Shown here piece after piece: positions 1 to 64,000 of a DNA stretch of 64,000 bases (positions are counted from its first letter, which is position 1; each line of letters opens with the position of its first letter). The notes beneath the pieces were generated by a model. It searched no databases. It saw nothing but the letters and a program-made list of their open reading frames with translations, and was not told where the DNA came from. This stretch comes from Lacipirellulaceae bacterium (GTDB lineage Bacteria; Planctomycetota; Planctomycetia; Pirellulales; Lacipirellulaceae). The translations under genes and the position numbers were made by a program. Location: the NCBI GenBank assembly GCA_040218535.1, contig JAVJRG010000005.1:1922001-1986000 (forward strand). Reading direction: 5' to 3'.

Positions 1-1
1 T

Positions 2-766
2 CACATCGAGCAGCAACAACTATACGATCTCTATGACTTTACGGTCGAGAATGCGCACCCCAATAACGCACAAGTTCGCACCGCTCAAGTACCTGCTTAC
101 ATTTGCCCTTCCGACTTAGGAACCGACGAGTTAGTCATGCCGGGCAGTGGTCCGGGGGCGAATGTCGATCCCGGTTGGGCACGCGGCTCTTATCGTGCGG
201 TCACGGGACGCGGGGGAGAGGACCCGATCTCCGGGACGAGAATCTACTGGGACAGTCACGCGGGCACCAGCGCTCGCCCCGACTGGATGGGCCCCATGCC
301 AACGACGGTGAATCTCCAATTCTTTCAATCGGTCACTGCTGGCGCCCCGCCCGACGCGCTCAAAGACTTTGTACTCCGGCCTGTAGAGTTGCGGCAGATC
401 ACTGATGGTACTTCGAACACGTTGCTCATTGGCGAGCGTCACAGTGTTGATACAAGTGGCTCAGAATGTTCGGCAATCCTCGATTCGACTCGGCGGCAAG
501 GGCTTTGGGCATATACCTATACGTCCTATAACAAATCACAGGTGACTGCCCTTTCGGGCACTATTCTGCCGGATACATGTCGTTGTTTCATGACAACTGG
601 AGCTGGCGAGGCATGCAAACGTGGATGGGGAGCTCTGCATCCTGGAGGGCTTCACTTTACCTTTTGCGACGGTAGCGTTCAGTTCATCTCTGAAAACGTG
701 GATATGTTTTTGCTAGCTGAACTGGCAACGATTGCTGGTGACGAACTTGCTTCCTATCAGGAATAA
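2..766 (+). CDS. DUF1559 domain-containing protein (C-terminal part)
   Basis: These are the last 254 residues of a protein whose start lies before the window; the frame is open from base 2. DUF1559 proteins are a large planctomycete family of exported proteins, usually with a pilin-like N-terminal methylation signal (outside this window), and their role is unknown. Seen here: the family motif YICPSD at visible residues 33-38, a GTSNTLLIGE segment in the middle and the closing FCDGSVQFIS segment that normally ends the family. A lipoprotein gene follows after 88 bases on the same strand, a pairing common in this phylum. Family call is firm; function is not known. Confidence 0.9.
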   Translation, partial: HIEQQQLYDLYDFTVENAHPNNAQVRTAQVPAYICPSDLGTDELVMPGSGPGANVDPGWARGSYRAVTGRGGEDPISGTRIYWDSHAGTSARPDWMGPMPTTVNLQFFQSVTAGAPPDALKDFVLRPVELRQITDGTSNTLLIGERHSVDTSGSECSAILDSTRRQGLWAYTYTSYNKSQVTALSGTILPDTCRCFMTTGAGEACKRGWGALHPGGLHFTFCDGSVQFISENVDMFLLAELATIAGDELASYQE

Positions 767-854
767 TCGTGTGGCACGCGTGTTGGTTGATTGACCCAAG
801 TTTCGTCCGGTCTCTCGAGAATCTCATCAATACCAAACAATCTGGGCATTACGC

Positions 855-1349
855 ATGGCAAGTCCGATAAACGGACCGTTCTGCAGCACAAAACGAACGA
901 ACTTCCACCGTGGAATGTTCTTCTTGTTGGCGGTTGACATGCTCACATGCTTGGGCTGTAAGGATCGACCCTATGAAGTTGCGCCTGTCTCAGGAGTCGT
1001 CACGCTCGACAACGAACCCTTAAGAGAGGCAATTGTTAATACTCAGCCCCTGGGATCATCCGAATCGAGTAACCCAGGGCCCGGGTCGTTTGCCAAGACG
1101 AATGAGAAAGGAGAATTCACTCTTGAGCTTGTCTCGCCGGCAGAGCCAGGAGCCGTCGTCGGTCAACATCGCGTCGTCATTCGGATCCCCGAGGAACTTT
1201 CGGCAAGCGACGACCTAAATCCTCGTGCACGCCCAAAAGTGCAACTCCCTGTAACCGCGCTCGATGGAACATTGCGGCTGGAAGTTCCTCCCGAAGGCCG
1301 CAAGGATGCCAACTTCGAACTGCAGTCGAGAAAGAGAAAACGACGTTAG
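855..1349 (+). CDS. Putative lipoprotein with a carboxypeptidase-regulatory-like fold
   Basis: This 164-residue protein has a hydrophobic stretch at residues 21-33 ending in a lipobox LGC with Cys35, so it is probably a membrane-anchored lipoprotein. The mature part begins with a VSGVVTLDNEPL segment and contains TNEKGEFTL and a VGQHRVVIRI strand. This is the pattern of the beta-sandwich domain (carboxypeptidase regulatory-like) found in small planctomycete lipoproteins next to DUF1559 genes. The tail is basic (SRKRKRR). The Met at residue 21 is an alternative start that would shorten the signal peptide. It sits 88 bases after the DUF1559 gene and is probably co-transcribed with it. Role unknown. 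Confidence 0.8.
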   Translation: MASPINGPFCSTKRTNFHRGMFFLLAVDMLTCLGCKDRPYEVAPVSGVVTLDNEPLREAIVNTQPLGSSESSNPGPGSFAKTNEKGEFTLELVSPAEPGAVVGQHRVVIRIPEELSASDDLNPRARPKVQLPVTALDGTLRLEVPPEGRKDANFELQSRKRKRR

Positions 1350-1450
1350 AGCCACTCAAGTCCAGCTACTGTGAAGATGAGAGAACAAGAGCCTCGGAGT
1401 CAGTTCGTCACAATGAACTTTTATCAGCTCAAGCTATTTTGGTATCCGCA

Positions 1451-2431
1451 ATGAGTCTTCCGATGAGAATTCCTTTAATAGCTCTTCTCGCGGCGACGCT
1501 TTGCCTGTATTCGGATGCGGTTGTTGCAAAGATAACGATGGAGAAGACCGGAGACACGGTGCGTGTTCTAAACGACGGCGAGCTATTTTGCGAGTATCGT
1601 ACTTCCTCTCAGGGTCAGCCGGTGGTTTGGCCCATCGTTGGTCCCACCGGCGCTGAATATACTCGGTCCTACCCCATGGGAGTCCGGTTGGAAGCTGAGC
1701 AACCGGATCATCCCCATCATCAGTCCCTCTGGTTCGCTCACGGTGATGTTAACGGCCATGACTTTTGGCACGGCACGCTTTCGGATTCCAGAACAGTGAT
1801 CAAGCATTGTGGATTCTCTCAGATTTCTGCCATCGGAAACCTCGGGACAATCATCGCTAACAATCTGTGGAGAGCCAAAGGCAAAACGCTGATAAGCGAC
1901 TGCCGACTCATTCACTTTGGGGTTGAGGGCCAGCTTCGCTGGATTGATTTCACGATCAAGCTGACCGCCGTTGGCGGCGAGGTAAGATTCGGAGACACAA
2001 AAGAGGGAACTTTCGCCATGCGTGTGGCAGGCACGATGAAGGTCGACTCACCTGGCAAGGGCCACATCGTCAACAGCCTGGGACAACGCGACGACAAGGC
2101 TTGGGGAACTCCTGCCAACTGGGTTGACTACTGCGGTCCTGTGCAAGGGCAGACGGTGGGAGTCGCTATCATGTGTCACCCCGAAAACTTCCGCCACCCG
2201 ACGCGTTGGCATGTCCGTCCCTACGGTCTGTTCGCTGCCAATCCGTTTGGAGAGGCAGATTTCCTCCCAACCGGCACGCAACAAGGCGATTTCACCCTAA
2301 GTGCAGGTGAAAGTCTACGGTTGCGTTACCGCGTCCTCTTGCATGAGGGCGATGCCAGCGAAGCCTGTGTTCAGGACGAATACGCTCGTTTCTCATCTCA
2401 ACTTTTCGACGCCTGCTCGCATCCGCAATAA
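1451..2431 (+). CDS. DUF6807 (PmoA-like) exported protein
   Basis: A 326-residue protein with a signal peptide (hydrophobic core LIALLAATLCLY, then AVVA). The body carries the DUF6807 hallmarks: YTRSYPMG, the histidine-rich DHPHHQSLWFAHGDVNGHDFWH region, and later GTPANWVDYCGP and FRHPTRWHVRPYGLFAANPFG. The family is called PmoA-like in databases, but no methane oxygenase function is implied; it is abundant in planctomycetes and often near sugar-degradation genes. The clustered His residues suggest a metal or sugar site (inference). An ATG at 1451 is preferred over an in-frame TTG at 1439; ATG 1463 is also possible. No strong ribosome site is seen. Confidence 0.8.
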   Translation: MSLPMRIPLIALLAATLCLYSDAVVAKITMEKTGDTVRVLNDGELFCEYRTSSQGQPVVWPIVGPTGAEYTRSYPMGVRLEAEQPDHPHHQSLWFAHGDVNGHDFWHGTLSDSRTVIKHCGFSQISAIGNLGTIIANNLWRAKGKTLISDCRLIHFGVEGQLRWIDFTIKLTAVGGEVRFGDTKEGTFAMRVAGTMKVDSPGKGHIVNSLGQRDDKAWGTPANWVDYCGPVQGQTVGVAIMCHPENFRHPTRWHVRPYGLFAANPFGEADFLPTGTQQGDFTLSAGESLRLRYRVLLHEGDASEACVQDEYARFSSQLFDACSHPQ

Positions 2432-2603
2432 GCTTTTCGTTGCAATGGCAACTTCGAAATTACCAAATACAGTGGTTCGGCAAGCAAGCTGAACTGCTCT
2501 TTGTGCAACCTATGCGATACGATCAGGATCTGTGAGAGGCTTTCATCGTTAGATAAGGGCCAAGCTGGAGCCGAACACTCTTGAATTCTTGCCCAAAAAG
2601 AAG

Positions 2604-2677
2604 CGACGCCGACGGGACTCGAACCCGCAACCACTGGATCGACAGTCCAGTACTCTAACCAATTGAGCTACGGCGCC
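2604..2677 (-). tRNA. tRNA-Asp (GTC)
   Basis: On the minus strand a 74-nt cloverleaf can be drawn: acceptor GGCGCCG pairs with CGGCGTC (one G-T), a D-arm AGCTCAATTGGTTAGAGT, anticodon stem CTGGA/TCCAG around loop CTGTCGA giving anticodon GTC, and T-arm GCGGG-TTCGAGT-CCCGT. The discriminator base is G, as usual for aspartate. CCA is not encoded. Confidence 0.95.
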
Positions 2678-2826
2678 TTGGATGACTATATTCTACTGGC
2701 CACAGGTGGAATCTAGAAGGCTCTCAAGCCTCGAATTCCATGTTCTCCGGCGGGGCAAACGAAGGCGATATCAATTACGTATCGGCCCTCGTGAAGAAGA
2801 AATATAGCTAGAAGTCCGCTTCGCGA

Positions 2827-2849
2827 AAAGGGCCTCGCCTTACGAGGGC
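2827..2849 (-). terminator. Weak intrinsic terminator after the kinase gene
   Basis: Just past the kinase stop codon the minus strand reads GCCCTCG-taagg-CGAGGCC followed by CTTTT. It is a short hairpin with one mismatch and a short T run, so only a modest terminator candidate. Confidence 0.4.
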
Positions 2850-2853
2850 ACAA

Positions 2854-5800
2854 CTACTTATCCCCTCCTTTTCCTTCAGCAATTCGCTTGATGAGCTGCT
2901 GATAGTCCTCGCGGCCCTGTAAGGCCTTAAACGCTTGTCCCTCTTCAATATCCTCCAACGCGGGTTTGCTGGAGATTAGGGCACCAAAACGGCTTTTCTT
3001 ACTCTTGATATAGCCCTGCTCCCAAAGCTCGCTCAGCCAAGTAACGGCTTGGGTTGCATGCTGTTCGACGAGCTGCGTCTGCTTGTCAGGAGCGAGTTTG
3101 TCGTCTGCCTTTAGCTTGGCGATGCCATTTGCCAAGACAGTCGCCAGTCGGTATTTGTTCGCTTCTCGCTTGTCGTAACCCGCATACTTGGTGAGCTGAT
3201 CGAAAAACTCTTCGTAGCGATGCTTGAGAAGTAAGTTGTCGAAGGTCGTCCAAATCGCTCGGCTGGCCACTAAGCGGAGAGCCTTGGCGGCATTGGAAAC
3301 GATTTGGTAGCCGTCGGACATCTCCTTGGAATCTGGCACCTTGCTGATCTCGACAGCATGTGCTGCAACGACATCTAGCTCGATCATCGCGTCTGCGTAG
3401 TGCAGTTGGTCAAGGTAACATTGGGCTCGTTCAATTCGGATTTGCCCAAGCTGGTGATACGCTACTCCCAGACCGGGAGCGCGCTGCAAAAGGTTTTCGA
3501 AGACTTCTTGCGATTGATCAAGCAATGCAAGGGCTTCTTCCGTTCGATGGATTTCCGTGTAGGCTTCGGCTACGGCATACAGCGCGTCTCCTTTGGCATA
3601 GAGCGAATCAATCGAGGGTTGCACTGACTGCTCGACGGACTGCTTCTCGTCGAACCGAGCAAGCGACTCCATCGCGCTGGTGTAGGATTGTTCTGCCTGC
3701 TCATGTTGCTCAAGAGCTGTGTGGAGTTGGCCTGCAGTCTTTTGCAACATCGCCATGCGTAGTAAGTCATCTGGCTGCGAGTCCATCTCATCGAGCAACG
3801 TTTGTGTGAGGTCGACGCCTTCCTCGATGGCTTCCAGTCCAAGATCGCGAGCCGCTCTCCTTGGGACTCCGATCTTCAGTTCGCCAAACTGGATTTGCAA
3901 ATCGATATAGAGTCGGTAGTAATCAGGCACGTCCGGATAGTAACTGTCGACGTCCAGTATGATGTCGCGTCCCTCGATAATGCGATCAACGGCGTCGTTG
4001 CCCCGGCCTTGGTGGTAAAGGACTTCACCCTGTTGCAATTTGACCGTTGCTAGGTGATAACCGCCGCTGGCAAAGTAATCGTCAGATTCGTAGAGCGGCC
4101 TGAGTAATTGTTCCGCTTCGGCATACTTATCGAGTGAGGCATCGAATTTCCACTGTCCATTGCTTTGAATTGCCGCGTGCTGGAGCAAAACGCGTCCCAA
4201 TCGGAGCTGGTTTTCTTGTGTCTCCTCCTCGGGTGCGACTTCTCGATAGCGGCGCAACACCTGCGTCGCTTGGGTGAGTTTCTCCGAGGCTTCCGCGAGC
4301 TTCCCAACCGTTCGCAATCGTTCTGATTCGCTTGCTAAGGCGTAGGCGTATCCGCGTTGATACTCACCATTTTTGGGTTGCTTCTCCGCTAAGGCAGAAA
4401 CGCGTTTCAGGCCGTTCTTCAGCAACTGCTCAGCTTCTGGCCCCCGCTGACTGAAGACGAGCATGTCAGCGTAGTCAATCTCAGTAGCTGCATGATTGTA
4501 TTGATAGTCGAGATTCTCCGGAAATTCTTCAGCCAACTCGCGATAACGCTTCCTCGCCGTGTCGTAAGCCTCTGCCGCTTTCTCGATATCCCCCATCTCG
4601 TAGTACGTTGCCGCCAACTGGAAGTAGGCTTCAGCTCGGTCGGCTCGCTCCGATTCACTCTCTGCCGCAACTTGGGAGAGCGCCTGGTAGTAGTTGATGG
4701 CAGACTCTTGCAACTCGCCACGAAAATCGCGCATGGGAAAACTTAGTAGCTCATCCGCTTGGCTAAGTTCCTGATAGTTTTTCAGCGAGTCCTTCGAGAG
4801 CGTCAACAGCTTTTCGACCCGCTTGCTTTGGCGATCCACTTCTTCCTTGGCGGCTACGGCGGATTCCTTGGCAGCACGTTCACGCTGATTAGCTTGGGAG
4901 AGAAAGTAAACGCCGCCAGCCGAAACCCCGAGCGCAACGACCAAAGTCGCCACCGCAGTGCTAACGAGTGTGCGATGTTTTTTTACCCAACGGCGTCCCC
5001 TGGAGAAAACAGACTCAGGTAGTGCAACCAGAGGTTCGTCTGCGAGCCAGGCTTCGATGTCTTCTCCCATTTGACGAGCTGCCGCATACCGATCCTCGGG
5101 ACTCAGCTGCATGGCCTTCAAGCAAATGGCCTCGAGCCCGCGCGGGATTGCCGAATTCAACGCACGCGGTTTGGAGAACAATCCTCGCTGCACCCGCATC
5201 AGCACCTCTCCCACGTCTTTTCCGTCCTGCGGCGGTCTTCCGGTAAGCAACATGAAAAGAGTCGCCCCCAGACTGAATACGTCGCTCGCAGGGCCGAGCT
5301 CGTCGAGGCGGCCCGCAGCTTGTTCGGGGCTCATAAAGGCGGGCGTACCAATCGCCGAGCCCATCTGTGTGGGCGCAGAACCAGAACCTGACTGAGGTTG
5401 GATCACGGTTTCTGGCAAAGCTGGACCGATAAGATCGTCAGCCGTCGAATCCGTCGCAGAGGCACCAATCGCTTTGGCCAATCCCCAGTCGACCACCAGG
5501 GTTTCACCATACTGCCCCAGCATGATGTTGCTCGGTTTGATGTCACGATGCAAAACACCCCGGCTGTGGGCGTATTCGATGGCATTGCAGACGTCGATCA
5601 AGCGGGTTAGCAAGCGGCGTAATTGCAGATCGTCGGTGTCGCGAGTCCACACTTTGTCGGGGCTTTCGTGGAAACGCTCAATCCACTGACGCAAGCTATC
5701 GCCGCGGATGAATCGCATTGCGTAATACGGCCTACCGTCGGCATACTGCCCGAGCCCATAGATCGGCACGACGCCCGGGTGTTCGAGCCCACCCGTGATC

Positions 5801-6354
5801 TCTGCTTCTTGGAGAAAACGCGATCGACTATTCTTGTCGTCGGCATGGCGATCGAGCAACTCCTTGAGGGCGACTTCACGATTCAGCTCCGCATCACGTG
5901 CGACGGACACCTGCCCCAAACCGCCGGCGGCGTGTGGACGAAGCACGGCGTAACGAAGATCTTCACCCTCAGCTTGCTTTTTCGGAGCCGCCACCGTGGC
6001 GTGCGTGTCAGCCTTCTGAGGTGCTGGTGCCAAGTGGCCAAGACTGGCGTGGATGTCCCGGTCGTCGAGCGCGGCCAGATCGTACTGCAAGGAGGCAGTC
6101 GCGCGCATGGCGGCAAGGCTTTTGGCCGTGTCACCGGAATGCTGCTCGACGTGCTTGCTGACCAAAGCATCGATGACGGAGTGAGTCGCCGGGTCGAGGG
6201 CTCCGCTCTCAACAAGGTGCTCGTCCAACGGACGCTGCTTATCGAGCATCCATGAGTTCATTGCCGCGATGAGGTCGCTTTCAGAAATGAAATCCGTCTG
6301 AACGGCGAGAATGCCGAAGAGCAAGTTGCGGTCAGTGGAAACAGTGGCGGACAT
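2854..6354 (-). CDS. Membrane-anchored Ser/Thr protein kinase with TPR repeats
   Basis: This 1166-residue protein opens with the planctomycete N-terminal segment (about 10-75; LLFGILAVQTDFI). A Hanks-type kinase domain follows (about 135-430): glycine loop AAGGLGQVSVA, catalytic Lys164 in VALKE, HRDIKPSN with Asp271, DWG at 289-291 in place of DFG, and GTPAFMSPEQ in the activation segment. A single membrane helix (about 461-485) leads to a coiled coil and a long helical region rich in TPR-like repeats, ending in a basic tail. It probably phosphorylates proteins in the cytoplasm while the TPR part lies on the other side of the membrane (inferred topology). The start is 16 bases after the stop of the cyclase gene, so the two are very likely one operon. 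The DWG variant is common in this phylum and does not indicate inactivity. Confidence 0.93.
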   Translation of the reverse strand: MSATVSTDRNLLFGILAVQTDFISESDLIAAMNSWMLDKQRPLDEHLVESGALDPATHSVIDALVSKHVEQHSGDTAKSLAAMRATASLQYDLAALDDRDIHASLGHLAPAPQKADTHATVAAPKKQAEGEDLRYAVLRPHAAGGLGQVSVARDAELNREVALKELLDRHADDKNSRSRFLQEAEITGGLEHPGVVPIYGLGQYADGRPYYAMRFIRGDSLRQWIERFHESPDKVWTRDTDDLQLRRLLTRLIDVCNAIEYAHSRGVLHRDIKPSNIMLGQYGETLVVDWGLAKAIGASATDSTADDLIGPALPETVIQPQSGSGSAPTQMGSAIGTPAFMSPEQAAGRLDELGPASDVFSLGATLFMLLTGRPPQDGKDVGEVLMRVQRGLFSKPRALNSAIPRGLEAICLKAMQLSPEDRYAAARQMGEDIEAWLADEPLVALPESVFSRGRRWVKKHRTLVSTAVATLVVALGVSAGGVYFLSQANQRERAAKESAVAAKEEVDRQSKRVEKLLTLSKDSLKNYQELSQADELLSFPMRDFRGELQESAINYYQALSQVAAESESERADRAEAYFQLAATYYEMGDIEKAAEAYDTARKRYRELAEEFPENLDYQYNHAATEIDYADMLVFSQRGPEAEQLLKNGLKRVSALAEKQPKNGEYQRGYAYALASESERLRTVGKLAEASEKLTQATQVLRRYREVAPEEETQENQLRLGRVLLQHAAIQSNGQWKFDASLDKYAEAEQLLRPLYESDDYFASGGYHLATVKLQQGEVLYHQGRGNDAVDRIIEGRDIILDVDSYYPDVPDYYRLYIDLQIQFGELKIGVPRRAARDLGLEAIEEGVDLTQTLLDEMDSQPDDLLRMAMLQKTAGQLHTALEQHEQAEQSYTSAMESLARFDEKQSVEQSVQPSIDSLYAKGDALYAVAEAYTEIHRTEEALALLDQSQEVFENLLQRAPGLGVAYHQLGQIRIERAQCYLDQLHYADAMIELDVVAAHAVEISKVPDSKEMSDGYQIVSNAAKALRLVASRAIWTTFDNLLLKHRYEEFFDQLTKYAGYDKREANKYRLATVLANGIAKLKADDKLAPDKQTQLVEQHATQAVTWLSELWEQGYIKSKKSRFGALISSKPALEDIEEGQAFKALQGREDYQQLIKRIAEGKGGDK

Positions 6355-6370
6355 AAGTTAACCACAATAC

Positions 6371-8230
6371 CTATTTGCCGGGCAACGTCCAGATACTGGT
6401 ATTGCCATGCTGCCCAGGCCGGGCGGCTTCTCCAACGCGGCGTGCTAGAGACGCCACGGCACGATCCTCGGGATAGTCGAGCGCCAGGACGTTGACTCTC
6501 GCCATGGCTTCATCGATGTTCTCTTCTTCCAAAGCGGTGAGCGCCTGCTCGTGGCTATCGCAGCGCTTTTTCCAATCTTCCGGAGGATGAGAAACGAGCT
6601 GGTACAGGTCGATGGGCTCCTGGATGTTCACCACGCTCACTCGACCTAAGCGACGTGCCGAGAGGCTCTCAGGGAGTGATTCGAGCGTTGAAGCGGTCAC
6701 TAAACAGTCAGCGCCGAGGTATTTCGTCGCCCCCTGAACTCGACTGGCGATATTCACCACGCCACCGAGCGGACCGTACTTCAATCTATGACGTGAGCCC
6801 GTATTGCCGACCCGGGCAATACCAGAGTTTAGCCCAATCCCAATCTCAACATCTTCTCCGAGGATTGTGCGCCACCTTTCACTCACCTCGCCTAGAGACT
6901 CTCCCATCTGACGCGCAGCTCGACAGGCAAGCGTGGCGTGATTGGGCTGTGAGACGGGAGCGCCCCACATGGCCATCAGTTCGTCGCCTATGTAGTCGAC
7001 GAGTACGCCGTCGTGAGCTTTGACACATTCGCTAAGTGAACCCATAGCGTCCTGAATCAATGCCATTGTTTTTTCGGGACCTAGTCGCTCGCTGATACGA
7101 CTGAAGCCGCGAATGTCCGCAAAGAGTACCGTCACATCAGCATCACGACCTTCAAGCAAATTAGGGTCTCGCTCGAGTTGTTCAGCCAGTTGCGGCGTGA
7201 AGAACTGCTCGAATTGCACGCGGGCGGCTAGAGCGGCTTGTTCCTCTTTTAGCCGAGCGAGTCCTGCTGCAATGCCTGTCGCCAGCAGTTCGACGAGCTT
7301 CGCTTCGAACGGATTGATATCAGGAACCCCGCCGCTCGATGAGGTGCCGCGACGGTCTCCGTACAGAGCGCCAATGACGTTACCATCTCCGTCGAGGATA
7401 GGAGCTGCGACCAACGCCGTTACGTCCTGCAAGCTGCGCGGAGTATCCGAACCCATGTTGGGGACATGACGAAATGTTCGTTTTTCCGTCCTCACCTTCG
7501 ACAACAAGGTTTGACTTGGTGCCCAAGTGGAATCGGAAGCTTCGGAATCGGTCGAGTGCATCGCCTCAATGAACCAACGGTCCTCCGTGAAGCGAATCAT
7601 CGCGGCTGTATCGAGCTGTACGATGCGGACAACTGCCTGTGCCGCTTGCTCAGGAAAGTCTCGCGAGTTGGCGGCACTCTGGAAGACGCCGAGGACAGTC
7701 TCCAACCAGCGAAGCAGCGACTCTTCATTGAGGGTCGCCCCTTCGGTGAGCAACGTGACTTCCGCAGTCGAAGCACGCTTACCGGGGGCGACGGTGCGTT
7801 CCGGCAAGCCTTCCAGGTCGAGTGCGTCCTCGTCCTCGGGCGGATCGACGCGCACCGCATACTCGCCAAATTGCACAAGCACCGGAATCGCAGCGGCGGC
7901 GGTTTCCCCCGGCTGCAGTGTCGTGTGGGGAGAGATACGAACAGGCAGGGAACCGCTGAGATTCTTCACGGTGACGGAGGTTTCGCCATCAGGGATGAGA
8001 GCGACGTGCGAGCGCGAGACCTCGACGTCGTCGATCGGGGTGACGATAACCCGTGCTCCGTCGGTATGGTCGACTCGAACAGCGGCGTCGGGTTCACCCT
8101 CGCGCTGGCGTCCGATATCCAGCGTGGTGTTAAGGACAGTGGCAAGGATGCGCTGTCGATGATGATAAACAAATACCGGCGGAGCAAGTTGCGATGCTGC
8201 GTCAGGCGGTTCAGAGTGTATCGACGACAT
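6371..8230 (-). CDS. FHA-GAF-class III nucleotide cyclase
   Basis: A 619-residue cytoplasmic signalling protein. Domains in order: an FHA-like phosphothreonine-binding domain (about 25-130; DVEVSRSHVALI holds the conserved Ser-x-x-His), a GAF sensor domain (about 165-325; ends GALYGDRRG), a short helical linker, and a class III adenylyl/guanylyl cyclase domain (about 360-545). The metal aspartates are visible as LFADIRGFS (Asp372) and YIGDELMAMW (Asp416), 44 residues apart as in the family. NSGIARVGNTGS and YGPLGGVVNIASR match the later catalytic segments. Substrate (ATP or GTP) cannot be decided by eye. An FHA domain reads phosphothreonine, and a Ser/Thr kinase gene follows 16 bases downstream, so the kinase may control the cyclase (inference). 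Confidence 0.92.
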   Translation of the reverse strand: MSSIHSEPPDAASQLAPPVFVYHHRQRILATVLNTTLDIGRQREGEPDAAVRVDHTDGARVIVTPIDDVEVSRSHVALIPDGETSVTVKNLSGSLPVRISPHTTLQPGETAAAAIPVLVQFGEYAVRVDPPEDEDALDLEGLPERTVAPGKRASTAEVTLLTEGATLNEESLLRWLETVLGVFQSAANSRDFPEQAAQAVVRIVQLDTAAMIRFTEDRWFIEAMHSTDSEASDSTWAPSQTLLSKVRTEKRTFRHVPNMGSDTPRSLQDVTALVAAPILDGDGNVIGALYGDRRGTSSSGGVPDINPFEAKLVELLATGIAAGLARLKEEQAALAARVQFEQFFTPQLAEQLERDPNLLEGRDADVTVLFADIRGFSRISERLGPEKTMALIQDAMGSLSECVKAHDGVLVDYIGDELMAMWGAPVSQPNHATLACRAARQMGESLGEVSERWRTILGEDVEIGIGLNSGIARVGNTGSRHRLKYGPLGGVVNIASRVQGATKYLGADCLVTASTLESLPESLSARRLGRVSVVNIQEPIDLYQLVSHPPEDWKKRCDSHEQALTALEEENIDEAMARVNVLALDYPEDRAVASLARRVGEAARPGQHGNTSIWTLPGK

Positions 8231-8287
8231 GCGTTGTCAAGAAAAGAAATCGATCAAAGTAACAACTTACTCATACAACTATTGTAA

Positions 8288-8484
8288 ACCACAAAGCACA
8301 CGAAGGGCACAAAGGATCGACCGGATAACGGGATGAGCAGGATCAACAGGAATAGAAACTATGCATACACAGCTTTTCGCATTCATGAAAGCCATTATTT
8401 CTTGCCGAGAAAAATCCTGTGAATCCAGCCTATCCAGTTATCCTGTCCCGAAGTCTCTTTGTGTTCTTAGTGCTCTTTGTGGTG
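8288..8484. repeat. Long imperfect inverted repeat (about 65-bp arms)
   Basis: Left arm 8288-8351 and right arm 8411-8484 are imperfect reverse complements with a loop of about 60 bases. Each arm has two blocks: an outer block of the type accacaaag...acaaag and an inner block ggataac-ggat...ggatt/c-acagga. The right arm ends 5 bases before the stop codon of the aldo/keto reductase. It fills the gap between that gene and the cyclase gene. It looks like a dispersed intergenic element, and could also act as a terminator for the reductase transcript. Confidence 0.8.
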
Positions 8485-8489
8485 ATCTT

Positions 8490-9530
8490 TCAAAGATGCT
8501 GATACTCGCTGTCGATAAGCCCCGCGTCCTTGGCTTCCGACCAGAAATCATTCGGAACCAAAGTTTCAACGAGCGCGATGTTGTCCGCGATTCTTGATGG
8601 GCTTGATGTGCTAACGGCCAGCGACGCGACGCCCGGTGGTGACATCGCGAACTGAACACAGGCAAGTGCCGGCTTGATACCGTGCTTGTCGCAGAGGGCG
8701 TTCAATCGCTTGCGGTAGTCCAACAGTTTGCGGTCACCCTCGGTTTCTTCAGTGACAAGACGATAGTCGAAATGCGTTCCGCCGACCAAGAAACCGCCAT
8801 GGAAAACGGCCGAATTGATGATCCCCACGCCTTTCGCGGCAAGCGAATCGAGAAACGCAAGCAACTCTGGCGGGTGGCGCATGATCGTGAGACTGTTAGC
8901 GATCATGACCCAGTCGAGCTTCACAGCGGCGTCGATTTCTTGGATCACCCGCCAGTCCTTCGCCCCGATTCCCACGGCGGCGGCTTTGCCTTGATCCTTC
9001 AATTCGTTGAGGGCACGGTAGGCATCGACAACATCTTGAAATCGCTTTTCGCGGTCTTCAGCGGAAGTCGCGGCAGCGAAATACTCGTCCGGGTCGTGCA
9101 CCGAGACCAACTGCGAAGTGTAGGGCTCGCCAAGCAGTTGGTTGCCTTGCTCCCAGCAATCAAGAATGCCTTGGTAGCTAATGTGCTGCTCGGCATCATG
9201 TTCCAAATCCACCCAAGCTCCAGGCTCGAAAGTCGGTTCGGGCGTGGTCAACGGCACACGCTTCCAAGCGAGCTTGTTGCTGATGACAACATCGTTCGGA
9301 TCGACCTTTAATTCGCGAAGCGCGTTGCCGATGGATTCGAGCGCGAGGCCAGCACCGTATTTGCCAGCGGAATCAAGGACTGCAGGTGATTCGATTTGCT
9401 TGAGCAACTCACCAACGATGGCCGTCTTCTGCTCAACGGTCATCGCGGTGTAGAGGTTGCCCAGACCGCTGGTTCCGAAAACGAGCGCGGGGACTTCGAG
9501 GCCGGTGTTTCCGAGGGGTCGTTTTGCCAT
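8490..9530 (-). CDS. Aldo/keto reductase
   Basis: A 346-residue NAD(P)H-dependent oxidoreductase of the aldo/keto reductase superfamily, of full family length. The catalytic tetrad is visible: Asp53 and Tyr58 in VLDSAGKYGAG, Lys86 in ISNKLAW and His145 in VSVHDPDE. The opening RPLGNTGLEVPALVFGTSGLG is typical of the branch containing D-threo-aldose (L-fucose) 1-dehydrogenases, so an aldose substrate is plausible but not proven. A DUF5060 glycosidase gene ends 49 bases upstream on the same strand, so the two could be co-expressed. Cytoplasmic; no signal peptide. Confidence 0.9.
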   Translation of the reverse strand: MAKRPLGNTGLEVPALVFGTSGLGNLYTAMTVEQKTAIVGELLKQIESPAVLDSAGKYGAGLALESIGNALRELKVDPNDVVISNKLAWKRVPLTTPEPTFEPGAWVDLEHDAEQHISYQGILDCWEQGNQLLGEPYTSQLVSVHDPDEYFAAATSAEDREKRFQDVVDAYRALNELKDQGKAAAVGIGAKDWRVIQEIDAAVKLDWVMIANSLTIMRHPPELLAFLDSLAAKGVGIINSAVFHGGFLVGGTHFDYRLVTEETEGDRKLLDYRKRLNALCDKHGIKPALACVQFAMSPPGVASLAVSTSSPSRIADNIALVETLVPNDFWSEAKDAGLIDSEYQHL

Positions 9531-9579
9531 TGAGTACTACCTGCTGAGATTTGGAGTTTTTTTTAGAAGTGACGAGCAG

Positions 9580-12189
9580 CTAGTCGTCTACTTTGTGTAG
9601 GATCGCTAACCAATCTTCGCCAGGATCGGAAGGAGGCATACTAAGCCTGACCTTCTTGCCCCCAGTAAGTTCTCGTACTTCACCCCTTAGTTGCTTACCA
9701 TTGCGTGGATCGAACCAATCCAATGTAAACTGGCCTTCATGCTTTGCCAGATCAAGTTCTGTCTCACCCCCATTAGGCAAATAAATGAGATAGAGTTTGC
9801 CAGGCTTCGCTAGGCAGTAGCGGCTGTTGTCGTGCTTAGTGTTAGCGACCAAATCATCGTGACAACGCATTTCTTCAATGATCACATCTCGGCTAAAGCT
9901 TTTGAAGAAATCGACAGCGATCTTCCCGTACTTCCACGACTGCTCACGGCTACGGAAGTCCTGGCAACCGAGATCGTTCTCAGGCAGCTTGTAGCCGAAG
10001 TAATACTCGACCCCCGCTCCACCCGCCATCAAAGTTCCCCAAAGGGTGTGCTTGCGGATGTCGTGCAGATCGTACTCGCGCTGCTTCTCTTTAGCTTTTC
10101 CCGAAAAGCCCTTATAGCCGGGATCAGGCGGCACGCCGCCATCGGCAGGACCTTGCTCATCGTTGCACACGACCCACATCTTACCCGCTTTCTTTGACGC
10201 TTCGATCCACTGAACGGTGCGGCGATGAGCTTGGTCCCAATGGTTTTGCAGCGAAGCGCCGGTTAACTCTGACTGATCGCCCAATAGCGGGGGATAAACC
10301 TTATCCTGTTGATCAGGGTAACTGTGAATGACTACGTGGTGATCGTACGGATCGAGTTCTTTGATGAACGCCGCCATTTCACGTTGCACTCTCGGAGTTT
10401 GAGTATTCTCCTCTCCGAGATTCCAATTCAAGGCGAGTTGATAGCCGAATCGAGCGATCAATTCCCGATAGTAGAGCTTTCGCTCGACGCCGAGTTCCCC
10501 GCCGTCAAGGGCTGCGGGCGCATGCCCTGGATTACCTGGGTGGCCAACTTTGTGGTCATCGTTCTCAGTCTCTTGCGTCTTGAAGTGCAAGAACAAGCCC
10601 TTCGCCTGGGCATGGTCGAAGACGATCTGCCACTGATCGAGCTTCGAACAGTCGTAGTGCAACTTCTCGTCGGGCGAGATCATCGGCCAGACGTTGTCGC
10701 CATCGCCGCCGGCGTTGTAAGGAATGAACGAGATGGAATTCACGCCTTGCTCAGCCAGATAATTCAGCGCCCCGATTAGTCCTTTCCCTTTGCCATTTTG
10801 CCAGGCTGGGTCGCCGGATTTCCAATCCTGGAGATGAGGCCCCCAGGTTTTTAGTGGCACTTTTTTCTTGCGTGCGATAGTACCGTCGAAATCCTTGTAG
10901 GCGAGTAACGTCTCCGGCGAGTCGGCTCCTACTTTGAAGAAATACTGCTTACTTCCCGTGAACTGGAGGCAGCGTTTGCCGACGTATTGAAGGCGGCCTT
11001 CTGTCAGAAAGCCTGTTGGGCTCTGCTTGGCTTGGGCAACCATGAAACTACCTCGCTTCCCATCAAAGGGGGAAACCGGGGTTCCGGCGAGCTGAAGCTC
11101 GACGGCCACTTGTTTTTCTTTGACGAAGGAAACTATGTAGTTCCATTTGCCTGGTTTGTCGGAGCGGAAGTCGGCTCGCCACTTGGTGCCGGACTCGGAT
11201 GAAGTCTCCGCTGCGTTTCCATCTGCTGCGAAGTAGCCGGGCACTTCGTAGCTGGGGCTGCCGGATTCGTGGGTGAAGCGTACCGTCATTCGATAGTCGA
11301 GGAAGGGATTCGGTTGATGATCTTTTTCGTGGGCATATGGTCCGTCTAGCGTTAGCGAGAGTCGGTGCCATGGAAGGTGGGCGCCCTCAGTTAGTGTGAT
11401 CTCACCCGTTCCGTCGGCCTTTCTTGGCAGCACGAGTGGCGGCTTGGGTTTGGCGGCTTGCTTTGCTTTCCAGGCGGCGTTGGCCTTCTTGTAGACTTCG
11501 TCATAACCCTTTGGCTTGAAGTCGCGGTCGGTGGTCATCAGCCACTTATCGAATTCGAAGCCGTCCTCGCGCATCGAGAAAGACACGGTGTGTTCGCCAG
11601 GTTTCTCGATGTTCAGAAAAATCTGGTGAGGCACTCCACAGTGCTGTTTGGCCGTCCGCTGACGGCTTTCCCAGAACCACTGATTCTTGCCGACACACCA
11701 TTGCATCCGTCGCCCGCTCTCGGGCCACTTTCCATCTAGCCCGACGTGGATGCCGTTGTCTTCGCTCCCGGTCGAGTACGCCCGCACCCAGACGTAATAC
11801 TTCCCGGGAGTTTTGATGCGGACTTTGTAGTTGAGAACACCTACCTTGCCGGGCTCATTAGAGAAGTTTTCCCCGGGGATCAGTTTCTCACCGTGATTGC
11901 GTCGGGTGTCGGGCAAGAGTTCCAGATAGGCTCCGCCGCTGGCTTTTTCCGCATGATTTGGATCACTATCAGAGACTGCCGTGGGGGTCATCTGCTTGTT
12001 GGTTAGCTCCCAACGGCGAACCTTGGCGTGCGTTTGCGACTCAAAATTTTCAGCCTCGACTTCGAGGCGACCGTCTTGCTCCTCATGAAGCTCCGCAGCA
12101 AGCGATTTATGCTCCAACGAAGCCAAAACCAAGAGAGTTAGGAAGGGACATAAAGATTTCGTGCTAAGAATCACCAACGAGTACCCCAC
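9580..12189 (-). CDS. Exported DUF5060 glycoside hydrolase with collagen-binding-like C-terminus
   Basis: An 869-residue exported protein. It has a signal peptide (about 1-32), then a carbohydrate-binding-like sandwich (about 40-225; KTPGKYYVWVRAYSTG), a DUF5060 domain (about 265-385; SGSPSYEVPGYFAADG), a TIM-barrel glycosidase core (about 430-740) with NWNLGEEN holding a candidate acid/base Glu593/594, and a C-terminal domain like the 'putative collagen-binding domain of a collagenase' (about 775-865; LIYLPNGGE, WFDPRNG). This is a common planctomycete architecture; substrate unknown. The start is a GTG with no convincing ribosome site, so the true start could differ by a few codons, but the signal peptide follows directly. 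Confidence 0.85.
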   Translation of the reverse strand: MGYSLVILSTKSLCPFLTLLVLASLEHKSLAAELHEEQDGRLEVEAENFESQTHAKVRRWELTNKQMTPTAVSDSDPNHAEKASGGAYLELLPDTRRNHGEKLIPGENFSNEPGKVGVLNYKVRIKTPGKYYVWVRAYSTGSEDNGIHVGLDGKWPESGRRMQWCVGKNQWFWESRQRTAKQHCGVPHQIFLNIEKPGEHTVSFSMREDGFEFDKWLMTTDRDFKPKGYDEVYKKANAAWKAKQAAKPKPPLVLPRKADGTGEITLTEGAHLPWHRLSLTLDGPYAHEKDHQPNPFLDYRMTVRFTHESGSPSYEVPGYFAADGNAAETSSESGTKWRADFRSDKPGKWNYIVSFVKEKQVAVELQLAGTPVSPFDGKRGSFMVAQAKQSPTGFLTEGRLQYVGKRCLQFTGSKQYFFKVGADSPETLLAYKDFDGTIARKKKVPLKTWGPHLQDWKSGDPAWQNGKGKGLIGALNYLAEQGVNSISFIPYNAGGDGDNVWPMISPDEKLHYDCSKLDQWQIVFDHAQAKGLFLHFKTQETENDDHKVGHPGNPGHAPAALDGGELGVERKLYYRELIARFGYQLALNWNLGEENTQTPRVQREMAAFIKELDPYDHHVVIHSYPDQQDKVYPPLLGDQSELTGASLQNHWDQAHRRTVQWIEASKKAGKMWVVCNDEQGPADGGVPPDPGYKGFSGKAKEKQREYDLHDIRKHTLWGTLMAGGAGVEYYFGYKLPENDLGCQDFRSREQSWKYGKIAVDFFKSFSRDVIIEEMRCHDDLVANTKHDNSRYCLAKPGKLYLIYLPNGGETELDLAKHEGQFTLDWFDPRNGKQLRGEVRELTGGKKVRLSMPPSDPGEDWLAILHKVDD

Positions 12190-12409
12190 CGGAACGATGA
12201 AATCATGAATAGAGCCACCAAGCTACTCAGACTGAGCCGAGTGCCCATGATAGCCAATCGTTTGCGGGTTGCCGACCCTTGGCTTGAAGTTGTCATTTCT
12301 TCATGTTTTAGCGCGGAGCAAGCTCAGCGGCGAAACAATGAATGCTGAGGTCCGTGTCATTCGTTGACCCCAAACCCCTCTCGTAAAAATCACCTCTGAC
12401 TAGAGACCT
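12190..12409. other. Intergenic region with a short repeat relative
   Basis: No convincing gene. At 12311-12336 it holds gcgcggagcaagctcagcgg followed by cgaaac, a diverged copy of the short element at 14796 and 44740. Confidence 0.5.
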
Positions 12410-12438
12410 TTCCCGTAGTGGTTCTCGGCGACTATGAT
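12410..12438 (+). promoter_or_regulatory. Candidate promoter of tRNA-Arg
   Basis: TATGAT at 12433-12438 is a good -10 box about 19 bases before the mature tRNA. The -35 candidate TTCCCG (12410-12415, spacer 17) is poor, so the promoter rests on the -10 box and its position. Confidence 0.4.
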
Positions 12439-12456
12439 GGTTGAGGTCTTTTTCAT

Positions 12457-12530
12457 GCGCCCGTAGCTTAGCTGGATAGAGCAGCGGACTTCTAATCCGC
12501 AGGTCGCAGGTTCGAATCCTGCCGGGCGTG
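12457..12530 (+). tRNA. tRNA-Arg (TCT)
   Basis: A 74-nt cloverleaf: acceptor GCGCCCG with CGGGCGT (terminal G-T), D-arm AGCTTAGCTGGATAGAGC, anticodon stem GCGGA/TCCGC around CTTCTAA giving anticodon TCT, and T-arm GCAGG-TTCGAAT-CCTGC. Discriminator G. CCA is not encoded. Confidence 0.95.
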
Positions 12531-12675
12531 CTTTCCTCGTTTCAGCCGCTCTTCTGGCGGTTTTTGGCAAGTTTTGTACTTTCCGTTGCCGCAGGCGAGA
12601 CCTGTCCGCGAGTTCTGTCTAAAATGCAGGATTGTCTCAATCTTGTTGGCCCTGGCTTTTTCATTCGAAACTTAG

Positions 12676-14481
12676 ATGCGTCGCAGTCTATCCGTTCTAT
12701 TAGTCATATGCGGTTCCCTGGGCTGGTTTGCGAGCCCGTCGGCAGCGCAATTCGATCCGCCTGGCAACTACTACAATAGTGCTACCGGCACGGGCTCGAC
12801 GCTGAAGAATCAGCTCCGCTCAATCATGTCGAGCGGGCACATCGAGCGCTCTTACGGTGACTTTCGTTTCTCAGCCGCGATTACTGATCGTGACCCCAAT
12901 AACTCTTCTCGGATATTGACCGTTTACGATCGTTCGTCGGTTACGAACCAGTGGAACCCCGGCGGCTCGCTGCCGTGGAATCGCGAGCATGTTTGGCCTC
13001 AGAGTCTGCAGCCGGGAAGTGCGAGTAACAGTTCGAGGGGCAACCTAGGGGATCCGCACTCACTTCGCCCGGCGATTCCCTCGATCAATTCCAATCGAGG
13101 CAACGACCCTTTCGGCCTCGACAATACAACAGGAAATCACCGCACCAATGGCAGCTATTACTTCCCAGGCGACACTGACAAGGGCGACATCGCTCGCTCT
13201 CTGTTCTACTCGGCAACCCGTTACACGGGCCTGACTCTCGTCGAAGGTCAACCTGGCAGTAACCAGATGGGCGATCTTTCATCATTGGTTGCCTACCACT
13301 TTCTTGATCCTCCCGATGAATTCGAGCGACGCCGCAACCATGCGATTTATAGTTCGTCATTGAACCCGAGTTACCACACAAATAATCGAAACGCTTACGT
13401 TGATCGACCCGAGTACGTCTGGAGTGTATTCGTTGATCAAAGTAATGATAGTCGGATCACGATTGATGCCTTCAACAACGCCAATGGTGCCAGCTCATCC
13501 AATGTCAGCTTGGGGCGCGTGCTCACAGGTGCCCCGGTCCCTTCGGATCAAATGGTAACAATCGACAAACTAGGAAACGACGGCACCTACTATGAGGTCA
13601 CAACTGCGGGTGCCGCGACCAGTACACTTTCGGGCCGGTACAACGCGATGCGGACAGGCGGAACTGATTCAGAGGGTTTTAGTGTGGGGCTCAATACCTC
13701 GACCTCCACTGCTGGGCAGCGTAGCGGAACCGTAACGATCAACAATTTGGATGTCACCACGGGGGGCGGGGCAGGGCGGGGTGCAAACGATGGCAACGAT
13801 GTATTCAACGTCACGCTGGATGTCTTGGACCATGCGACGCCTTCCTTCATGGGCTCAGGCGTTGAAAGCTCTTTGACACTCGACTTTGGTCAGGTTGAAC
13901 AAGGTACTCCTGTCTCCGAACTTGGTTTCAGCCTCTTCAACTTAGAATCGACGCTCAGTTTTACTGCAGGGCTGGAGCTTGATTCGATTTCCAGCACAGG
14001 CGATACGGCTATCCTGACAACCGATCTGACAACCTTTGGCGAAGTTAACGCATTGGAAGCTGGGCAGTCGAGTGATTTTACCGCCTCGATTGATACGAGT
14101 TCAGAAGGACTCTTTGGGGCCACTTACACCTTGAACTTCTCTGACGAAGATCTGCCAGGGGGCATGTCCCTTGGGAGTCTGTCGCTTGAATTGGTTGGAG
14201 AAGTCGTCGCCGTCGCTGAAAATGCCGACTTCAACGAAAGTGGCTTGGTAGACGCCCTCGACTTGCTCACCTGGCAGGCGGGGTTTGGAAGTGGCGACTC
14301 GTTGGCTAATGGGGACGCCAACAGCGATCAATCCGTGAATGGAGATGACCTAGCGATCTGGCAAACACAATACGGCACGGACCCAAGTGCTCCTGCTAGT
14401 GTGCAGCAAGTCCCCGAGCCGAGTAGTCTCGGCGTCGCCTTAATCGCCTTGCTGTCCACAATGAGCCTTCGTCGCAAGTAA
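12676..14481 (+). CDS. Secreted endonuclease I (EndA/NucM family) with dockerin-like and PEP-CTERM tail
   Basis: A 601-residue exported protein. After a signal peptide (1-24) comes an endonuclease I domain (about 26-255) with the catalytic NREHVWPQS (His105), DPHSLRP and a closing RNAYVDRPEYVWSVF that matches this family of non-specific DNA/RNA nucleases. Then follow beta-rich regions (about 256-510) with choice-of-anchor character, a dockerin-type-I-like pair of calcium loops (about 516-566; DFNESGLVDALDLL and DANSDQSVNGDDLAIW), and a PEP-CTERM sorting signal (VPEPSS, hydrophobic helix, SLRRK). It is probably processed by an exosortase and held at the surface, where it could digest extracellular DNA. 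The exosortase gene is not in the window. Confidence 0.9.
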   Translation: MRRSLSVLLVICGSLGWFASPSAAQFDPPGNYYNSATGTGSTLKNQLRSIMSSGHIERSYGDFRFSAAITDRDPNNSSRILTVYDRSSVTNQWNPGGSLPWNREHVWPQSLQPGSASNSSRGNLGDPHSLRPAIPSINSNRGNDPFGLDNTTGNHRTNGSYYFPGDTDKGDIARSLFYSATRYTGLTLVEGQPGSNQMGDLSSLVAYHFLDPPDEFERRRNHAIYSSSLNPSYHTNNRNAYVDRPEYVWSVFVDQSNDSRITIDAFNNANGASSSNVSLGRVLTGAPVPSDQMVTIDKLGNDGTYYEVTTAGAATSTLSGRYNAMRTGGTDSEGFSVGLNTSTSTAGQRSGTVTINNLDVTTGGGAGRGANDGNDVFNVTLDVLDHATPSFMGSGVESSLTLDFGQVEQGTPVSELGFSLFNLESTLSFTAGLELDSISSTGDTAILTTDLTTFGEVNALEAGQSSDFTASIDTSSEGLFGATYTLNFSDEDLPGGMSLGSLSLELVGEVVAVAENADFNESGLVDALDLLTWQAGFGSGDSLANGDANSDQSVNGDDLAIWQTQYGTDPSAPASVQQVPEPSSLGVALIALLSTMSLRRK

Positions 14482-14498
14482 ATAAGCCGCGACCACTG

Positions 14499-14684
14499 CT
14501 AGCTAACAACCGCAAGCAACGCATCGACAAACCATCCGCCTACAGTCGCTGCCGCCCCAGGTCGCCAGAGCAATCCGCCTGGAGGCAACAGAAATAGCGC
14601 TGCGGTTAATGAAGTGACAAATTTCGCGGCGATTTTGATCTCATCCCGCTCGATTCGATGAAGATCCTTGGGAGGCACATCCAT
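14499..14684 (-). CDS. Small hypothetical membrane protein
   Basis: A possible 61-residue protein: a charged N-terminus (MDVPPKDLHRIERDEIK) and a hydrophobic stretch (FVTSLTAALFLL, then a Gly/Ala-rich helix). A GGAG lies 9 bases before this ATG, which is why it is chosen over an upstream in-frame ATG at 14729. No homologue recognised. It lies downstream of the nucleotidyltransferase-HD gene on the same strand (gap 155 bases). Could be spurious. Confidence 0.4.
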   Translation of the reverse strand: MDVPPKDLHRIERDEIKIAAKFVTSLTAALFLLPPGGLLWRPGAAATVGGWFVDALLAVVS

Positions 14685-14795
14685 GCTTCGAGGCTCCAAG
14701 TAGCAGAGAGAAAAGGGCAGTTGCTTCAAGAGGTACGCAAGCTCGTGCTGGGTGGTTCGCTCTCGTTGTTAATCGATAGAAAAGAGTTCCTTAAT

Positions 14796-14823
14796 CGCGG
14801 TGCAAGCACCGCGGCGAAATGGG
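14796..14823 (+). repeat. 28-bp element, copy 1 (second copy at 44740-44767)
   Basis: cgcggtgcaagcaccgcg is a small palindrome followed by gcgaaatggg. The same 28 bases occur with one change on the opposite strand at 44740-44767. Diverged relatives lie at 12311 and 41426. Confidence 0.8.
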
Positions 14824-14839
14824 TTCCTATTCGCTCAGA

Positions 14840-15958
14840 CTAGCCGCACATGCTTGCTAGCTCGCGGAGGTAATCGAGTGCCTCTTCTAGGGTACTCGTC
14901 TCTGCTCCTGGCAATCGTCCCAATCGATCGCATTTTTCCAGCAGCATGAGTTCTTCGAAATCTTCCGCATCTGTAAGTCGGCGACGAGCTCGTTTGCCAA
15001 TAGTTCCGTCGTAGACTTTGTGAGCTAGCATGTGGTGTTCGACGAGCCAGAGCGTTCGATCGGTCACATGCTCAGAGATTACTTCCATTCCCGCAACGAC
15101 GTGGTCTTGCGGGTCAATCGATTTGCCGACATCGTGCAGGAGAGCCGCAGTCAGGAACTCCTCATCGTAGGGAAGTTCCTTACAGGCAAGATCGAATACC
15201 TGCAGGCTGTGATAAAGCACGTCCCCTTCAGGATGCCATTGAACTGGCTGCTTGACGTTCTCGCAGGGGAGCAGCAAGGCTTCAAACACTTGGAAACGGT
15301 CGATGCCTTCCGCCATCTCGGAGACAACTTCCTCCAGGTTGCAGTCGGGATATTCTTGGGAAAGAAACATCCTGAGCTCTGGCAGCGTCGCTCGATCGAT
15401 CGCCTTGCCCGTGATCGAACTCTTAAACCCGTAGCTAACTTTCTCCGGCGAGTAGACTGTCAATTCAAACGGAAACTGGTGGAACAGATGGACGTGAACG
15501 AAAATCTGAACCTCACCCTGCTTGCGGACCTGCTTTCGCTCTACGTCGTAGTGAAAGTTTTCAGCGTCTAGTGCATGAGTAACCGCTTCGACCGTGTGCG
15601 AAAAGACGTGCAGGTCGATATCTGACCCATGCCGGACATGCCCCGTTAGTACGCTACCGATCAGCTTGGGCCTGAACGCTTCGAGACGTCGCATCATCTC
15701 AAGTGCTGCTAGGCGCATGGCGAAGAGCTTCTCTTCGCGGCTCTCGCGCTCGTAGAGACGAGTGAGCAATTGCACCTGATCGCGAATCTCGGCATTGCTC
15801 GGCAAGTCAGCGGGCTTTACCCAGCCTTGGAAGATTCGCCGAGCGGCCTTCATCTTGGCCTGGTAGTACTCAGATTCCTGGCGATCGTAGAGTAACTGAG
15901 CTGCCTGCCAGGCAATCTGCCGGCGAAGCTTAGAATTCTGTCCTGAGGTGTTCTTCAC
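14840..15958 (-). CDS. Nucleotidyltransferase-HD domain fusion protein
   Basis: A 372-residue cytoplasmic protein. After a helical N-terminus (1-95) comes a pol-beta-like nucleotidyltransferase domain (about 96-185): IGSVLTGHVRHGSDIDLHVF gives Gly-Ser and the metal aspartates Asp113 and Asp115, and FELTVY supplies a third acidic residue (Glu165). A C-terminal HD domain (about 243-350) has HSLQVFDLA, LLHDVGKS (His275-Asp276) and HHMLAHK. The order resembles tRNA CCA-adding enzymes, but their tRNA-binding head signatures are not seen, and the protein is shorter than usual. Role unknown: it could make and break a nucleotide signal or modify RNA. Start is a GTG with no clear ribosome site. Confidence 0.8.
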   Translation of the reverse strand: MKNTSGQNSKLRRQIAWQAAQLLYDRQESEYYQAKMKAARRIFQGWVKPADLPSNAEIRDQVQLLTRLYERESREEKLFAMRLAALEMMRRLEAFRPKLIGSVLTGHVRHGSDIDLHVFSHTVEAVTHALDAENFHYDVERKQVRKQGEVQIFVHVHLFHQFPFELTVYSPEKVSYGFKSSITGKAIDRATLPELRMFLSQEYPDCNLEEVVSEMAEGIDRFQVFEALLLPCENVKQPVQWHPEGDVLYHSLQVFDLACKELPYDEEFLTAALLHDVGKSIDPQDHVVAGMEVISEHVTDRTLWLVEHHMLAHKVYDGTIGKRARRRLTDAEDFEELMLLEKCDRLGRLPGAETSTLEEALDYLRELASMCG

Positions 15959-16311
15959 TTGCTGGGAGCCGCTGGGGCAGGCGTCTTTCGACCGTCACTC
16001 AACTCTTGAAGGACGCTCGTTACGCATTGTTACGGCTACTAGACATGGTACCCGGTTCTGTGCGAACGCTCCAGCGTCTCGCGGTCGTTTTGTGATGATT
16101 CTATCGGTTGAACAGCGAACTCATCGAGAGAGAGCACATCCGTCATAATTGGTCTGCCCGCAGAGACAACGAGACAGTCCTTTGCGCCCTATTCTTGTTA
16201 AGGAGCGAAATTTGGCGGAGAGCCCAGAGTTTCGCTCTTTTCCGACCGATCGACCGCCATCCCGTTGCTGGACTGATCGGATCCCCGACATTAGGTAGCA
16301 GGAATGAGACA
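15959..16311. other. Intergenic region, nothing recognised
   Basis: About 350 bases between divergent genes. I see no convincing gene, hairpin or consensus promoter here; it must contain promoters for both sides. Confidence 0.5.
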
Positions 16312-16476
16312 ATGCAGTACTTTGACATGATCGGTCAATTCATAGGCGACGCCATCTCTGGCGGCTGGTCTTGGGTCACGACGCTCAACCTTGAAGAGTG
16401 GTTCATCTTGCTCGGCGTGACTTCCGGCTTTGGCTTTCTTTGCATGCGCGGCTTCAGTAACAAAGACCGCTGCTAA
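16312..16476 (+). CDS. Small single-span membrane protein
   Basis: A 54-residue protein (MQYFDMIGQFIG start) with a hydrophobic segment WFILLGVTSGFGFLCM and a short charged tail SNKDRC. The Met at 16312 is chosen because AGGAATGAG lies just upstream and the longer reading frame before it (from 16108) lacks protein-like composition. It ends 65 bases before a GGDEF-like gene and may be co-transcribed. No family recognised. Confidence 0.55.
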   Translation: MQYFDMIGQFIGDAISGGWSWVTTLNLEEWFILLGVTSGFGFLCMRGFSNKDRC

Positions 16477-16541
16477 GCGAAGCTTGGTTTCTTGCAATTC
16501 TCTCTGCGACTTTGGCCGACGTGCCGCCTTGGGGTAGGACT

Positions 16542-17516
16542 ATGTTTTCACTTCTACGAGACTTGAGTTTCTCTGATGCGTTGCTTGCCGAGGCCGCTGC
16601 TTTTGCGGCGATTGCTACGGTTGGCTATCTGTTCGGCAGCAGAACGCGTCGCCAGAAGAAGGCCCACCACGGTCAAGCGGAAGGCTCGCTACATATTGAA
16701 GTAAGTCGAGCGAAGCAAATCGCCACCGAACTACAGGATGTTACGCTCAATATTCGTAAGGAACTCGCCAGCCATCATTCCAACATCGCTGACTTTCAGC
16801 AGCGGATGAAGCAGTTGCAAAGCGAAGAGAATGAGGAGGCTTGGCAAACCTTGGGTCAGGAAGCAGAAGCCATCTTGGGCCCTACCTTGCGACTCACGAC
16901 GAATCTCTCACTTGCCTACGATCAGCTACGAAAACAATCGGCCCAGTTGATGACCTTTGCCGGCTCGCGGACCGACGCGGAAACTGGAGTCCATAACCGG
17001 CGTGCTTTGCAAGAACAACTCGACGTGCTGTTCTCAATGTTCAACCCCACCGAAGAAAGCAACCAAGGACATTTCGCGCTGGCTTTGTTCAGCATTGAAT
17101 CACACGACGAGGATTGCGCCGTCGTTCCGTTTGCAAAGATGCTTGCCGAAAGTGTCCGCGGCACGGATTTCGTCGCACGCTATAGTACTGACGAGTTCGC
17201 TGTCGTCATGCCGCAGACGACGTTAGCGGGAGGGCTAATCTTCTCGCAACGGTTCCTTGCGAAAGCAGTCGATACACTAGGATCCGATGTCTGGGGTGGC
17301 GTTGTCGAGACGATCTCAGTTGACGATTCCGAACGCCTTCTCTCGCGTGCAGATTCCGCGCTATACAGCGCCCGTGCCACCGGTGAATCGTGCTTGTACC
17401 AGCACGCCAACGGGATGCTAAGGCGAGCGAACGCTCCTGGGACCGAGTCAACTCTTGACAATGCTCAAAGGAATGAAACTGCTGCGGAAGAGCCATCTGA
17501 GGCTGCCACCAGTTGA
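16542..17516 (+). CDS. Membrane-anchored degenerate GGDEF protein
   Basis: A 324-residue protein: one N-terminal membrane helix (about 12-32), a coiled-coil region (about 50-130), and a GGDEF-like domain (about 140-300). The domain entry DAETGVHNRRAL is family-like, but the signature reads STDEF (215-219) instead of GG[DE]EF. The inhibitory-site pattern RGTD is kept five residues before it. Loss of both glycines predicts no diguanylate cyclase activity; with the I-site kept it could be a c-di-GMP receptor (inference). Start at ATG 16542 is preferred over TTG 16512 because GGGGTAGG stands directly upstream. The tail (about 300-324) is Glu/Ala/Thr-rich and probably disordered. Confidence 0.8.
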   Translation: MFSLLRDLSFSDALLAEAAAFAAIATVGYLFGSRTRRQKKAHHGQAEGSLHIEVSRAKQIATELQDVTLNIRKELASHHSNIADFQQRMKQLQSEENEEAWQTLGQEAEAILGPTLRLTTNLSLAYDQLRKQSAQLMTFAGSRTDAETGVHNRRALQEQLDVLFSMFNPTEESNQGHFALALFSIESHDEDCAVVPFAKMLAESVRGTDFVARYSTDEFAVVMPQTTLAGGLIFSQRFLAKAVDTLGSDVWGGVVETISVDDSERLLSRADSALYSARATGESCLYQHANGMLRRANAPGTESTLDNAQRNETAAEEPSEAATS

Positions 17517-17564
17517 GCAAGATCGCTTCGGTTTGTTCCGTTTTACGGCTTATCTCGCACCTAA

Positions 17565-17594
17565 TTGACGCAGTTGGCGATAATCGCTTAGGAT
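17565..17594 (+). promoter_or_regulatory. Candidate sigma-70-type promoter
   Basis: TTGACG (17565-17570) and TAGGAT (17589-17594) are separated by 18 bases, about 120 bases before the start of the L7/L12-C-like gene, and face it. Confidence 0.45.
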
Positions 17595-17714
17595 GCGGGG
17601 TGTCAGGCGTTACTTAGCAGCTGGATGGATTCGCTGTCGCTGTACTGACGGTCGGCCGTTGGTAACGCACGATCTTTTCGATAATTCCCGAATCACGTGT
17701 CAGGGAGATTTGCC

Positions 17715-18038
17715 ATGCCGTTATTTGAGGTAGAAACAGACAGTCATATTATCATCACGTGGGCCAAGGATAGCGATGATGCTTCGGCAGTTGTCGTCGA
17801 TGCCTATCCGACTGACACGGTGCTTCGACTCACGAAGCGCCCGCGTGATACCTGGGTGATCTCCAAAGGTGCATTAGGCATCAGCGGCGAACTCGATCCG
17901 TGTCATACAGCCCGCGATTGTTTATCGAAGGCAGGCGGCGACAAAATCCACGCCGTTCGTCTTTACATGCACGAAACAGGCGTCGATCTTGAGCAAGCGC
18001 GCAAAGTTGTCGAATCCAACATGGTGATGGGCTGGTAA
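17715..18038 (+). CDS. Small protein with a ribosomal L7/L12-C-like tail
   Basis: A 107-residue protein. Its last third (about 75-103; DKIHAVRLYMHETGVDLEQARKVVE has the K-I-x-A-V-R...TG..L..A..VVE pattern) resembles the C-terminal domain of ribosomal protein L7/L12, which binds translation factors. The N-terminal two thirds are beta-rich and not recognised. A GGGAG lies 9 bases before ATG 17715, so this start is preferred over GTG 17697. It is a single-gene unit with a candidate promoter upstream and a strong terminator downstream. The L7/L12 resemblance is by eye only. Confidence 0.65.
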   Translation: MPLFEVETDSHIIITWAKDSDDASAVVVDAYPTDTVLRLTKRPRDTWVISKGALGISGELDPCHTARDCLSKAGGDKIHAVRLYMHETGVDLEQARKVVESNMVMGW

Positions 18039-18082
18039 CGCTCAAGGGCATTTGCCAGACCGTTATTAACAAACTCACAGAA

Positions 18083-18117
18083 AAAGGCCTCGCAGATAAG
18101 CCATCTGCGAGGCCTTT
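18083..18117. terminator. Strong bidirectional intrinsic terminator
   Basis: A perfect 15-bp stem, aaaggcctcgcagat with atctgcgaggccttt, and a 5-base loop. Its A and T ends serve both strands. It lies between the convergent L7/L12-C-like gene and the low-complexity lipoprotein gene. Confidence 0.9.
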
Positions 18118-18143
18118 CCGTTGGATACACTTAAATCGTCTCT

Positions 18144-19208
18144 CTAGTACCTACTAGTCGAGGGCGTGCTGCTCGTTCCGCCCGCATCATAGGTCGCTTC
18201 TGCAGAAGTCCCTGCCCCTGTGGTACTCGTCGACTGAGCCGAAGGACGAGTTGCCACCTGGACGTTCGTGGGGTAACTGCTGGTGCCTCCAGGGCGGTAC
18301 TCAGCAGTCGCACTTGAAGCAGTGGTCGCTGCGATATTCGTAGGGGTAGTCGCAGCGGGTGTTACTGCAGTTGGTGTTGTCACCGCAGGACTCGTGCTCG
18401 CCGCGACAGTTCCACCATAGCGAGGAGCCTCAGAAGGCGCGGCTGTCGTTACCGTATGAGGCGTGGTCGGTGCTTGTGAAGCGACCGTCTGTGCAGGAGC
18501 TGTTGTCGTAGCGTAACGACCGCTTGGCTGATAGGCAGGTGGTTCAGCAGCCGTCGTAGCACCAATCACGGCAGTTGCCTTTTCGCCAACCGCTGCGACG
18601 GTTGCTGAGGCAGAGTCATGTTTCGTCTGCATCGTGTCTTGGACACTTGTTGTGGCGTTCTGGACAGCATTGGATGCTGCAGTGGCATAGCGATCGTAAG
18701 CCGTTGTCGGAGAGGTGCTCGCAGGAGTCGCGGGGCTGCTTGCCGCCACAGATGCTGGCATTACGTTTGGATTGTAAGGACTGCTCACGGTGCCGAGACT
18801 GGAATTCTGCTGCTCAGCTGGAGCTGCAGGGGCCGTAGCCGCTGCAACTTGTGAAGCGCTGTAGCTAGGGGCACCCGTCGATGCGTAGGTTCGAGGTGCG
18901 GGTGTCACAGCCGGTGTGGTGGTGGCGTTGCTTGCCGGGGACTGAGTGACCATCTCTTGCATGGCGGCAGCCGTGGTAGGAGCTGTCGGCGTGAAAGGTG
19001 CGGGCCCGCCCACAAGATCGTCACTAGAAGCGGCTAGCTGACCAGCCTCCTTGGCAACGTCCGAGGGTAGGGTAGGTGCGGAGTGTGACACCACCGAGGT
19101 CTCTTCCGCCTTGCCTGACTTCCACCACGCCATCGAGGGCACTGACTTACAGCCGACGAGGCTTGATCCACTGAACAGTATAAGCAATGCAACAGATGTC
19201 TTCTTCAT
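18144..19208 (-). CDS. Low-complexity Ala/Thr/Ser/Pro-rich lipoprotein
   Basis: A 354-residue protein beginning MKKTSVALLILFSGSSLVGC, a signal peptide with lipobox LVGC (Cys20). After a short SMAWWKSGKAEE segment, the rest is almost entirely Ala, Thr, Ser, Pro and Val with recurring patterns such as PAVTTPTAV and YGGT, RYATT, YRPGGTSS. It looks disordered and wall- or envelope-spanning, perhaps a glycosylated stalk (inference). Repeated short YxxGG/Y-P-x-G motifs near the C-terminus may be the only conserved parts. An ATG three codons upstream (19217) is equally possible. No function recognised. Confidence 0.75.
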   Translation of the reverse strand: MKKTSVALLILFSGSSLVGCKSVPSMAWWKSGKAEETSVVSHSAPTLPSDVAKEAGQLAASSDDLVGGPAPFTPTAPTTAAAMQEMVTQSPASNATTTPAVTPAPRTYASTGAPSYSASQVAAATAPAAPAEQQNSSLGTVSSPYNPNVMPASVAASSPATPASTSPTTAYDRYATAASNAVQNATTSVQDTMQTKHDSASATVAAVGEKATAVIGATTAAEPPAYQPSGRYATTTAPAQTVASQAPTTPHTVTTAAPSEAPRYGGTVAASTSPAVTTPTAVTPAATTPTNIAATTASSATAEYRPGGTSSYPTNVQVATRPSAQSTSTTGAGTSAEATYDAGGTSSTPSTSRY

Positions 19209-19530
19209 GGCTTCCATGCCTAGACTTAGATTGATGTGTTCTGCGCCGATTGCGACGGCTTCCTGCCATCTTGGAGCAACGGGCAATCGGAAATCCTTCT
19301 ACTTATTTCGCTAGTTCGGCGCCAGCCGGCGTACACATTAGTAAAAGTATTCCGATAGTGCGGGAAATGCCTCCCAACTGATAGCGGCGGAAGAATAGTA
19401 AAGCCTGCCGCAAAGCGTCAACCGCACTGTGAAATCGCCTACGCCACAAACCGCTAGCACTACCAGCTGCCACAGCCGATGCTAGCATCCCGCGACAACC
19501 ACTTTGCAAGACGCCGCGGAGCAAGCAGAA
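19209..19530. other. Intergenic region upstream of the lipoprotein gene
   Basis: About 320 bases with no convincing gene; a reading frame of 81 codons on the minus strand has no supporting signal. Around 19513 a cgcggagcaagc fragment resembles the short element at 14796 and 41426. Confidence 0.5.
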
Positions 19531-19562
19531 AGTCCCCAGCCAACGCATGTCGGCTGGGGACT
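19531..19562 (-). terminator. Hairpin downstream of sodA
   Basis: An 11-bp perfect stem, agtccccagcc with ggctggggact, with a 10-base loop. It lies 37 bases after the sodA stop. The T run that follows on the minus strand is short (TTCTGCTT), so it may need help or act as an mRNA end stabiliser. Confidence 0.6.
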
Positions 19563-19598
19563 CGTCGATTTACCTGATAGCACCAACGCTGTTTGCGA

Positions 19599-20207
19599 CT
19601 ACGACTTGGCAGCTTGATAGCGCTCGTTCACAGCTTTCCAATCAATGACATTGAAGAAGGCTTCGATGTAGTCAGGGCGCTTATTCTGATACTTGAGGTA
19701 GTAAGCGTGCTCCCACACATCGATGCCCAAGATGGGCGTATTCCCTGCCATCAGGGGATTATCCTGATTCGGGGTGCTTTCGACGACTAGCTTGCCTGCA
19801 CCGTCCACGGAGAGCCAAGCCCAGCCGCTGCCAAATCGCGTTGCTGCGGCCTGGGAGAACTTCTCTTTGAAGTCATCGTAGCCGCCCAGCTCGTTATCGA
19901 TCGCTTCACCAAGCTCGCCAACAGGCTTGCCACCGCCATCGGGGCTCATGACGCTCCAAAAGAGCGAGTGATTTGCGTGTCCGCCGCCATTGTTGCGGAC
20001 GGCTCCACGCTTGTCCTCAGGAACCTTGTCGAGATTGCGGCAAAGGTCTTCGATTGAGTGATCCAGACCTGTTCCCTCTAATGCCGCGTTGACTTTCGTG
20101 ACGTAGCCGGCATGATGCTTGTCATGGTGGATTTCCATGGTTTGGGCATCGATGTGCGGCTCAAGTGCGTCCTTCGCGTAAGGTAGATCGGGGAGTGTAT
20201 AGGCCAT
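19599..20207 (-). CDS. sodA: Superoxide dismutase, Mn/Fe family
   Basis: A 202-residue enzyme that converts superoxide to hydrogen peroxide and oxygen. All four metal ligands are visible: His27 (MEIHHDKHH), His80 ([11 protein letters not shown]), and Asp163 and His167 (DVWEHAYY). The NQDNPLM segment puts a Gln where Mn-type enzymes have it, so manganese is favoured over iron (inference from the family). The start [17 protein letters not shown] is preceded by AAGGAG at good spacing; a longer frame upstream is not used. No signal peptide, so cytoplasmic. Confidence 0.95.
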
Positions 20208-20413
20208 CGCAGAAACTCCTTCAAGATATTGCGTGTGGTTGCATGAGAACGTGCTCCACGTGGGAAACACGCATTCTAGGCGGGCTCGAACGGATCTTAC
20301 CGGAGCAGTCAAGAATGACCTTGTCCTTCGATTCCTTCCCCGCCGAGTTCATCCAACCTACCGCAATCAAGGAGTGGACGCAATCGGCTCACTCGTACTT
20401 CAGCGAGTTCGCT

Positions 20414-20686
20414 CTATGCCTTGCGAGAGGTGCGAAGCAACTCGCGGAGCCTTGCCTCTTGCTCCTTCAAAGCAGTGAGTTGCTTAGCGAAGTTGCCTAG
20501 CAGAGGGCTTGGATCACTGGCTTTCGCGCCAAGTGCCGACACGGATTGCGATTCGTCGATGGGAGCGATGAAGCTCTGGTCTTCAAACGCGGCGTCTACT
20601 GTGTTAGGTCCGAGAATAGGGCCATGAGAGGACGGGCGACCCTGCGAGACGCTCTCGCGGGTGCGTTGCGGGGATGGGGCATTCAT
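20414..20686 (-). CDS. Small hypothetical protein with C-terminal coiled coil
   Basis: A possible 90-residue protein. The N-terminal part is Ser/Pro-rich and probably disordered; the end (NFAKQLTALKEQEARLRELL) is an amphipathic helix likely to form a coiled coil. No family recognised and the ribosome site is weak. It lies between two same-strand genes: the GGEEF protein (102 bases upstream) and sodA. Confidence 0.45.
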   Translation of the reverse strand: MNAPSPQRTRESVSQGRPSSHGPILGPNTVDAAFEDQSFIAPIDESQSVSALGAKASDPSPLLGNFAKQLTALKEQEARLRELLRTSRKA

Positions 20687-20788
20687 GGTGGGGCAGGGTG
20701 AGTCTAATGACTCGATTAAAGGGTGGGAAGAAACTTAACGTCAACTACTTACTGTTTTCTAAATTCCGTCACGGGACTCGCCCCGCGA

Positions 20789-23116
20789 TCACACAACCGT
20801 GGGCTCGAACCGTCGTGGCTCATCCTCTGGTGTGCCGTCATCTTCACGGGCCATCAGGTAAGCCTTCAGACTTTGCATAAGCAGTCGAGCACGCTCGGCA
20901 GTTTCCGCTTTCCGGCGGTTGCGTCCCCGCTTGGGGCTAACTTTTACATCGGCGCGAGTTCGCACTTGCTTGCCTTTTCCGAAGCCGGCTCCGTTGGCCT
21001 TCTCGAAGTGCTCTTCGGAGAACTCAATCTCGACGATAAACCGAATCTCACGATCACCGTTACGCCGATGGTGTGAGACGGACTCGCTGGTGATTTCCAT
21101 CTCAACACGATTTTCTTTTGTCTTGAGAACTTTCGCTTGGTGGTCGGAGACGAAGCCGCGCAGCTTCTCGATGGCAATGTCGATGGGCACCATGCTAGTG
21201 AGCTTGGTGTCAATCACGGATTTGCCGCGCCTTCTGCCGAAGTTCCACCACCTTTTCTTTTTCTCTGGTTTCTCTTCCATACCATTTCCCAACTGGACGA
21301 CTTGATTGCGTCCCTGTTCTTTGGCCATGAGTAGCGCTCGATCCGAACGTCGGAGCATGCTTTCGGGGTTATCACCTGCTTGCAATTCAGTAACACCAAA
21401 GCTGGCGGTGATTCGCTTGTTGCCTAGCGAAGTGTGCGGCATCTCGGCAAGCTTGCGACGTATCTGATCGGCACGAGCCGCGGCAGTTGCATTACCGCAA
21501 TCAGCACATAGCACGGCAAACTCTTCACCGCCATAACGAGCAACGAGATCGCCAGAGCGACACATCGACTGCAACAGGTTGGCAACCGTGATGATTGCCT
21601 CGTCGCCCGCCTGGTGCCCGTAGGTATCGTTGATGCTCTTGAAGTGGTCGATATCCACCATGATCAGGCTACAAGGCATGCCGGCCTGCTCATGAGCTTC
21701 GATGAACAGGGCTTGCATCCGGTCGAACTCCGCCCGGTTCGCCACTTTGGTCATCGGGTCTTTGGTCACTTCAGCGTGGAGTGCTTCGCATTTCTCTTCG
21801 AGCGAAGCCTCAGGCTGAGCGTCGTGCAGCATGACCGTGGCACCTTGCAGGGCTCCACCATCGGTGAGAACCGGTACCGCGTGGAGGTCAACGGCCACGT
21901 GTTTCCCTTGACGACCGAGCAATTGCAAACGCTGCCTGATCTGAGAACTTGTCTTCACGGCTTGGGCAACAGGGCAAGCATCACCACCAACGCGGCGACC
22001 CTCGGCATTGCACATGTCGAGCAAGTCGGGCGTGAAGATTCGTCCTTGCGCGGCTCCGCTACTCACTCCGGTGAGCCGCTCGGCACCCTTGCTCCAAAGT
22101 TGAATCCGTAACTGTGCGTCGACGAACATGACGCCGTCGTGCATCGCTTCGATGAGTTTCTGCTCAAACAGCGAGCCCTTCGCAACCGCTTGTGGCTTAG
22201 CCGCCACAGGCTGAACAACCATGTCTGCCGGTACGGAAGCTGCCTGACGAAGCTGCCAAGGCATCTCTTGTGGGTGCGTGTTCAGCTCTCCTAGCCATCG
22301 AGAAGCGACTTTTTCTGTCAGCAGGTCCTGTCGCTGACCCAAAAGATCAACAAACTGTTTGACCAATACGGGGTCGAATTGCGATCCCGCATTTTCGAAC
22401 AACTCAGCAATCGCCCGGTCTCGTGACATCGCTTGGCGATAGAGGTGATCGGTCGTCATCGCGTCAAAGGCGTCGACAATGGCAATCATCCGTGCTTCAA
22501 CGGAAATTTGTTCTCCTGAAAGCGGTAAATCGCCCGATTTGCCATCGAAGGAAGCGGTTGAGTACTTCACCGCGTCGAGAACGCGTTGCGAACTGCAGCA
22601 AGCGGCAAGAATTTCGATGCCGCCGCGGCGATGCTCAAGTACAACTTCTGTTTCTTCAGGCGATATACGTGCAGGCTTCAACAGAATACTGTCGGGAACC
22701 CCAATCTTGCCAAGATCGTGCATCAATGCGGCAAGCTCGACCACGTCATGGGTTTCAGGATCGAGCTTCTTATAAAATGCCCAAGAACTGCATCCCAACG
22801 CCACGCGTAAGCAGTGCGATGCGCTTTGAGGATGCTTATGCCTCAAGGCAGCAAACAGACCACTCGCCATCCCAAGGCGCACCTGGACAAGCTTATTCTC
22901 ATGGTCGTTTGCCTCGACAGGTTGCTGCGGCTTTGGGGGTGCCGCCAGGCCGCTTTCGGCGGCTGCGTTCTCTAAAGCACTTAGTAGGGAGCTAATCTCA
23001 GCAACGCGAGTCTCTGTCGCCTCTTTTCGCGAAGTAACCTCGGGATGAGGAGCGACCGTGGGCGCAGGAGTTTCTGCAGTTGCTGTCGAGTCTGTAGGAG
23101 CGGGGGATGAAAGCAT
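20789..23116 (-). CDS. Degenerate HD-GYP / PAS / GGEEF diguanylate cyclase
   Basis: A 775-residue cytoplasmic signalling protein. Order: disordered N-terminus (1-70), HD-GYP-like domain (about 80-265), PAS-like sensor (about 315-435; MHDGVMFVDAQLRIQLWSKGAERLTG), GGDEF domain (about 450-610) and a conserved-looking C-terminal domain (about 635-770) with a basic linker. In the HD part LMHDLGKIGVP is intact (His133-Asp134), but the His-His-Glu and GYP positions are replaced (KYSTASFDGKSGDLP), so phosphodiesterase activity is doubtful. The GGDEF part looks active: YGGEEF at 528-533, DIDHFKSINDTYGH, and an inhibitory site RSGD five residues before GGEEF. Predicted to make c-di-GMP with product inhibition. 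ATG 23116 is preferred over TTG 23149. Confidence 0.88.
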   Translation of the reverse strand: MLSSPAPTDSTATAETPAPTVAPHPEVTSRKEATETRVAEISSLLSALENAAAESGLAAPPKPQQPVEANDHENKLVQVRLGMASGLFAALRHKHPQSASHCLRVALGCSSWAFYKKLDPETHDVVELAALMHDLGKIGVPDSILLKPARISPEETEVVLEHRRGGIEILAACCSSQRVLDAVKYSTASFDGKSGDLPLSGEQISVEARMIAIVDAFDAMTTDHLYRQAMSRDRAIAELFENAGSQFDPVLVKQFVDLLGQRQDLLTEKVASRWLGELNTHPQEMPWQLRQAASVPADMVVQPVAAKPQAVAKGSLFEQKLIEAMHDGVMFVDAQLRIQLWSKGAERLTGVSSGAAQGRIFTPDLLDMCNAEGRRVGGDACPVAQAVKTSSQIRQRLQLLGRQGKHVAVDLHAVPVLTDGGALQGATVMLHDAQPEASLEEKCEALHAEVTKDPMTKVANRAEFDRMQALFIEAHEQAGMPCSLIMVDIDHFKSINDTYGHQAGDEAIITVANLLQSMCRSGDLVARYGGEEFAVLCADCGNATAAARADQIRRKLAEMPHTSLGNKRITASFGVTELQAGDNPESMLRRSDRALLMAKEQGRNQVVQLGNGMEEKPEKKKRWWNFGRRRGKSVIDTKLTSMVPIDIAIEKLRGFVSDHQAKVLKTKENRVEMEITSESVSHHRRNGDREIRFIVEIEFSEEHFEKANGAGFGKGKQVRTRADVKVSPKRGRNRRKAETAERARLLMQSLKAYLMAREDDGTPEDEPRRFEPTVV

Positions 23117-23262
23117 GGGGACGTCACGCAGGCAGGGGTTGATCTGCAAAACCGTACGTCACGCGGTGCTAGACAGCAAATTGGCAAGCGAGCAGCGAGA
23201 ATGAATGCCCACAGAAGTGCCTGAGAAAATCGGCAAGAACGCTCTAACCAGCACAATCCTAA

Positions 23263-24828
23263 CTAGGCGGCCTGTGTGATCGCCCGCTGGATACGCGCCA
23301 AACAAGACTCGCGGCCGAGAATCTCCAGTGTCTCAAAAACGCCGAATCCGACGGCTTTGCCCGTCACGGCGACTCGTAAAGCGTGAATGATCTGGCCAAT
23401 CTTGATCCCTTCGCTCTCGACGAAGTCCTTTAATGTCTTGTCGAGATTCTCAGCAGTGAAATCTTCGACGCCCTCGAGTACTCCTGCAAACTTCGTGAGC
23501 AGGCGGACCGCTTCCTCAGGTTTTACAATGCGTTTTTGGAAGGCTTTCTCTTCGTACTCAAGTTGGTCGTCCGGGGTAAAGAAATCACCATAGTCGAGAA
23601 TATCACCACCAACTTTCACTCGGTCTCCTGCGGCGGAAAGGATGGCACTCACCTTGGGACCGGTCGAGCAGTCGGGCGGGGTTTCGACAAGCTTCGCTTG
23701 TTGGAGGAACCCAACGCACTGAGCGGTTTTCTTTTTCAAGTCGTATTGCTGCATGGCCCGATCTTGAAACGCCATGAGCTTCTGTGGATCGAAGCTCGCC
23801 GGTGCTTTGTTGACGCGGTCCAATGAGAAAAGTTCGACCATCTCCTCGACCGTGAACTCTTCCCGCTCACCATCGAGCGACCATCCCAAAAGCAGCAGAT
23901 AGTTCAACACCGCCTCAGGCAAAAAGCCGATCTGCTCGTAGAAGTCGACAATCACAGGATTGAAAGTTTCCGCAGCAGTCGGCAGTCCCAGCCGTTCGGC
24001 AATCGCTTGGCCATGCTTGTTGAGCGCGGCAAAGTCACGGTTCTTGAGGTACTTGTCCAGCTTCCGCTTGCTGAGTTTATTCTTGCTGCCGGGTTCCGCG
24101 ACGAACGGAAGATGCGCGAACTGCGGAAGCTCATAGCCCAAACTCTGTGCGATGAACACCTGGCGCGGCGTGTTCGACAGGTGCTCTTCGGCCCGGATTA
24201 CGTGGCTGATTTGCATGAGTGAGTCATCGACGACGGTCGCCAAATGATACAAGCAAGAACCATCAGCGCGTTGGATAACATGGTCTTGCTCGCGGGACCA
24301 ATCAAAGCGAACCTCGCCACGAATCAGATCGTCGATAACGAGTGTGCCCTCGCGGGGCATTTTGAGACGCACAACTCCCTGCCGGCCCTCAGCTTCGAAC
24401 GCAGAGACCTGCTCTGGAGTCTCAGCCATCCATTTTCGACTGTAAGTAAAGGCTTCGCCAGATTGCTGAGCCGCTTCACGTTCGTCTTGTATTTCCTCAG
24501 TGGTCGCGAAATCACGATAGGCGTGTCCTGCGTCGAGCAGTTTCTGAGCAGCGTCTGAGTAGAGATCGCTTCGTTGCGATTGATAATAGGGGCCGTACTG
24601 GCCACCAACTTCGGGGCCTTCGTCCCAATCAAGTCCCAGCCAGCGAAAACCGTTCAAGATGGGCTCGAGCGCTTCCTCGACGTTGCGTTGCTGGTCCGTA
24701 TCGTCGACCCGCAATAAAAACTGCCCGCCGTTTTGCCTGGCGAACAACCAATTGAACAGGGCTGTGCGAACCCCCCCGATGTGCAGAAAACCAGTAGGGC
24801 TAGGGGCAAAACGCGTACGTACACTCAT
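23263..24828 (-). CDS. gltX: Glutamyl-tRNA synthetase
   Basis: A 521-residue class I aminoacyl-tRNA synthetase that charges tRNA-Glu (and in many bacteria also tRNA-Gln for later amidation). The start [17 protein letters not shown] carries the HIGH-type motif (16-18), and KLSKR stands at 251-255. RVDDTD and the typical LLLGWS segment are also present. The start at ATG 24828 is set by alignment with the conserved N-terminus. 146 bases separate its stop from the next gene's start downstream. Confidence 0.97.
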
Positions 24829-24913
24829 CCAAGAACACCAATGAAAGTAGGCAGTCAAAACTACCAACTTAAGCTGCCGCCGTTCGCGCGGAAAGGGCTC
24901 GAGCTTGCTGGTC

Positions 24914-26026
24914 TTAAGCAGCCCGGCGGTTTGCCTTCTGCTTTCTCAGACGCTTTCGTTCCGCTTTTGAGAGTTTCCGCGGACGCTCGTCTTCGTAGGT
25001 TTCCGGCTCGCTGCCATCGACCCATTGGCTTGCGCTTGACTCTTCTTTCTTGGCGGCAGGCTTGGATTTCTCTTTCGCCTTGCGTCCTTGATTAGCGCTG
25101 GCTGCCTTGGTTTCGGAGAGCTTGATCGTCTCAGGTTCTACTTCGCTTGCCGCCTCAGCCGGCGCGGATTCCTTCGACTTTCTGATTGGTGCTTCGATCA
25201 AACCTTGAACATCCAGGACCACGTGCCTTGAGAAGAGTGCTGTTGCCCCAAAGGCGAAGATGTGACCCGTCGCGGCCAGAACTGCCGAGATAGCAACGCT
25301 CCACTCGGCTAACACGCTGGGCATCCAGCTGAGAGCAACAGCGAAGTTGGCAACGTAGCACGCGACCGCAGTGATGCCTGCCAGGAACGCTAAGCGTGAT
25401 TCACGCATCTCTAGCAGTACGCGAACACCGATCCACGACCCGAAGAGTACCGTAGGAATGATCCACCATTCAGCACCACTCGCTGTGAAGGACCAGCCGG
25501 TCAAGCTCGCCAGCGAATCAGCCGCCATGCTGTTGATTCCCACTACGGCGTTGAAACTCATTAGCACCGTCGCCGCGGCAGCCCACCACCAAACACGGTA
25601 GCGGCCGCGATCGTCGTCTACCCGATGCCGTCGCAGCATGTAGACGATGCGAAGGTAGAACGTTGTTAGCAGGAGCAGCGCAGCTGAAAGCCAAGACACA
25701 ACTCCGCCACTGACTTGCTGCGTGAGTTGGGTAGCGGAAATCGCCGGCAACTTGCTCGCTACGAGTTCCGACTTTTGAATCAGAAAGGCAGCCCCGACAG
25801 TAACGCCTACGAGCAACGTCAAAACTAGCATGACGCTTCGACGCTGCCGTGGAACGTAATCGGTGACTTGGGGGTGGTTCTCGATATTCGCCTGAGCGCC
25901 GTAGCGTGGCGTCTCTACAGCATCATCCGCGGAAGAACTAGAAGTAGCCAAGTTGCTACTTTGAGAACGCGTTTCGTCGGTGAGCACTCGGCGACGACGG
26001 TCGCCCCGTGATCTGCTGCTAGCCAT
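24914..26026 (-). CDS. Hypothetical multi-span membrane protein with charged tails
   Basis: A 370-residue protein with a basic, Ser-rich N-terminus (1-62), about six membrane helices (for example [38 protein letters not shown] and [18 protein letters not shown]) and a long charged, Lys/Glu/Ala-rich C-terminal tail (about 285-370) ending [17 protein letters not shown]. The tail could bind nucleic acid or acidic partners (inference). No family recognised. It lies 85 bases upstream of gltX on the same strand. Confidence 0.75.
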
Positions 26027-26256
26027 TCGTTTCCATCCCTTGAAACTCGATTGCTCGTCGCCCGCCTGCGTTCGCAGGTAGCTAATAGGTACGAGCAGAG
26101 AAGTTGCCGCCTGTCGTCTTCCTGACGACTCTTCTTATCGATTCGGCATTTTTAGCGGTGCGGCGATACTAGCAGAATGAGGTAGGGGTTGTTCGGGTCT
26201 GGCAAAATAGGCAAGGAAAGCTCATGGGCAATAGCAATCGAGCATTGGCTTGGCAG

Positions 26257-29169
26257 CTAGTTGTTCTTCTTGCCCTTATCACCGTCCTGCTGACCATTTT
26301 TGTTGTCCTGCTTGTTCCCCTTGCCTTGGTCGCGGCTTCCCGGCGGCTTGTTGCCAGCCCAGGGTTGGCCAAGCGCGGCGGTCAGCGCCTTCTGCAGTTT
26401 CTCTGACGGGATGGCTCCGCGGACTTCGTGCACTTGCACAACAGTTGTCGGCTTGGCCTTTTCATCGAGTTGCTTGACAATCGTCACCACCGTGTCAAAC
26501 ATCTGCTCCTGCGCGGAAATGATCAGCGTGTTGGAGATTTCGTCGACGCCAATCGAAAGTGCTCCTTCAAAGGCCATTTTCACGGGGGCTGACTTTTTAT
26601 TCTTGCTGTCACCATCACCGCCCCCGCCAAAAAAGCGATAATAGGTTTCGGTCCGCGTCTTCCCGCCACCTTCTTTGCCTTGGAACTCCTTGTCCTTGGA
26701 GCTGAGCAGATCACGAAAAACGTCTTTGATCGAGTTGGCAATGTCCGTCGCGTTAGAATACTTGATTGGAATCGCCTCCGTCCGACGGGCAGAGACCGAG
26801 TCCTCGCCAACTGGTCGATCGTAGATCTTCATCAACTCGTCAATCGTTGCGAGCTGAGCTGGGCTGGCGTTCTGCACGACGATTGTGTTGGTATCAATAT
26901 CCCAAATGAACCGCAATAAGCGTTTCTTACCGAGTGTCGCTGGGCCCATGTTCTTGTCGCGTGTCCCCGCGTAATCGCCCCAATAGTCGTAGCGAGTCTC
27001 TTTCTGGCCTTTCAGCTCCTCATCAAAGTACTCTTCCAAGTTGATGACGACGAGACTCGCCCTGGAGTTTTCCAGTTGATAAACCTTGAAATCCTGCGCA
27101 GGCGGTTCAAGTTGCTCCAAGAGGTCTTCAAGGCGATCAAGGGCTGCCAAGTCTTCAGAGGCGATGACAAGCCGCCCATCCGGGGTCACGGTAATGCGGA
27201 CCGGCTCTGCTTCTTCGGAGGGCTGTATTTCCTGGAGCTGAACAAAGCTAGCCCGTACTCGTCGAGAATCGTCCGTGAGTTTGTCACGTTTTTGCTCTTT
27301 CGGCTTAGATTTCGATTCTTGCTTTGGAGCCTCCGATTCGGGTTTGGAGGGCAAGCCTTGAATCTGCAGAGGGTTCTTTCCGCTCCAGGCATTCTGGAGG
27401 CGTTCTAACATTCGCGCAGTTTCCTCGGGGGTACGAGACTCAAGCACACGCACTTTGTTCGGGTTGCCTGCCTCAGGATTGGTGAGGGCACCGATCTCTT
27501 CCAGGAGTGTTTTCACTTCGTCATGCTCATCCTGCGTCGCCCAGAGCAAAAGGCGATTGTTCTCGATGTCGGCCTGAATGCGCATCTCACCCTGATCTGC
27601 TTCCTCGTCATCGCCCCCGTAGCCGTAGTACCCGAAATAGCTGTAGCGACTGCGCCGGCTGTTGTTGCTTTTCTTCTCTTCACCGACCATTAACGCGCGA
27701 ATGGTTCCCGCAACTTGATCAGCGGCGACCCGTCGATTGAGCCAAATCACATGGCCTGAGCGTCCGCTGCCATCGAGACGATCGATGAGTTTTCGTATTT
27801 TCGCGTGATCGCTGGCGGTTGCCGTCGCGAAGATGGTGCGCGTTTTCTTGTCACTCTGAAGTTGCGTCAACGGGTGCAAACCGCCGATTTCCTTCAGCGC
27901 CGTGATAATAGAATCCGTACTCGCCGTTGCGGTTTGGTACTTCTCAAACGTCAGATCGTTCCCGGACACCACCTCTCCGCCGTCATCGGGGACATCCACT
28001 TGATCAATCGTCCGTTGAATAACGTCCAACGTGGCCGGATCGGCATTCACAAGGATCGAATTCCGTCGCTGGTTGACAACCAAGTGAACCTCTGGGCCGT
28101 CTGATTTCAACATTTTTGAAACCTTATTGGGGTCCTTCTTCATCATCTGTGCGTAAAGCTGCATCCGTTGCTGTTCGATCTGCAATTCCTGTGGCGTCTT
28201 ACGTGACGCCGGATCAAGCCCAAGGACAATCATCACCTGATCAGCGACATAATCCGCCCGGCGGTGCTTGATCATGAACTGCACCGGGCGGATGTCTTCC
28301 TTAATGGCCGCTTGCTGGGCATAGATCAGATCGCGGACATTACGTAGGTTCGCTACAGTGTCGATAACATGCAGCCTCTTCGTGGCCAGCAACGGCTGAA
28401 TCTTGGCATTCGTGCTAGTGAGAATTTTCACATCGTTGGCAGCCTGCTCAGGCTCCATATTCTTGGGTAGCTCGAACCGTACACGGACAATATCGTGCGG
28501 AAGATGATCTTCGAGATCGTCGGCTTCAACACGAGGAATCAAGCTCGGGTCGAGCTTCGCCACTTCGACAGCGGTCATCGTGTCGCCAGAAACAACGATT
28601 GTGTAGCCGTGGAGCAGCAGATGCTTATTTAGCAGATCACGCGTTTCATTGAGCTTATACTTACGCTGCGTCGTGAGGTTGAGAAAGCCTTCGGGGAGCT
28701 TTGTCCAGTTGAAGCTCAGACCTGAGACGTCTGCGTACCACTGCAACACGTCCGGCCAAGGTTGACCTTTGAAGCTGAATTGCACGTAACCATCCTTGTC
28801 CGGGGTGACTTTTAGCTCATCGCGATCTGCATCCTTCGATGGCTTGTTAGGTCGAGAGACGGTCCCAGAAGACTCTTCCTCTTTTTTGCCCTCATCCTTT
28901 TTCTCTTTGCTTTTGTCATCAGGTTTTTTCTCTTCATCCTTGGGCTTGTTCTGCTCTTGTGCGTTCGCTTGTGCCTTAGCCGCCTGTTGAGCCGCATACT
29001 TGGCTTTCATCTCTTCGATTTGTTCAGGCGAAGGTCGCCCACCCCGTCTTCCAACAGGCTGGGCCACGCTCACACTGCTTGAGAGCAAGCTTACGGCGAG
29101 TACGCAAAACGCAAAGCGAACAGAAAACACCGAACCAAGGCGTGTCTGAGAGGATTGAGATTTCGGCAT
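26257..29169 (-). CDS. Exported protein with about eight secretin N-type modules and no secretin pore
   Basis: A 970-residue protein with a signal peptide (core FAFCVLAVSLLSSSVSVA), a Lys/Glu-rich linker (about 65-115), an STN/N0-like domain (about 130-205) and then a series of beta-alpha-beta modules of the secretin N1 type. Their starts are recognisable as IVRVRFELP, FMIKHRRADYVADQV, VIWLNRRVAADQVAG, RVLESRTPEETARML, KVYQLENSRASLVV, AIPIKYSNATDIANS and VVQVHEVRGAIPSEK. The C-terminal beta-barrel of secretins is absent; the protein ends in a Gly/Asn/Lys/Asp-rich tail. It should be periplasmic and could form rings. No other type II or IV secretion gene is nearby. ATG 29169 is preferred over TTG 29199. 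Confidence 0.85.
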   Translation of the reverse strand: MPKSQSSQTRLGSVFSVRFAFCVLAVSLLSSSVSVAQPVGRRGGRPSPEQIEEMKAKYAAQQAAKAQANAQEQNKPKDEEKKPDDKSKEKKDEGKKEEESSGTVSRPNKPSKDADRDELKVTPDKDGYVQFSFKGQPWPDVLQWYADVSGLSFNWTKLPEGFLNLTTQRKYKLNETRDLLNKHLLLHGYTIVVSGDTMTAVEVAKLDPSLIPRVEADDLEDHLPHDIVRVRFELPKNMEPEQAANDVKILTSTNAKIQPLLATKRLHVIDTVANLRNVRDLIYAQQAAIKEDIRPVQFMIKHRRADYVADQVMIVLGLDPASRKTPQELQIEQQRMQLYAQMMKKDPNKVSKMLKSDGPEVHLVVNQRRNSILVNADPATLDVIQRTIDQVDVPDDGGEVVSGNDLTFEKYQTATASTDSIITALKEIGGLHPLTQLQSDKKTRTIFATATASDHAKIRKLIDRLDGSGRSGHVIWLNRRVAADQVAGTIRALMVGEEKKSNNSRRSRYSYFGYYGYGGDDEEADQGEMRIQADIENNRLLLWATQDEHDEVKTLLEEIGALTNPEAGNPNKVRVLESRTPEETARMLERLQNAWSGKNPLQIQGLPSKPESEAPKQESKSKPKEQKRDKLTDDSRRVRASFVQLQEIQPSEEAEPVRITVTPDGRLVIASEDLAALDRLEDLLEQLEPPAQDFKVYQLENSRASLVVINLEEYFDEELKGQKETRYDYWGDYAGTRDKNMGPATLGKKRLLRFIWDIDTNTIVVQNASPAQLATIDELMKIYDRPVGEDSVSARRTEAIPIKYSNATDIANSIKDVFRDLLSSKDKEFQGKEGGGKTRTETYYRFFGGGGDGDSKNKKSAPVKMAFEGALSIGVDEISNTLIISAQEQMFDTVVTIVKQLDEKAKPTTVVQVHEVRGAIPSEKLQKALTAALGQPWAGNKPPGSRDQGKGNKQDNKNGQQDGDKGKKNN

Positions 29170-29352
29170 CGAAGAACTCGATTTACGTGTCAGAACCAAA
29201 GACTGGTAAGCAACTTATGACCAGCAATCTATTATAGACAGCAAACTGGTTCTGGCACAAAACGATTGACCAAAGGAGGGTCTTCCGAGGAGGTCGTAGC
29301 GCCTCGTGCTTCGGCTGATATTCACGCGAAAAAAGAGAGACTTTTCTTATAA

Positions 29353-30351
29353 CTACAGTTGTTCAATCACCGCAGCCACATATTCAGCCGTATTCGCCTT
29401 CCCGCCCAAATCGCCGGTGATTGCTTTTCCTTCTAGAATAACAGCAGCGACGGCCTTCTCGATTCGCTCGGCAGCTTCTTTTTCCCCGAGATAACGCAGC
29501 ATGAGAACTCCGCTCAGCACCAAAGCCGTAGGATTAGCAATACCTTTCCCCGCGATATCTGGGGCTGTGCCGTGAACGGCCTCGAACACCGCGACCCCGT
29601 CCCCGATGTTGGCACTCGGCGTGACACCTAGCCCTCCGACGAGGCCGCTGGAAAGGTCGGAGAGAATATCTCCGAACAAGTTCTCCATCACCAGTACGTC
29701 GAACGCCTGAGGGTTTCGCACCATCTGCATTGCCGCGGCGTCGACGATCCAGTCGTCGAATTCGATCTCCGGAAACTCTTTGGACACCACTTGGCAAGAC
29801 TCCAAAAACAAGCCATCGCTCAGTTTGAGAATGTTCGCCTTGTGCACGCAGGTCACACGCTTGCGATCTTGCCGTTGGGCCGTCTCGAAAGCGAATCGGG
29901 CAATCCGCTCGGATGCCTTTCGCGTAATGATGCGGAGACTCTCGACCACTCCGTCGACGACTTCATGCTCAAGCCCGCTGTAAAGTCCTTCAGTGTTTTC
30001 GCGGATGACGATTAGATCGACATCTTCGTAACGACTCGGGATGCCAGGCATTGTCTTGGCAGGACGATAGTTGGCGAACAATTCTAACTGCTGCCGGAGC
30101 GCAACGTTGACGCTACGGAAGCCCTTTCCCTTGGCCGTTGCCGTGGGGCCTTTCAAAGTCGCTTCGGCTTGTCGAACTCCTTCAAGCGTCGCCTCGGGTA
30201 ACGGGTCGCCCAATTCCTCGTGCGCGGTACGCCCCGCCGCAAGTTCAGTCCACTCGGCCTGCACGCCAGCCGCTTCGATGATTTCGATAGCCGCGGCAAC
30301 CACTTCGGGGCCGATACCATCACCGGGGATTTTTGCGAGCTGTCGTGTCAT
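29353..30351 (-). CDS. NAD-dependent isocitrate dehydrogenase family protein
   Basis: A 332-residue decarboxylating dehydrogenase of the isocitrate/isopropylmalate family. Seen: IPGDGIGPEV at the start, FRSVNVALRQQLELFANYRP (the substrate-loop Ser and Arg residues of the NAD-isocitrate type), IVIRENTEGLYSG, HKANILKLSDGLF (catalytic Lys), DVLVMENLFGDILSD (metal Asp) and EAVHGTAPDIAGKGIANP. The short length and SVN motif favour NAD-linked isocitrate dehydrogenase of the TCA cycle over LeuB. The ATG at 30351 is preceded by an unremarkable leader. Specificity is inferred from motifs only. Confidence 0.9.
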   Translation of the reverse strand: MTRQLAKIPGDGIGPEVVAAAIEIIEAAGVQAEWTELAAGRTAHEELGDPLPEATLEGVRQAEATLKGPTATAKGKGFRSVNVALRQQLELFANYRPAKTMPGIPSRYEDVDLIVIRENTEGLYSGLEHEVVDGVVESLRIITRKASERIARFAFETAQRQDRKRVTCVHKANILKLSDGLFLESCQVVSKEFPEIEFDDWIVDAAAMQMVRNPQAFDVLVMENLFGDILSDLSSGLVGGLGVTPSANIGDGVAVFEAVHGTAPDIAGKGIANPTALVLSGVLMLRYLGEKEAAERIEKAVAAVILEGKAITGDLGGKANTAEYVAAVIEQL

Positions 30352-30417
30352 GCGTGAGCTTCCGATTCGATTTATTGCGCTTAGTCGTTTCGAGATGTGG
30401 CCCTACTAGCCGGCGAG

Positions 30418-30864
30418 CTACGCCTCGCCCGGTCGAGCATCGAACGGCACGGTCAAAGCACAGGCCCCGCCGGCGGTGACGGAAACGGCCAAGAACCCGT
30501 CCTCGATCGAGACGAACTCGAAGACCGCTGACAGATAGGGGAACAGCTCGGGAATCCTCCGGGATGCGTCCGCCCAAGAGACGGCCGTCCCAAAGACGGT
30601 TGTCATCGGCTGGTCATCTGATTGCTGAGCTTTCTCCGTAGCGATCGCATCCTCGACAACGGACTCGCCCAGCCAACCACCGACGATTTGCTTGCCGATC
30701 TCATCTTCACAATCGATCAGGATGAAAACAGGGCGGACAATTCCCTGCTCCAAGGCGGCATCGTACTCCGCAAATGCGAGGGCGAGGCTGTCTTCAAGCA
30801 AATCTTGCTGGGCATCCGTGGCGGCCTGGTCAGCAGCTTGGTCCGTCGGGGGTTGATCGCTCAT
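30418..30864 (-). CDS. Hypothetical acidic protein
   Basis: A 148-residue acidic protein with an Asp/Gln/Ala-rich N-terminus (MSDQPPTDQAADQAATDAQQ), a core with VRPVFILIDCEDEIGKQIV and LGESVVEDAI, and a C-terminal strand-rich part (FEFVSIEDGFLAVSVTAGGACALTVPF). No membrane segment or signal peptide. I do not recognise the family. ATG 30864 is preferred over GTG 30897, although neither has a clear ribosome site. Its stop is 66 bases before the isocitrate dehydrogenase start, so they may be co-transcribed. Upstream lie an inverted repeat and a candidate structured RNA with its own terminator. Confidence 0.7.
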   Translation of the reverse strand: MSDQPPTDQAADQAATDAQQDLLEDSLALAFAEYDAALEQGIVRPVFILIDCEDEIGKQIVGGWLGESVVEDAIATEKAQQSDDQPMTTVFGTAVSWADASRRIPELFPYLSAVFEFVSIEDGFLAVSVTAGGACALTVPFDARPGEA

Positions 30865-30904
30865 GCGCATCAACGTAGCAGAAGCGCGAGATCGCACAAC
30901 CGAC

Positions 30905-30983
30905 GTTCGTAGTTCCGCCTTCAGGCGGCTAGGAATTACCTGATCTCGTAACCTTAGAGCCGCCTAGAGGCGGAACTACGAAC
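30905..30983. repeat. Inverted repeat, family A, copy 1
   Basis: Arms 30905-30930 and 30958-30983 are 26 bases each and complementary at 24 positions (core gtagttccgcc...ggcggct). The left arm is identical in sequence to the reverse complement of the right arm of the copy at 34781-34871. Short reading frames through it are artefacts. Confidence 0.9.
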
Positions 30984-30984
30984 T

Positions 30985-31029
30985 AAAAAAGAAGCAGCCC
31001 GATCACTCAAGTTGAGCAATCGGGCTGCT
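30985..31029 (-). terminator. Strong intrinsic terminator of the candidate ncRNA
   Basis: On the minus strand AGCAGCCCGAT/ATCGGGCTGCT forms an 11-bp stem (30993-31003 with 31019-31029), followed by CTTC and TTTTTT. Confidence 0.88.
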
Positions 31030-31275
31030 GTCGTAGGGTTGCTTTGAGTGCAGGCGTCGGAAGCTGAAGCGTCCTCAGCGGGCGCTCGAAAGCAGGTGGT
31101 GGCTGTCACCGTGGACAACCCGCCGGAGGTCAACGGTTTGCACCACCTCTTTGGCTATGATTGATAGAATTCAATTGACCACCTCCTTCCGTAAAACATT
31201 GTTGCGGCGGCCTGTGACGCAGCCAAGCGTCTCAAGCGGCCCGATAGCCCGTCGTGTTGCGTTCACACGACCCGT
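30985..31275 (-). ncRNA. Candidate structured RNA with mini-ORF and competing ribosome-site pairings
   Basis: A predicted transcript of about 290 nt from the -10 box at 31282 to the terminator at 30985. It holds GGAAGGAGGTGGTC (31177-31190), close to the full complement of the 16S rRNA 3' end, and seven bases later a TTG that opens a 14-codon frame (31130-31174; MNSINHSQRGGANR). A second AGAGGTGGTG lies at 31141-31150. Downstream, CACCACCT (31094-31101) can pair with either AGGTGGT copy, and GTTGACCTCC (31125-31134) can pair with the first. A further hairpin GGTTGTC-cacggt-GACAGCC lies between the arms. Mutually exclusive pairings are the mark of an attenuator or regulatory RNA. It matches no RNA family I know. 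The mini-ORF may be a leader peptide. Confidence 0.5.
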
Positions 31276-31281
31276 AGCAGC

Positions 31282-31312
31282 ATTATAGTCACCGGCGAGC
31301 CGAAAACGGCAA
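31282..31312 (-). promoter_or_regulatory. Candidate promoter of the structured RNA
   Basis: On the minus strand a consensus TATAAT occupies 31282-31287. TTGCCG (31307-31312) could be the -35 box, but the spacer of 19 is long. Confidence 0.5.
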
Positions 31313-31429
31313 GAGCGATCTGGCGATTTTCTGGGAAAATTGCTGCAGCACACTGAATAGACCGTGGACCAGAGGACTAGGTTCACAGTTCGTCTTGAAA
31401 TATCCAATCCTCAGGCCGAAAACGCACCC

Positions 31430-31612
31430 ATGCAACCCGAAGCCTCCTACACCTGCGACAGTTGCGGCGAGGAAATCGTCGTCCCCATCGACATTACCGC
31501 TGGGACGGAGCAGGAATACGTTGAAGACTGCCCCGTCTGTTGTTGCCCGAATGTGATTCGCGTTTCATTGGACGAAGAGGGTAGGGCGGAGGCATCTGGG
31601 GAGCTGGAATGA
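31430..31612 (+). CDS. CPXCG-motif cysteine-rich zinc-ribbon protein
   Basis: A 60-residue protein with two cysteine pairs: TCDSCGEE near residues 9-12 and EDCPVCCCPNVIRV near residues 33-38. This is the small 'CPXCG motif-containing cysteine-rich' family, expected to bind one zinc ion; its role is not known. ATG 31430 starts the family-like part directly; a frame extending back to 31364 adds residues not typical of the family. It is convergent with the RND pump gene, whose stop is 7 bases away, so there is almost no space for a terminator. Confidence 0.85.
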   Translation: MQPEASYTCDSCGEEIVVPIDITAGTEQEYVEDCPVCCCPNVIRVSLDEEGRAEASGELE

Positions 31613-31619
31613 TTCTCTT

Positions 31620-34600
31620 TCAGCACCGAGCATCGGGCGTATTCGCCGGGTTGTCCTTTGCAAACTTCCGCAACACCACGTAAAAGATCGGCGTAAAGAA
31701 TAGCCCGAAGATCGTCACGCCGAGCATTCCTGAGAAAACGGCGGTGCCCAGCGCGCGGCGCATTTCTGAGCCCGCCCCCGTGGCAATCAACAGGGGAATC
31801 ACGCCTAGCACGAACGAGAGCGCGGTCATCAGAATGGGCCGTAGTCTCAGACGGCACGCTTCGATGGCGGCCTCGAAGCGGTTCTTTCCTTTTTCTTCCT
31901 CCGCCTTGGCGAACTCAACGATCAGAATCGCGTTCTTGCAGGCGAGGCCCACTAGAACAACGAAGCCGATCTGCGTAAGGATGTTGTTATCCATGCCGCG
32001 GAACCAAACGCCCGCGATCGCGCAGAGCAAACACATGGGGACGATCAGAATCACAGCCAGCGGCAACAGCCAGCTTTCGTACTGAGCGCTAAGAGCTAGA
32101 AAAACGAACAGCACGCAAAGCGGGAAGATGAAAATCGCCGTGTTGCCGGCGGCTTTTTGTTGATAAGCCAAGTCGGTCCATTCGAAGTCGTATCCAGGCG
32201 GGAGGATCTCTTCGGCGAGGCGTTCCATGCGGGCAATTGCGTCGCCGCTACTTGTGCCGGGGAGGGTATCGCCGTTGATATCGGCCGCAGGGTAAAGGTT
32301 GTAGCGAACAACGCGGTCGGGGGCCGTCGTGGTGCGGATATTCACGAGCGATCCTAGGGGAACCACCGCGCCTGAGTTGCTTCGGGTGCGGAGCTTGGCG
32401 ATGTCACCCGGATCGTCACGGAACTCGGGCTCCGCCTGGGCAGTAACACGATAAGTCCTTCCGAGATAGTTAAAATCGTTCACGTAGGTCGAACCGAGAT
32501 ACACTTGCAGCGCGTCGAAGACGTTACCAATCGGCACGTCCATCATGCGGACCTTCGTGCGGTCGACATCGGCGTAGATCTGCGGGGTGTCCGCGCGGAA
32601 GGTTGAAAACACCTGCACGAGACCGGGCTCTTGGTTGGCGGCCATAAACAAGTTGAAAGCTGCCTGCTGCAGTTCCCGCGGCGTGCCGCCAGCGCGGTCC
32701 TCAACCTGCATTTTGAAACCGCCCCCGGTACCAATGCCGCGCACCGGCGGGGGAGCGATCACAAAGATCTGCGCTTCTTGCAACTTGCTGAGGCGTCCAC
32801 GCAGGTCGTTGAGAATTGTATCGATCGTCATCCCCGACTCGCGATCTTCATAATCAGCCAACGGCGTGAAGACGGCGGCGGCGTTGGAGTTGTTCGTTCG
32901 CGTCGCACCCGAGAAGCCTGCAAAGGCAACCGCGTGCGTGATGCCTGGCGTTTCGAGAGCGATTTCCTTCACCTTCTGCGTGACTTCGTCAGTTCGGCTG
33001 AGCGAAGCACCATCGGGCAACTGAATCGCCACGATGAGGTACCCCTGATCCTGTGGCGGAATGAAGCCGGTAGGGACGCGTGTAAAGCCGAACCAAGTCA
33101 GCACGAGCAGCCCGCCGTAAACCAGCAGCGCGATGAAACTCACACGCAAGAGCTTGCAAATGAATTCGCCATAAATCTTGTTGATGACATCGAAGACCTT
33201 GTTGAAGGTCTTGAAGAACCAACCGAGCAGCTTGTCGCTGAGTTTATCGAGCAAATTCTTCTTCGCCCCCGGCGGCTTGAGCAGCAATGCGCACAACGCC
33301 GGACTGAGCGTGAGGGAAACGAGCGTGGAGATTGCGGTCGAGATGGCAATCGTCACGGCGAATTGCCGATAGAATTGTCCACTAATCCCGGAGATGAATG
33401 CCGTCGGCACGAACACAGCGATCAACACGAGCGTCGTAGCGATCAGCGCTGAAGAAACCTCGTCCATCGCTTGGTGAGTCGCTTTGCGCGGATCGAGCCC
33501 TTCGTCCTCCATCAGACGCTCAACATTCTCGACCACGACAATCGCGTCATCCACCACGATGCCAATTGCCAGAACGAGCCCGAATAGGGACAGCATGTTC
33601 AGAGAAAAGCCCATCACCAGCAGAAGCGCAAACGTACCAATCAACGAGACGGGAATCGCCACCACAGGGATGATTGTCGAGCGCCAATTCTGCAAGAAGA
33701 TGAACACCGTCAGCACAACCAGTGCGCCCGCTTGCAGCAACGTGACGAACACTTCGTCGATCGAGTCGCTGACGAACTGCGTGGGGTTATAGACGATTTC
33801 GTGCCCAAGCCCGGCGGGGAAGTCCTCGCTGAGTTCTTCCATCGCCTCGATCACGTTATTGGCCGTTTCGAGACCGTTGGACCCGGGGCGTTGAAAAACC
33901 ACCATCGCGACGGCTGGTTGACCGTCGAGGTAGCTATTTACGCTGTAATCACGAGCACCCAGTTCAACACGGGCGACATCCGACACACGGACCAGCCGTC
34001 CGTTTTCACCCGACTTGACGACGATCTGCTCAAATTCTTTCGGTGTGCGCAGTCGTCCCTTGGTGCTGACCATCAATTGGGAAGCACCGTCATTCTCAAG
34101 TGGAGGTTGCCCAATCACGCCCGCGGCAACTTGAATGTTCTGACTCCGCAGTGCGGCAACAACATCCCCGGCGGTCAGATTCAGCGAGGCGATCCGCTCC
34201 ATGTCGAGCCAAATTCGCATGCTGTATTCACGCCCCCCAAAAATCTGCAAGTCGCCCACGCCATCTAGGCGTGCTAAGCGATCACGAATCTGCAGATAGG
34301 CGTAGTTGCTAATATAGAGTTGATCGCGGCTATCGTCGGGTGAGAGCAAATGCACCACCAACAGCAAGTCCGGCGAGCTCTTGGTGGTCGTCACGCCGAT
34401 CCGACGCACTTCTTCCGGCAGACGTGGTTCCGCCACTGCCACGCGGTTCTGCACAAGCACCTGAGCCTTGTCGAGGTCGGACCCAAGCTTAAATGTAATC
34501 GTCAGCTGCATCGAGCCATCGCCGGTACTCTGCGATTCCATGTAGAGCATGTCTTCGACGCCGTTGATCTCTTGCTCTAGCGGCGTTGCGACCGTGCGAG

Positions 34601-34778
34601 CAATCGTCTCCGGGGTCGCACCAGGATAAGCCGTTCGCACCACAACCGTGGGAAGGGCAACTTCCGGATACTGAGCGACCGGCAACTGGAAGTAGGCGAG
34701 CGAACCGACCAGCACAATGACGATCGACACCACCGTGGCGAAGATTGGTCGGTCAATGAAGAAGTGTGGAAGTTTCAT
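31620..34778 (-). CDS. RND multidrug efflux permease (HAE1/AcrB type)
   Basis: A 1052-residue inner-membrane proton-drug antiporter of normal family length. The start FFIDRPIFATVVSIVIVLVG and the porter-domain YPGATPETIARTVATPLEQ are family hallmarks. The proton-relay pair Asp410-Asp411 lies in IVVDDAIVVVENVE, and both halves carry the expected helices (for example ILTQIGFVVLVGLACKNAILIVEFA). With its adaptor, encoded just upstream, and an outer-membrane channel not present here, it would export drugs, dyes or metabolites. The 96-base gap to the adaptor gene holds an inverted repeat. Confidence 0.95.
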   Translation of the reverse strand: MKLPHFFIDRPIFATVVSIVIVLVGSLAYFQLPVAQYPEVALPTVVVRTAYPGATPETIARTVATPLEQEINGVEDMLYMESQSTGDGSMQLTITFKLGSDLDKAQVLVQNRVAVAEPRLPEEVRRIGVTTTKSSPDLLLVVHLLSPDDSRDQLYISNYAYLQIRDRLARLDGVGDLQIFGGREYSMRIWLDMERIASLNLTAGDVVAALRSQNIQVAAGVIGQPPLENDGASQLMVSTKGRLRTPKEFEQIVVKSGENGRLVRVSDVARVELGARDYSVNSYLDGQPAVAMVVFQRPGSNGLETANNVIEAMEELSEDFPAGLGHEIVYNPTQFVSDSIDEVFVTLLQAGALVVLTVFIFLQNWRSTIIPVVAIPVSLIGTFALLLVMGFSLNMLSLFGLVLAIGIVVDDAIVVVENVERLMEDEGLDPRKATHQAMDEVSSALIATTLVLIAVFVPTAFISGISGQFYRQFAVTIAISTAISTLVSLTLSPALCALLLKPPGAKKNLLDKLSDKLLGWFFKTFNKVFDVINKIYGEFICKLLRVSFIALLVYGGLLVLTWFGFTRVPTGFIPPQDQGYLIVAIQLPDGASLSRTDEVTQKVKEIALETPGITHAVAFAGFSGATRTNNSNAAAVFTPLADYEDRESGMTIDTILNDLRGRLSKLQEAQIFVIAPPPVRGIGTGGGFKMQVEDRAGGTPRELQQAAFNLFMAANQEPGLVQVFSTFRADTPQIYADVDRTKVRMMDVPIGNVFDALQVYLGSTYVNDFNYLGRTYRVTAQAEPEFRDDPGDIAKLRTRSNSGAVVPLGSLVNIRTTTAPDRVVRYNLYPAADINGDTLPGTSSGDAIARMERLAEEILPPGYDFEWTDLAYQQKAAGNTAIFIFPLCVLFVFLALSAQYESWLLPLAVILIVPMCLLCAIAGVWFRGMDNNILTQIGFVVLVGLACKNAILIVEFAKAEEEKGKNRFEAAIEACRLRLRPILMTALSFVLGVIPLLIATGAGSEMRRALGTAVFSGMLGVTIFGLFFTPIFYVVLRKFAKDNPANTPDARC

Positions 34779-34780
34779 GA

Positions 34781-34871
34781 GTTCGTAGTTCCGCTCTTAG
34801 GCGGCGGTGTAGTTCATTTCTGCTAATAGTCACTTTCCTAGCGAAAGCCGCCTGAAGGCGGAACTACGAAC
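34781..34871. repeat. Inverted repeat, family A, copy 2
   Basis: Arms 34781-34806 and 34846-34871 flank a 39-base loop. The right arm matches copy 1 (30905-30930) at all 26 bases in reverse complement. It sits between the adaptor and pump genes of one operon, where a hairpin could adjust transcript level between them. Confidence 0.9.
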
Positions 34872-34874
34872 CAA

Positions 34875-36275
34875 CTATTTTGCGTCGCTTTTGAAGTCGG
34901 ACGAGACTTCCGGCGACGTGGTGTTTTCTCGCGTGATCCACTCTTCGCGTGGAACCGGCTTGTACTCGTCAGGCAGGCCATCGGCCTCGGGGAGGATTTC
35001 GAGCGTTTCCTCGGTCGCTTTCACATTCACGCCCGGACGGAGGCTCTGGCTGCCGCGAATCACGACAAGTTCTTCGCCGGTGAGTCCTTCACGGATAATG
35101 CGTAGACCGTGGCTCTTGGGGCCAACTTTCACGGGTTGTCGCGTCACTTTGCCGCCGTCGCTGACGACGTTCACAAACTGTTCAGACAGGTCTGTTCCAA
35201 TCGCTTCCTCGGGAACCAAGATCGCTTCATAGGATGCGCTGCCCGGCAATCGAACTCGGGCGAAAAGCCCCGGGGTGAGCGTGCCGTCGTCGTTGCGGAA
35301 AATCGCCCGGCCGCGCATCGTTCCCGTGTTTGGGTCGATGCGATTATCCACGAAGTCCATATGTCCGAGATGCGGAAAGCCCTCCTCGTCAATCAGAGCC
35401 ATGTAGACAGGGTTTTTCGCTTCGCGAGAACTCTCTCGTTTGCCGGAATTACTAAGGCGAACGTACTTGAGGAACTCCTGTTCATTGGCGTCGAAGTAAC
35501 AGTGCACCGGATTTTGCGCGATGATGGTTGTCAGTAAGGTCGAGTTCCCGCCACCTCCAACGACGAGGTTTCCCTCGGTGACAATCTTCGCGCCGACTCG
35601 ACCGGAAATCGGTGCCTCCACATCGGCATAACCAAGCTGCAACTCGGCCGTGTGCACATTAGCTTTGGCGGTTGTGATTGCCGCTTCGGCAACCCCAACG
35701 AGAGCGATGGCAGCCGAAGTGTTTGACTGAGCCGCATCGAAGTCGGCCCGGGCTTGGGTGAGTGTGCTTTCGCGGGTGTCATACTCCGACTCGGAGATCG
35801 CATTCTGACGGACGAGCGTCTCGGCGCGTCTCATTTCTGTCTCGGCCAATCCAACGGCAGCCGCAGCCTGCACTTCGCGCGCTTTGGATTGCTTGACTTG
35901 AGCCTGGGCTTGCAGCAGCGCTGCCTCTGCTTCGGCAACCTGGGCGTTAGCACGGCGGAGCTCGGTTTCGAAGGGACGGCGATCAATCACAAACAGCGGA
36001 TCGCCCTTTTCAACCATTTCTCCTTCGCTGAAGTTTGCCTCTCGCAGGTAGCCACTCACCCGAGGTCGCACCTCAACAGCATCAACAGCAGCGAGGCGAC
36101 CTGTGTATTCGTCCCATTCGATGAGAACCTGCTTGGCAGGTTGGGCGACCGTCACTTCCGGCGGAGGCATTTCGCCGCCTTGGGGACCGGAAGCACCACG
36201 GCACCCAACAAGGGCAATCAAACAAAAGAAGACAGACTGTATGCGGAATGAGGTAGAGCGTTTTCGAAGGCGCAT
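34875..36275 (-). CDS. RND efflux periplasmic adaptor (membrane fusion protein)
   Basis: A 466-residue lipoprotein adaptor with signal peptide and lipobox LVGC (Cys25). Regions in order: barrel-sandwich half (VRPRVSGYLREANFSEGEMVEKGDPLFVID), a long alpha-hairpin (about 100-200; rich in AEAEAALLQAQAQVKQ-type heptads), the second sandwich half (VEAPISGRVGAKIV) and beta-barrel and membrane-proximal domains (VRLPGSASYEAILVPEEAIG). It links the RND pump to an outer-membrane factor. It is the first gene of the pump operon. No dedicated regulator gene is adjacent. Confidence 0.93.
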   Translation of the reverse strand: MRLRKRSTSFRIQSVFFCLIALVGCRGASGPQGGEMPPPEVTVAQPAKQVLIEWDEYTGRLAAVDAVEVRPRVSGYLREANFSEGEMVEKGDPLFVIDRRPFETELRRANAQVAEAEAALLQAQAQVKQSKAREVQAAAAVGLAETEMRRAETLVRQNAISESEYDTRESTLTQARADFDAAQSNTSAAIALVGVAEAAITTAKANVHTAELQLGYADVEAPISGRVGAKIVTEGNLVVGGGGNSTLLTTIIAQNPVHCYFDANEQEFLKYVRLSNSGKRESSREAKNPVYMALIDEEGFPHLGHMDFVDNRIDPNTGTMRGRAIFRNDDGTLTPGLFARVRLPGSASYEAILVPEEAIGTDLSEQFVNVVSDGGKVTRQPVKVGPKSHGLRIIREGLTGEELVVIRGSQSLRPGVNVKATEETLEILPEADGLPDEYKPVPREEWITRENTTSPEVSSDFKSDAK

Positions 36276-36367
36276 GACTCAAAAACTCTATTGAGGGTAC
36301 ATTTCAGAGTAAAACCGCCACCATAGTATAGGCTCTTGGAAGCCCTGCTGCTGGCAAATCCTATGGT

Positions 36368-36916
36368 CTAATTCATACCGGGATCAAACGGCACTTGGCT
36401 GGGATCAATCTCCGGGGCGATGATGCTCACACCGATCTTACTGAGCGTTCTCTGCCACAGTGTTTCATAGTCAGAGAATACGGAGTCCCTGTCAGCGGGG
36501 GTCTTCAGCCAGCCACCCGCTTGGAGTTCGCCCTCAAGCTGCCCTCCGCCCCAGCCGGCGTGACCGCCATAAAGGCGAAACTCGGCCGCACTCCGCACGA
36601 CTTCGTCAATCGCATCGCGTTGCATCGACATATGCAACCCAGGCAACACTTCCTGCTCACTGTGGCGAGGCGAATCATGCAATGCAATCATGGGACCAGG
36701 AACGGGGCCACCGTTGAAGACATCGTCATCGCAATCCACCGGCGGGGCTTCGATCATCTCCCAGACTTCGGTCACCGTTTTGTTGCCTGGGCGAGTGAGT
36801 ACAACCCCAAGTGCGCCGCTCTCCTCATGACGCAGCATCAGCGTCACAGTCCGCGCAAAGTTGGGGTCCTTCATCTTCGGCGAAGCAACTAGTAAATGAC
36901 CAACGAGTGATTTCAT
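36368..36916 (-). CDS. YqgE/AlgH family protein
   Basis: A 182-residue cytoplasmic protein of full family length. Seen: SLVGHLLVASPKMKDPNFARTV, ALGVVLTRP, FNGGPVPGPMIALH and the glycine-rich YGGHAGWGGGQLEGELQAGGW that marks the family. Family members have been called transcription regulators (AlgH), but the biochemical role is unsettled. Its start lies 9 bases after the trpE stop, so it is read with trpE. Confidence 0.92.
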   Translation of the reverse strand: MKSLVGHLLVASPKMKDPNFARTVTLMLRHEESGALGVVLTRPGNKTVTEVWEMIEAPPVDCDDDVFNGGPVPGPMIALHDSPRHSEQEVLPGLHMSMQRDAIDEVVRSAAEFRLYGGHAGWGGGQLEGELQAGGWLKTPADRDSVFSDYETLWQRTLSKIGVSIIAPEIDPSQVPFDPGMN

Positions 36917-36925
36917 TTTGGCGCT

Positions 36926-38440
36926 TTACTGGCATCTCTCACGGGTGATTTCGACGGCTTTGAGCAACCCGCCCGCTTTGTTGAGCGTTTCTTGATACTC
37001 GGCAGCCGGGTCGCTGTCGGCAACGATGCCCGCACCGGCTTGGACGTAGGCCTTTCCGTCGGCAATGACGAATGTCCTGAGTGCGATGCACGTATCCATG
37101 TTCCCTGCGAAATCGAGATAGCCGACCGCTCCTGCGTAAGGGCCACGTCGGTGGGGTTCGATCTCGTCGATTATCTCCATTGCACGCACCTTCGGTGCTC
37201 CCGACACCGTCCCTGCTGGCAGGCACGCGGCCAAGGCATCGAAGGAGTCCTTATCCTCGGTAAGCTGTCCGTTCACGTTGCTGGTGATGTGCATGACGTG
37301 GCTGTAGCGTTCGATTACCATGACGTCGGAAATCTCAACCGTGCCGAACTGGGCAACGCGGCCCACGTCGTTGCGGCCCAGATCAACGAGCATCACGTGC
37401 TCCGCGCGTTCTTTCGGATCGGCGAGGAGTTCCTCAGCGAGGCGTTGGTCCTCCGCTTCGTCAGCGCCGCGTTTCCTTGTCCCTGCCAACGGTCGAACTG
37501 TCACACGCCCATCAACGACACGCACCATAATCTCCGGCGAACTTCCAACGAGCGTCGCCCCCGGCATCCGCAAATAAAACATGAACGGGCTCGGGTTCAC
37601 AACCCGAAGCGTGCGGTACAACTCGAACGGAGGCAACTCGAAGGGAACTTCCAACCGCTGACTGATAACCACCTGAAAGATGTCACCCGCACGAATGTAT
37701 TCAACACATTTTTCAACCGCGGACTTGAATTGTTCTTCGGTGAAGTTGGATTGATAGTCGAGCGTGATCTCGCCGCCAGTTTGAATGTCGGCCAACTGAA
37801 CGGAATCCTCTACGGCATTCAGTTGCTCGACGTAACCATCAACGCGGTGCTCTCCGGCTTCATAGGCGGATTGTAGTTCGTCAGACTCAAGTCCTTTCGT
37901 CTCGACCAGCACCAAGACGTAAACCACTTTCCGTACATGATCGAAAACGACCATGTGGTCGAACAGACCAAACGCTAAGTCTGGCAGCCCGCGGTCGTTT
38001 TCGGGCGCATTGGGAAGCTTCTCGACGTACCGCACCGTGTCATAACCGGCATAGCCCACGGCCCCGCCGATGAACGGCGGGAGCTCGTCCAAGTGCGCTA
38101 CATTGACGGCATCAATCTCGGAGCGAAGCACCTCCAAGGGATCTGCGGCCTCGGATGATTCCTTCGACCAATCCGACCCGTCTTCTCCCCGCCTTTGAAT
38201 TTCGACCTGATTGCCATAAGCCGTCAGCAGCACGAAGGGGTCGCTCGCGATGAAGCTGTAGCGACCAACTTTTTCGCCCCCAATCACACTCTCGAAAAGC
38301 CCCGCTGCGACGCCTTGGTCAAGCCGCTTGAACGCCTGCACGGGAGTTAGCGCATCGCTGACCAACTCACGGTAAACGGGAACGTAATCATGACGAGCCG
38401 CCAACTCTTGAAAACGCTCGAAATGAGGCTGGTGTGCCAT
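36926..38440 (-). CDS. trpE: Anthranilate synthase component I
   Basis: A 504-residue chorismate-binding enzyme that, with a glutamine amidotransferase subunit, makes anthranilate for tryptophan synthesis. The N-terminal feedback region has [22 protein letters not shown]. The catalytic half shows [71 protein letters not shown] and [20 protein letters not shown] 38440 is chosen for the typical N-terminus; an upstream frame adds 16 untypical residues. PabB is less likely given the N-terminal part. No trpG is adjacent, and I see no trp attenuator. Confidence 0.92.
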
Positions 38441-38695
38441 CGTTACTTCTTGGTGGGTGGAAGGTGGAGAATTGGCCGGACCGTGCATTCAGCACGATTC
38501 ACGTTCAGCAGCGGTGCTTTGACGACAGCCTGCCAAGAACCGAGGTTCGCAAGCCCGGCTTCGACTCCGCACTGAGGTTCTCCACTGAGGGCCCCAATCT
38601 AGCATCGCATCGGACGACGAACAACTGTCGAACAGCAGCCGGAAAGGCGAGTTATCTCGTTTCAGATTCTCAGCTTACGGACGAAACGAATTGCC
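38441..38695. other. Divergent regulatory region trpE / mcsA
   Basis: About 340 bases separate the divergent trpE and mcsA starts. Apart from the mcsA promoter listed next, I see no hairpin leader or gene. Confidence 0.5.
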
Positions 38696-38723
38696 TTGAC
38701 ACTCGATAGGCCCTAGATAGAAT
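38696..38723 (+). promoter_or_regulatory. Sigma-70-type promoter of mcsA-mcsB
   Basis: A perfect TTGACA (38696-38701) and TAGAAT (38718-38723) with a 16-base spacer, 63 bases before the mcsA start. No direct or inverted repeat suggesting a CtsR or HrcA operator overlaps it. Confidence 0.7.
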
Positions 38724-38785
38724 CCCCTTGCAAATGCAAGATAGCGAAACAGTAGACATGTTTTTGACGGCAGCAAGGCGAACAG

Positions 38786-39307
38786 ATGAAGTGCCAGCGG
38801 TGCGAACGACCTGCAACCTTCCACATCACGGACCTCGTCGATGGCGATCCCAGTGAGTTGCATCTGTGCGAGGAGTGTGCGCAGACGTACCTGACACCGA
38901 CCGAGGAAGAAGCCGCGGAAGTCATGCCCGCCATGGCCGGCCTGCTTGCCCAACACTTGGCAGTGGGGGAATCTGCCGACGATCTCGCCCGACTTGACCA
39001 GCGATCTTGCCCCGTATGTGGAATCACCTTCCTCGAGTTCCGCAAACAGGGACGCCTCGGCTGCCCGCACGATTATGTCTTCTTCGCTGAAGAACTCGAG
39101 CCGTTGTTAATGAACATTCACGACGACACGCAGCACATTGGCAAGTCGCCCAAACGCGGGGCTGCTGGCGCCGACCAGCAAACGCAACTCATTCGGCTCC
39201 GCCGAGAAATGAAAGAAGCCGTCGCCACGGAAGCCTACGAACGTGCCTCAGAGTTACGCGACGAAATCCACCGCATCGAAGAACAATTCCGCAAAGACAA
39301 TGCTTAG
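38786..39307 (+). CDS. mcsA: McsA-like activator of protein-arginine kinase (UVR domain)
   Basis: A 173-residue protein with two zinc-binding cysteine clusters: Cys3/Cys6 with Cys28/Cys31 (MKCQRCE and LCEECAQTY) and Cys75/Cys78 with Cys93 (CPVCGITF, GCPHDY). A C-terminal UVR helix pair follows (about 135-170; LRREMKEAVATEAYERASELRDEI). This is the McsA architecture: McsA binds and activates McsB. Its stop is 39 bases before mcsB, so the pair is one operon. In Firmicutes this operon also carries ctsR and clpC, which are absent here. Confidence 0.9.
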   Translation: MKCQRCERPATFHITDLVDGDPSELHLCEECAQTYLTPTEEEAAEVMPAMAGLLAQHLAVGESADDLARLDQRSCPVCGITFLEFRKQGRLGCPHDYVFFAEELEPLLMNIHDDTQHIGKSPKRGAAGADQQTQLIRLRREMKEAVATEAYERASELRDEIHRIEEQFRKDNA

Positions 39308-39346
39308 CCCTGCACTTTGCCTGCAAGCTAACTCGCGAGCCTAAAC

Positions 39347-40432
39347 ATGAACCTCGAAGACCTAGTGAGCTCTAGCGGCGAATGGCTACGCGGTTCTGGC
39401 CCGGAATCGGACATCGTCGTTAGTAGCCGCATACGCCTTGCGCGAAATCTGGCCGACTTCCCGTTCATCTCGCGAACCACGGAATCCGACCGGGCAGAGA
39501 TCGAAAGGATTCTTCATTCGCAACTTCAAGCAATCCAAGACGCGGGCAAAGCGCCAGGCGATGCACTCTATCTCAACGTGACCGACTTGGCGGAAGTCGA
39601 TCGTCAGTTTCTTGTCGAACGGCAACTGATCAGTCGCGAACATGCGGAAAGCGAAGGAGCGCGGTCGGTCGTGATCGACTGTTCAGAACGGTACAGCGTG
39701 ATGATCAATGAGGAAGATCACCTCCGCATTCAAGTAATGCACAGTGGGCTCGACCTCGAAGCCGCCTGGGAACGGATCAACACGATTGATGATCTAATCG
39801 AAGAGCAGGTCAACTATGCCTTCAACGAGAAGCTCGGCTATCTGACCGCTTGCCCAACAAACGTCGGCACCGGCGTCCGCGTGAGCGTGATGCTCCACCT
39901 ACCTGCTTTGGTCATCACGCGGCAAATCGAAAAAGTGTTTAAGAGCCTCCAAAAGATCAATCTCGCGGTCCGCGGCCTCTACGGTGAGGGCTCGCAAGCC
40001 ACGGGCGACTTCTACCAGATCAGCAATCAAGTCACCTTGGGCCAAACTGAGGAAGAGCTCGCAAAGAAAGTTGCGGACGTGGTCCCCGTACTCATCAGCT
40101 ACGAACGTCAAGCACGTGAATTTCTAATTCACGAAAGCCAGGAAACACTGCACGACCGAGTCAGCCGTGCCTTTGGCATCCTACGCACGGCACAGACGAT
40201 TAGCTCCGAAGAGACGCTTCATCTGCTATCCAGTGTCCGCATGGGGATCAACTTAGGCCTGATTGGCGATCTGCCGATCCCGACGATCAACAAGCTGCTA
40301 ATCCACACCCAGCCCGCCCATTTGCAGAAGCTCTCGGGCAACGAGTTGGACGCGACGGATCGGAATATCGAGCGAGCCAGCTACTTGCGCGAGCACTTAA
40401 ATTCTGGCAACGCCGACCCCTCGAATAATTAA
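39347..40432 (+). CDS. mcsB: Protein-arginine kinase McsB
   Basis: A 361-residue ATP:guanido phosphotransferase-type enzyme that phosphorylates arginine side chains of proteins, in Firmicutes marking them for ClpCP. Seen: VVSSRIRLARNLADFPF (ATP-phosphate arginines), MINEEDHLRIQ (121-125, catalytic acids), and NEKLGYLTACPTNVGTGVR (Cys169-Pro-Thr-Asn-x-Gly-Thr-Gly). Length fits McsB rather than creatine kinase, which is longer at the N-terminus. The adjacent mcsA makes the assignment secure. Whether the target protease is ClpC here is not known from this window. Confidence 0.94.
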   Translation: MNLEDLVSSSGEWLRGSGPESDIVVSSRIRLARNLADFPFISRTTESDRAEIERILHSQLQAIQDAGKAPGDALYLNVTDLAEVDRQFLVERQLISREHAESEGARSVVIDCSERYSVMINEEDHLRIQVMHSGLDLEAAWERINTIDDLIEEQVNYAFNEKLGYLTACPTNVGTGVRVSVMLHLPALVITRQIEKVFKSLQKINLAVRGLYGEGSQATGDFYQISNQVTLGQTEEELAKKVADVVPVLISYERQAREFLIHESQETLHDRVSRAFGILRTAQTISSEETLHLLSSVRMGINLGLIGDLPIPTINKLLIHTQPAHLQKLSGNELDATDRNIERASYLREHLNSGNADPSNN

Positions 40433-40437
40433 CCGCC

Positions 40438-40494
40438 ACCGCTTGCGGCTTAGCCGCGATAGTATTGGATAGCGGCTAAGCGACAAGTCGCGGT
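40438..40494. repeat. Inverted repeat / likely bidirectional terminator
   Basis: Arms 40438-40457 and 40472-40494 are imperfect reverse complements sharing gcggcttagccgc-type sequence. The element lies between the convergent mcsB and ppk2 stops and touches the ppk2 stop codon. It is another intergenic palindrome type that may end both transcripts. Confidence 0.65.
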
Positions 40495-41297
40495 CACTCG
40501 ACCACCACGCCGTCGAGCCCCTCTTCCGCGGCAGGGAACTGTGGATCGATCTTTTCGAGGGTCTCCCGCAGCAAGTTACTAACGGTCAGGTTGCGATACC
40601 ACTTCCGATCCGAAGGCACAATGTGCCAGGGAGCATACTCGGTGTTGCACTTACTCACCGCCGCTTCATACGCTTGCTGGTAATCGTCCCAAAGCTTTCG
40701 CTCCGCTAGGTCCCCTTTGCTGAACTTCCACCGCTTGTGCGGTCGATCCAGCCGAGACTGCAGACGCTCCTTTTGCTCTTCCTTGCTGATGTGGAGAAAG
40801 CACTTCAGTATCACCACGCCGCCTTCGGTGATGAGTTTCTCAAACTCGTTGATCCGCTCGTACCGCGTTTCCCACTCGCTTTTAGGCACTAAGTTATGCA
40901 CACGCACAACGAGTACATCTTCGTAGTGCGAACGGTTAAAGATGCCGATGTTCCCTCGACGAGGCACAGCCTTGTGAATCCGCCAAAGGAAGTCGTGATC
41001 GAGCTCCTCGACGCTAGGCTGCTTGAACGGCACGATCTGACAGCTCTGAGGATTCACTCCTGTGAACACCGTACGAATCGTCCCATCCTTGCCAGCGGTG
41101 TCCATGCCTTGCAGAACGAGTAATACAGCGCGGCGATTTTCCGCGTAGAGCCGATACGCCAAGTGACGGGTGATCTCAGTATTCTCAGCGATTCTTTCAG
41201 CGGCAGATTCTTTGTCCCAATCTCCTTCGACGTGGCGGGGATCGAAGTCCTTTAGGTCGATATTGGAGAATGGTTTCGGAGTGAGTTTCTGTGACAT
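40494..41297 (-). CDS. ppk2: Polyphosphate kinase 2 family protein
   Basis: A 267-residue one-domain PPK2 that transfers phosphate between polyphosphate and nucleotides. Seen: Walker A GMDTAGKDG (64-72), lid-region PRRGNIGIFNRSHYEDVLVVRVH with Walker B Asp127, and ERINEFEKLITEGGVVILKCFLHISKEEQKERL with DRPHKRWKFSKGDLAER. The motifs match nucleotide-phosphorylating PPK2 enzymes; whether AMP or ADP is preferred is not decided. Single gene, convergent with mcsB. Polyphosphate metabolism fits the stress role of the neighbouring arginine kinase pair, but a link is only a guess. Confidence 0.92.
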   Translation of the reverse strand: MSQKLTPKPFSNIDLKDFDPRHVEGDWDKESAAERIAENTEITRHLAYRLYAENRRAVLLVLQGMDTAGKDGTIRTVFTGVNPQSCQIVPFKQPSVEELDHDFLWRIHKAVPRRGNIGIFNRSHYEDVLVVRVHNLVPKSEWETRYERINEFEKLITEGGVVILKCFLHISKEEQKERLQSRLDRPHKRWKFSKGDLAERKLWDDYQQAYEAAVSKCNTEYAPWHIVPSDRKWYRNLTVSNLLRETLEKIDPQFPAAEEGLDGVVVE

Positions 41298-41384
41298 GAT
41301 GTTCTCAATCGGATTTTTAGCAACGAGTGATCACTCGAGATTATGCCAGCCGAGCCTCAAGAAAACCACCAAGGAAAGCGTTTA

Positions 41385-41450
41385 GCCGCCGAGCGTGCCC
41401 GGCGCTTGTCACATAGCCAGTAGATCGCGGAGCAAGCTCGGCGGCGAAAT
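41385..41450. repeat. Hairpin with relative of the 28-bp element
   Basis: gccgccgagc (41385-41394) pairs perfectly with gctcggcggc (41436-41445). The right side, cgcggagcaagctcggcggc plus gaaat, is a diverged relative of the element at 14796. It lies between uxaC and ppk2 and may end the uxaC transcript. Confidence 0.65.
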
Positions 41451-41463
41451 TACCAGGGCAAAA

Positions 41464-42864
41464 TCAGCCGAGACCTAAGTACGCTTCAGCATTGCCATAG
41501 CACAGATCGCGCACCATGCCGCCGATCAGGACTTCGTCATCAGGAATAGCACCACGTTCTAGGTCGCTTCCAAGCAGTTCGCATAGGCAACGGCGATAAT
41601 ACTCGTGACGCGGAAAGGAAAGGAGCGAACGCGAATCGGTCAGCATCCCCACGAACCGCGACAGCAGCCCCAGATTCGACAGATCGTTGAGGTGCCTCGT
41701 CATGCCCTCCCATTGGTCGTTGTACCACCAGGCAGCTCCCCATTGGAGCTTTCCGGCACAGCGACCATCTTGGAAATTCCCCAGCACCGTCGCCACGGCA
41801 AAGTTTGCCGCGGGATTCAAGTTGTAGAGAATCGCCTGTGGCAGCGAATCCTCTTGGTCGAGTTGATTCAAATAGCGTGAGAGAGCCGCCACGGACGGCA
41901 TATCGCCGATCGAGTCGCACCCCGCGTCGGCCCCAACTTCGCGCATCAGGCGATCACTGTTGTTTCGCAACGCGCCGATGTGCATCTGCTTCGTCCAACC
42001 ACGCTTCGCGTCCAACCGACCAAAGTAGAGCATCATGTAGGCACCAAATCGCTCAGCCAGATCAGGTGCGACCGCTTCGCCTTTGGTGGCACTGGCGAAA
42101 ATCGCTGCGGCGTTTTCATGAGAGCATGCGTCAGCCAAGACTTTGGTCACGTCATGATCCGAAAGCCGTCCCCCCATCTCGTGGAAGTACGTATGCCGGC
42201 GTTCGAGTGCATCTAGAAATGCGTCGAAGTCTTTGATCTCAACGTCCGCAGCTTCGGCAAGCTGGGCGAGCCAAGCATTGAAAGGCTCAGGGCGATCCAC
42301 CCATAACGCTTTGTCTGGCCGAAATGTCGGCAGCACCTTCGCCGGGCAATCGCTGTTTGCGATCTGATTGTGATAGGTCAAGTCGTCCATCGGGTCGTCC
42401 GTTGTGCAGACGACTTTCACTTTGAAGTTCCGCAGGATGCCATGGGCGGTCAGGTCGTCGCTGGCAAGCCGCTCGTTCGCTCGCTTCCAGATCGACTCCG
42501 CGGTGGCGGGGCTCAGCAGTTCTTCAATCCCGAAGTACCGCTTCAATTCGAGATGCGTCCAATGGTAGAGCGGATTACGCAGCGTCCGAGGAACGGTCTC
42601 CGCCCACGCAAGGTATTTGTCGTAAGGGTCAGCATCGCCGGTAATGAGCCGTTCTTCGACGCCATTGGCCCGCAGTGCCCGCCATTTGTAGTGATCTTCG
42701 GCAAACCAGATTTCCGAAAGATTCTCAAACCGTCGATTCGCGGCTATATCTGCCGGGCTGAGATGCGTGTGGTAGTCGAGAATCGGCTCATTCTCGGCAA
42801 ACTCGTGATAAAGCCGGCGAGCCGGGTCGGTGGTCAGCAGAAAATCGTCGTTGATGAAGCTCAT
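41464..42864 (-). CDS. uxaC: Glucuronate isomerase
   Basis: A 466-residue enzyme of the metal-dependent amidohydrolase superfamily that interconverts D-glucuronate/D-fructuronate and D-galacturonate/D-tagaturonate in uronic-acid catabolism. Seen: FLLTTDPARRLYHEFAENEPILDYHTHLSP (metal His pair in DYHTHL), RNPLYHWTHLELKRYFGI, VVCTTDDPMDDLTYH, WTKQMHIGALRNN and the C-terminal LTDSRSLLSFPRHEYYRRCLCELLG. Full length. No other uronate gene is next to it. Cytoplasmic. Confidence 0.96.
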   Translation of the reverse strand: MSFINDDFLLTTDPARRLYHEFAENEPILDYHTHLSPADIAANRRFENLSEIWFAEDHYKWRALRANGVEERLITGDADPYDKYLAWAETVPRTLRNPLYHWTHLELKRYFGIEELLSPATAESIWKRANERLASDDLTAHGILRNFKVKVVCTTDDPMDDLTYHNQIANSDCPAKVLPTFRPDKALWVDRPEPFNAWLAQLAEAADVEIKDFDAFLDALERRHTYFHEMGGRLSDHDVTKVLADACSHENAAAIFASATKGEAVAPDLAERFGAYMMLYFGRLDAKRGWTKQMHIGALRNNSDRLMREVGADAGCDSIGDMPSVAALSRYLNQLDQEDSLPQAILYNLNPAANFAVATVLGNFQDGRCAGKLQWGAAWWYNDQWEGMTRHLNDLSNLGLLSRFVGMLTDSRSLLSFPRHEYYRRCLCELLGSDLERGAIPDDEVLIGGMVRDLCYGNAEAYLGLG

Positions 42865-42866
42865 TG

Positions 42867-42952
42867 AGGGGGCAGGGGGCAGGGGGCAGGGGGCAGTCAG
42901 ATGTCATACATTTTGACTGAAAACTGCCGACTGCCCACTGCCCACTGCCGCA
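42867..42952. repeat. GGGGGCA tandem run with complementary GCCCACT run
   Basis: agggggc is repeated about four times at 42867-42895, and ctgccca-type units recur at 42921-42952 in complementary orientation, so the two runs can form a long hairpin. It lies in the short gap between uxaC and tRNA-Cys. Confidence 0.8.
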
Positions 42953-43029
42953 TGCGCATGAAAAAACCGCTCATTTCAATGAGGCTGAAACAAGCGGCAA
43001 GGTTGTGACCGCGAAAAACCGCGGCCTAG

Positions 43030-43101
43030 AGGCGCCGGGCGGATTCGAACCGCCGATGTCGGATTTGCAATCCGATGCCTTAGCCACTTGGCCACGGCGC
43101 C
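43030..43101 (-). tRNA. tRNA-Cys (GCA)
   Basis: A 72-nt cloverleaf on the minus strand: acceptor GGCGCCG with CGGCGCC, D-arm GGCCAAGTGGCTAAGGC, anticodon stem TCGGA/TCCGA around TTGCAAA giving GCA, and T-arm GGCGG-TTCGAAT-CCGCC. The discriminator is U, as required for cysteine. CCA is not encoded. Confidence 0.95.
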
Positions 43102-43383
43102 ATAGGTAGCCACCTCGCTCCGCGAGATGAACTGCAAATAAAAACTCCTCATCTCTCAAAAAGCTATGAAATCGTGCTGATTGGGTCAAGTGCAACCATT
43201 ATATCGGCTGGGCACCCCAGGTGAAATGAGGAATTCCTGTCGGCAAAGTCGAGACCGACACGCCAGCAGCGTTCTTCTGAAGTGACGCCTCCCTGCGATT
43301 CGATGGATTAGACAGGCGATCTAGGCTCACGGGTTCAGGCCCTGCCGAGTATTTACGGCCCGTATTTCCATGGAAGGAATTGC

Positions 43384-43758
43384 ATGCTCCAGCACTTGAA
43401 GACTCTCATTGCCGGCCCACTCTCCGGCGCTGCCACCCAGAAGAAGATCGAGCAACTCAGCCGGCAAGTCGCCGAGCAAAGCGTCGATTTTGTCTGCCAA
43501 TTGATCGCCAACTCCACCCGCGGCATGACCCTTTGCGAAACACGCGGCTACATCCGTGCCCGTGCTGGAGCCGAAATCCGCAAGCAAACCCGCCTGCTGC
43601 TCGCTTCTGAAGCTGCTTCAGTGACCGAGCACCGGTCGATGATTGTCGAGGCGGCGACCAACCGGATCGTGCCGCAGGTCCTCCGTCAGTTGGTCCGAGC
43701 CAACGTTGCCGTACCAGCAGCAGAGCCTCAAGCCAGCCCACTTCGCATCGCTGCGTAG
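43384..43758 (+). CDS. Hypothetical helical protein
   Basis: A 124-residue, probably all-helical cytoplasmic protein (HLKTLIAGPLSGAATQKKIE, then CQLIANSTRGMTLCETRGYIRARAG and a C-terminal helix RIVPQVLRQLVRANV). GGAA stands 4 bases before the ATG. Family not recognised. A second small helical protein gene follows 81 bases downstream on the same strand. The composition and the ribosome site favour a real gene. Confidence 0.6.
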   Translation: MLQHLKTLIAGPLSGAATQKKIEQLSRQVAEQSVDFVCQLIANSTRGMTLCETRGYIRARAGAEIRKQTRLLLASEAASVTEHRSMIVEAATNRIVPQVLRQLVRANVAVPAAEPQASPLRIAA

Positions 43759-43783
43759 AGCCTCTTCACACCAGTACAACTTC

Positions 43784-43839
43784 TCCAAGTTTTCCTCGCC
43801 CCGGTGGGGAGAGGGCAGGGTGAGGGGAAAGAACCGTCT
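43784..43839. repeat. Short hairpin of the cctcgcccc/ggggagagg type
   Basis: tcctcgcccc followed by ggtggggagaggg and agggtgagggg form a short hairpin-like element. A related fragment (ggtgagaggatagggtgaag) lies near 56442. Confidence 0.5.
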
Positions 43840-44190
43840 ATGGATCGCGATGCCTACCCGTCGCTACCAAAGCTTTGCGTCTTGACGACGCGGCTTCGCC
43901 AACAGAACCACCGTGTTGATGCGTGGGTGGCTGAGCGCGACGCCAACTTCGAACGATTGCGGTGCGCGATCGCCCAAAGTTCACGCGAGCAAGCCCTAGC
44001 CGCAATCTCCGGCATCCTGGGCGACCCGCGTCATGCAAATCGCCCAACGCTGCGGGCCACAGCTGAAAGACTCATTGAGGCCCTGCAAAGCAAGCGAACC
44101 CCGGCAACACGCATCTCGCGTCTGTCCGCAGAGTTGCTGAACGAATGCCGCTACGTGCTACAGAAATCGCACGGCAGAATCGCAGCGTAG
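43840..44190 (+). CDS. Hypothetical helical protein
   Basis: A 116-residue predicted helical protein (RLRQQNHRVDAWVAERDANF, LAAISGILGDPRHANRPTL, LSAELLNECRYVLQK). Family not recognised. ATG 43840 is preferred over 43804, whose first residues fall inside the upstream repeat. It probably shares a transcript with the gene before it and is followed by an inverted repeat 8 bases after the stop that could end transcription. Confidence 0.55.
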   Translation: MDRDAYPSLPKLCVLTTRLRQQNHRVDAWVAERDANFERLRCAIAQSSREQALAAISGILGDPRHANRPTLRATAERLIEALQSKRTPATRISRLSAELLNECRYVLQKSHGRIAA

Positions 44191-44198
44191 CAAGACCC

Positions 44199-44270
44199 AA
44201 TCAGCCGCAGGGCGTTAGCCCCCGGTTGTCCAGATTCAGGGAACTGGACGCTAACGCGTTGCGGCTGATT
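44199..44270. repeat. Inverted repeat aatcagccgca...gcgttagc
   Basis: Arms 44199-44219 and 44251-44270 are near-perfect reverse complements (aatcagccgcagggcgttagc). An inner pair, gtccag with ctggac, extends the hairpin. It separates two convergent genes. Confidence 0.85.
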
Positions 44271-44289
44271 TCTCGACACGCAGGAGATC

Positions 44290-44676
44290 CTACCGATGGT
44301 AGTGCCCCGGCGAGACAACCACGACAGGCCGTTGCGTCGTGAACCACCCAAACGGGCGGCCGCCGGGCATCTGCCACGAGTGGCTATACATCGAAGTAAA
44401 AGGGATACCACTGGCCGTGGGTCGGCTTGGTGTGAATCCCCAAGCCTTCGAAGCGGCAATGCGGGCGGCTCGTTGGTTCGCGCGAGCCATCGATCGTTGC
44501 TGGGCGATCGTCGGCTGCAGGCCGGCTCGTTCCACGGGCTCATAGTACCAGCCTGAACCCTGCTCCCCTGGGCCAACCTTGCCGGCATCGCCACCTTCTT
44601 GAGCCTGGGCCGAAGAGGCCACCGCGATCATCATGCAGAGAGCTAGGAAGGACTGGCAAAAGTGAGTCTTTTTCAT
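44290..44676 (-). CDS. Small exported hypothetical protein
   Basis: A 128-residue protein with a signal peptide (MKKTHFCQSFLALCMMIAVASSAQA). The mature part is Trp/Tyr/Pro/Arg-rich: GSGWYYEPVERAGLQ, a helix QQRSMARANQRAARIAASKAW, then WQMPGGRPFGWF and a His/Tyr end. GGAG lies 9 bases before ATG 44676. No family recognised. Confidence 0.7.
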   Translation of the reverse strand: MKKTHFCQSFLALCMMIAVASSAQAQEGGDAGKVGPGEQGSGWYYEPVERAGLQPTIAQQRSMARANQRAARIAASKAWGFTPSRPTASGIPFTSMYSHSWQMPGGRPFGWFTTQRPVVVVSPGHYHR

Positions 44677-45105
44677 CGTGTCTCTCCACAATTTTCGTAA
44701 GAAGCAGCGCCTGAGGGCGAACTATTGCTGTTGGCTGATCCCATTTCGCCGCGGTGCTCGCACCGCGCTGCACGAACACTTAGCGCGTAAAGTGAAGGTG
44801 CAATCGATTGATCGGCCACCGAACCGCCTCGCATTGAGCAGGCCTGCCAACTGGGGGGCCTTTGTCGAAGATTTGCTAACGGTGAGGAAATATGAGTAGA
44901 CTTTGAGGATTACCTGCCTCGCTGGAGTGTCGCGGGCCAGCATGAGAGAGCAGAGATGACGGAGGAGTTTGAGTTGAGGATTGTTCACGGCCTGCCGCAC
45001 TGGTAGGCTTACATCATCACAAACAGCGGGACGGGCCACCAATTACCCAATCAGGGCCCACGGCTTTAGGCGGCGTCCCCAAACGAAACATGGAGATACG
45101 AAAAG
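44677..45105. other. Intergenic region holding repeat copy 2
   Basis: About 430 bases between divergent genes. It contains the 28-bp element at 44740-44767 and must hold promoters for both small genes. No other gene is convincing. Confidence 0.5.
44740..44767 (-). repeat. 28-bp element, copy 2
   Basis: The reverse complement of this segment equals copy 1 (14796-14823) at 27 of 28 bases; the flanks are unrelated. Both copies encode RGASTAAKW in one frame, which produces look-alike spurious peptides. Confidence 0.8.
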
Positions 45106-45279
45106 ATGAAGACTCTTGGAATGTGGATGTTAGGATTCTGCCTGACCCTAGGCACCATCAGCATGGTCGGCTGCAGCGGCGAAGAAAAGAAGGCTGCTGA
45201 CCCACCTGCCACAGGCGCTGACGCCGGCGGCGAAGAAGGTAGCGAAGCCAAAGAAGAAGCTGGCAGCGACGCGAAGTAG
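45106..45279 (+). CDS. Small lipoprotein (57 residues)
   Basis: A short gene: MKTLGMWMLGFCLTLG, then TISMVGC with lipobox Cys23, and an acidic, Gly/Ala/Glu-rich mature part of 35 residues (SGEEKKAADPP ... EEAGSDAK). GGAG lies upstream of the ATG and a strong terminator follows 36 bases after the stop, so it forms a complete single-gene unit. Small acidic lipoproteins of this type are frequent in planctomycetes; function unknown. Confidence 0.8.
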   Translation: MKTLGMWMLGFCLTLGTISMVGCSGEEKKAADPPATGADAGGEEGSEAKEEAGSDAK

Positions 45280-45315
45280 AATCGCTGGCTCAGCTAATTC
45301 GATACATATAATACG

Positions 45316-45346
45316 AAACGGGCAGGCCCTTAGGGTCTGCCCGTTT
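45316..45346 (+). terminator. Intrinsic terminator of the small lipoprotein gene
   Basis: aaacgggcagacc-type stem: aaacgggcaggccc pairs with ggtctgcccgttt (one G-T) around a 4-base loop, ending in TTTGTAATT. Confidence 0.8.
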
Positions 45347-45418
45347 GTAATTACAGCCAAGTCTTGGCTCGACACATGAATCGAAGCAGGTAAATCTTGC
45401 CCCGTAAATCAACAACTC

Positions 45419-45916
45419 ATGCGTTGGACATACTGCAACCTGGAACGTAAGAGATTTCGTCCTGTACGCTCCGTTTCTGCTGCATGTATCTGGGCGATGT
45501 GTGCATACGTAGTTTTTATTGCTACGCCTTCTCCCGGAGGATGGATTCTAAGTACCCTCAGCATTTCCAGAGCAATATGGTCTCTTGTTGCTCAGCCGAG
45601 CTGGAGAGAAGTCTTCCTGATTTCAAGCGTCGTTCTTGCACTTAAGATTGTTGGCGATAGCGAAGCGACCTGGGTTTTCTGCGCCTTCGGATTCTTTTTT
45701 GTATGCCTTGGATATGTGCTGGGAGCTTTTGCGGACATAAAGATCGACGAAGCTGAATTCTATCGCTCCTTAGTGCATGCGAATGGAACCGAGTATTGCC
45801 AACGCCCCGACTGTAACCAGAAGCGTGTTCGAATGAGTGTCCTATGTCGCGAACACCACTTCCAAATGATTTGCAGGGAGCATCCTGAAATCCTATCAGG
45901 GTCACTTCGACGGTAG
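45419..45916 (+). CDS. Hypothetical membrane protein with Cys/His-rich end
   Basis: A 165-residue protein with two to three hydrophobic segments (ACIWAMCAYVVFIAT, EVFLISSVVLALKIVG, TWVFCAFGFFFVCLGYVLGAF) and a cytoplasmic-looking C-terminus with EYCQRPDCNQKRVRMSVLCREHHFQMICREH, a Cys/His spacing that could bind a metal ion. No family recognised. The ribosome site is weak, so the start is uncertain. It has lower-GC codon use than its neighbours and ends 6 bases before the convergent uvrB stop. Confidence 0.6.
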   Translation: MRWTYCNLERKRFRPVRSVSAACIWAMCAYVVFIATPSPGGWILSTLSISRAIWSLVAQPSWREVFLISSVVLALKIVGDSEATWVFCAFGFFFVCLGYVLGAFADIKIDEAEFYRSLVHANGTEYCQRPDCNQKRVRMSVLCREHHFQMICREHPEILSGSLRR

Positions 45917-45922
45917 CACCGA

Positions 45923-47983
45923 TCACCCCCGCTTCGGTCGCGGCACTTTACTGCCACCCTTCCGCCGTCGCCCGCGTCCTTTCGTTTTGCTCTCCTTCAC
46001 GGATTCAACCGGCTCACCGATCGCGTCTTGCATTTTTTCGATGCGGTCGCGGAGCTTCGCGGCTCGTTCGAACTCCAACTCTTCGGCCGCTTCGAGCATT
46101 TCCGTTTCGAGTTCGTTGATGTACTCCTGCGTAATGACTTCCGTCTCGTCGGTGCGGCCCACGGCGGCGTTGGCCTTGGCGTGGGCGCTCGCTTCGGCTT
46201 CGATGCCGCGGTAGATCGCTTTCTTGACCGTTTCGGGGGTGATGCCGTTCGCTTCGTTGTACTCCTGCTGCAACTTGCGGCGGCGTTCGGTCTCGTCCAT
46301 TGCCCGCTGCATCGAGTCGGTCACTTTGTCGGCATAGAGAATGACCTTCGAGTTCACATTCCGCGCGGCTCGTCCGATGGTCTGCATCAGCGAGGTCTCG
46401 CTCCGCAAGAACCCCTCTTTGTCCGCGTCGAGGATCGCCACCATCGAGACTTCGGGCAGGTCCAAACCTTCGCGAAGCAGGTTGATACCCACCAGTGCGT
46501 CGAATTTCCCCTCTCGCAAGTCGCGTAACAAGTCAACCCGCTCGAAAGCGTCTAACTCACTGTGCAACCAACGGGCGTTGACACCTTGCTCAGTGAGATA
46601 GTTGGCCAGATCCTCAGCAAGGCGCTTGGTTAGCGTTGTAACGAGAACCCGCTCGCCCATCGCTGTCCGTTCTTTGATTTGTTCCAACAGATGAGGTACT
46701 TGTCCCCGTGCGGGCACCAGTTCGATCACTGGGTCGAGCAGACCAGTTGGACGGATGACTTGCTCGACGACTTCGCCAGCGGTTTGGCCGAGCTCGTACT
46801 TGCTTGGCGTGGCTGAAACGTAAACGACCTGGCCGATTCGCTCTTGCCATTCCTCAAATTTCAACGGGCGATTATCCAAAGCGCTCGGCAGTCGGAAGCC
46901 GTGCTCGACGAGCGTCGTCTTCCGGCTGCGGTCACCGGCGTACATGGCACCGATTTGGGGAATCGTCACGTGCGATTCGTCCACAAACAGCAGCATGTCC
47001 TTCGGGAAAAAATCGAACAGCGTCGACGGGGCTTCCCCGGGCGGGCGACCGCTCAGAGGTTGGCTGTAATTCTCTACGCCGGGACAGTAACCGACTTCCA
47101 GCATCATTTCGATGTCGAACCGCGTTCGCGCATTCAATCGCTGCGCTTCGAGCATCTTGCCCTGCTCGCGAAACAATTCCAGCCGTCCGGAAAGTTCTTT
47201 GCGAATCAGATCGACCGCACGCTCGATCCGCGACTCCGGCAGCACGAAGTGCTTCGCCGGATAGATGTAAAGCTCTTCTTGCTCGTCGATCGTCTCGCCC
47301 GAGGTGGGATCGATGAACGAGAGCTTCTCGATCTCGTCGCCCCAGAATTCCAGTCGATAGGCGAACTCTTCATACGCGGGCCAGACCTCGACGCAGTCCC
47401 CGCGGACGCGGAACTTGCCCCGCTCAGGGTCCGTATCGTTGCGGGCGTACTGAATGTCAACCAAGCGAGCAAGTACATCATCGCGATCAACCGTCTGCCC
47501 GACCCGCACGCCGACCATCATTTCCTTGTAGTCGTCAGGCGAACCTAAGCCGTAAATGCAGGACACGCTCGCCACCACGATCACATCCCTTCGACTTACC
47601 AGGCTACTAGTGGTCGCCAGCCGCATGCGGTCGATTTCCTCGTTGATCGAAGCGTCCTTCTCAATGTAAATGTCACGCTGCGGAATGTAAGCTTCGGGCT
47701 GGTAATAGTCGTAGTAGCTGACGAAATAGCTGACGGCGTTGTGGGGAAAGAATTCCTTGAACTCGGAGTAGAGCTGAGCCGCGAGCGTCTTGTTGTGCGA
47801 AAGCACCAGCGTCGGGCGTTGCACCTGCTGGATGATGTTTGCCATCGTGAATGTCTTGCCCGAGCCTGTGACACCCATCAAGATCTGCTCGCGTTCCTCG
47901 GCATTCAAGCCCTTCACGAGCGCATCGATTGCCGCAGGCTGATCTCCAGCGGGCTGAAACGGGCTCTCTAAGCGAAACTCCAT
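45923..47983 (-). CDS. uvrB: UvrABC excision nuclease subunit B
   Basis: A 686-residue DNA-repair helicase-like protein. It receives damaged DNA from UvrA, verifies the lesion and recruits UvrC. Seen: [11 protein letters not shown], Walker [14 protein letters not shown] (Lys43), the damage-clamping beta-hairpin around [28 protein letters not shown] (motif II), [10 protein letters not shown], the helicase motifs near [26 protein letters not shown] and QTIGRAARN, and a C-terminal UVR domain ([22 protein letters not shown]) followed by a basic tail. Full length. Single gene; an inverted repeat lies just upstream. Confidence 0.98.
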
Positions 47984-48010
47984 CGAAACCTCTTCCTAAA
48001 TCTCTTCTTT

Positions 48011-48081
48011 GAACAGGAGGTAACAGAGGAAACGGAGAAACTCCGTACTATTACCTCTATCTCCTCCGTTGACTCCTGTTC
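48011..48081. repeat. Inverted repeat gaacaggagg...cctcctgttc type
   Basis: gaacaggaggtaacagagg then aaacggag at the left, and ctcctccgttgactcctgttc at the right, are imperfect reverse complements around a short loop. It lies upstream of uvrB and downstream of the ComEA-like gene, and could end the latter's transcript. Confidence 0.8.
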
Positions 48082-48105
48082 AATTCCCAACGTTACTAAC
48101 TCAGG

Positions 48106-48534
48106 CTAATTCACTTCAGCTCCAAACCGATTCGGCTCGCCTACCATTTGTTGCTCGCCGGGTATCGGAATCAAAAACGGGCGGATGTTTTCCAACGTTC
48201 GTGGGCCGATCCCGTTGACTGCTTTGATCTCGTCCAAGCTTTGAAAATCGCCGTGAGCTTCACGGTATTCGACGATTCGCTCGCCCAATTTTTTTCCTAC
48301 GCCCGGCAACTGGCTCAGCTCTGGCCACTCGGCCTGGTTGATATCTACTAGAAACTCTGCTTCCAACGGTTCGGCTCGATCGATTTGGATCAGCTCCCCT
48401 CGATGCCCGCCACGGTAAAACCAATAACAAACCAGCAAAAGCAAACCGGCCAGCGTCAGCACCCAAACACTCGCTTGGTCACGAGCATTCAATAGCGGCG
48501 GCTTTTGCGAAGGCGGGGTGTCAAGCTGAGACAT
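48106..48534 (-). CDS. ComEA-like helix-hairpin-helix membrane protein
   Basis: A 142-residue protein with one N-terminal membrane helix (about 24-41; VWVLTLAGLLLLVCYWF), a short link and a ComEA-type helix-hairpin-helix DNA-binding domain (about 62-120): VDINQAEWPELSQLPGVGKKLGERIVEYR and IKAVNGIGPRTLENIRPFL. In competent bacteria ComEA binds incoming DNA in the periplasm. No other competence gene is nearby, so DNA uptake is only a possibility. Confidence 0.88.
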   Translation of the reverse strand: MSQLDTPPSQKPPLLNARDQASVWVLTLAGLLLLVCYWFYRGGHRGELIQIDRAEPLEAEFLVDINQAEWPELSQLPGVGKKLGERIVEYREAHGDFQSLDEIKAVNGIGPRTLENIRPFLIPIPGEQQMVGEPNRFGAEVN

Positions 48535-48667
48535 CGTCGGCTGAACGAAGGTCTGTAAAGAGTACCGGGACAGGACGCGTGGACTTAATGCCTACAGGCT
48601 GTTAGAAACGCAACTGAAGGCAACCCGATAGTATACCGGCTAAGGCAATCAAGGTGAGGGCGGCAGT

Positions 48668-49627
48668 GTGAGCAAATCAGAAACTCCAAAAGTAGGATTC
48701 ACCGATTTCGAGCAGTTTTCCTGGGACGACCGTCTCGAAGCGGACTGCCAGGCGATTGTTGAGCTAGCTCGTCAGGAGGATCTCGGCGAGGCGGGCGACT
48801 GGACAACCAATGGACTAGTTTCCGAAGAAAGTCGTGGTTCCGCCACAGTCGTGACGCGAGAAGAAGGAGTGCTCGCCGGAGTTGCGGCAATCGAGACGTG
48901 CCTAGGAACATTGGACGCTGACTTAAAGTGGCAGCCGCTGCTAAAGGATGGCGACCCGTGCAAGGCGGGACAAAGCCTCGGCGAGCTTTCAGGGAAGGTC
49001 CGCGACCTGCTTTCCTACGAGCGAATTCTGCTTAATCTTGTGGGGCGTCTCTCAGGCATCGCCACTTTAGCCAGCGAATACGTGGCAAGGGTTGAGGGAA
49101 CGCAAGCCCGTATCTACGACACGCGGAAAACCACCCCTGGGTGGCGGAGGCTGGAAAAGTTCGCGACCCGTTGCGGTGGAGCTTGCAACCACCGGACGGG
49201 GCTTTTTGACGCCGTGATGATTAAAGACAATCACTTGGCGCACTTTCGTGCGTCGACGGGCTCGGGCAATGGTGGTCCCCGGACTGCTGAAGCAGTCACG
49301 GTCATTCGTAAATATTTAGAAAACGAGGCACTTGGCGCGAGCATACCTATTGAAATTGAAGTTGATACGATCACCCAGCTAGAAGCCGTTTTACCGGTCC
49401 AGCCAGACATCGTTTTGCTCGACAATATGTCGCTTGAAAACCTCCGCTCTGCTGTCGCCTTACGTGATGAGAAATCGCCGAGTGTTCAGCTCGAAGCCTC
49501 GGGCGGAGTCACCCTGGAAACTTTACGGCAAATCGCTGAGACGGGGGTCGATCGAATCAGCGTGGGCGCTCTAACCCACTCAGCCTGCTCACTCGACATC
49601 GGGCTCGACTGGAATTCGGTCGGCTGA
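48668..49627 (+). CDS. nadC: Nicotinate-nucleotide pyrophosphorylase (carboxylating)
   Basis: A 319-residue enzyme that converts quinolinate and PRPP to nicotinate mononucleotide, the last step of de novo NAD precursor synthesis. Seen: LGEAGDWTTNGL, ERILLNLVGRLSGIATL, the DTRKTTPGWRRLEK motif (151-), GGACNHRTGLFDAVMIKDNHL (170-190), IEIEVDTITQLE, PDIVLLDNMS and LEASGGVTLETLRQIAETGVDRISVGALTHS. GTG start. The strong hairpin at 49865 lies 238 bases downstream and may end its transcript. Confidence 0.96.
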   Translation: MSKSETPKVGFTDFEQFSWDDRLEADCQAIVELARQEDLGEAGDWTTNGLVSEESRGSATVVTREEGVLAGVAAIETCLGTLDADLKWQPLLKDGDPCKAGQSLGELSGKVRDLLSYERILLNLVGRLSGIATLASEYVARVEGTQARIYDTRKTTPGWRRLEKFATRCGGACNHRTGLFDAVMIKDNHLAHFRASTGSGNGGPRTAEAVTVIRKYLENEALGASIPIEIEVDTITQLEAVLPVQPDIVLLDNMSLENLRSAVALRDEKSPSVQLEASGGVTLETLRQIAETGVDRISVGALTHSACSLDIGLDWNSVG

Positions 49628-49798
49628 GTTTCCCCATCGCGACTGGTGGGGAATACGTTCAACACTAACGCGGTCCGAGAGGTTGTTTTTTCGCAACGGG
49701 TGCTTCTCGGCTGAAGCGAGATGGCCACACTGTGGCGGCTCTCGCAAGGCGAATTTCTCAAGATTCAAGCGTTTCGTCGCCTGATGGTTTCGCTCAGT

Positions 49799-49826
49799 TT
49801 GACACCGGCGGAAGCTGATCTAGTTT
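49799..49826 (+). promoter_or_regulatory. Weak candidate promoter before the terminator at 49865
   Basis: A perfect TTGACA (49799-49804) with a poor -10 (TAGTTT, spacer 16). Only 40-90 bases separate it from the terminator, so it could make a short RNA of about 85 nt. Confidence 0.3.
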
Positions 49827-49864
49827 TGCCTTAGAACCGTCCTTTGGGGAGAGGTACGGTCCAC

Positions 49865-49917
49865 GACGCGGCGGGAACATCGCTGGGAGCGAGAGGGGGC
49901 CCGCCGCGTCATTTTTT
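49865..49917 (+). terminator. Strong intrinsic terminator
   Basis: gacgcggcggg (49865-49875) pairs perfectly with cccgccgcgtc (49900-49910). An inner hairpin cgct-ggg-agcg sits in the loop, and ATTTTTT follows. It ends nadC transcription or a small RNA starting near 49834. Confidence 0.88.
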
Positions 49918-50049
49918 ACTTTTTACGCGAGCTAACGAGCTCAACCAAGAAGTCTGTTGCCAGTCAGGCGTCTAACGAGAAACAGCCCAATTTGCCAGAC
50001 CCTCCCTGCCGTTTTCCCTTAAAAATCGCGGTTTTCTTGGTAAAATCGT
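49918..50049. other. Intergenic, nothing recognised
   Basis: No gene, hairpin or repeat seen between the terminator and the promoter at 50050. Confidence 0.5.
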
Positions 50050-50077
50050 TTGACAGTCGTCAAAGTCTGTGTATTCT
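50050..50077 (+). promoter_or_regulatory. Sigma-70-type promoter
   Basis: TTGACA (50050-50055), 16-base spacer and TATTCT (50072-50077). It faces the PEP-CTERM gene at 50670 and would give it an untranslated leader of almost 600 bases. Confidence 0.6.
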
Positions 50078-50088
50078 AGAGGGAAAGG

Positions 50089-50669
50089 CGAGGAAATTTC
50101 CTCGCAAGCACTATATTTTCACTTTTTTGATTGGGTAACGGACCTCATGAACATTCGATCGGCGGCGAGTCAACAAGCTCAGCCGTTGTCCGAACAGGCA
50201 ATTAGAACTGCCGGGTCCGTCACACCATCTTTATTTCTCAGCATTGGGCGATTCTCGCTCTGCTGAATATCACGGTGGACTTTGACAGCCCTGCTTGATG
50301 ATCATTGCTGGGATGAACTGCGCTGCCAATCCAGGTAGTCGGTCATCTGCAATGCTTTGAGATTCTCTGATTGCTCATTCTTAGAGCTGCCTTGATGTTC
50401 CTCGGGCCCTGCGCCTGGGTCTTCATGTGCTGCCTGTGTGGCATCGACTTGCGTATTGTGGCGCGTCTCACGCACATCCCGTTAGAAGCTGCGCGACCAC
50501 TGCGCTGCTTCTCTAGAGCGAATCCGCCTATCGGATGCCGCTTGCCTATGGCCTTGTTGGCCGACAGCAAGCTTTCTTGAGTTTCTTTCCCCTACAGAGC
50601 ACACAGGAGACGTCACCTGGCACAGGCAAGCTGGAATGCATGCACTGGCCAACGACGGGAAAGAGCACC
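50089..50669 (+). other. Long leader region before the PEP-CTERM gene
   Basis: It begins with a perfect 16-base palindrome (cgaggaaatttcctcg, 50089-50104). A 39-codon frame starting ATG at 50147 and other short frames on both strands have no supporting signal. The stretch may be a long 5' leader, contain an unrecognised small RNA, or simply be intergenic. Confidence 0.4.
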
Positions 50670-51506
50670 ATGAATTTCAAACTAGACTTTCTGACAAGAA
50701 GCGCATCACGCGTGACAATCGCGTTGGCAATGATCGCCATTTTTAGCGTGGCAGCCGAACAAGCAGACGCCCAGAACAACTATGAGGTGAATATTTCATC
50801 GAGCGATCGATTCCTCATGTCATTGAACACTTCCATGGAAACGATCGTCGCTCAAGAAGAAATGTGCGACAATCCAAACAATCGCATCCAGAATCGCAAT
50901 CGCCCTGCTGTAAGGGTCGATAATGCCGCCACTTCGAACAGTGATTTGACTTCATTTACATTGCGTATCGCTGCGGACGACTATCTATTTGGTACTGGCG
51001 ATAACGCGTTTGACAACTTCAATGGGAATCCCATTCGTGTTAGTGCTTACAATATGCCTGGCATTGAGATTCTAGGAGCAACCATCACCGACGTGACGAA
51101 CCAAGGCAGCGAAAATGGAACAGACAAGCTATTAACAGTAAACTTTAGCGGTCTTGCTCCTGGAGAACACGCGATTTTTAACATCGACATTGACACATCA
51201 AATGCGTCTGAATTCCAGTTGCCAGATTTCCGCGGCGTACTCTTTGGTTCCGATGTCGGATCAGGAATTACCGTTCCGGCATATCACTCAGCAAACTTTG
51301 CTGACAATGTGAATGTCGCTGAGACGCAATTTGTAACACCGGATACGGCTATTCCCTACACAGGCATGAACGTCCGACCTTATCAAGCGATGGACCCAAT
51401 TGTTCCATTTGGTGGAAGCGGTGGTGGAGCTATTCCCGAACCGACGAGCTTAGTTCTCTTAGGAGTAGGTCTTGCTGGCTTATCGCGGGTACGCCGCCGG
51501 GTCTAG
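50670..51506 (+). CDS. Exported PEP-CTERM anchored protein
   Basis: A 278-residue protein with a long signal peptide (MNFKLDFLTRSASRVTIALAMIAIFSVAAEQADA), a beta-rich mature part (TSFTLRIAADDYLFGTGDN, LTVNFSGLAPGEHAIFNIDID) and a PEP-CTERM sorting signal IPEPTSLVLLGVGLAGLSRVRRRV type (Pro-Glu-Pro, helix, Arg cluster). It is probably cut by an exosortase and displayed at the cell surface. GGGAAAGAG lies before ATG 50670, so the longer frame from 50535 is not used. Function unknown. Confidence 0.85.
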   Translation: MNFKLDFLTRSASRVTIALAMIAIFSVAAEQADAQNNYEVNISSSDRFLMSLNTSMETIVAQEEMCDNPNNRIQNRNRPAVRVDNAATSNSDLTSFTLRIAADDYLFGTGDNAFDNFNGNPIRVSAYNMPGIEILGATITDVTNQGSENGTDKLLTVNFSGLAPGEHAIFNIDIDTSNASEFQLPDFRGVLFGSDVGSGITVPAYHSANFADNVNVAETQFVTPDTAIPYTGMNVRPYQAMDPIVPFGGSGGGAIPEPTSLVLLGVGLAGLSRVRRRV

Positions 51507-51591
51507 CCACAAAGAAGAGAAATTCTGCTCGAACTCAAGCTGATAGACGGTGCCACCGGACGGCAAGCGTCCAAACCGTATGTGTGCTCTG

Positions 51592-51626
51592 GAAAGCGAG
51601 GTTGGCCTCAGGTTGACCTCGCTTTT
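51592..51626 (+). terminator. Intrinsic terminator of the PEP-CTERM gene
   Basis: gaaagcgaggt pairs with acctcgcttttc around a 13-base loop, followed by a short T-rich end. Confidence 0.75.
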
Positions 51627-51916
51627 CTCGTGCGCTGACAGCCCCCACAAGACGACAAGTTGGCTAAAACTAGCAAAAAATGCCGATTACCCGGGCTATA
51701 CGTCTCGTAGCAATCCTCTCAATTTTATCGCATTTGCCAAAATTTCGGAAAGTGCAGCCGCGTGTGCTACCGAACTACTACCCTAGGTTCGCATGGCTAC
51801 CATGCTGAGGGATTGGACTTAGCAAGCCTGCGACTTTTCCGAATCACTTATCTTGCAGGATAGCGTCCTGCAGAGGGCCGCGTGGCCTTCGAAACGCTCA
51901 TTTGGGGGGAACTAAG
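51627..51916. other. Leader of the porin gene with a hairpin
   Basis: tgcagga-tagcg-tcctgca (51854-51872) is a perfect 7-bp hairpin 45 bases before the porin start, next to ggccgcgtggcc. They may shape the 5' leader. No clear promoter was found. Confidence 0.45.
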
Positions 51917-53137
51917 ATGAGACTCAAACGATGGGGTACCGCTGCGCTTGCACTATGTTTGTGTATCACAGGCATGGCACAGGCTCAGCAGCAAGGCGGT
52001 CGCGAGTATCAAACGGCAGATGCCGTTATCGACGAGAATGTCGATCTCGCTTCTTACAATGACTGCAACACAGGCTGCAGTGTCGACGGCTGCAGTTCTT
52101 GTGGTGGCGACGGGGGGATGCTGGGTGGCATCATGGATCGCCCGCTCATGCTGATCGCAGGAGCAGAATACATTTATGCTCGGGCTAACTTCAGCCAGGC
52201 ATTGTCGTACATCGAAAACGACACTGTAAACAATGTCGTCACTTTCAATCAATATGACTTCGATTATAACTCGTCATACGGTTTCTATGGCGGCATCGCC
52301 GATTGCTGCTGTGGTGGAGCGATCATTTTCGATTTTCAGCGACTACGTAGTGATGCTGTATTCGGGCCGATCTCCGACGATACCGCTGCCGGCATCGTTA
52401 ATATCGTACCCTTCGAAGTCAATCCTCCAGCAAACGGATTCACCAACGGATTTGCAAGTGTTGATCTGCAATCCTATGGAGCTAGCTTCCAAAAAACGAT
52501 CCCTCTGGGCTCGCCACTTTGTGCTGACACGTGCTGTGATTGTGGCGATACCTGTTGTGGAGACGATTGCTGTGGCGACTCATGTTGCGGAGACTCCTGC
52601 TGCGGAAGTGGTTGTGGCTGCGGTTGGTGCCCAGCTTGGGATCTTACATGGCGTGGCGGTATCCGCTGGGCGAACGTGGACTGGAGCCGGGGTGCCAATG
52701 CTTTTGACACCACAACGGGTACAGCAGTCGCCGACGACTCTTATGTGACTCAGCTTGATTTCGAAGGCTTCGGCTTTCGTACAGGGCTAGAAGGCCGACG
52801 TTACTTCGGTCGTCGAGGACGCTTCAGTGTCTTCGCCGGTGGCGATATCTCGGTACTACTGGGTGATATCAACATTCGAACGACGGTTGTCGACGGGGGC
52901 ACGCCAAGCGTTTTCCAAGACAGTTGCACACATATCGTGCCTGTCACCGAAGTTGAAATGGGTGGCACCTACCACATTGGTTGCCACGCTTCAATCACAG
53001 CCGGCTACTTCTTCTCGGCGTGGCACGACCTCGGCATGCGAGACGAATATGAAACCAACTTGCAGATGTCGCATTACGACGACGCCAATATTCTTGGCTT
53101 CGACGGCTTGTTCGCACGTGCAGAGGTTGCCTTCTAA
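51917..53137 (+). CDS. Lpg1974-like outer-membrane porin with cysteine-rich insert
   Basis: A 406-residue protein with a signal peptide (MRLKRWGTAALALCLCITGMAQA). The body fits the Lpg1974/BBP7 family of planctomycete beta-barrel outer-membrane proteins: LMLIAGAEYIYARANF, WDLTWRGGIRWANVDWSRGAN, GFGFRTGLEGRRYFGRRGRFSVFAGGDISVL and a closing aromatic strand. Between strands, residues 202-238 are a run of CC-G-D-x units with 15 cysteines in 37 residues; further cysteine clusters lie at 50-62 and 130-132. GGGGGA stands before ATG 51917, so the frame from 51902 is trimmed. Possible roles of the cysteines are metal binding or disulfide cross-linking. Confidence 0.85.
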   Translation: MRLKRWGTAALALCLCITGMAQAQQQGGREYQTADAVIDENVDLASYNDCNTGCSVDGCSSCGGDGGMLGGIMDRPLMLIAGAEYIYARANFSQALSYIENDTVNNVVTFNQYDFDYNSSYGFYGGIADCCCGGAIIFDFQRLRSDAVFGPISDDTAAGIVNIVPFEVNPPANGFTNGFASVDLQSYGASFQKTIPLGSPLCADTCCDCGDTCCGDDCCGDSCCGDSCCGSGCGCGWCPAWDLTWRGGIRWANVDWSRGANAFDTTTGTAVADDSYVTQLDFEGFGFRTGLEGRRYFGRRGRFSVFAGGDISVLLGDINIRTTVVDGGTPSVFQDSCTHIVPVTEVEMGGTYHIGCHASITAGYFFSAWHDLGMRDEYETNLQMSHYDDANILGFDGLFARAEVAF

Positions 53138-53208
53138 GCAAATGTCATTACGCTTCGCAGTCTGGGTAGTCCGTCTCAAGAGTACTCAATTGCAAAAAGT
53201 TCGATCAG

Positions 53209-53243
53209 AGACCTGTCGCGTATTCTCGCGGCAGGTCTTTTTT
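53209..53243 (+). terminator. Intrinsic terminator of the porin gene
   Basis: agacctgtcgcg and cgcggcaggtct form a 12-bp stem with one G-T, a 6-base loop and a run TTTTTT. Confidence 0.88.
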
Positions 53244-53289
53244 CGTTTTCATGTGAACCTAGAACCGAGATCGCAGGTTTCACACATCG

Positions 53290-53353
53290 TAACCCGAAGC
53301 GTAAGCGAGGGAATATCGCAGCTAGCCTAGCCCCTCGCTTACGCTTCGGGTTA
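53290..53353. repeat. Perfect 22-bp inverted repeat taacccgaagcg... type
   Basis: taacccgaagcgtaagcgag(gg) at 53290-53311 is the exact reverse complement of 53332-53353, with a 20-base loop. It generates the known false peptides NPKRKRG and TRSVSEG in overlapping frames. Confidence 0.92.
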
Positions 53354-53408
53354 TGATTCTCAGAATTGGAACGTGTCAGCTCTAGCACCCCAGAAAAGAT
53401 TACCCCCC

Positions 53409-53861
53409 ATGTCAGCAGCCGATGCCAACTTGCCGCACGTCTTGTTCCTCTGCACAGGCAACTCCTGTCGCAGCCAGATGGCTGAAGGTTGGGGACGTGA
53501 ACTGCTTGCCGATCGTTACCAGTTTTACTCCGCGGGCATCGAAGCCCACGGGCTGAATCCGAATGCCGTCGAGGTCATGCGAGAGAGCGGCGTGGACATC
53601 AGCGGGCAGAGATCTCAAACGCTTGAAGAAATCGATCGAGAACTGGGCCTGGAAAAGCTCAACATCGTGATCACCGTGTGTGGTCATGCCGACGAGAACT
53701 GCCCCGTGCTGCCGATTAACTGCACGAAGCACCACATGCCCTTCGACGATCCGCCGAAGTTAGCCAAAGAAGCGGCGACACCCGAGGAAGCGATGTCGCA
53801 CTATCGAAGAGTCCGCGACGAGATTCGCGAACAGGTAGCCAAACTACCAGAAATCCTTTAA
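53409..53861 (+). CDS. arsC: Arsenate reductase (thioredoxin-coupled, LMW-phosphatase fold)
   Basis: A 150-residue enzyme that reduces arsenate to arsenite using a cascade of three cysteines. Seen: P-loop LCTGNSCRSQMAEGW (Cys15, with Arg21), the second and third redox cysteines VCGHADENCP (Cys91 and Cys98, six residues apart as in the thioredoxin-coupled enzymes), and the DDPPK catalytic Asp segment. ATG 53409 is preferred over 53373. No ars operon partner (arsR, acr3) is next to it. A low-molecular-weight tyrosine phosphatase is less likely because both redox cysteines are present. Confidence 0.9.
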   Translation: MSAADANLPHVLFLCTGNSCRSQMAEGWGRELLADRYQFYSAGIEAHGLNPNAVEVMRESGVDISGQRSQTLEEIDRELGLEKLNIVITVCGHADENCPVLPINCTKHHMPFDDPPKLAKEAATPEEAMSHYRRVRDEIREQVAKLPEIL

Positions 53862-53892
53862 TCCCAGAGACCCTAATGGTTAGTCAAACGAA

Positions 53893-53962
53893 TATTTTTG
53901 GGTTTGGTGCATCATGAACCATTGTGCCTGAATCGATTCCGTCGCACCTAACCCGAAAATTT
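53893..53962. terminator. Candidate bidirectional terminator arsC / rpsU
   Basis: tatttttgggtttggtgc (left) and gcacctaacccgaaaatttt (right) are imperfect reverse complements between the convergent genes. A/T-rich ends serve both strands. Confidence 0.4.
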
Positions 53963-53985
53963 TGGCTTGACGCAGGAATATCGCC

Positions 53986-54180
53986 CTAGCGTCCGTACAA
54001 ACGCTCGCGGCGGGCACGGCGGGCGGCTCGCAAACGGGCGCGACGCTTTGTCTCGCTTGGCTTCTCGTAGAATTCGCGAACGCGGATCTCTTTCTTGATT
54101 CCACTTCGCTCGACCAGCTTGCGGAATCGACGGACAGCCTCCTGCGCGGTCTCCTTATCTCTGAGCGTCAACTTAACCAA
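53986..54180 (-). CDS. rpsU: 30S ribosomal protein bS21
   Basis: A 64-residue ribosomal protein: [19 protein letters not shown], then [21 protein letters not shown] and a basic [19 protein letters not shown] tail. The start is a TTG at 54178-54180. Upstream in the same frame the GTG at 54198 gives six extra residues, but those codons include AAGGAG, an ideal ribosome site 6 bases before the TTG, so the TTG start with the family-typical N-terminus is preferred. bS21 helps bind mRNA at the 30S platform. Confidence 0.95.
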
Positions 54181-54416
54181 CTCAAACTCCTTCGTCACCT
54201 AGTCACGTTTGTCAAGAATAAGCTATGCCAGCCGAGCTGTGTCGCACTGGTAGCCCTAAGTCGTTTCGACCAAACAGGTAAGATAACATCGGCAGAAGCA
54301 CGCGTCCAGCCGCAATCTCTACCCTCTAAACTCCCCCAAGTCGGGCCGACCAAAATAACCCTTACAAGCAGCCATTTTCGGGCGAAAGACAAGCGGAATG
54401 GGAACAAACTGCCTGG

Positions 54417-54668
54417 ATGGGTCCTCTGCTGAGCGTCGAAATAAGCCTTCGGAGACAACCCCGAAGCCCCGCATCGAGTAATTCCTTGGCCAGCAAGAAA
54501 AGCCACTCAACCTCTGCGAAGCAGAATCGCGAGCAGCAATTACGCGGTATCGCAGAGAATCACGATCGGCTGATCGAGGAACTCACTTTTCTTGAGAACC
54601 GCATTGAGCTCGCACTCGAAAACCTTGCTCAACCTACTTCCGGCGATCCAGATGGCCGCTCTTGTTGA
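54417..54668 (+). CDS. Possible small coiled-coil protein
   Basis: A possible 83-residue protein whose second half (QNREQQLRGIAENHDRLIEEL, TFLENRIELALENL) is a convincing amphipathic coiled coil; the first part is Ser/Arg-rich. It overlaps the end of the convergent ABC1 kinase gene by 35 bases. No clear ribosome site; the real start may be further in. No family recognised. Confidence 0.4.
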   Translation: MGPLLSVEISLRRQPRSPASSNSLASKKSHSTSAKQNREQQLRGIAENHDRLIEELTFLENRIELALENLAQPTSGDPDGRSC

Positions 54669-56313
54669 TTGCTCTCAACAATCGCATTCCCAGCCCGGCA
54701 CTAAGAATCATCCCCAAGAATCCTGGGGTCGAGACGCCGCGAATCGGCCAAACATCGTTGGTCACTAATAAGACAGAGCCGATAAACAGGGCGCTGGTGA
54801 GCATGCCGAGAACCAACCGATTCACCGAAGGCTCCAGACCGCGGTGATCCAAGTGCACATCGAAACTGCCGGTCTGCACTTGTTGCAAGATATCCCTTAG
54901 CCGGCGAGGGAGCACTTCAGCAAGCTGTTCTAACTCGTAGGCGATTCGACGCGCTTTCTTCAATTGCCGCGTTGGCGAAAGACGCTTCGCCATCATCCGT
55001 TTACGATACGGCTGTAAGACTTCCATCAAGCTAAAGTTGGGCGTCAGCCGCCCGCCCGTTCCCTCAAGCATGACCAATACCTTTAGAAGCAATGACATGG
55101 TCGAGGGCAGAATAATCCCGTGGCGATTCAGCAAATCGAGCATCTCCGTCAGCGCCGCTGCCAACTCGAACCGGTCGACGGATTGATGGGCATAGTGCCC
55201 CGTGAAATCGGCTAGGTCGTGATGTAGTGCTCGCTCGTCAAGTCCAGCGGGCGTTGAACCAACCCGCGTCAGAACGGCAGCGAGCTGGGCGGGGTCTTGG
55301 TCAACGATCGCGAGCAGCATCTCGACGATATCCTCACGAAGCGACTCGTCGATGCGTCCCACTTGACCAAAATCAAGCAAGCCGATTCGATCGCCTTCCA
55401 TGAGCAGCAGATTGCCCGGATGCGGATCTGCATGATAAAGACCGAAATCGAAAATCATATCGAGATAGATCTCTGCCCCAGCACGTGCAATTTCTGTCGC
55501 CTCCTCTGGAGGATAGCTGCCGCTGGCAACGCTACTTAACGGTTTGCCTTCGAGCCACTCCATGACCAGAACACGATCGCTCGAAAATTCGGGGATCGGG
55601 TTCGGCACGCACAACGTGTCGTGTTTGTCGAATCTTCGCCGGAACTCCTCCAAGTGCCTTAGCTCACGATCAAAATCCAACTCACGCCGCAGGGCACGCT
55701 GGAACTCAGCAACGGTGGCGCTGGGGCGGTAGGCACGCAGCTCGGGCAGACGTTCTGCGAGCTGGGCAAGTCCCGAGAGAATATCCAGGTCAACATGCAC
55801 TCGCTGTTGGATGCCATGATGCTGGACCTTCACTGCCACCACTCGTCCATCAGCCAAGACCGCTTTATGAACCTGCCCAATTGATGCCGAAGCAATCGGC
55901 TTGATGTCGAATTGCGAGAACACCTCTTCAACTGGGCTACCAAGTTCACGGAGTATTGTCTCTTCAACCAACTCGCTCGAATCAGAAGGCACATCGATCT
56001 GCAATCGTTCAAGCTCGCCGGCCAACTCGCTTCCCACCAAATCAGGTCGCGTGCTAAGAATCTGCCCAAGTTTAATGAAAGTAGGCCCCAGGTCCTCAAG
56101 GGCAAGTCGAATCCGGGTGCAACGATCGTGGTTGGCGATCACCTGACCGGATTGATTTTTCAGCCAGGACTTGCCAAACGAGAACTCAAACTGGCTGAGC
56201 CAACCGGCAAGTCCGTACTTACTGAGCACCGAGAGAATTTCCCCCCAACGGCCAACGTTACGATAGATTTGGGGGATCGCGCGGATTCGCATGAGACGAT
56301 TGCTTAAATACAC
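54634..56313 (-). CDS. ABC1/UbiB-type atypical kinase
   Basis: A 559-residue member of the ABC1/ADCK/UbiB family, linked elsewhere to ubiquinone or other isoprenoid lipid metabolism. Seen: the family KxGQ motif in FIKLGQILSTRPDL (81-84), ASASIGQVHKA in place of a glycine loop, VAVKVQ (Lys162), VMEWLEGKPLS, YHADPHPGNLLLM and IGLLDFGQVG. Two membrane helices close the C-terminus (ALFIGSVLLVTNDVWPI, GFLGMILSAGLGM). Start is GTG 56313; ATG 56292 is an alternative, and neither has a clear ribosome site. Its substrate is unknown. Confidence 0.9.
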   Translation of the reverse strand: MYLSNRLMRIRAIPQIYRNVGRWGEILSVLSKYGLAGWLSQFEFSFGKSWLKNQSGQVIANHDRCTRIRLALEDLGPTFIKLGQILSTRPDLVGSELAGELERLQIDVPSDSSELVEETILRELGSPVEEVFSQFDIKPIASASIGQVHKAVLADGRVVAVKVQHHGIQQRVHVDLDILSGLAQLAERLPELRAYRPSATVAEFQRALRRELDFDRELRHLEEFRRRFDKHDTLCVPNPIPEFSSDRVLVMEWLEGKPLSSVASGSYPPEEATEIARAGAEIYLDMIFDFGLYHADPHPGNLLLMEGDRIGLLDFGQVGRIDESLREDIVEMLLAIVDQDPAQLAAVLTRVGSTPAGLDERALHHDLADFTGHYAHQSVDRFELAAALTEMLDLLNRHGIILPSTMSLLLKVLVMLEGTGGRLTPNFSLMEVLQPYRKRMMAKRLSPTRQLKKARRIAYELEQLAEVLPRRLRDILQQVQTGSFDVHLDHRGLEPSVNRLVLGMLTSALFIGSVLLVTNDVWPIRGVSTPGFLGMILSAGLGMRLLRAINKSGHLDRRK

Positions 56314-56498
56314 GAGTGGCGAAGCTGCGATGAAACCATCGCCGTCAGCTCAATCATTCTAGTTGAGCAAGCTCACTCGTGCCATCACACGGCATGCCAT
56401 CAACCATAGCGAAGAAATAACATCCATAGCACCTTCGCCCTTTGGTGAGAGGATAGGGTGAAGGGACCAGAAGTAGAAAAGTTATTTTTTCTTCATTG

Positions 56499-56993
56499 CT
56501 AGGCAGCCTTAAGTCGCTTCAACGCTCGTTGAACCTGCGCTGCCAGCGGACCGCCGCTGTGGGATGCGACTTTCTCCAAAGCGAATATTACTGGCTCGGA
56601 ACCCTGACCGATGCGTCCCAGCGCCCAAGCGGCTCGTTCTTGGACGGTAGGAGCGTGGCGATCTTGTAGCCGTTCTAGCAACACGGGAATGGCATCCTTC
56701 GCCTCGCTGCCTGCGCGGCCCAGCATGGTAATCGCCCAGAAAGCGACATCCGAGTCCGCCGCCTGTGCCATATTCGCCAGATCCGACAAGTGCGATGTTG
56801 CGGGTGGCCCCGCTTCCTCAAGCGCTGCAACACACCAATTGCGTACACTTTCTTCGTCGTCACCACAGAACTGGACCAAAGCTGGAATCGCTGGCTGCGC
56901 TCCATCACCTAACGCGGCAATCGCTTCAGCAGCTTCTGCTTGTTGGGCGGTCTCACCAGTACGTAGCTGGTGAAGTGCACTTTCGAGGTCCAT
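56499..56993 (-). CDS. HEAT-repeat protein
   Basis: A 164-residue all-helical protein with about four HEAT-like repeats: TAQQAEAAEAIAALGDGAQPAIPALVQF, DDEESVRNWCVAALEEAG, DVAFWAITMLGRAGSEAKDAIPVLLERL and PTVQERAAWALGRIGQGSEPVI. Such proteins are scaffolds for protein contacts. No signal peptide. It stands alone between the ABC1 kinase and the sulfatase operon. Confidence 0.85.
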   Translation of the reverse strand: MDLESALHQLRTGETAQQAEAAEAIAALGDGAQPAIPALVQFCGDDEESVRNWCVAALEEAGPPATSHLSDLANMAQAADSDVAFWAITMLGRAGSEAKDAIPVLLERLQDRHAPTVQERAAWALGRIGQGSEPVIFALEKVASHSGGPLAAQVQRALKRLKAA

Positions 56994-57164
56994 GGCCGTG
57001 AACTCCTAAACGGTAACCGAGGGATAACCAGACCTTTGTAATCTACCGTGCTTCGAATCGATCGACCAAGAGTGATTTCTCGAATGAAGATTGCCTCTGC
57101 AGAGGGGCATCGAATGTCGGGACAAGGTGACACCACCGGCTATCTGCACGAGTCGTAGGAATAA

Positions 57165-58688
57165 TTAGCGTGACCTGGAAGGAACGGTTCTTTCACGCGA
57201 TTTAAAAACACGAAGATAGTCACTCTTCAACTTCTCAACGAGCAACTGATGCTCTGCAGATTCGACAAAGTTCTCAGCAGTCCGCTCCTGAGGATTCTCT
57301 GCAAGGTTGTAGAGCGCGATCGGCTCGAATTTCGAGAGTGTGTGGTTACTCTGAAGAATGAGCTTCCAAGGCCAGCGGCGAAACATGACTTCCTTTTTCG
57401 AGCCGGCTTGCTGGATGAAATAGTCACGTTGCCTGAATGTTCCCTCACCGGTCAACAGGGGAAGCAAGTTATTGGAGTCCATCGCTTGCCCCTCAGGAAT
57501 GTGCGTTCCCACCAGTGCGGCAAAGGTTGCCACCATATCAAGGTTGACCGCCAGTTCGTGCGTGACCCCTGGCTCGATGTGCCCTTTCCAAACAGCAAAG
57601 AACGGTTTTCGGTGCCCTCCTTCAAGTGGTGAGTTCTTCGTGCCGGCAAAACCGCCGCTCGAATTGTGCCTAAAGTTCGCCTTCGATTTACCTCCTGAGA
57701 GACCCCCGTTGTCCGAAGTGAAAACGATGAGGGTATCCTCGAACACTCCGTTCGACTTGAGTGCATCAATAATCCGCCGAACCTGCTGGTCGAGGTCCAA
57801 CACCATGTCGAGGTGGGCTGTAGGTGTTGCCCCCTTGACTTTCTTCCCGTCGAATTCCTCAGGTGGGCAATGGGGCACGTGAACCATCGGCGAGCAATAG
57901 TAGAGAAAGAAGGGAGACTCTTGATTCGCATGCTTCGCGATAAAATCGACCGCCTTTGCGGAAATCAGCTTGCCGATCTCCCGAGTGTCCCAGGCGGTGT
58001 CTCCCATGCCGGTCCCCTTGGAGCTCAAATCCTTCGGATGGATCGCGTTGGACTCGTCGAGGAAGACGATCTCCGAGTCCTCAGACAGCGGAAACCATTG
58101 GTCATTCTCATAGACCAAATAATGGGGACCTTGAATGCCGCAAGGCAGCGTGAAGTCGTAATCGAAACCCCAAGTCCGCGGTCCGTTTCCAAGGCACTTG
58201 GTTAGATCGACCTTTTCGGACAGATCCTTGTGACGTTCCTTTCCACGGTAAATGCCACCAGTGTTGAGGTCTCGAAAGTCCCCGCCTAGGTGCCACTTGC
58301 CAATGAATCCCGTTGAGAAGTCAGCATCTCGGACGACCGTGCCAAGGGTGACTTCGCCTTTCTCAAATGCCGTTTCGCGAAACGTTCCCCACACGCCCCA
58401 GGGTGCATTCGAGCGATAGTTGTTATTGCCGCTCATCACACAGTAGCGTGTTGGCGAACAGAGGGAAGTCGCCGAATGCCCATCAGTGAACCAAAGGCTT
58501 TGACGGGCTAGCTCGTCGATCGCTGGTGTTTCGACATTGGGCTCAAGCTTCATGTGTGTCCGTACATGATGACTCACATCGCCGAGCCCCAAATCGTCCG
58601 CCATGATGAGCACGATATTCGGGAGTTTGGCCGAAGCGACACTGACCAAGAGCAAGGAAAACAACGTCGTTCGAAAGAGAACAAGCAT
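57165..58688 (-). CDS. Exported sulfatase (type I, FGly)
   Basis: A 507-residue sulfatase with a signal peptide (LFRTTLFSLLLVSVASA). The N-terminal LPNIVLIMADDLGLGD gives the paired metal aspartates, and SLCSPTRYCVMSG carries the C-x-P-x-R signature: Cys77 is converted to formylglycine by a maturation enzyme not in this window. GKWHLGGDF and FTSDNGGLSGGK are also seen. It removes sulfate esters from sugars outside the cytoplasm; the exact substrate is unknown. It is the last gene of the four-gene operon; its start is 5 bases after the preceding stop. Confidence 0.94.
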   Translation of the reverse strand: MLVLFRTTLFSLLLVSVASAKLPNIVLIMADDLGLGDVSHHVRTHMKLEPNVETPAIDELARQSLWFTDGHSATSLCSPTRYCVMSGNNNYRSNAPWGVWGTFRETAFEKGEVTLGTVVRDADFSTGFIGKWHLGGDFRDLNTGGIYRGKERHKDLSEKVDLTKCLGNGPRTWGFDYDFTLPCGIQGPHYLVYENDQWFPLSEDSEIVFLDESNAIHPKDLSSKGTGMGDTAWDTREIGKLISAKAVDFIAKHANQESPFFLYYCSPMVHVPHCPPEEFDGKKVKGATPTAHLDMVLDLDQQVRRIIDALKSNGVFEDTLIVFTSDNGGLSGGKSKANFRHNSSGGFAGTKNSPLEGGHRKPFFAVWKGHIEPGVTHELAVNLDMVATFAALVGTHIPEGQAMDSNNLLPLLTGEGTFRQRDYFIQQAGSKKEVMFRRWPWKLILQSNHTLSKFEPIALYNLAENPQERTAENFVESAEHQLLVEKLKSDYLRVFKSRERTVPSRSR

Positions 58689-58693
58689 GAGGA

Positions 58694-60130
58694 TTACCTG
58701 AATGTAGGAACAGGCTCGGGTGTATAGTCTTCGCCGGCTGCCTTCTTGGGTATCGAATCCAGGAAGAACTGATCCCGCAACTGATGGTAGTGTTCGTAGC
58801 CCTCCATGCGGCAGTGAACGTTCGATTCATTCCATCTCTGCCATGAATCGCGAAGCTGCGAGGCTAGTTCAGGCCGCTCTGCTCCCAAGTCCTGCTGTTC
58901 GGCAATGTCCGAGGGCAAATCAAACAGTTCGGGTTTGCCGTTAGGTCGATCCTTGACGTGCTTTCTGCGACTGGAATCGAGAATCGACCAACGCACGCCC
59001 CCATCTCGCCAATAAAGAAAATCGTGCGGGGCAGAGGAGTCTTCTTTTTTCAATGCCGGCATGAGATTGACACCTTCAAACCCGTCCGGCAGCTGATCGT
59101 TTTGCGTCGCTAGCGCAACGGCAGTTGCCGCGATGTCGAGTGATATAACAGGGTTCTCAAACGTAGAACCCTTCTCGATCTGCGCAGGCCAGGAGGCGAT
59201 AAACGGCACATGCACTCCCCCGTCGTAGAGATTTCCCTTGCCGCCACGGAACGGTGTATTGGACGAACCATTCCAGTTGCCTGGCCGATTCTTACTGGAT
59301 TGAGGTCCGCCGTTGTCGCTCAGAAAAAAGATGAGCGTGTCATCGCGCAATCCGTTCTGCTCAAGAGCATCGACAACCTTGCCGATTCCTGCGTCCATCG
59401 TACTAACCATTGCCGCATAGATGCGTCGCTTGCGCTGCTCGATATGCGCGTACTCCTGAATGGCTTCTTTCGGAGCCTGTAGCGGTGCATGCGGGGCGTT
59501 GTAGGCGAGGAAGAGAAAGAAAGGATTGTCGCGGTTGGTCTCAACAAACTTAGCAGCATCTTCGCTGAGAGCAGTCGTCAGGTAGCCTTTGAACTCAGCC
59601 GGCTTGCCATTGCGTTCCAACGCTTGCAAATAAGCTTCTTTCACGGGCTTTCGCAGGTCAATCTTGAAGTAGTCGTGACCTCCACCAAGGAAACCATAAA
59701 AGTAGTCGAAGCCTCGATGGTTCGGATGGAACAGTGAAGCAGCCCCCAGATGCCACTTGCCGATGACTCCTGTTCGATAACCTGCTTTCTGCAGTAGCTT
59801 AGGAAACAGGGTAATCGTGGGATCGATGCCCATGTAGGGATTTGACGGATCGTAGGCGGGATTCGTCTCGAAACCGAATCGTTGCTGATATCGCCCCGAC
59901 AACAATCCAGCACGGCTCGGGCCACAGTACGGATGCGTCACATAGCCATTGGTGAATGTCACTCCGGAAGCGGCGAGCGCGTCGAGATGCGGAGTCCGAA
60001 TGTCCGTTGACCCAGTGAAGCCAGCATCGGCGTAGCCCATGTCGTCGGCCATGATCACGATGATGTTCGGCCTCTGGGCAGAAGCTAAGGAGCTAAGCGA
60101 TAAGAAGACCAGGCAGATGGAGTATTTCAT
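58694..60130 (-). CDS. Exported sulfatase (type I, FGly)
   Basis: A 478-residue sulfatase with a signal peptide ([18 protein letters not shown]). Seen: [16 protein letters not shown] (metal Asp pair), [20 protein letters not shown] with Cys69 in C-x-P-x-R, IGKWHLG and [14 protein letters not shown] 60130 is chosen over an in-frame TTG at 60136. It is third of the four operon genes. It differs clearly from its two sulfatase neighbours, so the three probably act on different sulfate positions (inference). Confidence 0.94.
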
Positions 60131-60195
60131 AACCAATTCTCTGTATGCGAGTATTTGATCTCGTAGTGATTCTATTTCATTGGTCAGAGCAGCAG

Positions 60196-61854
60196 CTACT
60201 TCTTCGAGCGACCTTCGCGAATCCCCTCAACCACGATCGAAGCGGGGGGAGCGTCGACATCACCTTTCGCGAAAGTTACCAGTCGCTGACATTCGCTACG
60301 CATTTCCTCAAGCACTTCTGCGTAGGTAACTCTGCTAGCCAGGTTGTTGCTTTCGCTCGGGTCGGAAGCAAGATGAAACAGTTCTTCGTAGACAGGCTGT
60401 TCACCACGGATTGAGCTCGTCAGCCAGTCGGCGTAGCTCTCGATTTGGCTTGGAGTCACCTGATAGAGCGTTTTCTTTGTGACGCTCGAAAACTGAGCTC
60501 GATCATTCTTGAAGTAGCGAATGTATTTCCACTGGGCGGTTCTCACGCTTTCAATCCGCGGATTGCCAAAGTACGTTGACCAGAGATTCTCAGCAAAACT
60601 GCTATCGCGAACTTTTTCGACGGCTCCTTCGACTAGCCCACGGAGACTCTTCCCTTGCATGCCGTCAGGAATATCGACTCCCGCCAAATCGAGCAGCGTC
60701 GGGGCGATGTCGACCGATTCCACTAAGGCGGTCGTCCGCAGTCCCTGCTTCGACTCGTCGACCCTCGGGTCCATAACAATCATCGGGACACGGAGGCAGG
60801 GCTCGTAATTAAGCGCCTTGCCGCCCAGACCAAACTCGCCCGCCATAATGCCATGATCGCTGCTGAAAACGATCACCGTATCCTCGGCGAGCCCCTCCTG
60901 CTGCAGTGACTCACGGATGCGACCAATCATGCGGTCGATCCCCGTAATCGTCTGTGCTTTGCGGACTAGTTGCTCGCGAAGCAAATCCGGCGTGTCGACA
61001 TACTCGTAGTTGATCTGCCGATACTCGGCGAACAGTACGTCCGTCGGTAACTTTGGCTCTGTGATCTGATCCTTGGCAACGTAGGTCTTAGGGATCGAGA
61101 GCTGCCCCATTTGATCGCGATAGGCAGTGCGATAGAGCTGGGGGTCGGTGGCGAGCATTTCCATCGACCGAGTCCCAGCCCCATGCGGGAGATTCAGAGC
61201 GATTGTTAAGCAAAAGGGCTGATCGGACGGTCGCATCTTCAGAAACGACTGAGCGCCGGCAATGTAATCAACGCCAGAGTCGAGGAAGCTGTTCGCCCCT
61301 TCGCTGACGATTTCAATTTGCGTGTCGGCCTTGGCCTGTTTGAAAATCTCGTGACGCCGTTTTGGGTAGAACGTCAAGTGACCGTGACCGGCATACCAGA
61401 AGTCGAAGCTGTTGTTGATCAGGTCAGAGTCATACCCTTTCTCGCCGATCGGTACATGGTTCTTACCGACGTATCCAGTGTAGTAGCCAGACTTTCTCAA
61501 CAAAACCGGATAGCTCTGCGACCAAGCCTCCGGCTTCATCGAGGTTCCGGAGTTGAAATTGATGCCGTGTTTGCGCTCATATTGTCCCAGGAAGTAACAG
61601 GCTCGGCTCGGGGTACAAATCGCGCTCGTCACCGCGGCATTGGCAAAGAGTGTGCCCTCGGCAGCGAGCCTGTCGAGATTGGGCGTCTTGATGAACTCGT
61701 TACCGGTGCATCCCAGGGTGTCATAGCGCTGATCATCCGTGAGTACGAAGATCAAATTCGGACGTTCCGCTGCCGCACCGCGCTTGTATCCGATCAACGT
61801 AAAAAGAATCGCGAAACAGGCTAGACCGATCGCTAAAAGACGTTGAACCCTCAT
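60196..61854 (-). CDS. Exported sulfatase (type I, FGly)
   Basis: A 552-residue sulfatase with an N-terminal hydrophobic signal ([19 protein letters not shown]). Seen: [19 protein letters not shown] (metal Asp pair), [21 protein letters not shown] with Cys80 in C-x-P-x-R, VGKNHVP and [11 protein letters not shown]. Its ATG overlaps the stop of the glycoside hydrolase gene in the sequence ATGA, which indicates translational coupling. The [12 protein letters not shown]-type region and length resemble sulfatases acting on algal polysaccharides, but the subfamily cannot be fixed by eye. Confidence 0.94.
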
Positions 61855-64000
61855 TCGTGCACCTCCACAATCAGTGGAATCTGTACGTTGAAGGCGTGGC
61901 GGACATTCAGTTCGTCGATGCGATCAGCAGCGCAGATAAGTGCGACCGGTTTGCCATCCTCGAATACGACTTGGGGCCGTTCGAGATGATCAAGCTTTTC
62001 CGTCGTCCCATCCTCCCAAGTGATCGTTCGATCAGAGATCTCATGGAACTTCGCGGGCTGCCAATTGATTCCGTCGATTGAATCGTAGTGCACTAGCGAA
62101 AAGATTCGCTGCCCTCCGAGATGCTTCATGCGTTTCACGATTGCTCGATACTTTCCTTCTTGAAACCAGATATAGGGATCTTCCGCGGGAAAACGCTCGT
62201 CGCCGTGGGTAAACACGGGGTTGGGTGACTTCACGAATGGCCCGAGAGGATTGTCAGCGATCGCCACCATGTGGACCACGGGACCGCCGCCGGGCAGGGG
62301 GAACTTCTTACCGACCGCTTTGTAGACCATCAGAATCTCACCACTGGGACGCTGACAAACGGAAGGGTTCGAGGTCATCAGCGAATCCAACGCGGTATCG
62401 TCGTCGCTGATATCCATAACTGGCTGCTTCATCCGTACCCAAGGGCCTTCGGGTCGCTCCGCAACGGCGACTCCAATGCGTTGGTTGTTGCGGTGCTCCC
62501 AATTTAGTAATTGTTTCCCAGGCGATCCCACGACTTCACCTGCCCCGGTGTTGCCCATGTAGTAGAGATAGTACTTGTCGCCGAACTTGTGGACCGTCGG
62601 GTTATGAGTACACCAGCCATCCCAAGGCTCCTTGCCCAGCCGAGGAAGCGCAACACCATGGTGCTCGTAAGGACCAAAGGGGCTTTTCGAAGTCGCGTGA
62701 GCGATTTCCGAATCGGTGACCCAGGCCCAGCCCAGCTTCTTCGGCCAACGCGAATAAAGCATGTGAAAAAGTCCGTCCTCTCCCTGCACCACCGATCCGC
62801 CCCAATGGCTCCAGGTTTCGTTTTCGAAAACTGATGTCTTGCTGACTTGACCTAACTTGATTTCTAAATCGGGGGCCTGGCCTGCGCTTCCCTCCGGGAT
62901 GACGCTCAATGTCGTACTGTCAGACTGAAGTCCCTCAGACTGAGCTTTCACGGTGATTGCACCAGCTTGCTTGCCTGCCTTGACGATCAACATGCACAGG
63001 CCGTTGAACGCATCGCGCTCGTCGGCAATGAAGGGTGCGGTGGTGGCGGCGTTTCCATTGCCGACCGCGGCGATGGTTCCAGCTCCTCCTACTGAGAAAC
63101 GGACCTTATTGGAAGCCAGCGGGCAGAGATTTCCCTTCGCGTCTGCAATGCGCACGGTGACGTAGGAAAGATCGTTCTCTCCAGCGGAAAGCATGCTGCG
63201 GTCGGGGACCAGCCGAACTCTCGCTGGTGGGCCAGATGTCCTTATTTCTTTCTCGGCAACCGGCTCACCGCCGATGTAGCCGACGACTCTTAGTGAGCCG
63301 GGGGCAAAGGGAGCCTCCCACGACAGACGATACTTTGACATGAAGTGAGCTTTTTCGTACCGGAGAAACTTCACCGGGAGCTTCGTGAGATTCTTCCCTT
63401 TGACCTTCCGTCCCAGCGACTTGCCGTTGACGAACAACTCAACCTCTTCGCAATTCGTGTAGGCGAAGATCGGAATGCGCTCTTGGTCAGTTCCCTCCCA
63501 GTTCCAATGGGGAAGCACATGCACCATCGGCTTCGTGGTCCATTGGCTCTGATAGAGAAAGAAGCGATCCTTTGGGAACCCACACAGATCCACCGCGCCG
63601 AAATAAGAACTGCGCGCGGGCCAGTCCGCATTCCAGTAGCCGTTGGTACTGTTATCTCTGCCGCCGTATGGAGTGGGCTCGCCGAGGTAGTCAAAACCGG
63701 TCCAAATGTACTCACCGAGCACTTCCGGGTTTTTCTCTAGGGCATCGAATTCAACATCGGGTGGGTAAGCCCAAGGCGGGCCTATGATGTCGTAGCTGGA
63801 TACCTGTAGCGACTCATGCGTCTTGTATTTCTCGATCGGCAGGTGATAGACACCTCGGCTACTCGTACATGAAGAGGTTTCTGAGCCAACGACCAAGTTG
63901 TCTGGCAAGAACTCAGCAACGGGCGCTCCGTAGGACAATGGCTTGTAGTTCATGCCTGCGATGTCGATCTTCCCGGCCATGCCTGACTTGTAGGGGCCGG
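61851..64000 (-). CDS. GH2 beta-galactosidase-like / beta-propeller glycosidase fusion (N-terminus outside window)
   Basis: The frame is open to the window end, so the start and most of the GH2 N-terminal domains are missing. Visible, numbered from the Met at 63980: the end of the GH2 TIM barrel (VGSETSS, candidate nucleophile Glu34; GEYIWTGFDYLGEPTPYGG), a DUF4982-like domain (about 120-245; IFAYTNCEEVELFVNGKSLG), a GH2 C-terminal sandwich (about 250-365; DLSYVTVRIADAKGNLCP) and an added five-bladed beta-propeller domain of GH43/GH117-like type (about 372-705; HNPTVHKFGDKYYLYYMGN, AEDPYIWFQEGKYRAIVKRM). Two glycosidases in one chain next to three sulfatases suggests a sulfated galactan or similar polysaccharide. 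Its stop overlaps the next start by four bases. Confidence 0.88.
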   Translation of the reverse strand, partial: GPYKSGMAGKIDIAGMNYKPLSYGAPVAEFLPDNLVVGSETSSCTSSRGVYHLPIEKYKTHESLQVSSYDIIGPPWAYPPDVEFDALEKNPEVLGEYIWTGFDYLGEPTPYGGRDNSTNGYWNADWPARSSYFGAVDLCGFPKDRFFLYQSQWTTKPMVHVLPHWNWEGTDQERIPIFAYTNCEEVELFVNGKSLGRKVKGKNLTKLPVKFLRYEKAHFMSKYRLSWEAPFAPGSLRVVGYIGGEPVAEKEIRTSGPPARVRLVPDRSMLSAGENDLSYVTVRIADAKGNLCPLASNKVRFSVGGAGTIAAVGNGNAATTAPFIADERDAFNGLCMLIVKAGKQAGAITVKAQSEGLQSDSTTLSVIPEGSAGQAPDLEIKLGQVSKTSVFENETWSHWGGSVVQGEDGLFHMLYSRWPKKLGWAWVTDSEIAHATSKSPFGPYEHHGVALPRLGKEPWDGWCTHNPTVHKFGDKYYLYYMGNTGAGEVVGSPGKQLLNWEHRNNQRIGVAVAERPEGPWVRMKQPVMDISDDDTALDSLMTSNPSVCQRPSGEILMVYKAVGKKFPLPGGGPVVHMVAIADNPLGPFVKSPNPVFTHGDERFPAEDPYIWFQEGKYRAIVKRMKHLGGQRIFSLVHYDSIDGINWQPAKFHEISDRTITWEDGTTEKLDHLERPQVVFEDGKPVALICAADRIDELNVRHAFNVQIPLIVEVHE

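Follow-up and report, generated by a model that had tools for sequence, protein, structure and literature searches.

A single-copy, doubly pseudoknotted RNA gene of planctomycetes with an embedded mini-ORF and an extended Shine-Dalgarno site, a candidate for gating by the ribosome

What kind of RNA carries a very strong ribosome-binding site, a very short reading frame and a terminator? The question is raised by the minus strand at 31275-30985 of the window, the 64,000-nucleotide stretch of a Lacipirellulaceae genome analysed here, where a preliminary description had pointed to a candidate regulatory RNA with competing pairings. The overall observation was borne out and proved larger than noted; covariance models carried this discrete RNA to the level of the order and the phylum. 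The locus is a stand-alone RNA of about 290 letters, with a structured body between a -10 box and an intrinsic terminator. The -10 box TATAAT (31287-31282), read directly on the minus strand where it had been reported, is kept in an alignment of 16 home-family sequences, and the RNA would be expected to start near 31275, the seventh base past it. A consensus scan listed no minus-strand promoter at the RNA start, hence there is no canonical -35. The strong terminator (31029-30985) was also found as claimed, with a 17-bp stem at 31029-30993 followed by a T run at 30990-30985. A terminator-like hairpin lies 3' of the RNA in 74 of 84 order loci (32 of 36 in the home family, 42 of 48 in other families), in a scan run without a shuffle control, and folding of the RNA strand beats 200 of 200 shuffles (z -5.54). 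The upstream neighbours are a divergent gene for a small Cys-rich CPXCG protein (31364-31612, plus strand) and an AcrB-type transporter gene (34778-31620, minus strand), while downstream a gene for a 148-aa protein without Pfam family (30864-30421, minus strand) is followed by an isocitrate-dehydrogenase-like gene. On the plus strand, a promoter-like site (TTCACA, 16, TATAGT; 31262-31289) overlaps the -10 region of the RNA and could be the promoter of the divergent CPXCG gene. Directly behind the terminator, a palindromic repeat (30919-30984; GTTCGTAGTTCCGCC ... GGCGGAACTACGAAC) looks like a REP-type element, as 25-27 nt of it match eight further places in the same genome.

Using blastn, the RNA was found in 16 of 39 genomes, corresponding to 16 of the 24 of the home family (own genome included) and none of the 15 of other families. 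The covariance search of related planctomycetes suggested in the preliminary description reached further. Model R1 (16 sequences) matched 37 of 43 family genomes and 82 of 196 order genomes, and model R2 (52 sequences) matched 127 of 246 order genomes (101 of 184 among the more complete ones) and 63 of 392 phylum genomes. Model R3 (58 sequences) matched 81 of the 392 phylum genomes, of which 8 belong to the order, 28 to other orders of its class and 45 to other classes. Given the genomes without a match (119 of 246 in the order with R2, 311 of 392 in the phylum with R3) and some families of the order that gave zero matches in these searches, universality of the RNA in the order or the phylum is not established; strict filters were applied above 40 genomes, and the distribution counts are probably too low. 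Because the models contain SD and start-codon columns, their matches are biased toward having both. Five of the 63 R2 phylum hits (G239, G270, G288, G306, G413) were not recovered by R3, and the one in G239 (L190), which has no SD, is probably a false match. Some rows were dropped from the order loci, namely a split match (L102), weak second matches in L045 and L076, and L037, which is the window locus itself.

The gene is present as a single copy. One match per genome was obtained for all 81 phylum hits with R3 and for all 37 family hits with R1. Two matches were returned for G102 with R1, where one locus was split (single with R2), and for G191 with R2, where the second match is a fragment at a contig end. 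Within the window, only the RNA locus scores with the model, at 99.2 bits, the next best reaching 8.3 bits (E 2.9). Furthermore, an exact pattern derived from order members and searched with no restriction of taxon in the genomes of 84,980 species gave 67 hits. The titles of 66 of them refer to planctomycetes or to planctomycete genera (Adhaeretor, Bythopirellula, Aeoliella, Rhodopirellula, Roseimaritima), and the remaining one reads just "bacterium". Phylum-wide single-copy structured RNAs are few, and the best-known ones belong to central machinery.

The near-complete anti-16S site that had been noted at 31190-31177 is an extended Shine-Dalgarno sequence, GGAAGGAGGTGGTC, which pairs with 14 consecutive nt of the genome's own 16S 3' end (GGCTGGATCACCTCCTTTCT) when G-U pairs are allowed and over 9 nt with Watson-Crick pairs alone. 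It is the longest match between the RNA and its own 16S. The RNA is the one place in the 5.36-Mb genome where the SD motif with the start codon, AAGGAGGTGRTCNNNTG, occurs. Across 137 loci examined, AAGGAGGTG was found in 127 and the exact 14-nt complement of 16S (AAAGGAGGTGATCC) in 9, the latter being present also in 6 of 20 held-out loci. The SD core contains most of the invariant columns of the phylum alignment, and the distance from SD to start codon is nearly constant, with an SD segment of 16 letters in 91 of 103 loci. In the home family, the SD can be buried in the predicted consensus fold. We also considered whether the CGRCGGG loop pairs with the decoding region of 16S; such a pairing was absent among the long RNA:16S matches and is not claimed.

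Such a site could mean that the RNA is a 30S-docking decoy, clamping the 16S 3' end to hold or store small subunits, with an ORF that just lets ribosomes clear. The length of the 16S match, the uniqueness of the pattern in the genome and the invariance of the SD core all fit this explanation. We nevertheless consider it unlikely, because the RNA keeps a frame, a stop codon and a nearly constant distance from SD to start codon, all needless for a pure decoy.

The TTG mini-ORF of 14 codons (LNSINHSQRGGANR; 31174-31130) is present as described, with its start codon at 31174-31172 and a TGA stop at 31132-31130. An ORF of 10-15 codons stands behind the SD in all 85 order loci, scanned over lengths of 9-19 codons. 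In 81 of 84 order loci (L057, without anchor, being left out of the count), the distance from the start codon to a downstream GGTGG-type motif is 24, 27, 30 or 33 nt, the exceptions being L101 and L103 (19) and L097 (26). These three exceptions were left out of a 103-locus ORF set, in which the start codons are GTG (55), TTG (47) and ATG (1) and the stop codons TGA (49), TAG (29) and TAA (25), always 12 or 15 nt past the motif start. This set includes 22 loci pre-filtered for frame, the unfiltered frame evidence being the 81 of 84 given above. They come from further loci examined (52 of 62 matches), of which 30 were kept out of the set, 10 with GGTGG in another frame and 20 in which the script found no ORF holding GGTGG or GGTGC. 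In addition, 20 fetched R3 hits outside the alignment of R3, which are not wholly independent of it, all have the SD, a start codon (ATG 10, GTG 8, TTG 2) and an ORF of 10-14 codons when scanned over 6-25 codons. Spacing that shifts by whole codons, together with interchangeable stop codons, is what a translated frame would be expected to show, and we strongly infer that the mini-ORF is translated.

Whether the peptide itself is the product is a separate matter. The RNA could be a dual-function RNA, or a plain mRNA, for a peptide of 10-15 residues, as suggested by the presence of the ORF in 85 of 85 loci and by one position at which Arg is encoded by CGA, AGA, CGG and AGG. The order-level pattern is M-x-x-x-C-x-S-Q-R-G-G-x-x, and the BLOSUM score of the peptides, 2.65 (permutation mean -1.60), was reached in 133 of 2,000 column permutations, which speaks against a conserved peptide as the main product. 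Moreover, GGTGG stands out of frame, at offset 19, in eight loci as well as in L101 and L103, and the mini-ORF peptides of other classes are unlike those of the order. Loci L101, L103, L171-L174 and L179-L182 keep GGTGG in a different reading frame, and their peptides (e.g., MCSGNQRWLA) are not of the QRGG type. The peptide sequence thus appears poorly constrained, and we regard a peptide product as quite unlikely.

The structure was analysed on two alignments, A3 (52 order sequences; 52 of 53 loci chosen from 84, L054 left out) and A4 (58 phylum sequences; 58 of 60 prepared, L186 and L153 left out). The 5' hairpin P1 (31271-31251), with an ACGC-type loop, has each of its pairs altered on both sides in some of the 52 order sequences, and its main helix is 97.1% paired in these and 87.9% paired in the 58 phylum sequences. 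Two pseudoknots, each backed by a swap test and by covariation, connect the ORF with its surroundings. In PK1, the loop TTGGCT (31226-31221) pairs with AGCCAA inside the ORF (31156-31151). Between P1 and the SD, the exact complement of a locus's own ORF 5-mer was present in 69 of 82 loci vs 783 of 4,684 swapped combinations (L101 and L103 left out), with exchanges such as TTGGC/GCCAA, CTGGC/GCCAG, CTGGT/ACCAG and ACGGC/GCCGT; it was missing in 13 of the 82 loci and lay outside the expected loop in a few others. In PK2, GGTGG inside the ORF (31147-31143) pairs with CCACC (31102-31098). The tail carries the complement in 61 of 81 own combinations vs 29 of 774 swapped ones (L075 left out as well), and GGTGG itself is replaced in only 5 of the 81 loci; exchanged pairs include GGTGG/CCACC, GGAAG/CTTCC and GGTTGA/TCAACC.

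Behind the ORF, two hairpins compete for one strand. Hairpin a:b (31131-31114), with a GRCG loop, lies at and just past the stop codon, and the window forms 5 of its 7 pairs. Hairpin b:c (31120-31101) joins GGTTGTC (31120-31114) with GACAGCC (31107-31101), beside the PK2 strand, and has two bases in common with PK2, the first two of CCACC. Since strand b is common to both hairpins, they are mutually exclusive, and both covary. Mutually exclusive pairings, as anticipated in the preliminary description, therefore exist. On A3, the combined structure of P1, P2, PK1, PK2 and b:c has 85.0% of cells paired (shuffled 77.5, slid 27.7-50.6), 22 of 27 pairs changed on both sides and a covariation of 0.328 (shuffled 0.181, slid 0.053-0.098), while P2 is poorly paired at 43.0%. 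Taken alone on the 52 sequences, PK1 is 93.7% paired with a covariation of 0.232 (shuffled 0.141), PK2 98.8% with 0.168 (0.080), b:c 90.4% with 0.488 (0.231) and a:b 79.8% with 0.411 (0.281); in the 58 phylum sequences, P1 and a:b together are 87.3% paired with a covariation of 0.492 (0.250), all of these covariation scores being without tree correction and inflated by shared ancestry. The number of pairs changed on both sides was reached by 72 of 500 shuffles for a:b, 120 for b:c, 75 for PK1 and none for PK2, so that these counts do not go beyond shuffles for the first three. Common ancestry swamped a ranking of all column pairs by plain mutual information, which was not used.

The two pairings that had been proposed to mask the SD fared differently from PK2. 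The element CACCACCT (31101-31094) had been thought able to pair with either of two AGGTGGT copies. The second copy is present, at 31148-31142, and its pairing with CACCACCT is PK2, with the swap-test result given above. The pairing with the first SD scored 0.082 on the 52 sequences, the same as shuffled (0.082); it is part of the consensus fold predicted for the home family and may hold inside that family. The second proposed mask, GTTGACCTCC (31134-31125), is particular to the window: just 1 of 52 sequences has its central A-U pair. Hence, compensatory changes were seen for CACCACCT with the second AGGTGGT and for neither of the SD-masking pairings. PK1 and the a:b/b:c pair, which the preliminary description had missed, are the better-supported candidates for a switch.

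At the level of sequence, these comparisons demonstrate a discrete single-copy gene with a fold, an SD and an ORF; a two-state behaviour of the RNA and its downstream effect we only infer. With a confidence that falls somewhat short of even, we favour a free-standing RNA in which ribosome loading or translation would gate the fold. Once the extended SD had captured a 30S subunit, translating the mini-ORF would pull out PK1 and PK2, which the ORF forms with the preceding loop and the following strand. By geometry, translation would have to open both pseudoknots, as each has one strand inside the ORF. A ribosome terminating at the stop codon would presumably cover strand a, which would shift the balance from a:b to b:c. 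Two states would result, one ribosome-free and knotted and the other ribosome-bound or translated, and segments that act elsewhere or set the stability of the RNA would be exposed in just one. The opening of the pseudoknots would be the signal, with a presumed target. Against gating stand the weak P2, the loci without the PK1 complement (13 of 82) and the SD that can be buried in the home family, which would oppose ribosome loading. We know of no free-standing, translation-gated RNA switch of such kind.

A broader form of this proposal is that the RNA serves as a planctomycete-wide ribosome sensor. It would gauge either start-site occupancy or, by pairing fully with the 16S 3' end, free and intact 30S subunits, and a passing ribosome would refold the doubly pseudoknotted RNA, which would act in trans. 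We put this forward as a possible reading that we would, on balance, doubt. Its appeal lies in a message and a pseudoknotted RNA written in the same letters, so that translating means unfolding, next to a near-perfect complement of the ribosome's 3' end. If it holds, a whole phylum of unusual bacteria would read the state of the ribosome directly by RNA. The RNA is small, genetically simple to test and present in cultivated species.

The genomic context bears on the attenuator reading of the preliminary description. When ORFs were clustered over flanks of about 1.5 kb at 85 order loci, none of 80 downstream and none of 91 upstream clusters span two families. Single-family clusters do exist, including one of 22 home-family loci with a gene of the 30864-30421 type and one of 12 loci of family f15. 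As a cis-acting attenuator or leader, the RNA would control the downstream gene 30864-30421, and in 24 of 85 loci (22 with stricter clustering) it is indeed followed by a co-directional relative of this gene. All of these loci belong to the home family, and in other families 42 of 48 loci keep the RNA together with a terminator-like hairpin. As no flanking gene cluster spans two families, a stand-alone gene is suggested rather than an attenuator, which is disfavoured for the window to the point of being highly improbable; attenuation of a downstream gene was rejected as a general role, the downstream gene being kept in the home family only. On the other side of the RNA, a divergent gene for RtcB (PF01139) lies upstream in 20 of 37 home-family loci (e.g., L010:1929-3113). 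E. coli RtcB has been reported to rejoin the 16S 3' end after cleavage by MazF, and finding RtcB beside an RNA complementary to the 16S 3' end is suggestive. RtcB was not retained as a partner gene, as it is absent beside the RNA in the window and was found in none of the 100 further loci scanned, for some of which only about 500 bases of flanking sequence were covered.

In agreement with the preliminary description, which had matched the RNA to no known family, Rfam 15 gave no family above its gathering score in the window or in 15 relatives. A lax Rfam search of 30880-31420 returned three matches with E from 1.5 to 5.5, far under the cut-offs. The ORF lying inside pseudoknots recalls tmRNA (RF00023), in which an ORF is likewise embedded in a pseudoknotted RNA, and no Rfam 6S (RF00013) match was found at the locus or in the genome, which is weak evidence of absence as the model detects 6S in 5 of 14 control genomes. 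That the RNA is a divergent form of such a universal RNA seems next to negligible: neither Rfam nor ARAGORN found a tmRNA at the locus (ARAGORN finding no tRNA there either), Rfam was also negative in the 15 relatives, and the genome has a separate, genuine tmRNA elsewhere, above the cut-off, so that a tmRNA identity was rejected. Unlike tmRNA, the planctomycete RNA has its own SD and start codon.

Among candidate RNAs of planctomycetes, the Rhodopirellula-1 motif, as far as its available description goes, is listed as cis-regulatory, occurs in Proteobacteria too and has no Rfam accession (PMC2864571); it is alike as a planctomycete candidate RNA and is set apart from ours by description only. 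A literature search, largely outside subscription papers and bioRxiv preprints, found no prior description of the planctomycete RNA. Its free-standing design, in which an ORF serves as a pseudoknot strand, fits no kind known to us, the distinction from Rhodopirellula-1 again being one of description. RNAIII is a dual-function sRNA and likewise a small stand-alone transcript carrying an ORF. The same likeness holds for SgrS/SgrT and VcdRP in the available parts of their descriptions. Compared with these three, as far as those descriptions extend, the planctomycete RNA differs in being spread over a phylum, pseudoknotted and equipped with a near-perfect anti-16S site, and in an ORF whose 10-15 codons encode a poorly conserved peptide. 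Leader-peptide attenuators and ribosome-sensing leaders, such as those of the erm, trp and mgtL types, resemble it in their short ORF, strong SD, exclusive hairpins around the stop codon and terminator. Unlike them, the planctomycete RNA has no downstream gene common to families, and it combines a stand-alone single-copy gene with an ORF that is itself a strand of a pseudoknot.
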